Assembly: GCA_949959185.1 (NCBI GenBank)
Contig: CATLIX010000040.1
Location: 1-32,609 of the forward strand
Direction of reading: 5' to 3'
DNA length: 32,609 bases
Source of the DNA: an uncultured Eubacterium sp.
Lineage (GTDB): Bacteria; Bacillota; Clostridia; Lachnospirales; Lachnospiraceae
The stretch's first letter is position 1; each line of letters opens with the position of its first letter. A program made the translations under genes and the position numbers. A model generated the notes under the pieces. That model saw nothing but the letters and a program-made list of their open reading frames with translations. It made no database searches and was not told where the DNA came from. Of the stretch, positions 1-32,609 are shown in pieces.

Positions 1-3
1 AGG

Positions 4-23
4 AAAAATACAGAGTATTTTTT
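4..23. terminator. AT-rich hairpin at window start
   Basis: AAAAATAC (4-11) and GTATTTTT (15-22) form an 8-bp stem with a 3-base loop, with T-rich flanks on both strands. It could be the terminator tail of a gene lying outside the window. With only the window edge visible, its direction cannot be assigned. Confidence 0.35.
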
Positions 24-114
24 CGAGTCTGAGATGGAAAGACGGAGGAACAGTTTTTTATGGTTTAACGAGGAAAAGTATTTCCGGTTACTCAATTATG
101 TTGGAGGTTATGTT

Positions 115-471
115 ATGAAAGGACAAGTGGACACACAATACGGAAAAGTGTTAATTGATACAGATGTAATCGCAATTTACGCAGGTTCTGTGGCAGTGGA
201 ATGTTTTGGAATTGTAGGCATGGCTGCTGTGAATATGAAGGATGGTCTGGTGAGGCTCCTGAAAAAGGATTACCTGAATCATGGAATAAATGTTACGTTG
301 AAGGACAACAGGATTACCCTGGATTTTCATGTGATTGTTTCTTATGGAGTAAGTATTTCTACTGTTTCTGATAATCTGATCAGTACGGTGAAGTATCGGG
401 TAGAAGAGTTTACCGGTATGGAAATCGAGAAAATCAACATCTTCGTGGAAGGTGTCAGAGTGATTGATTAA
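115..471 (+). CDS. Asp23/Gls24 family envelope stress response protein
   Basis: This 118-residue protein matches the Asp23/Gls24 (YloU) family: a small beta-rich domain in which the segment IAIYAGSVAVECFGIVGMAA is followed by a long amphipathic stretch and a C-terminal IFVEGVRV. Family members associate with the membrane and are linked to envelope stress, but the molecular role is poorly defined. I start at ATG 115 because TTGGAGG lies 7-8 bases upstream; an upstream in-frame start at 34 would add 27 residues unlike the family and has no good ribosome binding site. The stop is 13 bases before the start of the FakA-like gene, so the two are almost certainly cotranscribed. The Asp23-FakA-RecG order parallels yloU-yloV-...-recG of Bacillus subtilis. 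Confidence 0.9.
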   Translation: MKGQVDTQYGKVLIDTDVIAIYAGSVAVECFGIVGMAAVNMKDGLVRLLKKDYLNHGINVTLKDNRITLDFHVIVSYGVSISTVSDNLISTVKYRVEEFTGMEIEKINIFVEGVRVID

Positions 472-484
472 GGAGGAAAGAGAA

Positions 485-2188
485 GTGGCGATAACTACAG
501 TAGATGCACCGTTACTTGCAAAAATGTTTTTGGCCGGAGCCAAAAATCTGGAAGCGAAAAAAGAATGGATTAATGAACTGAATGTGTTTCCCGTTCCGGA
601 CGGAGATACGGGAACCAATATGACCATGACGATTATGTCAGCGGCGGCGGAAGTGAGCAATCTGGGAGAATCACCGGATATGGCTTCTCTGGCAAAAGCA
701 ATTTCTTCCGGTTCTTTACGGGGAGCAAGAGGTAATTCCGGCGTCATCTTATCTCAGCTGTTCCGTGGATTTACCAAAGGAATCAGCAAATATGAAGTGA
801 TTGACGTGGTGATTTTGTGCGACGCTCTGCAGAAAGCAGTGGAGACAGCCTACAAGGCAGTTATGAAGCCCAAGGAAGGTACCATTCTTACGGTGGCCAA
901 AGGAGGCGCAGACAGAGCGCTGGAGCTGATTGGAGAAACCGATGATCTTGCAGTATTTATGGATGAAGTAATCAAACATGCGGATTATGTGCTGAGCCAG
1001 ACTCCGGAAATGCTTCCGGTTCTGAAACAGGCGGGAGTGGTGGATTCCGGCGGACAGGGGCTGGTTACCGTATTAAAAGGCGCTTACGACGCCCTGATGG
1101 GAAAAGAAATTGACTATACAATCGAAGCCTCCTCCACAGGAAGCGGCGTGGTAAAAATTTCTCAGCAGACAGAGCAGGATATTAAATTTGGTTATTGTAC
1201 GGAATTTATCATTGTACTGAACCGGCCGATGGAAGAAAAGGATGAGATGGATTTCAAGGCATATCTGGAATCTATCGGCGATTCTATTGTGGTGGTTGCA
1301 GATGATGAAATTACAAAGGTCCATGTACATACCAATGATCCCGGACTTGCTATTCAGCGGGCATTGGAATATGGCTCTTTGAGTAAGATGAAGATTGATA
1401 ATATGCGGGAAGAGCATCAGGAGAAACTGATTAAGGATGCGGAAAAAGCCGCAGCAGAGCAGAAAAAAGCAGACGAGAAGAAGCGTTCGGAAAAAGACGC
1501 CCTTGCAGAGGCACAGAAAGCGCCAAAAAAGGATATGGGCTTTATTTCCGTATCCATCGGTGAGGGAATCAATGAGATTTTCAAGGGGCTGGGGGTAGAT
1601 TATATTATTGCCGGCGGCCAGACCATGAATCCCAGTACGGAAGATATGCTTAACGCCATCGAGGATGTGAATGCGGATAATATTTTCATCCTGCCGAACA
1701 ATAAAAATATAATCCTTGCGGCAAATCAGGCTGCTTCTCTCATTGAAGAAAAAAATATATTTGTAATTCCCACCAAAACAGTACCTCAGGGGATTACAGC
1801 CCTGATTAACTTTATGCCGGACAGCAGCCCGGAAGAAAATGCGGCACGGATGACAGAAGAACTGTCCAGTGTGAAAACCGGGCAGGTGACCTATGCGGTG
1901 CGCGATACGCTGATTGAAGACAAATCCATCAGACAGGGAGATTATATGGGCATGGGCGACAGCTCCATTCTCTCTGTGGGGAAAGATATGGATGCGGTTA
2001 TCCGGGAACTGGTGGCTCAGCTTGTGGATGAAGAGTCTGCCATTATCAGTATCTATTACGGAGAGGAAATTAAGGAAGAAACCGCTCAGCAGTTAGGCAG
2101 CGAACTGGAAGAAACATATCCGGACTGTGAAGTGGAGGTGCACTTCGGCGGACAGCCTATCTACTATTATGTGATTTCCGTAGAATAA
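485..2188 (+). CDS. DAK2/DhaL domain protein, FakA-like fatty acid kinase subunit
   Basis: The 567-residue protein has an N-terminal DhaL-type nucleotide-binding domain (NVFPVPDGDTGTNM with the metal-binding aspartates, then SLRGARGNSGVILSQLFRG and VDSGGQG). A middle region follows, then a charged Lys/Glu/Ala-rich linker (about residues 310-350) and a C-terminal DegV-like domain. This is the YloV/FakA architecture. In the characterised family, FakA supplies the kinase part that phosphorylates fatty acids bound to a FakB (DegV) partner; no FakB gene is visible here. I choose GTG 485 over the in-frame ATG 464 because AAGGAGG (470-476) precedes it at proper spacing and ATG 464 would overlap asp23. 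The fatty acid substrate is inferred from the family. Confidence 0.88.
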   Translation: MAITTVDAPLLAKMFLAGAKNLEAKKEWINELNVFPVPDGDTGTNMTMTIMSAAAEVSNLGESPDMASLAKAISSGSLRGARGNSGVILSQLFRGFTKGISKYEVIDVVILCDALQKAVETAYKAVMKPKEGTILTVAKGGADRALELIGETDDLAVFMDEVIKHADYVLSQTPEMLPVLKQAGVVDSGGQGLVTVLKGAYDALMGKEIDYTIEASSTGSGVVKISQQTEQDIKFGYCTEFIIVLNRPMEEKDEMDFKAYLESIGDSIVVVADDEITKVHVHTNDPGLAIQRALEYGSLSKMKIDNMREEHQEKLIKDAEKAAAEQKKADEKKRSEKDALAEAQKAPKKDMGFISVSIGEGINEIFKGLGVDYIIAGGQTMNPSTEDMLNAIEDVNADNIFILPNNKNIILAANQAASLIEEKNIFVIPTKTVPQGITALINFMPDSSPEENAARMTEELSSVKTGQVTYAVRDTLIEDKSIRQGDYMGMGDSSILSVGKDMDAVIRELVAQLVDEESAIISIYYGEEIKEETAQQLGSELEETYPDCEVEVHFGGQPIYYYVISVE

Positions 2189-2206
2189 CAGCAAAGGAGC
2201 AATCCC

Positions 2207-4345
2207 ATGGAGAAAACATCCGGTATCGGCACGCTGAAAGGGATTGGCGCGAAAACAGAACAGTTATTTCATAATCTGGGAGTATACACCGTTGGTGATA
2301 TACTCCTTCATTATCCCAGGGATTATGAAAAACTGCCGCCCATCACCCCTCTGTCAGAACTGACGGAGCTTGTAAAAGAAACTGAGATAACAGCCGCAGT
2401 TGCGGCGCGCATTGAGAAAAGCCCTGTGGTGCGGGCAGCCCGCAGCATGCAGGTGACTTCCCTGGTTTTACAGGAGAAGGACGTGAAAGCCGACCTGGTA
2501 TGGTTCCGTATGCCATATCTGAAAAATACCCTGAAACCGGGAAGCTGGTTTGTATTTCTGGGCAAAATTGTCAGGAAAGGAAAACAGTTTCATATGGAGC
2601 AGCCTCAGGTATTTTTGCCGGAGAAATACGAATCCATGCAGGAATGCCTCTGGCCCTGTTATCCCCTGACGGCGGGACTTGGCAAAAACAAACTTTCCCA
2701 GACCATCCGCAAGGCTCTGGAGGAGCTGGATTTGTCGGTGGATTATCTGCCGGAAGATATCAGAATGCGGCGTCAGCTGGCAGAATATAATTTTGCCCTG
2801 GAAAATATTCATTTTCCGGAAAGCGAGGAAGCTCTGGAGCAGGCAAGAAAGCGGCTGATTTTTGACGAATTTTTCCAGTTTATTCTTTCTGCGGGGCTGC
2901 AGAAAGAGCAGATGGAGGAAGTGCTGAATGAATTTTCCTTTCTTCCGCTGGAATATCCGGAGACGGACACAGATTCGGAGAATCCGGCATCGGAGCTGTT
3001 GCCGGAAAACCGGAAGCTCTGGGCGGATGCTGTAATGGAACAGCTTCCCTACCGTCTGACAGAAGCACAGAAACGCACCCTGCTGGAAATCCGGCAGGAT
3101 TTACGGGGCAGGAAGGTTATGCAGCGGCTGGTGCAGGGGGATGTTGGCTCCGGGAAAACCATCATTGCCTTTCTGGCCATGCTGGATGCGGCTCAGGCAG
3201 GTTACCAGTCTGCCCTGATGGCTCCCACAGAAGTGCTGGCCATGCAGCATTATCAGACCTTTACGGATCTTTGTGAACAGCACGGACTGCGGATTCCGGT
3301 GATTCTTCTGACGGGCTCTCTGACGAAAAAGGAGAAGCGGCACGCTTATGAAAGGATGCAGCTGTATGCCAATGCCATGATTATCGGGACCCACGCGCTG
3401 ATACAGGAGCAGGCACTTTACGACAATCTGGCCCTGGTCATCACAGACGAACAACATCGGTTTGGAGTAAAGCAACGGGAAACATTGTTTCTTAAAGGTT
3501 CACAGCCTCATGTGCTGGTGATGAGCGCGACGCCTATTCCCAGAACCCTTGCCATTATTCTGTACGGAGATCTGGATATTTCCGTGATTGATGAAGTACC
3601 GGCCAGGAGGCTTCCGGTAAAAAGCTGCGTAGTGGGAAAAACTTCCCGAAAAACCTCTTATGATTTTCTGAAAAAAGAGATTGCCATGGGACATCAGGCT
3701 TATGTAATCTGCCCCCTGGTGGAAGAAAGCGAGGGCCTGGAGGCGGAAAATGTGACAGATTACGCCAGAATTCTGCAGGATGAACTTCCCCCGGAGATTG
3801 TGGTGGAATCTCTGCATGGAAAAATGAAATCCGGCAGAAAGAATCTGATTATGGAGCAGTTTGCCCGGAATGAAATCCAGGTGCTGGTATCCACCACGGT
3901 GATTGAGGTGGGGGTTAATGTGCCCAATGCCACGGTAATGATGATAGAAGACGCCCAGCGGTTTGGTCTGGCCCAGCTTCATCAGCTCCGGGGCCGGGTG
4001 GGCAGGGGAGAGGCCCAGTCCTATTGTATCATGATTAACACCACCGACTCCGATAAGGCAAAAAAGCGTCTGGAAATCCTGAATAAATCCAACGATGGCT
4101 TCTTTATTGCAGGAGAAGATCTGAAACTGCGGGGGCCGGGGGATTTTTTCGGAATCCGTCAGAGCGGACTGCTGGAATTTCGTCTGGGTGATATTTATCA
4201 GAACGCCGATTTGTTAAAGCAGGCCTCGGAGGAGGCGAATCTGCTGCTGTCAGAAGACCGGCAGCTTACTCAGCCGGACCATGAGAGAATACGGGAGCAG
4301 ATACAGGGGTATCTGAACCGGCAGGCTGAAACAGTGAATCTGTGA
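2207..4345 (+). CDS. recG: ATP-dependent DNA helicase RecG
   Basis: RecG remodels stalled forks and Holliday junctions. The 712-residue length is normal. An N-terminal wedge/OB region (about 1-200) contains the typical FHNLGVYTVGDILLHYPRDY opening. The helicase core carries Walker A GDVGSGKT (311-318), the RecG-type DEQHRFG box (414-420, DEQH instead of DEAH), MSATPIPRTLA (motif III) and QLRGRVGRG (motif VI). A C-terminal tail with LRGPGDFFGIRQSG is characteristic. AAGGAG lies about 8 bases before ATG 2207, 18 bases after the FakA-like stop, so it is the third gene of this operon. The gene looks intact. Confidence 0.97.
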   Translation: MEKTSGIGTLKGIGAKTEQLFHNLGVYTVGDILLHYPRDYEKLPPITPLSELTELVKETEITAAVAARIEKSPVVRAARSMQVTSLVLQEKDVKADLVWFRMPYLKNTLKPGSWFVFLGKIVRKGKQFHMEQPQVFLPEKYESMQECLWPCYPLTAGLGKNKLSQTIRKALEELDLSVDYLPEDIRMRRQLAEYNFALENIHFPESEEALEQARKRLIFDEFFQFILSAGLQKEQMEEVLNEFSFLPLEYPETDTDSENPASELLPENRKLWADAVMEQLPYRLTEAQKRTLLEIRQDLRGRKVMQRLVQGDVGSGKTIIAFLAMLDAAQAGYQSALMAPTEVLAMQHYQTFTDLCEQHGLRIPVILLTGSLTKKEKRHAYERMQLYANAMIIGTHALIQEQALYDNLALVITDEQHRFGVKQRETLFLKGSQPHVLVMSATPIPRTLAIILYGDLDISVIDEVPARRLPVKSCVVGKTSRKTSYDFLKKEIAMGHQAYVICPLVEESEGLEAENVTDYARILQDELPPEIVVESLHGKMKSGRKNLIMEQFARNEIQVLVSTTVIEVGVNVPNATVMMIEDAQRFGLAQLHQLRGRVGRGEAQSYCIMINTTDSDKAKKRLEILNKSNDGFFIAGEDLKLRGPGDFFGIRQSGLLEFRLGDIYQNADLLKQASEEANLLLSEDRQLTQPDHERIREQIQGYLNRQAETVNL

Positions 4346-4368
4346 ACAAAGCTGACAGGGCCAAAAAA

Positions 4369-4394
4369 CAGGCGCCAGAATATTCTGACGCCTG
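4369..4394 (-). terminator. Rho-independent terminator of the SASP gene
   Basis: CAGGCG...CGCCTG outer arms enclose a perfect CAGAATATTCTG palindrome with one C/A mismatch. On the minus strand the stem is followed by TTTTTT (complement of 4363-4368), a canonical intrinsic terminator for the minus-strand spore gene. On the plus strand only a weak CTTTCT follows, so it may also help end recG transcripts. Confidence 0.8.
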
Positions 4395-4430
4395 CTTTCT
4401 GATTGTCTGAGTATAAACGGAAGTTTCCTG

Positions 4431-4634
4431 TTATTTGCCAGACATCTGTCTCTCCTGGGCTTCGATCATTTTCTTCACCATATAACCGCCGACAGAACCG
4501 TTCTGTCTGGAGGTTAAATCTCCGTTGTAGCCATCTTTTAAAGGCACGCCGATTTCGTTTGCAACTTCGAATTTAAACTTATCCAGTGCGCTTTTTGCTT
4601 CCGGTACTACCGCTTTGTTAGATGAATTAGACAT
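4431..4634 (-). CDS. alpha/beta-type small acid-soluble spore protein
   Basis: This 67-residue protein carries the alpha/beta-type SASP signature: a germination-protease-type cleavage region (KFKFEVANEIGV), then YNGDLTSRQNGSVGGYMVKKMIEA. These proteins coat spore DNA and protect it, then are degraded on germination. The start at 4634 is set by GGAGGTAACGAT immediately upstream; a longer in-frame ATG at 4700 has no such site. It is a monocistronic minus-strand gene with a strong terminator at 4369-4394 and a sigma-G-like promoter near 4738-4767. It is the best single indication in the window that the organism sporulates. Confidence 0.96.
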   Translation of the reverse strand: MSNSSNKAVVPEAKSALDKFKFEVANEIGVPLKDGYNGDLTSRQNGSVGGYMVKKMIEAQERQMSGK

Positions 4635-4716
4635 ATCGTTACCTCCTGTTGTCTTTTGTTTCTGAACAATTTCTGCTTTACTTTTTCCTGTGTGAATCAT
4701 CCGAAGATGATATGGT

Positions 4717-4732
4717 GTAACCCGTTGGTTAC
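4717..4732. repeat. Small perfect hairpin in the SASP leader
   Basis: GTAACC and GGTTAC (6-bp arms, CGTT loop) sit at the predicted 5' end of the SASP transcript, just downstream of the proposed -10. It may stabilise the messenger in the forespore; this is inference only. Confidence 0.4.
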
Positions 4733-4737
4733 GAGGA

Positions 4738-4767
4738 TAGTATATGCACAGAAATCAGGATTAGACA
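4738..4767 (-). promoter_or_regulatory. Putative sigma-G-type promoter for the SASP gene
   Basis: On the minus strand, TGTCTA (complement of 4762-4767), a 17-base spacer and TATACTA (complement of 4738-4744) resemble the forespore sigma-G pattern (TGAATA / CATACTA), matching 4 of 6 and 6 of 7 positions. The position, about 100 bases before the SASP start, fits. A vegetative sigma-A reading cannot be excluded. Confidence 0.45.
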
Positions 4768-4807
4768 TGCAGTTCTTTCCGAATTTAACAGAAAATTCCA
4801 TGAAATA

Positions 4808-6571
4808 TCAGTCGGTAATCGGTTGTATATCACTGATATCCGGGGAGGCAATCAGAGAATAATTGGTGTAATACACGACGAATCCCGGCTTGCTGCCATT
4901 GGGCTTTTTCACATGTTTTTTTTCGATATAGTCAATTTCCACCTTGTCCGTTCCCCGTCCGTTGGAGTAGTAGGCCGCCAGCCGTCCGGCTTCCTCAAAA
5001 GTACGGTCCGGCAGTTCGTCGCCGTTGGTTTTTACCACCACATGGGAGCCTGGCATTCCTTTTGCATGGAACCACCAGTCATTTCCCGCTGCAAATTTAA
5101 AAGTGAGCTCATCGTTCTGGAAATTATTTTTTCCCACGTACATGTGATAGCCGTCGGAGGAAAGGTAATGAAAAGGCCTGCTTTTGATTTTTTCTTTTTT
5201 GCCGGCGTGTTTCTTTTTGATATAGCCAAACTGCACAAGTTCCTCTTTAATCTGGGTCAGATCCTCCTCAGAAACGGCAATATCCAGGGAAGTGGAAATG
5301 GATTCCAGATGAAGGATTTCTTCCTGGGTTTCCTGAAGCAGTTCTGTCAGTGCCTCATAAGTGCGTTTTAATTTATTGTACCGGTCGAAGTATTTCCGGG
5401 CATTTTCCTGAGGAGTAAGCTGGTCGTCCAGAGGAATGGAAATCATTTCATTTGTATAGTAATTGAGAGCTTTCAGCTTTTTTGCATTTTCTTCCAGATT
5501 GTATCCGTAAGTGTTGATAAGTTCTCCGTATACTTTATATTTGTCCCGTTTTTCCGTATCTTTTAACTGTTTTTGCTGTAAATCGTATTTTTTTCGGCCC
5601 CGCTCCAGCAGAGTGTTTACGATTTTGCGCAAATCGGCAGATTTCTGACGGATTCGGGTGTATACATTTCTGGCGGCGTAGAAAGTTTCCAGCACTTCAG
5701 AAATGGAAGAACAGTCTGTTCTGGTAAAGTCTCCGTACTGTGTCAGTTCCACTGCGGAGAAATCCACCGGTTCTTTTCCGTTGCGAATCAGGTTTGGACG
5801 GAAATTTCCTTCCCGGACGTCCTCCATCATCCAGGAAAAGTGGTGGAAAAGATGAAGTTTTTCTTCTTCTGACAATGCTTCCGCCGGTCGGTCGCCGTCC
5901 AGGGAGGCCCGGAAACAGAGTTCGGAGGCAATGACCGGACTGATACCGGTATAAGCGGTATAGATAGCCTTCTGTACCGGCAGAGGCCTGTGATATACCT
6001 TTTCAGAAAAGGACTCCTGCGTTTCTGACAGAGGGCTGGACTTTTCCTGCGTTTCCGGGATAAAATAAGTTCTTCCGGGGAGTACTTCCCGGACAGAACT
6101 GACCTGGGCGGAAATGTGTTTGATGCTGTCAATGATTTTCTGATTCTCATCGCAGAAGATAATATTGCTGTGTTTGCCCATAAGTTCCACAATGAGAACT
6201 TTGCGGCAGAGGTCCCCCAGTTCGTTGAGATGTTCAATTTCAAAATTAATGATACGCTCCATATGGGGCTGGTAAATTCGGATTATTTTCCCGTTGGCTA
6301 TGTGTTTTCGGAGCAGCATACAGAAATTCGGCGCTGTCAGGGGACTGGTTTTGTTGGAGTCAGTCAGGTAAATCAGGGGAAGGGAAGGGCTTGCGGATAA
6401 TAAGAGCCGCACCTGTCCGCCTTTTACGTTATCTGTCTCTGTTCGGGAGGTTTTTATTGTGAGCAGAAGCTCGTCATTTTCCGGCTGGGCGATTTTGCTG
6501 ATTCGGCCGTTTATGACTGTTTCATTCAATTCTTTTACTAAATTTGCAATTACAATTCCGTCAAAAGCCAT
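4808..6571 (-). CDS. rqcH: Rqc2/NFACT family ribosome quality control protein RqcH
   Basis: This 587-residue protein has the NFACT layout: an N-terminal NFACT-N domain beginning FDGIVIANLVKELNETVI, a helix-hairpin-helix middle part, a long charged coiled coil (about 290-450), and a C-terminal NFACT-R domain with GNDWWFHAKGMPGSHVVVK. RqcH binds stalled 50S subunits with peptidyl-tRNA and recruits tRNA-Ala to add alanine tails; older annotations call it a fibronectin-binding protein. Family length is about 550-590. AAAGGAG lies 7 bases before ATG 6571. A TATACT -10 candidate is present (complement of 6608-6613) but lacks a good -35. The gene diverges from the ireB operon and appears intact. Confidence 0.95.
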   Translation of the reverse strand: MAFDGIVIANLVKELNETVINGRISKIAQPENDELLLTIKTSRTETDNVKGGQVRLLLSASPSLPLIYLTDSNKTSPLTAPNFCMLLRKHIANGKIIRIYQPHMERIINFEIEHLNELGDLCRKVLIVELMGKHSNIIFCDENQKIIDSIKHISAQVSSVREVLPGRTYFIPETQEKSSPLSETQESFSEKVYHRPLPVQKAIYTAYTGISPVIASELCFRASLDGDRPAEALSEEEKLHLFHHFSWMMEDVREGNFRPNLIRNGKEPVDFSAVELTQYGDFTRTDCSSISEVLETFYAARNVYTRIRQKSADLRKIVNTLLERGRKKYDLQQKQLKDTEKRDKYKVYGELINTYGYNLEENAKKLKALNYYTNEMISIPLDDQLTPQENARKYFDRYNKLKRTYEALTELLQETQEEILHLESISTSLDIAVSEEDLTQIKEELVQFGYIKKKHAGKKEKIKSRPFHYLSSDGYHMYVGKNNFQNDELTFKFAAGNDWWFHAKGMPGSHVVVKTNGDELPDRTFEEAGRLAAYYSNGRGTDKVEIDYIEKKHVKKPNGSKPGFVVYYTNYSLIASPDISDIQPITD

Positions 6572-6652
6572 GATAATTCTCCTTTATAGATAGCATAGGT
6601 CTGTTACAGTATAGCTCAAATTTCTGAAAAATGGAATAAAAAAAAATATGGA

Positions 6653-6681
6653 TTGAATTTTCCGAACATTTGTATTAGAAT
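6653..6681 (+). promoter_or_regulatory. Sigma-A-type promoter of the ireB-ruvX operon
   Basis: TTGAAT (6653-6658), exactly 17 bases, and TAGAAT (6676-6681), located 124 bases before the ireB start in the intergenic gap between divergent rqcH and ireB. It is the only good sigma-A candidate upstream of the long plus-strand gene run. Confidence 0.6.
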
Positions 6682-6804
6682 AGATAAAAGAACCATTCAG
6701 GAACGAAAGAGCAGAAAGGGATTACATTTGTTCAAATACAAAAGTGGATACAGCAGACGATTGTTTTGGACAAAGGTAATTACATTCAACAAGGGCGTGA
6801 AAAG

Positions 6805-7068
6805 ATGCAGGATAAAAACAATACTCAATATTTTAAAGTGGAGAAGGAACAGCAGATAAGGGTTGACGATGTGCTGGAAATTGTATATAGTGCTTTGCGG
6901 GAGAAGGGATACAATCCGGTGAACCAGATTGTGGGATATATTATGTCCGGAGACCCTACTTACATTACCAGCCATCGGAATGCAAGAAGCCTGATTATGA
7001 AAGTAGAGCGGGACGAGCTGGTGGAAGAGATTCTGCGCCGGTATATCCAGAGCAACTCCTGGGGATAG
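6805..7068 (+). CDS. IreB family regulatory phosphoprotein (UPF0297, YrzL-like)
   Basis: The 87-residue product contains the diagnostic block [20 protein letters not shown], then [17 protein letters not shown] and [16 protein letters not shown], matching the IreB/UPF0297 family. In Enterococcus faecalis, IreB is phosphorylated by the Ser/Thr kinase IreK and affects cephalosporin resistance; here the role is by homology only. I start at ATG 6805 (AAGGG 9 bases upstream, followed by the typical [10 protein letters not shown] opening); an in-frame TTG at 6766 would add 13 residues with no ribosome binding site. It is the first gene of the operon and is followed 9 bases later by ruvX, as in most Firmicutes. 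Confidence 0.92.
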
Positions 7069-7077
7069 GAGGTCGGG

Positions 7078-7527
7078 ATGCGCATTATGGGGCTTGATTT
7101 TGGTTCCAGGACCGTGGGTGTTGCCATAAGTGATGCATTACTGGTTACTGCCCAGGGAATCGAAACCATTCAGCGGAAATCGCCGGGAAAACTCCGGCAG
7201 ACACTTGCAAGGATTCAGGAACTGACAGAGGAATATCAGGTGGAGGAAATCGTACTGGGATTTCCGAAGAACATGAATAATACGGAAGGGGAACGCTGCC
7301 GCAGTACGCTGGAATTTCAGGAACTGCTGAAAAAGCGCTGTAATCTGCCGGTGGTGCTGTGGGATGAAAGGCTTACTACCGTGGAAGCAGAGCGGAGCCT
7401 GATGGAGGGCGGCGTGCGCAGAGAACACCGGAAGAACCATGTGGACAGGATTGCCGCTGTACTGATTTTACAGGGGTATCTGGATGCACGGGCATTTCGG
7501 GCGGAAAAATCAGGAAATTCAGAATAG
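7078..7527 (+). CDS. ruvX: Holliday junction resolvase-like RuvX/YqgF (16S pre-rRNA nuclease)
   Basis: The protein has 149 residues and an RNase H-like fold. Visible catalytic motifs are [14 protein letters not shown] (D7), the DERLTT box (96-101) and the late acidic [11 protein letters not shown] (D123). The family has been assigned both Holliday-junction resolution and 5' maturation of 16S rRNA (YqgF); the sequence cannot decide between them. GGAGGTCGGG directly precedes ATG 7078. The position after ireB and before a DUF1292 gene is the conserved yrzL-yrrK-yrzB order. Intact and of normal length. Confidence 0.95.
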
Positions 7528-7569
7528 GGAAAGACGAAACAGCAAAGTTGGAATAAAAGGACAGAAACA

Positions 7570-7830
7570 ATGGAAAAAGTAGTATTTCAGGCTCCCGGCG
7601 ACGGGGGGTCCAGGGAATTTTATGTAGTAGAGCAGACCAGAATCAGCGGGGTGAATTATCTGCTTGTGGCAGAAGAGGAAGATGGAGACTGTGATGCCTT
7701 TATTTTAAAGGAAATATCACAGGAAGAAAATGAAGATATCGTGTATGAAATGGTGGATTCTGAGGAAGAACTGGAATATATGTCCGGGATTTTTGGAGAA
7801 ATTCTGGAAGATGTGGATCTTACCATGTAA
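7570..7830 (+). CDS. DUF1292 domain protein (YrzB-like)
   Basis: A small, strongly acidic 86-residue protein: FYVVEQTRISGVNYLLVAEE, then DAFILKEI and a Glu-rich tail. This is the DUF1292/YrzB pattern, always found after ruvX in Firmicutes. Its function is unknown. AAAGGA lies about 9 bases before ATG 7570. Its place in the operon suggests coregulation with ireB and ruvX. Confidence 0.9.
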   Translation: MEKVVFQAPGDGGSREFYVVEQTRISGVNYLLVAEEEDGDCDAFILKEISQEENEDIVYEMVDSEEELEYMSGIFGEILEDVDLTM

Positions 7831-7874
7831 TACGGAAGAATCTGAAAACATGAATTTTACAGAAAGGTGTTGCG

Positions 7875-8330
7875 ATGCTCCGGGAAGATTTTGAAAAGAT
7901 TTTGAAGGAACATGGATTGAAGAAGACCAGGCAGAGAATTCTGGTACTGGAAGCACTGTCATCCTGTGAGGATAAACACCTGACTGCGGAAGAAATATAT
8001 GAAACAGTGAAGGCAGAGTTCCCGGAAATCGGGCTGGCGACTGTCTATCGGACAATACAATTGCTATCGGAGCTGGACCTGGTGGAAAGTGTGCAGCTTG
8101 GAGATGGATGCGTGCGTTATGAAATTGGAAAGATTGGTGGAAAAGAGGCGCACCGCCACCATCATTTAATATGTCTGGAATGTGGAAAAGTAATATCTTT
8201 TTGGGACGACCTGTTAGAGGAGCTGGAGGAACGTATCAGAGAGTCAGCTTCTTTTCAGGTTATCAACCATGAGGTAAAGTTTTACGGCTATTGTGAATCA
8301 TGTCTGAAACAGGGACAGGAATGTCAGTGA
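7875..8330 (+). CDS. Fur family metal/peroxide-responsive repressor
   Basis: The 151-residue protein has the Fur fold: an N-terminal winged helix (LKKTRQRILVLEAL, recognition region LATVYRTIQLL at 54-64) and a C-terminal dimerisation domain with the metal motif HRHHHLIC (93-100). Two CxxC pairs (C100/C103 and C140/C143) should hold a structural zinc. Sequence alone does not tell Fur from PerR or Zur. GAAAGGTG lies upstream of ATG 7875. It sits in the middle of an otherwise housekeeping operon between DUF1292 and RNase J, a position seen in Lachnospiraceae but not in Bacillus. Confidence 0.93.
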   Translation: MLREDFEKILKEHGLKKTRQRILVLEALSSCEDKHLTAEEIYETVKAEFPEIGLATVYRTIQLLSELDLVESVQLGDGCVRYEIGKIGGKEAHRHHHLICLECGKVISFWDDLLEELEERIRESASFQVINHEVKFYGYCESCLKQGQECQ

Positions 8331-8367
8331 AAAGCGAGGGAACCTGCACAGCATTTGGAGGTGCAAG

Positions 8368-10032
8368 TTGAAAAAAGAACATAATTCAAAATTGAAAATC
8401 ATTCCTTTAGGCGGACTGGAGCAGATTGGAATGAACATTACTGCCTTTGAATACGAAGACAGTATTATTGTGGTGGACTGCGGTCTGTCTTTTCCGGAAA
8501 ATGATATGCTGGGTATTGACCTGGTAATTCCGGATGTTACCTATCTGAAGAATAATATCGAGAAAGTAAAAGGATTTTTTATTACCCATGGCCATGAAGA
8601 CCATATCGGGGCCATTCCTTATATTCTGCGGGATATTAACGTGCCCATTTATGCAACAAAGCTGACCATCGGTATTATAGATAATAAGCTGCGGGAGCAT
8701 AATATGCTTTCCAAAGTAAAGCGTAAGGTGGTAAAATACGGACAGCATATCAATCTGGGCTGTTTCCGGGTGGAATTTATCAGGACCAATCACAGTATTC
8801 AGGACGCTGCGGCCCTGGCCATCTATTCGCCGGCAGGAATTGTGGTGCATACGGGAGACTTTAAGGTGGACTACACGCCGGTATTCGGCGATGCCATTGA
8901 CTTGCAGCGGTTTGGCGAAATCGGCAAGAAGGGCGTGCTGGCGCTGATGTGCGACAGTACCAATGCGGAACGGCCGGGCTTTACCAATTCGGAACGCACG
9001 GTGGGAAAGACCTTTGACAATATTTTTGCGGATCACTCCAATACCAGAATCATCATTGCCACGTTTGCTTCCAATGTGGACCGTGTACAGCAGATTATCA
9101 ATTCTGCTTATAAATTCGGGCGTAAGGTTGTGGTGGAAGGCCGCAGTATGGTAAATATCATTACTACAGCTACGGAGCTTGGGTATCTGCAGATACCGGA
9201 GCATACACTGATAGATATTGAGCAGCTGAAGAATTATCCCGATGAACAGACGGTGCTGATTACTACCGGAAGTCAGGGAGAGTCTATGGCGGCATTGTCC
9301 CGTATGGCAGCAAGCCTTCATAAGAAAGTCACCATTAAGCCGGGAGATACCATTATATTCAGCTCCAATCCCATACCGGGAAATGAAAAGGCTGTGTCCA
9401 ACGTCATCAATGAACTGTTCCGCAAAGGGGCGGAGGTGATTTTCCAGGACGCTCATGTGTCCGGACACGCCTGCCGGGAGGAAATCAAGCTGATTTATTC
9501 TCTGGTGAAACCAAGATATGCAATTCCGGTTCACGGAGAGTACAGGCATCTGCGGGCACAGGCTACTATTGCGGAAGAACTGGGTTTCAAAAAAGAGGAC
9601 ATCTTTATCCTTTCTTCCGGAAATGTACTGGAATTGGATGAAAAGGGCGCGGAGATTACAGGACAGGTTCCGGTGGGCTCTATTCTGGTGGATGGCCTCG
9701 GCGTGGGCGATGTGGGAAATATTGTGCTCAGAGACAGGCAACATCTGGCAGAAGACGGAATTATCATTGTGGTGATGACCCTGGAGTCCGGAAGCGGCCA
9801 GGTACTGGCGGGACCGGATATTGTCAGCCGGGGCTTTGTGTATGTGAGAGGTGCGGAAAGCCTGATGGATGAGGCGAAGAAGGTACTGGACGGGGCCATG
9901 GAATACTGTATGGAGCGGAATATTACAGACTGGGGTAAGATTAAGACGGAAATCAAGGATGAACTGGGAGAATTTGTCTGGAAAAAAACCAAACGGAGGC
10001 CCATGATCATGCCGATTATTATGGAAGTCTGA
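8368..10032 (+). CDS. rnj: Ribonuclease J
   Basis: This 554-residue metallo-beta-lactamase/beta-CASP nuclease acts in mRNA decay and rRNA maturation. Visible are the opening IIPLGGLEQIGMNI, the zinc motif HGHEDHIGA (74-82), further metal ligands (HTGDFKVD), the beta-CASP block with TTGSQGE, and PVHGEYRHL near residue 390, which precedes the C-terminal domain. Translation probably starts at TTG 8368: GGAGGTG (8357-8363) is correctly spaced and the protein begins MKKEHNSKLKIIPLGG. It overlaps nothing, and YlbF follows 22 bases later. Confidence 0.96.
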   Translation: MKKEHNSKLKIIPLGGLEQIGMNITAFEYEDSIIVVDCGLSFPENDMLGIDLVIPDVTYLKNNIEKVKGFFITHGHEDHIGAIPYILRDINVPIYATKLTIGIIDNKLREHNMLSKVKRKVVKYGQHINLGCFRVEFIRTNHSIQDAAALAIYSPAGIVVHTGDFKVDYTPVFGDAIDLQRFGEIGKKGVLALMCDSTNAERPGFTNSERTVGKTFDNIFADHSNTRIIIATFASNVDRVQQIINSAYKFGRKVVVEGRSMVNIITTATELGYLQIPEHTLIDIEQLKNYPDEQTVLITTGSQGESMAALSRMAASLHKKVTIKPGDTIIFSSNPIPGNEKAVSNVINELFRKGAEVIFQDAHVSGHACREEIKLIYSLVKPRYAIPVHGEYRHLRAQATIAEELGFKKEDIFILSSGNVLELDEKGAEITGQVPVGSILVDGLGVGDVGNIVLRDRQHLAEDGIIIVVMTLESGSGQVLAGPDIVSRGFVYVRGAESLMDEAKKVLDGAMEYCMERNITDWGKIKTEIKDELGEFVWKKTKRRPMIMPIIMEV

Positions 10033-10054
10033 TGGTTCATGTCGGAGGTTCAGG

Positions 10055-10393
10055 ATGGATCGGATAATAGAGAAAAATCTGGAAGCACTGGTGTATGCGG
10101 TGAAGAACAGTCCGGAATATGCGGAATACCAGAGAATACGGGAACTGGTTCATGCAGATCCGGAAAAAGAAAAAGCAATCCATGAATTCCGGAGAAGGAA
10201 TTTTGAGTTGCATATGAGCAGGGATGTGGATTTATTTACTGAAACAGACCGTCTGGAACGGGAATTTGCACCGCTGCGGGCGGAGCCTTATGTAAACGAA
10301 TATCTGGCAGCGGAACTTGCAGTATGCCGTATGGTACAGCATATCAATTACCGTCTGATGGAAGAAATTGAGTTTGATCTTGGGTTTGAGTAA
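10055..10393 (+). CDS. YlbF/YmcA family regulator
   Basis: The 112-residue all-helical protein (SPEYAEYQRIRELV, then NEYLAAELAVCRMVQHINYRLMEEI) fits the YlbF/YmcA family. In Bacillus subtilis, YlbF, YmcA and YaaT form a complex that stimulates RNase Y-dependent mRNA processing and phosphorelay output. Following RNase J directly, it plausibly belongs to RNA turnover, which is inference from context. GGAGG lies 8-9 bases before ATG 10055. Confidence 0.85.
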   Translation: MDRIIEKNLEALVYAVKNSPEYAEYQRIRELVHADPEKEKAIHEFRRRNFELHMSRDVDLFTETDRLEREFAPLRAEPYVNEYLAAELAVCRMVQHINYRLMEEIEFDLGFE

Positions 10394-10419
10394 TTTCAGC
10401 CGGAGAAAAGGGGAATGTC

Positions 10420-10803
10420 ATGAGAAGCAGCAAGGTGGTACTGAGTATATTAAACAGTATGTTGAGTATACTGCTCCTGATACTGATTCTGTTTGTGGTG
10501 TTAAAGGCGGGAAACGCCGCCTATGATATGGGATACCGGGTTTTTACGGAGCCGGCTGTGGACAGGGAACCGGGAAGAGATATTTCAGTGCGTTATTATA
10601 ATGGAATGTCCGTCACAGAGCTTGGAAGCCTGCTGGAAGAAAAGGGAGTGGTGGACAGCGGAATACTGTTTGCCATACAGCTTGGCCTTTCTTCTAAGGG
10701 AGATAAAATCAAACCGGGCAAATATACGCTGAATACTTCTCAGACTCCGGAAGAACTGATACAGGTACTGACAGGAGAGGAGACAGAGGAAAAAGAAGAA
10801 TGA
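10420..10803 (+). CDS. Short MltG/YceG-like membrane protein lacking the catalytic domain
   Basis: The protein has 127 residues: one N-terminal membrane helix (about 9-29, SILNSMLSILLLILILFVVL), then an extracytoplasmic stretch with the LysM-like opening of MltG (MSVTELGSLLEEKGVVDSG, KIKPGKYTLNTSQTPEELIQVLTGE). Full MltG is roughly 330 residues or more and continues into the YceG lytic transglycosylase domain with its catalytic Glu; that part is absent. Position (yrrL slot, before trmR) agrees with MltG ancestry. The clean ATGA overlap with trmR argues that the short form is normal here. It may bind glycan or scaffold rather than cleave. Confidence 0.75.
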   Translation: MRSSKVVLSILNSMLSILLLILILFVVLKAGNAAYDMGYRVFTEPAVDREPGRDISVRYYNGMSVTELGSLLEEKGVVDSGILFAIQLGLSSKGDKIKPGKYTLNTSQTPEELIQVLTGEETEEKEE

Positions 10804-11492
10804 TAGTGGAAGAACGTCTTGTTACTTACATCAATTCCCTGGACAGAGGAACGGAGGGGCTGCTGGCGGAGATAGAAGAGGAAGCCCGCCGCGCCTGTGT
10901 GCCTGTCATTCGAAAGGAAACCCAGAACCTTCTGAAACTGCTGCTGGCCATGAACCGGCCGGGACGTATTCTGGAGGTGGGGACTGCAGTGGGATTTTCC
11001 GCGCTGCTGATGGAATCATGCAATCCGGTGCCCTGTGAAATTACCACCATAGAAAATTATGAAAAAAGAATTCCTGTTGCAAAAGCAAATTTTCTGCGCG
11101 CAGGGAAACAGAATGTGATAAAATTGTCAGAGGGAGACGCCGCCCGGATTCTGAAAGAACTGACAGGCAGTTATGACTTTATTTTTATGGATGCTGCAAA
11201 GGCACAGTATATTCATTTCCTTCCGGAGGTGATGCGCCTGCTGAGTCCGGGAGGCGTGCTGGTATCCGACAATGTGCTGCAGGACGGTGATATTATCCAG
11301 TCGCGTTTTGCGGTTACGAGAAGAAACCGCACCATACATAAGCGGATGCGGGATTATCTCTATGAGCTGACCCATATGGAAGGCCTTACCACTTCCATAC
11401 TGCCCATTGGCGATGGGGTGACAGTCAGCGTAAAGGAGGAGAGCAATGAGCAGGAAAAAACCGGAACTGCTGGTGCCGGCCAGCAGCCTTGA
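10800..11492 (+). CDS. trmR: SAM-dependent O-methyltransferase, likely tRNA 5-hydroxyuridine methyltransferase TrmR
   Basis: This 230-residue class I methyltransferase of the O-methyltransferase 3 family has SAM motif ILEVGTAVGFSALLM (57-71), ITTIENYEKR (motif II acidic residue) and metal-binding positions IFMDAAKAQY (D131) and SDNVL (D157, N158). TrmR (B. subtilis YrrM) methylates 5-hydroxyuridine at tRNA position 34 to 5-methoxyuridine. The neighbouring U32 protein resembles the enzymes that install the hydroxyl, so substrate assignment is supported by context. ATG 10800 overlaps the preceding stop by 4 bases (ATGA), and the 3' end overlaps the U32 gene by 47 bases, implying translational coupling. 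Confidence 0.9.
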   Translation: MIVEERLVTYINSLDRGTEGLLAEIEEEARRACVPVIRKETQNLLKLLLAMNRPGRILEVGTAVGFSALLMESCNPVPCEITTIENYEKRIPVAKANFLRAGKQNVIKLSEGDAARILKELTGSYDFIFMDAAKAQYIHFLPEVMRLLSPGGVLVSDNVLQDGDIIQSRFAVTRRNRTIHKRMRDYLYELTHMEGLTTSILPIGDGVTVSVKEESNEQEKTGTAGAGQQP

Positions 11493-12696
11493 AGTCTTAA
11501 AGGTGGCTGTGATGTTCGGTGCGGATGCGGTGTATATCGGCGGAGAAATGTTCGGCCTGCGGGCGAAAGCCAGGAACTTTTCCATGGAAGACATGGAAAA
11601 GGGGATTGCATTCGCCCATGAACATGGCGTAAAAGTATATGTGACAGCCAATATCCTGGCTCACAATTATGATCTGGAAGGAATCCGGGCATACTTTACA
11701 GAACTTAAATCTTTGAAGCCGGATGCTCTGATTATTTCCGACCCCGGCGTATTTACCATTGCCGGAGAACTGTGTCCGGAACTGGAAATTCACATTTCCA
11801 CACAGGCCAATAATACCAATTATGAGACGTATCGGTTCTGGCATGGACTTGGGGCAAAACGTGTGGTTTCTGCAAGAGAGCTGTCTTTGCAGGAGATTTC
11901 GGAAATCCGGAAAAAAATACCGGAAGACATGGAGATTGAAACCTTTATTCACGGAGCCATGTGCATTTCCTATTCCGGAAGATGCCTGCTCAGCAATTAT
12001 TTTACCGGGCGGGACGCCAATCAGGGAGCCTGTACCCATCCCTGCCGCTGGAAATATGCGGTGGTGGAGGAGACAAGACCGGGGGAATATCTGCCGGTGT
12101 ATGAAAATGAGCGGGGAACCTATATTTTTAATTCCAAAGATTTGTGTATGATTGAACATATTCCGGAGCTGGTGGAAGCAGGAATTGACAGCTTCAAGAT
12201 AGAAGGCCGGATGAAAACAGCTCTTTATGTGGCGACGGTGGCAAGAACCTACCGGAAGGCCATTGACGATTATTTTTGTTCAGAAGAAACTTACCGGGCG
12301 CATATGTCCTGGTATACGGGACAGATTTCCAACTGCACTTACCGGCATTTTACCACAGGATTTTTCTTTGGAAAGCCGGATGAGCAGACCCAGATTTATG
12401 ACAGCAATACCTATACAAAAGAATATACCTATCTTGGTATCATCGAAGGCAGGAATCAGGACGGATGGTACCGGACAGAGCAGAGAAATAAATTTTCCGT
12501 TGGAGAACAGATTGAGGTAATGAAGCCGAATGGAGATAACATACCAGTAACGGTGAAGTCCATTCGGGATGAAGAAGGAAACGAGATGGAGTCAGCACCC
12601 CATCCCAGACAGGTGTTATATATTGATTTAGGACAGCCATTGGCGGAGTTTGATATTCTGCGCAGACAGGAAAAGGAGGAACAGGCAGATGAATAA
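11446..12696 (+). CDS. U32 family peptidase-like protein, probable tRNA hydroxylation protein (TrhP/YrrO-like)
   Basis: The 416-residue protein starts PELLVPASSLEVLKVAVMFGADAVYIGG, the U32 barrel opening. It carries the U32 signature block FIHGAMCISYSGRCLLSNY with GRDANQGACTHPCRWKY (four cysteines suited to an Fe-S cluster), then SFKIEGRMKTALYVATVARTYR and a C-terminal beta-barrel domain. Though named peptidases, the YrrN/YrrO/YegQ proteins act in prephenate-dependent tRNA uridine-34 hydroxylation. The adjacent trmR would methylate the product. AAAGGAGG before ATG 11446 lies inside trmR, confirming this start despite the 47-base overlap. Exact paralogue identity is not resolved. Confidence 0.9.
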   Translation: MSRKKPELLVPASSLEVLKVAVMFGADAVYIGGEMFGLRAKARNFSMEDMEKGIAFAHEHGVKVYVTANILAHNYDLEGIRAYFTELKSLKPDALIISDPGVFTIAGELCPELEIHISTQANNTNYETYRFWHGLGAKRVVSARELSLQEISEIRKKIPEDMEIETFIHGAMCISYSGRCLLSNYFTGRDANQGACTHPCRWKYAVVEETRPGEYLPVYENERGTYIFNSKDLCMIEHIPELVEAGIDSFKIEGRMKTALYVATVARTYRKAIDDYFCSEETYRAHMSWYTGQISNCTYRHFTTGFFFGKPDEQTQIYDSNTYTKEYTYLGIIEGRNQDGWYRTEQRNKFSVGEQIEVMKPNGDNIPVTVKSIRDEEGNEMESAPHPRQVLYIDLGQPLAEFDILRRQEKEEQADE

Positions 12697-13747
12697 AGAC
12701 AGATATGTAGCATATGTGGGGACTTATACCCATGGCACCAGCGTAGGAATCCATATTTACGATGTGGATGTGGAAGAGGGAAGTATGACGGAACGGAAGG
12801 TAATACCTATTAATAACCCTTCTCATCTGACCATTTCCGCAGATGGAAAATTCCTCTATTCCATCGCAGACGAGGGGGTTGCCGCATTTAAAGTCCTTCC
12901 TGACGGAGATCTGGAAGCCATAAATGAGAAATGGATTGGCGGTATGCGTGGGTGTTATGTGGATGTGGACCGGGAAAACCGTTATCTGTTTGTGGGAGGT
13001 TATCACGATGGCCGGGTGACCATGATGAGACTGAATACAGACGGAAGTATCGGAGAGATTGCAGACGGAATTTTCCATACAGGTATGGGGAGAAGTATTG
13101 CGGAACGGAATTACCGTCCCCATGTGAACTGTGTGAAACTGACGCCGAAGCAGTATTATCTCTGTGCAGTGGACGGCGGCCTGGATCAGGTGAAGATTTA
13201 TCAGATTGACTATGAAAAAGGGAAAATGAAAATTGCGGATATTCTGCGGGAACATCTGGAGTCATCTCCGAGAATGATACGGTTTACCCCGGATGGAAAT
13301 TACGCCTATGTACTGTGTGAGGAAAGCAATGAGGTGGATGTTTACAGTTATGCATGTACGCCTCAGGGGCCTGAATTTGAACGAATCCAGAGTATTCCCA
13401 CTGTGGATGAGGAAGAGAGAAGGAACTGCGGCGCTTCCGGTATGGAAGTCAGTCAGGATGGAAGGTATCTTTTCTGCTCCAACGCAGGGGCCAATTCTGT
13501 GGTTATTTACGCCATCAATCAGGAGAATGGCGAGCTGACCATGGTATGCGATTCCAAAATCAGCGGAGATTATCCCAAGTCCATTGCGATTTTCCCGGAT
13601 GGGCAGCATTTTGTAAGTTTAAATCATGATACCAACGAGATTATGACATTCCATGTGGATTATGAGAAGAAATATTTTCTGATGAAGGGCAGGCCCATTG
13701 CCATCGACCAGCCCAACTGTATTCATATTCATAAACTTCCGCAGTAA
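12689..13747 (+). CDS. Lactonase family beta-propeller protein
   Basis: The 352-residue protein is a seven-bladed beta-propeller of the YbhE/Pgl lactonase family: opening VAYVGTYTHGTSVGIHIYDV, repeated strand blocks such as NPSHLTISADGKFLYSIAD, PRMIRFTPDGNYAYVLCE, SGMEVSQDGRYLFCSNAGAN and KSIAIFPDGQHFVSLNHDTN. Relatives hydrolyse 6-phosphogluconolactone or other lactones; the true substrate is unknown. I start at ATG 12689 (AAGGAGGAAC upstream, overlapping the end of the U32 gene by 8 bases) rather than the in-frame codon at 12650. It is the last gene of the long operon and is followed by a hairpin. Confidence 0.88.
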   Translation: MNKDRYVAYVGTYTHGTSVGIHIYDVDVEEGSMTERKVIPINNPSHLTISADGKFLYSIADEGVAAFKVLPDGDLEAINEKWIGGMRGCYVDVDRENRYLFVGGYHDGRVTMMRLNTDGSIGEIADGIFHTGMGRSIAERNYRPHVNCVKLTPKQYYLCAVDGGLDQVKIYQIDYEKGKMKIADILREHLESSPRMIRFTPDGNYAYVLCEESNEVDVYSYACTPQGPEFERIQSIPTVDEEERRNCGASGMEVSQDGRYLFCSNAGANSVVIYAINQENGELTMVCDSKISGDYPKSIAIFPDGQHFVSLNHDTNEIMTFHVDYEKKYFLMKGRPIAIDQPNCIHIHKLPQ

Positions 13748-13751
13748 TTTT

Positions 13752-13778
13752 AAGGGGCTGTTTTGCGACAGCCCCTTT
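13752..13778 (+). terminator. Terminator hairpin after the lactonase gene
   Basis: AAGGGGCTGT (13752-13761) and ACAGCCCCTT (13768-13777) form a perfect 10-bp GC-rich stem with a 6-base loop, 5 bases after the lactonase stop. The T-tract is short (CCCCTTTG), so termination may be partial. It separates the long plus-strand operon from the converging aroC gene. Confidence 0.75.
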
Positions 13779-13900
13779 GCGATATGTATTTTGCCGGACT
13801 GAGTTCTATAGTAACCCGTATTACTTTCCGTTCTGTCTGTTTGCCGGTAAACCCTAATCATGCACAGGCTGACGACTGGCGGGCCGCATGGCCATCCATG

Positions 13901-15043
13901 CTATGAAAGTCTCTGACTTTCCTGGTAAATCTGTTCCAGAGAAGCCATTCGGCTGCCGGTATGTTCCATCATCAAATCCAGAACCGTCAGTGCTGCCATT
14001 GCTTCCGCCACTACCACAGCTCTGGGAACAATAACCGGGTCATGTCTGCCGTGAATGGCAATTTCCACAGGTTTTCCATCTCTGCTGATGGTATTCTGAG
14101 GGGCGGAGATGGAGGGGGTAGGTTTGACGGCAGCCCGGAAAATAACGGGCGCCCCGTTGCTGATACCGCCCAGAATTCCTCCGGCATGGTTGGTGGAAAG
14201 GGCAGGACTGCCGTTTTTCATTTCAAAACTGTCATTATTCTCAGAACCTGCAGAAGCGGCGGAAGCGAATCCGTCGCCGATTTCAAAGCCTTTTACCGCG
14301 CCGATGGAAAAAATGGCTTTGGCCAGGCAGGCGTCCAGTTTATCGAAAACAGGTTCTCCGACGCCTGCCGGAAGGCCTGTAATGATACATTCAATGATAC
14401 CTCCGGCAGAATTTTTCTGCTTCATACATGTTTCCAGAAATTCCTGTGCTTTTGCACAGGCATGTTCTTCCGGCATACAGAGCGGACTGGAGAGAATAGC
14501 GGAATTTACCTGTTCATAATTCCGGGAAAGGAGTTCTTCCGGAGTGGCGGATATGGAGACCGGGCCGATGGATCTGGTATAAGTCAGAAATGAAACACCA
14601 AGCCGGTTCAGAATTTTAGAGGCAATTGCTCCCGCGGCCACTCTGCCGATGGTTTCCCGGCCGGAGGAACGTCCGCCGCCGCGGTAGTCCCGGAACCCGT
14701 ATTTCATATCAAAGGTATAATCTGCATGTCCCGGTCGGTAGTAAGAAGCAATATCTCTGTAATCCCCGGAACGCTGGTCCTGATTAAATACCACAAGGCT
14801 GATGGGAGTTCCGGTGGTTTTCCCTTCAAATACGCCGGAAAGGATTTCGACTTTGTCACTTTCCTTTCTCTGAGTGGTAAATCTGGACTGTCCCGGTTTT
14901 CTTCTGTTCAGAAATTTCTGTATATCTGTTTCCTCCAGGGGAAGTCCCGCGGGACAGCCATCAACTACCACGCCGATGCCTTTCCCGTGGGATTCCCCCC
15001 AGGTGGTGATTTTAAAATGAGTACTGAATGTTGAGCCTGCCAT
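13901..15043 (-). CDS. aroC: Chorismate synthase
   Basis: The 380-residue enzyme converts EPSP to chorismate, the last shikimate step, using reduced FMN. Signature blocks are ITTWGESHGKGIGVVVDG near the N-terminus, RPGHADYTFDMKYGFRDYRGGGRSSGRE (FMN/phosphate site, given here in part) and the C-terminal GRHDPVIVPRAVVVAEAM. AGGAGG before ATG 15043 defines the start; an in-frame codon at 15172 would add an unrelated 43 residues. It stands alone on the minus strand, convergent to the lactonase operon and divergent from tgt. The leader holds a tandem 10-base repeat. Confidence 0.97.
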   Translation of the reverse strand: MAGSTFSTHFKITTWGESHGKGIGVVVDGCPAGLPLEETDIQKFLNRRKPGQSRFTTQRKESDKVEILSGVFEGKTTGTPISLVVFNQDQRSGDYRDIASYYRPGHADYTFDMKYGFRDYRGGGRSSGRETIGRVAAGAIASKILNRLGVSFLTYTRSIGPVSISATPEELLSRNYEQVNSAILSSPLCMPEEHACAKAQEFLETCMKQKNSAGGIIECIITGLPAGVGEPVFDKLDACLAKAIFSIGAVKGFEIGDGFASAASAGSENNDSFEMKNGSPALSTNHAGGILGGISNGAPVIFRAAVKPTPSISAPQNTISRDGKPVEIAIHGRHDPVIVPRAVVVAEAMAALTVLDLMMEHTGSRMASLEQIYQESQRLS

Positions 15044-15080
15044 AAAAACCTCCTGAATTGATAAATTGGAAAAAGAAATT

Positions 15081-15128
15081 TTCTTAACCGTTGAAAGAAG
15101 AACCTTCTTAACCGCTGCGTTTATTATA
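15081..15128 (-). promoter_or_regulatory. aroC -10 region with tandem CGGTTAAGAA repeats in the leader
   Basis: On the minus strand a perfect TATAAT (complement of 15123-15128) lies 80 bases before the aroC start, with a poor -35. Just downstream, CGGTTAAGAA occurs twice (complements of 15105-15114 and 15081-15090), 24 bases apart start to start, close to two DNA helix turns or a repeated RNA motif. This could be a repressor or RNA-binding site; no known regulator is recognised. Confidence 0.4.
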
Positions 15129-15159
15129 TCCAACCTTTCGGAAAAAAGAAAGTATTTTA

Positions 15160-15188
15160 TTGAGAAAGACATGGAATTCTGGTATACT
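15160..15188 (+). promoter_or_regulatory. Sigma-A-type promoter of tgt
   Basis: TTGAGA (15160-15165), a 17-base spacer and TATACT (15183-15188). Transcription would begin near 15195, giving a leader of about 130 bases that contains the large inverted repeat at 15234-15300. Confidence 0.65.
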
Positions 15189-15224
15189 GATTTTTGTTAT
15201 GAAATCTGTGGAAAGCAGAACCAT

Positions 15225-15309
15225 GGAACTGTACAGGCAATTGCGAAACGAAATAATGGTACATGGAATTTTGCTGATTGGCTCGTTTCGCAATTGCCTG
15301 GAAACTGTA
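15225..15309. repeat. 67-bp element with perfect 18-bp inverted ends and near-identical 9-bp flanking repeats
   Basis: CAGGCAATTGCGAAACGA (15234-15251) is the exact reverse complement of TCGTTTCGCAATTGCCTG (15283-15300), with 31 bases between. Directly outside lie GGAACTGTA (15225-15233) and GAAACTGTA (15301-15309), identical in 8 of 9 bases in direct orientation, like a target duplication. It may therefore be a tiny MITE-like insertion. In RNA it would be an 18-bp stem in the tgt leader, ending 27 bases before the start codon. No T-tract follows, so it is not an intrinsic terminator. Confidence 0.7.
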
Positions 15310-15327
15310 TGAAGAAAGGAACGATTT

Positions 15328-16455
15328 ATGTATAAACTGTTAAAACAGGAAGGCCGGGCCAAACGGGGAGAATTTCATACGGTACATGGGGTAATTCAGA
15401 CTCCGGTATTTATGAATGTGGGTACGGTTGCGGCTATTAAGGGAGCGGTGTCCACCCAGGATTTACAGCAGATAAAGACACAGGTGCAGTTGTCCAATAC
15501 CTACCATCTTCATGTACGTCCGGGAGATGAGGTGGTAAAGGAACTGGGGGGCCTGCATAAGTTTATGGTATGGGACAAACCCATTCTGACGGATTCCGGC
15601 GGATTTCAGGTGTTTTCTCTGGCAGGACTGCGGAAAATCAAAGAAGAAGGCGTGTATTTCAACTCCCATATTGATGGAAGGAAAATTTTCATGGGCCCGG
15701 AGGAGAGTATGCAGATTCAGTCCAATCTGGCCTCCACCATTGCCATGGCTTTTGATGAGTGTCCTTCCAGTGTGGCGGAACGTTCCTATGTGGAACATTC
15801 CGTGGCCAGAACCACCCGCTGGCTGAAACGCTGTAAAAAAGAGATGAGCCGGTTAAATGAAATGGAAACCACGATTAACCGGCAGCAGATGCTGTTCGGT
15901 ATCAATCAGGGGGCAATTTTTGATGATATCCGTATCGAACATGCCAGACAGATTGCAGAACTGGATCTGGACGGGTACGCCATCGGCGGGCTGGCAGTGG
16001 GAGAGAGCCATCAGGAGATGTACCATATTCTGGATGTGACGGTGCCTCATCTGCCTCTGGAAAAACCCACTTATCTGATGGGGGTGGGAACGCCCGCCAA
16101 TATTCTGGAAGGAGTGGAGCGGGGCGTGGACTTTTTTGACTGCGTATACCCCAACCGGAACGGGCGCCACGGCCACCTGTACACGAATCAGGGAAAAATG
16201 AACCTGTTCAACCGGAAATATGAAAGAGATTCCAGACCCATAGAGGAAGGCTGCCAGTGTCCGGCCTGCCGCCATTACAGCCGGGCTTATATCCGCCATC
16301 TTCTGAAAGCCAGGGAAATGCTGGGAATGCGGCTGTGCGTTCTCCATAATCTGTATTTTTATAATACCATGATGGAGGAAATACGGGAGGCGCTGGACCA
16401 GGGGCGGTTCCATTCTTATAAAGAGGAAAAACTGTATGGAATGGGGCAAAAGTAA
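15328..16455 (+). CDS. tgt: tRNA-guanine transglycosylase (queuine/preQ1 tRNA-ribosyltransferase)
   Basis: The 375-residue TIM-barrel enzyme exchanges guanine-34 of GUN-anticodon tRNAs for preQ1, an early queuosine step. Motifs: QLSNTYHLHVRPG, TDSGGFQVFSL with active-site D89, FGINQGAIFDD, DFFDCVYPNRNGRHG (nucleophile region), and the zinc site C309-x-C311-x2-C314-x25-H340 (GCQCPAC ... LHNLYFYNTMM). AAAGGAACG precedes ATG 15328. No queA is next to it in the window. Its 3' end overlaps the following cell-wall protein gene by 20 bases. Confidence 0.97.
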   Translation: MYKLLKQEGRAKRGEFHTVHGVIQTPVFMNVGTVAAIKGAVSTQDLQQIKTQVQLSNTYHLHVRPGDEVVKELGGLHKFMVWDKPILTDSGGFQVFSLAGLRKIKEEGVYFNSHIDGRKIFMGPEESMQIQSNLASTIAMAFDECPSSVAERSYVEHSVARTTRWLKRCKKEMSRLNEMETTINRQQMLFGINQGAIFDDIRIEHARQIAELDLDGYAIGGLAVGESHQEMYHILDVTVPHLPLEKPTYLMGVGTPANILEGVERGVDFFDCVYPNRNGRHGHLYTNQGKMNLFNRKYERDSRPIEEGCQCPACRHYSRAYIRHLLKAREMLGMRLCVLHNLYFYNTMMEEIREALDQGRFHSYKEEKLYGMGQK

Positions 16456-18067
16456 GGTTACGAAACTGGCAGTTCTGTTTATTTTGTCCGTATTCCTGCT
16501 GGAAGTGTGTTTTCCCCGGACAGTATCTGCCCAGGCAGCACCGGAAATACTGACAAAAAAGATTCAGACCATTACTGCCTCGGATTTGTCAGAAGAAATG
16601 GGAAGGCCGAACTTTTTTCTGGATGCAAAAACGGACGGGAACGGCACATTAACCTACGCCAGCAGTAATACGGAGGTTGCCAGAATAAACGAGTTTACCG
16701 GAGAAGTGGAACTGACAGGAGTGGGGATGACACAGATTGTAATCCATGCATCAGCTACGGAGGAATATGAAGAAGCCTTCCGGACAATTCAGCTAAGGGT
16801 AAAAAAGGGAGATGTGAAGCTGAAAGTACCGAAAATTTCTTACACAAAGACATACAAAGACAAAGCCTTTTTCCTGGGAGCATCTGCCAGAAGCACTGTC
16901 AGGTATAAAAGCAGCAATTCCGGAGTTGTAAAGGTGGACAGCCGGGGCAAAGTAACTGTGAAGGGCTGCGGCAAGGCAGTGATAACGGTTATGGCCGGGG
17001 ATTCTGATTACAAATCTGCTTCCAGGAAAATTACGGTAAAAGTTTTGCCAGGAAAGTCATTGCTGAAATCTGTGAGTAATAAAATTCCCGGACAGCTTAA
17101 TATATCCTGGACCAGGCAGAAAGAAGCAGATGGGTATATGGTGGAATATGCCCCGGATAAGAAATTTAAAAAGCATGTGGGAAGAATCAGAATCGGGAAA
17201 AACAGCGTTACCAGAACCAACCTGAAAGGGCTTACGGAAGGCAGGAAGTATTACATCAGAGTAAAAGCATATAAAATCATTAATCACAGAAAAGTTTATG
17301 GAAAAGCCAGTAAAGTTGTATCCAAAACGGTGAAAAAAGAACCGCTGCAGACCACAGCCCGGCCGGGAAAGCGGACACTGCTGAATTTGCTGCTCACTGC
17401 AAAAATACCTTTGGGCCATACCATGTATGTCTGGGGCGGAGGATGGAATGAATCAGATACAGGTGCAGGAGAAGAAGCGGTAAGTATTGGAGAAAGTCCC
17501 CGCTGGAGGGCATTTTATGAGTTGCAGGACAGTTCATACAATTACAGAAATACAAGATATCAGATTCATGACGGGCTGGACTGCTCCGGTTATGTGGGAT
17601 GGGTGGTTTACAACGTAATGGAAACTGCCGATGGAAGAGCCGGATATGTGGAAAAGGCCTCCGGTATGGCAGAAAGTTTTGCGATGAAAGGATTTGGTAG
17701 TTATACGCCTGCCCGTAATGTGACAGACTGGAAACCAGGAGATATTATGAGTATGAGCGGACATGTATGGATTTCACTGGGTATGTGTGAGGATGGCAGC
17801 GTGGTTCTGCTTCATGCAAGTCCGCCGGGAGTTCTCCTGTGCGGAACACGTCTTCCGGACGGAAGGAACAGCCGTGCCGCAGAACTGGCAGAATATTATA
17901 TGCGTACTTATTATCCGGACTGGTATAAGAAATTCCCGGACTGTACGAGACCTGCTTCCTATCTGACTGGTTCCGGACAAATGCGCTGGAATTCCGGTCT
18001 GCTTACGGATAAAGAGGGAATAAGGAAGCTGGGAGCGGAGGAAGTGTTAAAGAAAATTTTCCCATGA
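16436..18067 (+). CDS. Secreted Ig-like / fibronectin III protein with NlpC/P60-like C-terminal domain
   Basis: This 543-residue protein opens with a signal peptide (KVTKLAVLFILSVFLLEVCF, cleavage near VSAQA). Two bacterial Ig-like (Big_2) repeats follow (about 35-125 and 130-205, with YASSNTEVARINEFTGEVELTG-type strands), then one fibronectin III domain (about 206-300). The C-terminal domain has GLDCSGYVGWVVYNV (catalytic Cys), SGHVWISLG (His) and VVLLHASPPG, the Cys-His-His order of NlpC/P60 peptidases, so it probably cleaves or remodels peptidoglycan outside the cell. GAGGAA lies 8 bases before ATG 16436, inside the tgt end. It separates tgt from yajC, which are usually adjacent; its role there is unknown. 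The start region and C-terminus look intact. Confidence 0.82.
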   Translation: MEWGKSKVTKLAVLFILSVFLLEVCFPRTVSAQAAPEILTKKIQTITASDLSEEMGRPNFFLDAKTDGNGTLTYASSNTEVARINEFTGEVELTGVGMTQIVIHASATEEYEEAFRTIQLRVKKGDVKLKVPKISYTKTYKDKAFFLGASARSTVRYKSSNSGVVKVDSRGKVTVKGCGKAVITVMAGDSDYKSASRKITVKVLPGKSLLKSVSNKIPGQLNISWTRQKEADGYMVEYAPDKKFKKHVGRIRIGKNSVTRTNLKGLTEGRKYYIRVKAYKIINHRKVYGKASKVVSKTVKKEPLQTTARPGKRTLLNLLLTAKIPLGHTMYVWGGGWNESDTGAGEEAVSIGESPRWRAFYELQDSSYNYRNTRYQIHDGLDCSGYVGWVVYNVMETADGRAGYVEKASGMAESFAMKGFGSYTPARNVTDWKPGDIMSMSGHVWISLGMCEDGSVVLLHASPPGVLLCGTRLPDGRNSRAAELAEYYMRTYYPDWYKKFPDCTRPASYLTGSGQMRWNSGLLTDKEGIRKLGAEEVLKKIFP

Positions 18068-18146
18068 TTAATCAGTGGTGTGATTCGTCATAGTATGAAA
18101 ATATTGGCTATCTGTAAAAAATGAGGAAACTCAATGCAGAAATAGC

Positions 18147-18175
18147 TTGCTTTCGGTTCTCATTTTGTGTACAAT
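18147..18175 (+). promoter_or_regulatory. Sigma-A-type promoter of yajC
   Basis: TTGCTT (18147-18152), a 17-base spacer and TACAAT (18170-18175), about 119 bases before the yajC start. A separate promoter makes sense because the secreted-protein gene lies between tgt and yajC. No other feature is apparent in 18068-18293. Confidence 0.5.
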
Positions 18176-18293
18176 AATATAAATGCGTAAAATTTTGTCA
18201 CAGAGAAAAGGCCTGTATCTGCACAGGCAAAGCAGAAAATATCCGGGAACAGGTTTACAGGTTCCGGGGCATGGACAATTAGGAGGAAAAGAA

Positions 18294-18611
18294 ATGTCTA
18301 TTTTAGCTCAAACAGAGGCAGCGGCGGGATTTTCCATCATCTGGATTTTAGTTATGCTGGTAGCGCTTTATTTCATGATGATACGTCCGCAGCAGAAAGA
18401 GAACAAGAGAAAGAATGCAATGCTGGCTGAACTGGCAGTGGGAGACACCGTACTGACCACCAGCGGTTTTTACGGAATGGTCATTGATATCACAGAGGAT
18501 ACTGTTATTATGGAGTTTGGAAACAATAAGAACTGCCGTATTCCCATGCAGAAATCGGCTATTGCCATGGTGGAGAAGCCGGAAGACGCAGCGGAAAAAG
18601 AAAGTAAATAA
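18294..18611 (+). CDS. yajC: Preprotein translocase subunit YajC
   Basis: The 105-residue protein has one N-terminal membrane helix (FSIIWILVMLVALYFMMI) followed by the hallmark RPQQKENKRKNAMLAELAVGDTV and TTSGFYGMV, and a short Glu/Lys tail. YajC associates with SecDF at the Sec translocon. AGGAGG lies 8 bases before ATG 18294, which rules out the longer in-frame ORF starting at 18183. Terminator follows within 10 bases. Confidence 0.95.
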   Translation: MSILAQTEAAAGFSIIWILVMLVALYFMMIRPQQKENKRKNAMLAELAVGDTVLTTSGFYGMVIDITEDTVIMEFGNNKNCRIPMQKSAIAMVEKPEDAAEKESK

Positions 18612-18616
18612 GCAGA

Positions 18617-18652
18617 AAGCATTCTCAGGCGGGAGTCAGGGAATGCTTTTTT
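18617..18652 (+). terminator. Rho-independent terminator of yajC
   Basis: AAGCATTC (18617-18624) and GAATGCTT (18641-18648) form an 8-bp stem that runs into TTTTTT (18647-18652), beginning 6 bases after the yajC stop. Confidence 0.88.
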
Positions 18653-18662
18653 ATTAAAAATA

Positions 18663-18878
18663 TGTGGTATCGGCGTTGCGATGAGTAATGCAGTACAGGC
18701 GGTCAAAGATGTTGCGGATGATATCACACTTTCAAATGAGGAGGATAGCGTAGCAGTCTACCTGGAAAAATCGCCTTTTGATGTGCCGAATGAAAACTTT
18801 ATGGCATATAAAATAAAAGAAACCGCATCCGATATATGTGGAGTCGTAAAATATGCAAAAGAATTTGGTTTATCATGA
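18663..18878 (+). pseudogene. C-terminal fragment of a Cof-type HAD phosphatase
   Basis: Reading in frame from just after the yajC terminator gives CGIGVAMSNAVQAVKD, then VADDITLSNEEDSVAVYLEK. This closely follows the C-terminus of Cof/HAD-IIB sugar phosphatases (GIGVAMGNA..EVK..AD.VT..N.EDGVA..I). The upstream part of such an enzyme (DxDGT nucleophile, cap domain, GDxxND) is absent; the T-tract of the yajC terminator lies where it should be. The tail after residue 40 does not match the family. A downstream ATG 18681 exists but has no ribosome binding site. I regard it as a relic of a gene deleted or displaced at this locus. Confidence 0.7.
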
Positions 18879-18961
18879 ACCATATCAAAATATAATGAAA
18901 CGGCCATTCAATTATAACTCCAGATTATAAAAGCTATGAAAAAGAAAAATATCTTTTCCAG

Positions 18962-18990
18962 TTGAAATCCAGGAATAAATATACTATAGT
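18962..18990 (+). promoter_or_regulatory. Sigma-A-type promoter of the leuB operon
   Basis: TTGAAA (18962-18967), a 17-base spacer and TATAGT (18985-18990). The leader runs about 110 bases to the leuB start. I looked there for T-box, leader-peptide and riboswitch motifs and found none. The ACTATAGT at 18983-18990 is a perfect 8-base palindrome over the -10. Confidence 0.5.
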
Positions 18991-19108
18991 AGTATTGATA
19001 ATTTTTTGTCAATTAAAAGTCCGAATTCTGTCACACAGGCTGAAAGGTCAGGGTTTCCATGTGCCGAAACGGACAGTTATTATAGAAATACAGGGAGGGA
19101 CAGTGAGC

Positions 19109-20215
19109 ATGAATTACCGCATTGGAGTGATTTCCGGGGACGGAATCGGACCGGAAATCGTAAGAGAAGCAAGAAAAATACTGGATAAGGTGGGTGAGGT
19201 CTTCGGACACACATTTTCTTATGATGAAATACTGATGGGAGGCGTGTCCATTGACGCCACAGGAGTGCCCCTGACAGAGGAAGCCATCGCACAGGCAAAG
19301 GCAGCGGACGCGGTGCTTATGGGTTCGATTGGAGGAAATACCAGCACTTCTCCCTGGTATCAGCTTCCGCCGGATTTAAGGCCGGAGGCAGGACTTTTGA
19401 AGCTGCGCAAATCCCTGAACCTTTTCGCCAATTTAAGGCCGGCTTATCTGTATGAAGAACTGAAAGAAGCCTGTCCTCTGCGAGAAGATATTATCGGGGA
19501 CGGATTTGATATGATGATTATGCGGGAGCTGACCGGGGGCCTCTATTTTGGAAAACGGGTAACGGAAGAACGGGATGGCCTGATGACTGCAGAAGACACC
19601 CTTACATATAATGAAACGGAAATCCGCAGAATTGCAAAGCGCGGATTTGATATTGCCATGAAGCGCAGGAAGAAAGTCACCAGTGTGGATAAGGCCAATG
19701 TGCTGGATTCCTCCAGACTCTGGCGGAAAATCGTGGAAGAAGTGGCGAAAGGATATCCGGAGGTGACGCTGGAACATATGCTGGTTGACAACTGCGCCAT
19801 GCAGCTGGTAAAAGACCCGAAACAGTTTGATGTGATTTTGACAGAGAACATGTTTGGTGATATATTATCGGACGAGGCAAGTATGGTGACGGGTTCCATC
19901 GGAATGCTGTCCTCCGCAAGCCTGAATGATACAAAATTCGGCCTGTATGAGCCCAGCGGCGGTTCCGCACCGGATATTGCCGGAAAAGGAATTGCAAATC
20001 CAATTGCAACCATCTTAAGCGCCGCAATGCTTCTGCGCTATTCGCTGGATCTGGATAAAGAGGCGGACGCAGTGGAGCTTGCAGTAAAACAGGTGCTGCG
20101 GGAAGGATATCGTACGATAGATATTATGCCTCAGGAAGAAGAGAAAAAGGTATCTGTAACTCAGGTGGGAACCGTGGAAATGGGAGACCTGATTGCAGAA
20201 AAGATTCGTAACTGA
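19109..20215 (+). CDS. leuB: 3-isopropylmalate dehydrogenase
   Basis: The 368-residue enzyme oxidatively decarboxylates 3-isopropylmalate with NAD in leucine synthesis. Motifs: [14 protein letters not shown] at the N-terminus, [43 protein letters not shown], then the metal/substrate region [33 protein letters not shown] and the NAD-binding [22 protein letters not shown] 19109 is chosen because GGGAGGGA lies 8 bases upstream; an in-frame codon at 18962 adds unrelated residues. It is first in a leuB-ilvB-serC-serA operon, with no leuA, leuC or leuD nearby. Confidence 0.97.
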
Positions 20216-20229
20216 CAGGAGGAAAGAAT

Positions 20230-21927
20230 ATGCAGCTGACAGGAGCGCAAATTGTTATTGAATGTCTGAAAGAGCAAGGTGTGGATACTGTCTTTGGCTA
20301 TCCGGGAGGAGCCATTTTAAATGTATATGATGAATTATATAAGCACAGGGATGAGATAAAACACGTGCTGACTTCCCATGAACAGGGGGCCAGCCATGCG
20401 GCAGACGGGTATGCCCGTTCCACCGGAAAGGTTGGAGTCTGTCTGGCCACTTCCGGGCCGGGAGCTACCAATCTGGTTACAGGAATTGCCACCGCCTATA
20501 TGGATTCTGTTCCCATGGTGGCCATTACCTGCAATGTGGGTGTATCCCTTTTGGGAAAAGACAGTTTTCAGGAAATTGATATTGCGGGAATCACAACTCC
20601 CATTACCAAGCATAATTTTATTGTAAAAGATGTGGGAAAACTGGCGGAAACCATACGGAGAGCCTTTCGGATTGCCCAGAAGGGCAGACCGGGGCCGGTA
20701 CTGGTGGATATCCCCAAGGATGTGACGGCAAATCAGACGGAGTTTCATCCCATTACCATAGAGCCGGAAAAACGCTGCTATGAGACTATTACGGAAGAAG
20801 CGCTGGAACAGGCAGTGGAAATGATTCGGAAATCCGAAAAACCCTATTTCTTTGTGGGAGGCGGAGCCGTTATCTCGGAGGCCAGCCAGGAACTTATGGA
20901 GTTTGTGGAAAAAGTACAGGCCCCGGTAGCCGATTCCCTGATGGGAAAAGGGGCTTTCGACGGAAATCACAGTCTCTATACCGGAATGCTGGGAATGCAT
21001 GGAACCAAAACTTCCAATTACGGAGTCAGCGAATGCGATTTGCTGATTGCGGTTGGGGTCCGGTTCAGCGACCGGGTAACGGGGAACGCGAAGAAATTTG
21101 CTCCCCATGCCAGAATCCTGCAGTTTGATGTGGATCCGGCAGAAATCAACAAAAATATCGTGACGGACGCCCATATTATCGGAGATATCAGGGAAATTCT
21201 TCTGCGCCTGAACCAGAGAGTGGAGCAGCAGAATCATGAGGAATGGATTGGGAAGATCATGGAATATAAGGAAAAATATCCGCTGAGATACCATGATACG
21301 GGTCTGAGTGGCCCTTACCTTGTGGAAGAAATTTACCGTCAGACAAAGGGAGACGCCATTATAGTGACGGAAGTGGGTCAGCACCAGATGTGGGCAGCCC
21401 AGTTCTATAAATATAAAAAGCCGCGTACACTGATTACGTCGGGAGGCCTGGGTACCATGGGATACGGGCTGGGAGCAGCCATCGGAGTGCAGATGGCCAA
21501 TCCCAAAAAGCAGGTAATTAACATTGCCGGAGACGGATGTTTCCGTATGAATATGAATGAAATTGCCACAGCAGTACGCCAGAACCTGCCCCTGATTCAG
21601 GTGGTGGTCAACAATCATGTGCTGGGCATGGTTCGCCAGTGGCAGACTTTATTTTATGAACAGCATTATTCTGCAACTGTATTAAAAGACAGTGTGGATT
21701 TTGTAAAACTGGCAGAAGCCCTTGGAGCCAGAGGGATTCGTGCTTCCACCAGAGAGGAATTCAGCCAGGCATTTGCCCAGGCTCTGGAAAACAGCGGGCC
21801 GGTGGTAATTGACTGTATGATTGACAGTGATGATAAAGTATGGCCTATGGTAGCGCCGGGAGCTGCCATCAGTGAGGTATTCAGCGAAGAAGATATGAAG
21901 GAGGAAAAAAATGAGCAGAGTTTATAA
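20230..21927 (+). CDS. ilvB: Acetolactate synthase large (catalytic) subunit
   Basis: The 565-residue ThDP enzyme makes acetolactate and acetohydroxybutyrate, the first common step to valine, leucine and isoleucine. N-terminal PYR domain: VDTVFGYPGGAILNVYDEL and the catalytic glutamate E51 in SHEQGASHAADGYARSTG; central FAD-type domain; C-terminal PP domain with GDGCFRMNMNEIATA and NNHVLGMVRQWQ. AGGAGG lies 8 bases before ATG 20230, 14 bases after leuB. The 3' end overlaps serC by 17 bases. No ilvN regulatory subunit gene follows, so feedback regulation would need a subunit encoded elsewhere. Confidence 0.96.
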   Translation: MQLTGAQIVIECLKEQGVDTVFGYPGGAILNVYDELYKHRDEIKHVLTSHEQGASHAADGYARSTGKVGVCLATSGPGATNLVTGIATAYMDSVPMVAITCNVGVSLLGKDSFQEIDIAGITTPITKHNFIVKDVGKLAETIRRAFRIAQKGRPGPVLVDIPKDVTANQTEFHPITIEPEKRCYETITEEALEQAVEMIRKSEKPYFFVGGGAVISEASQELMEFVEKVQAPVADSLMGKGAFDGNHSLYTGMLGMHGTKTSNYGVSECDLLIAVGVRFSDRVTGNAKKFAPHARILQFDVDPAEINKNIVTDAHIIGDIREILLRLNQRVEQQNHEEWIGKIMEYKEKYPLRYHDTGLSGPYLVEEIYRQTKGDAIIVTEVGQHQMWAAQFYKYKKPRTLITSGGLGTMGYGLGAAIGVQMANPKKQVINIAGDGCFRMNMNEIATAVRQNLPLIQVVVNNHVLGMVRQWQTLFYEQHYSATVLKDSVDFVKLAEALGARGIRASTREEFSQAFAQALENSGPVVIDCMIDSDDKVWPMVAPGAAISEVFSEEDMKEEKNEQSL

Positions 21928-22990
21928 TTTTTCAGCAGGACCGGCTGTTTTGCCGGAGGAAGTTTTGCGCGAGGCAGCAGAGGAAATGCTGGATTACCAG
22001 GGAAGCGGCATGTCCGTGATGGAGATGAGCCACCGCTCCAAAGTATATGACAATATTATCAAAACAGCAGAAGCAGACTTGCGGGAGCTGATGAAGATTC
22101 CCGATAATTATAAGGTGCTGTTTTTACAGGGAGGAGCTTCCCAGCAGTTTGCCATGATTCCCATGAATCTTATGAAGAATAAGAAAGCCGCTTACATTGT
22201 AACAGGCCAGTGGGCAAAAAAGGCATTTCAGGAAGGGCAGAATTACGGAGAGGCAGTAAAAGTGGCTTCCTCCGAGGATAAGACCTTTTCCTACATTCCG
22301 GACTGCTCCGATTTGGATATTCCGGAGGACGCAGACTATGTATATATCTGTGAAAACAATACCATTTACGGTACAAAATATAAGACGTTGCCCAATACCA
22401 AGGGGCATACTCTGGTAGCAGATGTGTCTTCCTGCTTCTTGTCCGAGCCGGTGGATGTGTCTGAATACGGAATTATTTACGGAGGCGTTCAGAAAAATAT
22501 CGGGCCTGCCGGAGTGGTTATTGTGATTATCCGTGAAGACCTGATTACGGAAGATACCCTGCCGGGTACTCCGACCATGCTGAAATATAAGACCCATGCA
22601 GACGCAGAGTCCCTTTACAATACACCTCCTGCCTATGGCATTTATATCTGCGGAAAAGTATTCCGATGGCTGAAAAAGCAGGGCGGCCTTGAAGCCATGA
22701 AAGCACGCAACGAAGAGAAAGCGAAAATCCTTTACGATTTCCTGGATTCCAGCACCATGTTCAAAGGAACCGTGAGAAAAGAAGACCGTTCTCTGATGAA
22801 CGTTCCTTTCGTAACAGGAGATAAGGATCTGGATGCAAAATTTGTCAAAGAGGCAGAGGCAGCAGGATTTGTAAATCTGAAAGGCCACCGGACCGTAGGC
22901 GGTATGCGTGCCAGCATATACAATGCGATGCCAAAAGAAGGCGTGGAGAAGTTAGTGGCGTTTATGAAAAAATTTGAAGAGGAGAATTAA
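21911..22990 (+). CDS. serC: Phosphoserine aminotransferase
   Basis: The 359-residue fold-type I PLP enzyme converts 3-phosphohydroxypyruvate to phosphoserine. Starts YNFSAGPAVLPEEVL, has GSGMSVMEMSHRSK, the phosphate/PLP region LQGGASQQF, and the PLP lysine K195 in YGGVQKNIGPAG. C-terminal FVNLKGHRTVGGMRASIYNA is typical. GAAGGAGG sits inside the ilvB end before ATG 21911, so the 17-base overlap is real and suggests coupled translation. It is followed one base later by serA. Confidence 0.97.
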   Translation: MSRVYNFSAGPAVLPEEVLREAAEEMLDYQGSGMSVMEMSHRSKVYDNIIKTAEADLRELMKIPDNYKVLFLQGGASQQFAMIPMNLMKNKKAAYIVTGQWAKKAFQEGQNYGEAVKVASSEDKTFSYIPDCSDLDIPEDADYVYICENNTIYGTKYKTLPNTKGHTLVADVSSCFLSEPVDVSEYGIIYGGVQKNIGPAGVVIVIIREDLITEDTLPGTPTMLKYKTHADAESLYNTPPAYGIYICGKVFRWLKKQGGLEAMKARNEEKAKILYDFLDSSTMFKGTVRKEDRSLMNVPFVTGDKDLDAKFVKEAEAAGFVNLKGHRTVGGMRASIYNAMPKEGVEKLVAFMKKFEEEN

Positions 22991-22991
22991 C

Positions 22992-24155
22992 ATGTTTCAG
23001 TATCATTGCTTAAATCCCATTGCAAACGTGGGCCTGGATTTGTTCGGCCAGGAATATAAAAAGACAGACGATATCAGCGAAGCCCAGGCAGTGCTGGTAA
23101 GAAGTGCGGCCATGCATGACATGGAGCTGCCAGAACAGCTCTGCGCAGTTGCCAGAGCCGGAGCCGGAGTGAATAACATTCCTCTGGAAAAATGCGCAGA
23201 ACAGGGAATTGTCGTATTTAACACGCCGGGAGCCAATGCCAACGGCGTAAAAGAGCTGGTATTTGCAGGAATGCTGCTGGCTTCCCGCGATATTACCGGA
23301 GGAATCAACTGGGTATTGGAAAATCAGGATAGCGAGACCATCAGCAAAGATGTGGAAAAGGCTAAAAAGGCATTTGCAGGCTGTGAAATTGCCGGTAAAA
23401 AATTAGGCGTTATCGGCCTTGGAGCCATCGGTGTGAAAGTGGCAAATGCAGCCACCCATATGGGCATGGAAGTGTATGGATACGATCCTTTTATTTCGGT
23501 CAATGCCGCATGGAATCTGTCACGAAACGTAAAACATATCAATAACGTGGAAGACATTTATCAGGAATGTGATTATATTACCATCCATGTGCCCCTTCTG
23601 GATGACACCAGAAAAATGCTGAATAAAGAAGCATTTGCAAAGATGAAAGAGGGCGTGGTAATTCTGAATTTTGCACGGGATCTTCTGGTGGATGAGGAAG
23701 ATATCCTGGAAGCCATCAAAGAAGGAAAAGTGAAAAAGTATGTGTCTGATTTCCCAAACAGCACCACTGCAGGAAAAGAAGGCTGTATTGTGATTCCCCA
23801 TCTGGGCGCTTCTACAGAAGAATCCGAGGACAACTGCGCGGTGATGGCGGTGGAAGAAGTTATGGATTATCTGGAAAACGGAAATATCCGCAATTCTGTG
23901 AACTTCCCCAGATGTGACATGGGTGTCTGTGCCGGAGCCGGACGTGTAGCCATTCTTCACAGAAATCAAAAGGGAATCATCGGAAAATACACCGCTGTAA
24001 TGGGAGACAATAACATCAATATTTCCGACATGACCAACAAGAGCCGGGGGAATTTCGCATATTCCCTTCTGGATATTGATTCCCCTGTTACGGAGGCGGC
24101 CATTGAACAGTTAGAGAAAATTGAGAGTGTGCTGAGAGTCAGAGTGATAAAATAA
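22992..24155 (+). CDS. serA: D-3-phosphoglycerate dehydrogenase
   Basis: The 387-residue enzyme catalyses the first serine step. The NAD Rossmann motif is GVIGLGAIG (139-147); catalytic residues are R229 in NFARDLLVDEEDI (ARD instead of the more usual ARGG), Glu near 263 in GKEGC, and H270 in IPHLGAS. A C-terminal ACT domain (about 316-387, AILHRNQKGIIGKYTAVMG) probably binds serine. The start is ATG 22992, preceded by GAGGAGA, one base after the serC stop; an in-frame codon at 22974 would overlap serC and lacks a site. A hairpin terminator follows. Confidence 0.96.
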   Translation: MFQYHCLNPIANVGLDLFGQEYKKTDDISEAQAVLVRSAAMHDMELPEQLCAVARAGAGVNNIPLEKCAEQGIVVFNTPGANANGVKELVFAGMLLASRDITGGINWVLENQDSETISKDVEKAKKAFAGCEIAGKKLGVIGLGAIGVKVANAATHMGMEVYGYDPFISVNAAWNLSRNVKHINNVEDIYQECDYITIHVPLLDDTRKMLNKEAFAKMKEGVVILNFARDLLVDEEDILEAIKEGKVKKYVSDFPNSTTAGKEGCIVIPHLGASTEESEDNCAVMAVEEVMDYLENGNIRNSVNFPRCDMGVCAGAGRVAILHRNQKGIIGKYTAVMGDNNINISDMTNKSRGNFAYSLLDIDSPVTEAAIEQLEKIESVLRVRVIK

Positions 24156-24158
24156 GGG

Positions 24159-24829
<671 letters not shown>

Positions 24830-24864
24830 ATGCAGTAATCTTCCTGGCACCTTGCTTATAAAAA

Positions 24865-24909
24865 AGCAGAAAAAATTTGTAAATGTGTACTTTTTTAAAT
24901 TTTTCTGCT
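24865..24909. terminator. AT-rich terminator-like hairpin after the resolvase
   Basis: AGCAGAAAAAATTT (24865-24878) pairs with AAATTTTTCTGCT (24897-24909), apart from one extra A. On the minus strand it is followed by TTTTTT. On the plus strand it lies 36 bases after the resolvase stop and may end that transcript. Confidence 0.55.
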
Positions 24910-25020
24910 TTCTATGTTTCTTACCCACTTTATCATAAAAATCCCCGTTTTGCAACAAATATTTGGAAGTTCAGGAAAGAAGTTGCCTTTTTGAGAAGAA
25001 AGACTTCTATACGGGGAAAG

Positions 25021-25056
25021 TTCCGAAGAATGCGGTAAAATGGGCATTCTTCGGAA
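25021..25056. repeat. Perfect 13-bp inverted repeat in the 378-bp gap before the DUF4365 operon
   Basis: TTCCGAAGAATGC (25021-25033) and GCATTCTTCGGAA (25044-25056) are exact reverse complements around a 10-base centre. No T-tract follows on either strand, so it is either an operator-like site or a structured RNA end. The rest of 24830-25207 is AT-rich and holds only the hairpin at 24865-24909 and the promoter at 25156-25183. Confidence 0.6.
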
Positions 25057-25155
25057 GCATTTGGTGTTTAGGTGGTGTTTAAAGTTATTTAACGATATTT
25101 TATCAAATTAAATATAGCGGAAAAGAAATGAACGATAAATTTTTTGGATATTAGG

Positions 25156-25183
25156 TAGACGAAATCTGAAAAAATGATATAAT
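25156..25183 (+). promoter_or_regulatory. Sigma-A-type promoter of the DUF4365 operon
   Basis: TAGACG (25156-25161), a 16-base spacer and a perfect TATAAT (25178-25183). The predicted start of transcription is around 25190, only about 18 bases before the start codon, so the leader is very short. Confidence 0.55.
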
Positions 25184-25207
25184 AAACATTATATGAGGAG
25201 GTGCGCT

Positions 25208-25717
25208 ATGCAGATAACACAAATAAAAGAAGACATTAGTATAAGTTATATTTCTGCTCTATGTGCATATGCTGGCATAGCGTATGAAATTGTGAGGCAT
25301 GATGCGGATAGTACAGATGGCATTTTGAAAAAGCGGATTTTATTAGGCGGGAATAAAAAATTTAACGCTGAACTCCGAATCCAGTTGAAATGTACATCTT
25401 CACCATCCCAATATACTGACCATGGTGATACGCTTACATATAAACTCAAGGTAAAAAATTATAATGATTTATGTCTTCCATCAACCACACCAATTATATT
25501 GGGGTTGCTTATATTGCCTGAAAACGAGGAATTGTGGGTTAATTGGACAGAAGAGGAATTGTTGATTAAGGGATGCATGTATTGGGCAGAATTTTCAAAA
25601 GAAACCGAATCATCCAATGAAGGAACTGTAAGTGTAAAAATCAATAAGAAAAATGTCATTAATGTGGAAAGCCTACGGAACATATTGGAAATGATTGCAA
25701 AGGAGGAGTGGCCATGA
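25208..25717 (+). CDS. DUF4365 domain protein, predicted PD-(D/E)XK-like nuclease
   Basis: The 169-residue protein resembles DUF4365: a helical start (QIKEDISISYISALCAYAGI), then STDGIL (D37) and LRIQLKCT (Q59, K61), the D...QxK spacing of PD-(D/E)XK nuclease folds, followed by LTYKLKVKNYNDL, PIILGLLILPENEELWVNW and a C-terminal helix. The nuclease fold is inferred from these motifs. DUF4365 genes are found in restriction and other defence neighbourhoods, but no activity is established for this one. GAGGAGGTG before ATG 25208 rules out the in-frame ATG 25193. The stop overlaps the next gene by ATGA, so the two proteins are likely made in fixed ratio. AT-rich relative to the core genes. Confidence 0.75.
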   Translation: MQITQIKEDISISYISALCAYAGIAYEIVRHDADSTDGILKKRILLGGNKKFNAELRIQLKCTSSPSQYTDHGDTLTYKLKVKNYNDLCLPSTTPIILGLLILPENEELWVNWTEEELLIKGCMYWAEFSKETESSNEGTVSVKINKKNVINVESLRNILEMIAKEEWP

Positions 25718-26862
25718 TATATTCTGTTAATTTTATGGATTTGACCGAAAAAATCAGCCCACTTGCATTTGCGAAATATTTGAAAGATATGGGCTGGGAG
25801 CAGTATCAAAGCAAGAGACAATATATAAAAATTTTTCAGTATGAAAAAAATGATGATTTTTTCCAGGTTATTATTCCTACAGAAAAAAAACTTAATGACT
25901 ATAAAGAAGCAATGTATAAGGCAGTTGTGACAGTAGCAGAAGCTGAAAATAAATCTGTTGAGCAAGTTCTGCTGTATCTACTGAATCCGAATACAGATAT
26001 TTTAAAAATACGTTTAGAAAAAAAGGACGTTGAGGCAGGAAACATTCTTTTTGATGACGCGATTCGTATGTATGAAAATGCAAAGAGATTATTAGCGGCA
26101 ACGGCATTGGATATTTTACATCCTAAGAAATATCATCAAGGGAGAATGGATGATTGTGTATTAAAATTTCTATCAAGCTGTAGATTTGGACAGACAGAAA
26201 TAGGAAGCTATGTCGTATCAGTTGTATGCCCATTTGCAGAACTCGATGAAAATGAAGATTATAAACAATTGAGCATTTTTTCAGATGAAGAGCAGTGTGC
26301 AAATTCATTGACGCGGCAAGTGACGAGCCGCGTTATGAAAAATATTTCTTTTATAAAAAATCAGATTGATAATGGAGAGATGGATAAGCTTATATTACAA
26401 GATGAAGATAAAATTATAAGTGCAAATTTTTATGAGGCATTAGGGGGGCTTAATCTTGATTCAAATGGAGCAGATGTGGAATTCATTGCTGAATGGTCTC
26501 CAATTGTAAAAAACGCTGATTGTGTCAAAAGCAGGATATTACTTACACATGATTATTATCAGCCAATTGAAACAACAATTGAAAGATTGAAAGACGAAAC
26601 GAATAAGTCTACAAGAATTATTGGCAGAATTAAGAAATTGGAATCTTCTCCGGACGTTCAGAAACGGAAGATTGGAAAGATTACGGTTGTTTATTTGGAT
26701 GAGAATGATAAACGAAAAACTGTCACTGTTAATTTGAACAAAAACGAATATGATAAGGCTATTAAAGCGCACGAAAGAGGATTCCATGTGGAAATAGTAG
26801 GAGAAATTTCGTGTGGAAGAAACGATTCTATGACCTGCGAGTCGTTTGCGGTAATTGAATAA
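25714..26862 (+). CDS. Unrecognised 382-residue protein, partner of the DUF4365 gene
   Basis: I do not recognise a named family. There is no signal peptide or membrane helix. An N-terminal part (1-150) ends in a helix; a central region contains LKFLSSCRFGQTEIGSYVVS, followed by a Glu/Asp-rich stretch and a long helical segment (RQVTSRVMKNISFIKNQI). The last 80 residues (IIGRIKKLESSP ... ITVVYLDENDKRKTVTVNL ... KAIKAHERGFHVEIVGEI) alternate short beta strands like an OB-type barrel, which is inference. It could bind nucleic acid and direct or restrain the nuclease. Start ATG 25714 is fixed by AGGAGG (25701-25706); GTG 25708 is too close. Strongly AT-rich: a hand count of 26341-26400 gives 13 G+C in 60. 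It ends 78 bases before the convergent hsdM-S gene. Confidence 0.7.
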   Translation: MIYSVNFMDLTEKISPLAFAKYLKDMGWEQYQSKRQYIKIFQYEKNDDFFQVIIPTEKKLNDYKEAMYKAVVTVAEAENKSVEQVLLYLLNPNTDILKIRLEKKDVEAGNILFDDAIRMYENAKRLLAATALDILHPKKYHQGRMDDCVLKFLSSCRFGQTEIGSYVVSVVCPFAELDENEDYKQLSIFSDEEQCANSLTRQVTSRVMKNISFIKNQIDNGEMDKLILQDEDKIISANFYEALGGLNLDSNGADVEFIAEWSPIVKNADCVKSRILLTHDYYQPIETTIERLKDETNKSTRIIGRIKKLESSPDVQKRKIGKITVVYLDENDKRKTVTVNLNKNEYDKAIKAHERGFHVEIVGEISCGRNDSMTCESFAVIE

Positions 26863-26890
26863 AGTATAAATGAAGTTGAAAATAAAAATC

Positions 26891-26933
26891 ATAATGCTAA
26901 GATAGGAGTTCGTTGCTCTTTTCTTAGCATTAT
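26891..26933. terminator. Shared terminator between convergent defence genes
   Basis: ATAATGCTAAGA (26891-26902) and TCTTAGCATTAT (26922-26933) form a perfect 12-bp stem between two converging genes. On the minus strand it is followed by GATTTTTATTTT, good for ending hsdM-S; on the plus strand the T-rich sequence is inside the loop. Confidence 0.65.
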
Positions 26934-26940
26934 AGCTATG

Positions 26941-29205
26941 TTAAACTGTTTTTTCGCACAATGGCATGAGTTTTTCTAGCCGTTGTACAATTCGCTGTTG
27001 TTCTTCAATTGGTGGTAATGGAAAAATCGAATTTGCAACTTTATCACTATTGAGATTTTTTACTACCTCACCTGAAACTTTGCCAGAAAATTGGTTATAC
27101 GCAAAATAAGAAGAAAGTAACCAATAAAGATAATCTTGGTCAAACACAGGAAAGGGTTGGCTAATTACGAGCCAACCATCATGGATGCAGCCGTCTATTT
27201 TGAGAATATATGGTCGTCCATAACTCATTGAATTTGTCAATAAAAAATCGCCAGCATGAACAAACCTGCTTTTAGCGACACCTTCAGGTCTTATCTTTTC
27301 AGCAGTAGAATAGATGTATTTTCCGTTTTTTTCTGTGTCTCCTATCTTAATCCAATTAATGCCATCTTCCGAAGTGGTAATAAAATTTGTAATAGGTCGA
27401 GGTGAACCTCCTCTGGCAATAATGCAAATAGTTCCTAAACGTACCCATTCCCATGTCTCTGGGATTTCAAAAGGAATATCAGATTCGTCAATTTCCTGAA
27501 TGACTTTTTTCTTTACTCTTTGACCGTCTAATGTCTCGGCTAAAGACTTCTTCGCTTTCATTATAAGTTGATACGGTAAAGTATCTGTTTCTAGTCTTTC
27601 AGATAGATTGCCTTGAATGGCTGATTGCAATATTGCATTGCGCATGGTTGCTGGAAATTCTTGCGTTAAGCTTCCTAATTCAGTTGTAATAGCACTAATA
27701 TTTTGCAGCTTTATTGAATAATCGCCTTCAAGATACTTTTTTAATGATAAAGTAGCCATGTCTAGTTTCTTTTCTAATTGTTCACGTTTGCTAATATAAA
27801 AAGAAAGAGCATCTTCTGGAGTTTGAATGATTTTTTCTTCCATTGGGAATCCACAGAAATCAAGATTGTAATTGCTTGACTTAATTTCTTCAATAGTTAC
27901 ACAACGAGACTTCCAGGATTCTATAACGGAATCTTCGTGGCGTTCGTCTCGGATTTCTATTCTATTATCCCACCATTCGTCTATAGAAACAAGTTTTTCG
28001 CGTGTTATAGGATTTTTTTTCATGCTAAAATTACAATCTCTTGGCAGATCAAAGCGATAAAACCATGTTTCAGTGGTACTACCCGTCTTATCAAAAAAGA
28101 GTAAATTTGTTGCGATGCTGGTATATGGTGCAAAACAACTTCCTGGTAAACGGATGATAGTATGGACTTTACATTCTTTAAAGAGTTTTTCTTTTAGCTT
28201 TATTAAACGAGCATCTTCATTTTGAAGAAAACCATCAGGCAAAATTACGCCACAACGTCCATTCGGATTAAGACGATATAATATTTCGATTATAAATAGG
28301 TTTGCGGTTTCGGAATTTCTGATTTGTGATGGGAAGTTCACTTGTATAGCATCTTGCTCATGGCCACCGTATGGAGGGTTCATAAGAACAAAATCAACTT
28401 TTTCATTGTCTTTGTAATCCCGCACATTTTTCATGAGGGAATTCTCATGATAGACACGTGGGTAATCCACATCATGGAGCAGCATGTTGGTGGTGCAGAG
28501 CATATAGGGGAACTGCTTTTTTTCCACGCCGAACACGGTCTTCTCAATAATGGCATTGTCCTCGGCTTTCTTCCGCTGTTTCCGCAGATGTTCTACAGCG
28601 TCAATGAGGAAGCCCCCTGTGCCGCACGCAAAATCAGCCGTGACTTTGCCAAGCTGTGGATTCACTTTTTCTGTGATTAGCTGCGTCAAGGCGCGCGGCG
28701 TGTAGAATTCGCCGGAACGTCCTGCGCTCTGCAGGCTTTTCAGCAGGGTTTCATATATCACATTGAAGGAATGGTGTTCTTCCCGGTCATCGAAGTCAAT
28801 GCCGTCCAGCAGGTTGACGGCTTTGCGGATGCACACACCGTCCTTCATGTAATTGTAGGATTCCGCCATCATTTCCTTCACGATTATCCTACGCCTGGAA
28901 CTTTGCGCGGTTATGGACAGATTCTTTAATTCCGGGAACAGGGTATTGTTCACGAAATTTACCATATCGTCCCCGGTCATCTGGTCTTTCTGGGATTTTC
29001 CCTTTGCCCAGTTCCGCCAGCGGCATTTTTCCGGGATGGCGCTTTGGAATCCGTCCTCATACAGCTCCCACATATCCTCTTTTAAGTCATATACTTTCAG
29101 GAACAGCATCCACACGAGCTGCGACAGCACCTGGACGGTCCCGTTCACGCCGTCGTCGTCACGCATGATGTTCTCCCATGATTTTATCAGGTTTCCGATT
29201 GCCAT
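26941..29205 (-). CDS. Type I restriction-modification HsdM fused to a half-size HsdS
   Basis: The 754-residue protein carries two activities in one chain. Residues 1-480 are an N6-adenine methyltransferase: HsdM N-terminal helices, GEFYTPRALTQLI, SAM motif DFACGTGGF (191-199) and catalytic NPPY (276-279). Residues from about 516 are HsdS-like: a helical spacer (FPATMRNAILQSAIQG) then one target-recognition domain (PETWEWVRLGTI, about 581 to 740) and a short conserved helix PPIEEQQRIVQRLEKL. Usual HsdS subunits have two such domains. A one-domain fusion should dimerise to recognise a palindromic bipartite site. GGAGGG before ATG 29205 lies 12 bases after the hsdR stop. Residues after about 255 are encoded by clearly more AT-rich DNA. 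Confidence 0.9.
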   Translation of the reverse strand: MAIGNLIKSWENIMRDDDGVNGTVQVLSQLVWMLFLKVYDLKEDMWELYEDGFQSAIPEKCRWRNWAKGKSQKDQMTGDDMVNFVNNTLFPELKNLSITAQSSRRRIIVKEMMAESYNYMKDGVCIRKAVNLLDGIDFDDREEHHSFNVIYETLLKSLQSAGRSGEFYTPRALTQLITEKVNPQLGKVTADFACGTGGFLIDAVEHLRKQRKKAEDNAIIEKTVFGVEKKQFPYMLCTTNMLLHDVDYPRVYHENSLMKNVRDYKDNEKVDFVLMNPPYGGHEQDAIQVNFPSQIRNSETANLFIIEILYRLNPNGRCGVILPDGFLQNEDARLIKLKEKLFKECKVHTIIRLPGSCFAPYTSIATNLLFFDKTGSTTETWFYRFDLPRDCNFSMKKNPITREKLVSIDEWWDNRIEIRDERHEDSVIESWKSRCVTIEEIKSSNYNLDFCGFPMEEKIIQTPEDALSFYISKREQLEKKLDMATLSLKKYLEGDYSIKLQNISAITTELGSLTQEFPATMRNAILQSAIQGNLSERLETDTLPYQLIMKAKKSLAETLDGQRVKKKVIQEIDESDIPFEIPETWEWVRLGTICIIARGGSPRPITNFITTSEDGINWIKIGDTEKNGKYIYSTAEKIRPEGVAKSRFVHAGDFLLTNSMSYGRPYILKIDGCIHDGWLVISQPFPVFDQDYLYWLLSSYFAYNQFSGKVSGEVVKNLNSDKVANSIFPLPPIEEQQRIVQRLEKLMPLCEKTV

Positions 29206-29217
29206 ATGTCCCTCCGT

Positions 29218-30692
29218 TTACGCTACATATATCTGCTTTTCGATTTCCGAGAGCATTTCCATATATTTCTCTTTCCCGCCGAAGCCCTTTACAATGGCAG
29301 TCGGCGCGTTGATCTGTATAAATTCCGGCATGTTCAGGATGCGCATATTGGTAAGCTCGTCAATGTTCCGGTCACGGTACGCATCCAGCAGCAGGCGTAT
29401 GACGCCCTGGTTTTCCTTACTGAATTTATCGAGGTAGCCGGACACCAGTATGCGGTCGATGCGTTCCTCCTTAGTCAGCGGCTGTTTTTCATAGCCGATA
29501 TAAGAGAGGACGTCGTAATCATCCACATGGCTTTCCGGGATCGTTTCACGCACGAAATCAATGAACACGCCGTCCGCGACAAGCTGGTCCAGCAGTTCCT
29601 GCTTCTTTTTCTGCGCGAGCCATATTTTCCTGAACTCTTCATAATATGGGTACAGCCTGCGCAGGTTGCTGCGGGAATAGTCGATGATGGATTCGGTGAT
29701 CAGGTTCCCGTTGGCGTCCAGGTATTCCACCTTTTCGTTTATGATGCTGACAGGGATGCCGTTGATCACATATTTTTCCCGGCCAGTAGGTTTTTGTCCG
29801 CCGGGCCGGTCTCCACTGTGGCCGTCTGTATCATCGGAAAAGCCGCCGCCACTACCCATAGCATCATCTGGAATGTCGGCCTCCAGACTGCCGTCTGTGA
29901 AACTGTCATCTTCACCAACGTCTTTTATCTGTGTAGGGTCGCCGTCAAAAGCCGGGTCTGCAAATTTCACATAATTCCTGCGGAAGTCCATGATAGTGAA
30001 ATACAGTTTGCTGCAGTCCTCGCGGACGCGGGTGCCGCGCCCTATGATCTGCTTGAATTCCGTCATGGAGCCGACCGTGCGGTCGAGGACCACGAGCTGG
30101 CAGGTCTGGGAATTTACGCCCGTGCTCATCAGCCTGCTCGTGACGGCGACCACAGGGTACGGCTCATGGGGGTCTGTAAAATCCTCCAGCAGCGGCTTTT
30201 CATCCGAACCGGCGGTGATCTGTGCAATGTAATGAGGCTGTTCCCTGACCAGGTCTTTATTTTCATTTACCAGGGCATTGCGCATGCGTTCAGCGTGATC
30301 GATGTCCTCACAGAACACAATGGTTTTAGAAAAGCGTCCGGTTTCTTTCAAAAAGTCGGAGATGCGCCTGGCAACGGCAAGGGTACGTTCCTCCACGACC
30401 AATGTACGGTCAAAATCCTTCTGTTCATATATCCTGTCCTCAAGGGGCTTTCCGTGGATATCCAGTGCGCCCGGTGCGGGACGGTATCCGTTCACGTCTA
30501 TGTCCAGATTGACGCGGATGACCTTGTATGGGGCAAGGAAGCCGTCGTCAATGCCCTGTTTTAAGCTGTATGTATAAACCGGATCCCCGAAATATTCGAT
30601 ATTGGATGTATCCTTTGTTTCCTTTGGCGTGGCCGTCATGCCGATTTGTATGGCCGAGCTGAAATACTCTAGGATTTCATGCATTGAAATCC
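29218..30692 (-). pseudogene. hsdR remnant, C-terminal part of type I restriction endonuclease
   Basis: The open frame carries helicase motif III (IGMTATPKETKD), then YFGDPVYTYSLKQGI, IVFCEDIDHAERM (IV), SRLMSTGVNS (V) and EFKQIIGRGTRVRED (VI), plus the C-terminal domain that contacts HsdM. The N-terminal nuclease domain, Walker A and the DEAH box are missing: recognisable homology begins at HEILEYFSSA, exactly at the 21-bp palindrome 30672-30692. Upstream sequence codes for nothing HsdR-like. About half of an HsdR of roughly 1000 residues remains, so restriction should be lost while the hsdM-S gene downstream stays intact. A low-grade start (ATG at 30684) could still allow translation of the fragment, which would leave a tracking domain without a cutting domain. 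Confidence 0.85.
30672..30692. repeat. Palindrome at the hsdR truncation point
   Basis: GGATTTCA (30672-30679) and TGAAATCC (30685-30692) are exact reverse complements around TGCAT. The break in HsdR homology coincides with this site, suggesting a recombination or inversion joint. Confidence 0.6.
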
Positions 30693-30722
30693 GGTTTAAA
30701 CACAGAAAGAGCAAGAAAAGCG

Positions 30723-30747
30723 GGCGGCTGATCAGGGTATCAGCGCC
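30723..30747 (-). terminator. Terminator-like hairpin between the symE-like gene and hsdR remnant
   Basis: GGC-G-GCTGAT (30723-30732) pairs with ATCAGC-GCC (30739-30747) with one bulged G. On the minus strand the stem is followed by CGCTTTTCTTG, so it probably ends the symE-like transcript 30 bases after that gene. Confidence 0.5.
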
Positions 30748-30776
30748 TGCTTCCCTCGGTTATTTTTGGATGGGAA

Positions 30777-31031
30777 TTATTTGGATGCGTATCCTGCTTT
30801 TGTATCGCAGACCATGTCGGGTTCGGATTGTGCCGGAGATGCAAGTGAGATGTGGATGGAACCTTCTTCGTAAGCCACCTGGATGACATCCCCGATGTGG
30901 AAACCGAGCGCCTCCAGCTATTTCCCCTCCATCTGGATTTTCGGTGTTTCAATGTACCCGCTGCCGAAGTAATGGCTTTTACTTTGCCGTGCGCGTGTGG
31001 AATACTGTACTTTCATTTTCTTTGTCTGCAT
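30777..31031 (-). pseudogene. SymE-family toxin-like gene with an internal amber codon
   Basis: From ATG 31031 (AAAGGAGG 9 bases upstream) the frame reads MKVQYSTRARQSKSHYFGSG, YIETPKIQMEGK, then TAG (30918-30920, codon 38), then LEALGFHIGDVIQVAYEEG, SIHISLAS and a stop at 30777-30779. Total 84 codons in one unbroken phase. SymE proteins (an AbrB-like fold with toxin/RNA-related activity in E. coli) typically have GKWLEEAGF at this place, so a single TGG-to-TAG change explains the stop. symE lies beside hsdR in the E. coli immigration-control region, matching the position here. No antisense SymR-type RNA is identified, though one could lie on the opposite strand over the 5' end. As read, only a 37-residue stub would be made. 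Confidence 0.75.
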
Positions 31032-31217
31032 AAGCTGCCTCCTTTTCTTTTGGTACGGACATGTTAAATCTGGTTTGGGATAATAGCAAGGTAATCCTGT
31101 GCCATAAACTGCACAAACATCCAGGCAGATGATTGTCCAGTATTCTGGGGATTTCTGCTTGCTATTCTGTGCGGACAGAGCGAACATGTACCTACCAAAA
31201 CGAAGGAGGGCATACAT

Positions 31218-31865
31218 ATGCAGATAGATATCAGATTTGAACTAAAACCGAAACAGCGGCCAAAGCTGGCGGAGGAGATCGCCACGGCATTGCACACAGT
31301 CCCATGCTACCAGAAAGCGCCGAGCCTGGCTTATAAAATCGGTGACTGCACATTGGAAAGGGACGGGACGCTCCGCATCCCGGACAGCGTGGATAGGGAA
31401 ACGGTCAGCAATCTATTGGAGCATTTGAAAGGAAAAGGCTTCACAGGCGAAGCGGAACAGACGGAGGACAGGCTGACCGTCAGCATGCCAAAAGAATTGT
31501 TCACACTGGGAACGTTGGAGAACCTTGCAAAGCTGGTAGAGAACAAAGGTGGGCTGATGGCGCGGGCTTTCCAGGCTGATGAAATCCGCATTACGGTTAC
31601 GGAAGATGCGGTCAGCTTCCCGTGGTTCCCATTCACGGCTAATCCGAATGAAACAACGGCTTATACGGAATTCGTGGAAAAGCTGTGCGGGATGGCAAGG
31701 CGCGTGAAGCGTGTATCGGGCAAGCCGACGGAAACCGACAATGACAAATACGCGTTCCGCTGCTTCCTGCTCCGGCTCGGCTTTATCGGGGATGAGTACA
31801 AAGCCGCCCGAAAAATCCTGCTGAAGAACCTCACCGGTAATTCGGCTTTCCGGCATGGGAAGTAA
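31218..31865 (+). CDS. Conserved mobile-element protein ('virulence-associated' family)
   Basis: The 215-residue protein resembles proteins labelled virulence protein/virulence-related in Firmicute integrative elements and prophages: an N-terminal PSLAYKIGDCTLERDGTL, a middle domain, AVSFPWFPF, then VKRVSGKPTETDNDKYAFRC and the strongly conserved tail LLRLGFIGDEYKAARKILL, KNLTGNSAFRHGK. The molecular function is unknown and the virulence label has no support here. GAAGGAGGG before ATG 31218 sets the start. Divergent from the symE-like gene across a 186-base gap in which I see no strong promoter. Its presence marks this segment as mobile-element DNA. Confidence 0.75.
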   Translation: MQIDIRFELKPKQRPKLAEEIATALHTVPCYQKAPSLAYKIGDCTLERDGTLRIPDSVDRETVSNLLEHLKGKGFTGEAEQTEDRLTVSMPKELFTLGTLENLAKLVENKGGLMARAFQADEIRITVTEDAVSFPWFPFTANPNETTAYTEFVEKLCGMARRVKRVSGKPTETDNDKYAFRCFLLRLGFIGDEYKAARKILLKNLTGNSAFRHGK

Positions 31866-31931
31866 ATACCACAGATTTAGGAAGATGCCCTGTCCCCTGG
31901 ATTTGCGGATGCAGGGCATTTTCCGTGGTAT
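31866..31931 (+). terminator. Nested hairpin terminator after the mobile-element gene
   Basis: The inner stem is ATGCCCTG (31885-31892) with CAGGGCAT (31912-31919) followed by TTT; an outer stem ATACCAC (31866-31872) with GTGGTAT (31925-31931) encloses it. It lies between the plus-strand gene and the converging capsid fragment and can serve both. Confidence 0.7.
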
Positions 31932-31951
31932 CGTTTTGATTTGACGGATGC

Positions 31952-32602
31952 CTATTCTGCCTTTATCTGCAAAGTCTTGACGGCCTCCGGGCGGGTGAGC
32001 CTGCCGTCCAGGAACTCATAGGCAAGGTAGCCTGTCTGGTGCTGGAGGGTGAAACGCTCCGTCAGCGTCCGCACGGACAGCGGGAGGCGGTTCACGATCC
32101 AGTAATGGCTGAAATCCCCGAATGCAACGGGCAGTCTCCCAGGGGCGGCGGACGGCATGAATTCTGAGGTATGCACGGGTTTTCCAAAGATAGTGTCGCT
32201 GTTATGGTTCCACAGGTAGCTTCCGCCCGCATCCTTTAACGTGCGGAGCGCGAGGGCAGTCTCGTCATTCATGATCCACACGCCGTTTTTGCGGTATTCC
32301 GGCTTGACGGAGAGGTACAGCTTTGCCATATCGTCAAAGCTGATCTCTGTGGCTGTAAGGCCAACCTCCGCGCCGTCTGTGCCATGCAGGATGCCTGTCG
32401 GCATTCCTTCGCCGCTCCCATTGATAAATGCGTTTTCCTCTGCCCTGCCGAAACTTTTTGCCAGGTGTGCGGTGAGGTAGCTTTCCGCGTCAAAGCCAAT
32501 ATCCTTTACATAGTTGTTGGTGAGCTTTGCGATGATTTTGTCAAGATTAGTTGACACATTTTCCTCAGGGATTTTGTATCCTATGCTGCTTCTTTCAGGG
32601 AA
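31952..32602 (-). pseudogene. HK97-type phage major capsid protein, 5'-truncated
   Basis: The open frame of about 201-216 residues covers the C-terminal half of an HK97-fold major capsid protein: GFDAESYLTAHLAKSFGRAE, ENAFINGSGEGMPTGILHG, VWIMNDETALALRTLKDAGG, SYLWNHNSDTIFGKPVHTS and the C-terminal FGDFSHYWIVNRLPLSVRTL with LAYEFLDGRLTRPEAVKTLQ. Full proteins are about 390-400 residues; the delta/scaffold region and N-arm are missing. In frame, a TGA at 32603-32605 closes the upstream side; no ribosome binding site suits the GTG at 32557. A different frame ends YDSLKEAA at 32581, perhaps the tail of another minus-strand gene. No other head or tail genes are visible in the window. Confidence 0.8.
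32539..32556. repeat. TGTCAA-N6-TTGACA palindrome at the capsid fragment's 5' end
   Basis: TGTCAA (32539-32544) and TTGACA (32551-32556) are exact inverted 6-mers around six bases, at the place where capsid homology stops. It could be a recombination joint or chance. Confidence 0.4.
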
Positions 32603-32609
32603 TCATAGT

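What the first reader, a model, noticed from the sequence alone, without database searches (positions are those of the whole stretch)
25208..26862. Two-gene DUF4365 nuclease plus unknown partner, a candidate undescribed defence module
Seen: a short operon with its own promoter (TATAAT at 25178), an ATGA overlap between the genes, its own terminator, high A+T content, and insertion between a broken resolvase and a type I restriction remnant. The first protein has D37...Q59-x-K61, consistent with a PD-(D/E)XK nuclease. The second (382 residues) matches no family I recognise and ends in a probable small beta-barrel domain. Known: DUF4365 genes recur near restriction systems. Inferred: the partner senses or binds nucleic acid and gates the nuclease.
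Basis: partly seen in the sequence, partly recalled or inferred. Interest (0 to 1): 0.75.

Follow-up and report, generated by a model that had tools for sequence, protein, structure and literature searches.

The report
Two-gene nuclease module, catalogued defence candidate
Two overlapping bacterial genes, a DNA-cutting enzyme like the effector of a known anti-virus system and a partner protein that travels with it, form a mobile candidate defence unit that a database already lists but for which I found no published test.

Summary
It is not undescribed: PADLOC-DB lists the pair as candidate PDC-M02 (A 7.8e-51, B 2.7e-189). No paper in the held library names it. A is a PD-(D/E)XK nuclease: D37, Q59 and K61 are invariant in 82 of 82 intact pairs, and its model's 15 best PDB matches are all SPARDA effector chains, in which the corresponding D41/Q60/K62 are needed for activity (PMC12205087). 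B ends in an OB fold; the rest has no confident match among solved structures. Pairing holds across eleven phyla and on phages and plasmids; exceptions are mostly damaged A genes (A damaged with B intact 11 of 74, the reverse 0 of 74). The pair sits inside BREX operons at two positions. Nostocales plasmids carry a minimal B: N-terminal domain joined directly to the OB fold, without the middle 200 residues. Best reading: B gates a collateral nuclease, giving abortive infection; gating and trigger are inferred. The 'broken' neighbours are intact in a sibling strain.

The parts
25156..25183 (+). promoter-like site, extended -10 TATAAT at 25178
   Evidence: number of such sites in the region not above shuffles
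25196..25201 (+). AGGAGG ribosome-binding site of gene A
   Evidence: sequence
25208..25717 (+). gene A, 169 aa, DUF4365 / PDC-M02A, SPARDA-DREN-like PD-(D/E)XK nuclease
25316..25318 (+). codon of D37, predicted catalytic Asp
   Evidence: invariant 82 of 82; aligns with the Asp of solved SPARDA chains
25382..25390 (+). codons of Q59-L60-K61, predicted catalytic Q-x-K
   Evidence: Q and K invariant 82 of 82
25714..25717 (+). ATGA stop/start overlap of A and B
   Evidence: a 4-base overlap in 59 of 83 intact pairs
25714..26862 (+). gene B, 382 aa, PDC-M02B partner
25714..25986 (+). B N-terminal domain (residues 1-91), kept in the shortened partners too
25987..26595 (+). B middle region (residues 92-294), absent from the Nostocales minimal partner
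26188..26208 (+). B motif GQTEIGS (residues 159-165); T161, G164, S165 invariant
26596..26859 (+). B C-terminal OB fold (residues 295-382)
26891..26933 (.). hairpin between convergent genes, possible bidirectional terminator
   Evidence: not a consensus terminator

Best explanation
The pair is a member of the PADLOC candidate PDC-M02: a compact, mobile two-gene immunity module. Gene A is a non-specific nuclease of the DUF4365/DREN kind. Gene B is its partner: it holds or assembles A and releases it when it senses infection. By analogy with SPARDA, activation would bring several A subunits together and cause collateral cutting of DNA or RNA, with dormancy or death of the infected cell. B's N-terminal domain is the likeliest docking site for A, because it is the one piece present in every partner I examined by profile. 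The middle region with the GQTExGS motif is the likeliest sensor, because a natural variant lacks it. Shown here: operon, pairing, nuclease signature and predicted fold, modularity of B, embedding in BREX, carriage on phages and plasmids. Inferred: antiphage function, gating, collateral activity, nature of the trigger.
For: Family: A and B hit PDC-M02A and PDC-M02B. Nuclease: D37/Q59/K61 invariant in 82 of 82 intact pairs; model pLDDT 91.4, the 15 best PDB matches are all SPARDA chains (E 4.4e-8 to 2.1e-4), then I-Ssp6803I and Hjc; the profile aligns D, Q and K with those of SPARDA chains. In NbaSPARDA D41A and Q60A abolish and K62A impairs collateral activity, and the DREN domain alone is monomeric with undetectable activity (PMC12205087, passages). 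Pairing: in 397 genomes of the family A occurs in 6 and B in 5, all 5 shared; the sixth A ends at a contig end. A and B identity matrices correlate at r = 0.86 over 82 loci, 0 of 2000 permutations reach it (0.45 among pairs of loci with B under 35% identical). Defence context: brxA-brxB-brxC-[A-B]-pglX in L059; brxC, two genes, pglX-[A-B]-pglZ-brxL in L063. Mobility: 16 viral contigs, Leptospira phage LE1 and a M. abscessus prophage, plasmids. Asymmetric decay: B-seeded, A damaged with B intact in 11 of 74, the reverse 0 of 74; A-seeded in plasmids, 26 records with A covered in one piece all have a partner, out of 28 listed with at least 84% coverage (the call counts 30 with at least 80%; 40 of 45 listed). 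Those records include near-copies.
Against: No experiment. No defence model recurs strongly beside the pair, and neighbours are diverse. In the L063 BREX operon A is itself split between two frames, so only the L059/L004 arrangement holds an intact pair. B has no confident match among solved structures outside its OB domain (50 of 904 rows seen) and none to APAZ or pAgo chains by profile. The OB domain is not basic in the family. DREN alone is inactive in SPARDA, which predicts that A without B would be harmless, yet I saw no intact A without a partner. The decay asymmetry rests partly on a search seeded on B; many loci are draft metagenome assemblies, and one of the 11 (L096) lacks only about its last 20 residues. 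Two other PADLOC candidates tested in a native host showed no activity (PMC12409345, passages).
Confidence: 0.55

Rival explanations
1. Toxin-antitoxin-like maintenance or competition module: A is a nuclease toxin, B its antitoxin, and the pair stabilises mobile elements; any phage defence is secondary.
For: A is damaged while B is intact in 11 of 74 loci, never the reverse; A covered in one piece has a partner in 26 of 26 plasmid records; the pair occurs on plasmids and phages; in four of eight Nostocales plasmid loci examined (L146, L147, L152, L153) it lies just behind a ParA-like or AAA ATPase and a small gene.
Against: B is large and multi-domain for an antitoxin (judged from general knowledge), with an invariant motif in its middle; the pair is embedded in BREX operons.
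Confidence: 0.22
2. Restriction-like system: B recognises foreign or modified DNA and directs A to cut it, sparing the host without a methylase.
For: Mrr/RecB-like nuclease class (PMC6299218, passages); OB fold; restriction genes next door in the window and in L053; weak structural matches of A to EcoRV, MspJI and AspBHI.
Against: No methylase recurs beside the pair: at most 4 of 142 neighbours match any one methylase model. The closest structures are collateral effectors. B's OB domain is not basic in the family.
Confidence: 0.13
3. Housekeeping or repair role unrelated to defence.
For: The Pfam families shown for immediate neighbours are largely metabolic, transport and regulatory (25 of 124 families shown); OB domains and PD-(D/E)XK folds are common in repair (general knowledge).
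Against: Sporadic (5 of 397 genomes of the family), apparently transferred between phyla (three Pseudomonadota rows among Bacillota rows, 100/99), on phages and plasmids, inside BREX operons.
Confidence: 0.07

Closest known systems
PADLOC candidate system PDC-M02 (PDC-M02A + PDC-M02B)
   Same: both genes and full length (A 7.8e-51, B 2.7e-189)
   Different: nothing defining; this is a member. The rows I saw give no description or mechanism, and no paper in the held library names it.
SPARDA: short prokaryotic Argonaute with DREN(DUF4365)-APAZ
   Same: nuclease fold and the D/Q/K catalytic set; effector with a separate partner gene
   Different: no APAZ domain on A (169 aa), no Argonaute gene beside it; B does not match SPARDA chains by profile or among the 50 Foldseek rows shown; hence no guide RNA is expected
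I-Ssp6803I homing endonuclease and Hjc resolvase
   Same: PD-(D/E)XK core (recalled), weaker structural match (E 1.8e-3 to 6e-3)
   Different: different biology; no OB partner (recalled)
Single-stranded-DNA-binding OB folds (SSB, PriB, RPA)
   Same: C-terminal barrel of B only (best E 2.6e-3)
   Different: B's OB is one of three parts and is not basic in the family

Membership tests
PDC-M02 (PADLOC) | PDC-M02A protein | tested here: met
   PDLC04297 E 7.8e-51, residues 1-168
PDC-M02 (PADLOC) | adjacent PDC-M02B protein | tested here: met
   PDLC04321 E 2.7e-189, residues 1-382, 4-base overlap with A
PDC-M02 (PADLOC) | antiphage activity | not testable with these tools
   no published test found in the held library
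DUF4365 / PD-(D/E)XK nuclease | family profile above its cut-off | tested here: met
   66.3 bits against a cut-off of 24.3
DUF4365 / PD-(D/E)XK nuclease | D...QxK catalytic residues | tested here: met
   82 of 82; aligned with SPARDA
DUF4365 / PD-(D/E)XK nuclease | fold | tested here: met
   predicted model pLDDT 91.4, 15 best PDB matches SPARDA
SPARDA | APAZ domain fused to the nuclease | tested here: not met
   A is 169 aa; its only Pfam match above cut-off is DUF4365
SPARDA | short Argonaute partner | tested here: not met
   no Argonaute family for B or among the 25 of 36 weak families shown; no pAgo or APAZ chain by profile
SPARDA | activation by nuclease tetramerisation | not testable with these tools
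   no complex prediction available
Toxin-antitoxin module | partner neutralises the nuclease | tested here: inconclusive
   asymmetric decay is compatible with it

The most novel reading that the evidence does not exclude
PDC-M02 is a guide-free sister of SPARDA: the same DREN-type collateral nuclease is run by a modular adaptor (constant docking domain, removable middle sensor, OB fold) instead of an Argonaute. Nostocales plasmids would carry a sensor-less minimal form. This would make the DREN nuclease a shared effector plugged into unrelated sensors, like TIR or SIR2.
Probability: 0.3. Interest if true: 0.75.

Novelty: new member of a known kind. Interest (0 to 1): 0.5.

Why it matters
A widespread catalogued candidate gets a concrete and testable biochemistry: an effector whose catalytic residues are known from a relative, and a partner whose natural variants already separate a constant part from a removable one. 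If right, DREN nucleases are a general effector module, and PDC-M02 offers a two-protein, guide-free collateral nuclease whose trigger could be found by phage escape mutants.

Tried and rejected
Rejected: 'undescribed module'. Rejected: B as an Argonaute/APAZ relative (absence of a match is weak evidence). Rejected: a constant third gene; clustering of 1,254 flanking ORFs (up to 8 a side) gave no family at more than 12 loci, and the largest, at varied positions, looks like ABC transporters (my reading of the one sequence shown). Rejected: restriction neighbours as part of the system; adjacency to type I restriction is not constant. The cut-short hsdR and resolvase are not evidence of an old degraded island.

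Led nowhere: single-protein search of viral contigs (0 relatives); nucleotide search of plasmids (none); tblastn of window B against phages (none; the Entomospira B then found four records); PDB sequence searches with single proteins; weak DUF2812 match of B's N-terminus (0.015, below cut-off), not pursued. A far-flank control set for defence genes was prepared but not run, so enrichment of defence neighbours is not quantified. The decay test is suggestive only. L078, counted as damaged by the script, has an intact 164-aa A ORF and was moved to intact; L075 has a stop in A but its B runs off the contig and was set aside. The Fisher value (p 0.03) used 0 of 28; in two of those 28 records A lies in two pieces, so the proper figure is 0 of 26, and the records are not independent.

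Full report
WHAT IS THERE. The window is a whole 32.6-kb contig. The family is Lachnospiraceae by inference: two same-family genomes have contigs of the same length and match as named Lachnospiraceae-type records. It carries two genes on the + strand: A at 25208-25717 (169 aa) and B at 25714-26862 (382 aa), overlapping by ATGA, each with a good ribosome site. They are 34-36% G+C against 46.8% for window 1-24155. Upstream lies a serine recombinase (24228-24746), downstream and convergent an HsdM-HsdS fusion (26941-29205) and an HsdR fragment (29218-30714). In a second genome of the same species the same stretch is 99.6% identical, the recombinase ORF is 200 aa and HsdR 809 aa; the window lacks about 1.2 kb of hsdR with 8 shared bases at the junction. 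In that genome serA and a peptidase-like gene (M16 type, recalled) lie about 15 kb apart, with the module between them; in another species of the genus (G812) the same two genes are 2.8 kb apart with other genes between. The site is therefore variable. The promoter is plausible but not statistically special, and there is no consensus terminator, only a hairpin between convergent genes.

WHAT IT IS. Pfam gives only DUF4365 above cut-off for A and nothing for B; NCBIfam (June 2026) has nothing near a cut-off for either. PADLOC-DB names them PDC-M02A and PDC-M02B. PDCs are putative, not experimentally validated systems found by 'guilt-by-embedding' (PMC10855318 and PMC12988326, passages). No paper in the held library contains 'PDC-M02'. 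Ten papers contain DUF4365 (listing); I read passages of three (PMC6299218, PMC10810196, PMC12205087), all on Argonaute-linked proteins. Preprints and most subscription papers are not held, so a published test may exist unseen.

GENE A. With 69 rows the model reaches pLDDT 91.4. Its 15 best PDB matches are all SPARDA chains, followed by I-Ssp6803I and Hjc. A profile search of PDB sequences finds the SPARDA DUF4365 chain 9qbq weakly (0.0032), with D, Q and K aligned. D37, Q59 and K61 are invariant in 76 of 76 aligned rows, 82 of 82 intact pairs, and in nine further or divergent members including phage and Nostocales ones. In NbaSPARDA D41A and Q60A abolish and K62A impairs collateral activity; DREN alone is monomeric with undetectable activity, and becomes active as a tetramer on the filament (PMC12205087, passages). 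[quoted passage not shown] So A is very probably an active nuclease, and probably needs a partner-driven switch.

GENE B. The model (80 rows, pLDDT 89.0) ends in an OB fold (residues 300-381: three strands, helix, two strands). Foldseek against the PDB gives no match at E 0.001 or better, and the 50 rows shown (of 904) are proteins with OB domains as far as I recognise them; Pfam's OB family matches 13 of 80 members at E up to 0.1 (best 0.00038). Invariant in 82 of 82: W28, D95, T161, G164, S165; the last three lie in a G-Q/H-T-E/F-x-G-S-F/Y hairpin (G159 in 78, E162 in 75 of 82). The only full-length structural match in the viral library is a protein of Leptospira phage LE1 (E 1.3e-20, TM 0.59), which itself has an A gene next to it.

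MODULARITY OF B. An A-seeded plasmid search found nuclease genes whose partner is only about 180 aa. In Nostoc (L146, L147), Tolypothrix (L152) and Calothrix (L153) the partner is profile positions 1-91 joined directly to about 295-378: N-terminal domain plus OB, without the middle region that holds D95 and GQTExGS. PADLOC models agree (L146, L147, L153). Seventeen plasmid records of Nostoc, Tolypothrix, Calothrix and Microchaete match this minimal partner over 98% or more (several are near-copies); the layout was checked by profile in seven. Thirteen of the 17 also have A covered over 88% or more in one piece; two (175- and 176-kb Tolypothrix plasmids, one fetched as L158) have A in two pieces; two have no A gene in place, L155 keeping only a remnant of its last 26 residues and L156 none. 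In Azospirillum (L148) the partner keeps only the N-terminal domain. The N-terminal domain is thus the constant companion of the nuclease (docking, inferred) and the middle the removable part (sensing, inferred).

PAIRING AND SPREAD. One motif scan of 84,980 species genomes gave 212 stretches, 201 of them relatives, of which the best 80 were kept. Of these, 74 have at least 600 bp upstream of B and a B that does not run off the locus by the script's rule: 58 both intact (57 by script plus L078), 11 with A damaged or absent and B intact, 4 both damaged, 1 undetermined (L075), 0 with intact A and damaged B. The nearest relative of the window B, L034 (84%), keeps only remnants of A. In 83 intact pairs from all sources the gap is a 4-base overlap in 59 and at most 10 bases in 82. 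Seeded the other way, 45 plasmid records match an A query, 40 are listed, 28 of these at 84% coverage or more; in two A is in two pieces; the other 26 all have a partner, one (Azospirillum) only the N-terminal part. In 397 genomes of the family: A in 6, B in 5, the same five; one of these (G281) holds only fragments of both, and the sixth A ends at a contig end. The tree of 72 B proteins spans 11 phylum-level groups by submitter's title; three Succinivibrionaceae/Aeromonadales rows lie among Bacillota rows in a fork with 100/99 support, which suggests transfer, though bins can hold stray contigs. Spirochaete members come from a plasmid and a phage, Nostocales ones from plasmids.

DEFENCE CONTEXT. 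L059 reads brxA-brxB-brxC-[A-B]-pglX; L063 reads brxC, two other genes, pglX pieces, [A-B], pglZ, brxL. In L063 A is split between two frames. L004 shares the first arrangement by sequence clustering, with an intact A. These are two insertion points in one kind of defence operon. Of 142 immediate neighbours scanned (from the 80 loci, those with a complete ORF), PADLOC matches at 1e-10 include BrxC, PglX, PglZ, type I methylase and specificity subunits, AbiD (two members) and PD-T7-5; no model matches more than 4, and the call does not say how many neighbours match anything. Pfam shows diverse families, none at more than 3. Ten large neighbours, two of them picked because already suspected, gave three defence hits. 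No control set was run, so this is qualitative: the pair is often a stand-alone cargo, sometimes inside defence operons.

MECHANISM. Shown: near-constant pairing, nuclease signature and predicted fold, modular partner. Inferred: B docks A by its N-terminal domain; a signal acts on the middle or OB part; A subunits assemble and cut nucleic acid indiscriminately; the cell stops or dies and the phage does not spread. The decay pattern (A is damaged first; no intact A seen alone) suggests that A is the costly half and that B also restrains it. A pure activator model, as in SPARDA where DREN alone is inert, does not predict that by itself.

NOVELTY. The window pair is an ordinary full-length member of an already catalogued candidate. 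Not found in print in my searches: the structural tie of this pair to SPARDA's nuclease, the invariant motif of B, the minimal partner in Nostocales, and the two BREX positions.

Noticed in passing
window 29218-30714, junction 30675-30682: hsdR is 498 aa here but 809 aa in a second genome of the species; the window lacks about 1.2 kb with 8 bp shared at the junction.
   Followed up: partly
window 24228-24746: Serine recombinase cut short at 172 aa in the window; the ORF is 200 aa in the sibling genome.
   Followed up: partly
window 26941-29205: HsdM and HsdS fused in one 754-aa protein with a single specificity-domain match.
   Followed up: no
L146, L147, L152, L153: Minimal A-B pairs on Nostocales plasmids lie just behind a ParA-like or AAA ATPase and a ~130-150-aa gene (4 of 8 such loci examined; not L154, L155, L156, L158).
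   Followed up: partly
L155 3501-4043, L156 3501-4043, L158 2975-3517: Minimal B without a working A; all three have the same 192-194-aa gene upstream on the other strand (45-91% identical), so the site may be re-used after A is lost.
   Followed up: partly
L148 4490-5047: Azospirillum partner keeps only B's N-terminal domain plus an unrelated tail with a weak Acb2/Tad1-hairpin match (0.016, below cut-off).
   Followed up: no
L063 4978-8487: A piece matching the C-terminal part of PglX lies upstream of a piece matching its N-terminal and central part, inside a BREX operon; possible rearranged or switching pglX.
   Followed up: no
L021 8548-9825: A is split by roughly 0.7-0.8 kb of inserted DNA that the related viral contig L022 lacks.
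   Followed up: no
L151 3992-4976: In the Bradyrhizobium plasmid examined A is truncated next to a transposase gene and no B was found in the 8.3 kb fetched; 15 Bradyrhizobium records matched the A query, the listed ones at 59% coverage.
   Followed up: partly
window 31952-32557: HK97-type phage capsid fragment near the contig end; capsid relatives also lie next to the pair in viral contigs L021 and L022.
   Followed up: no
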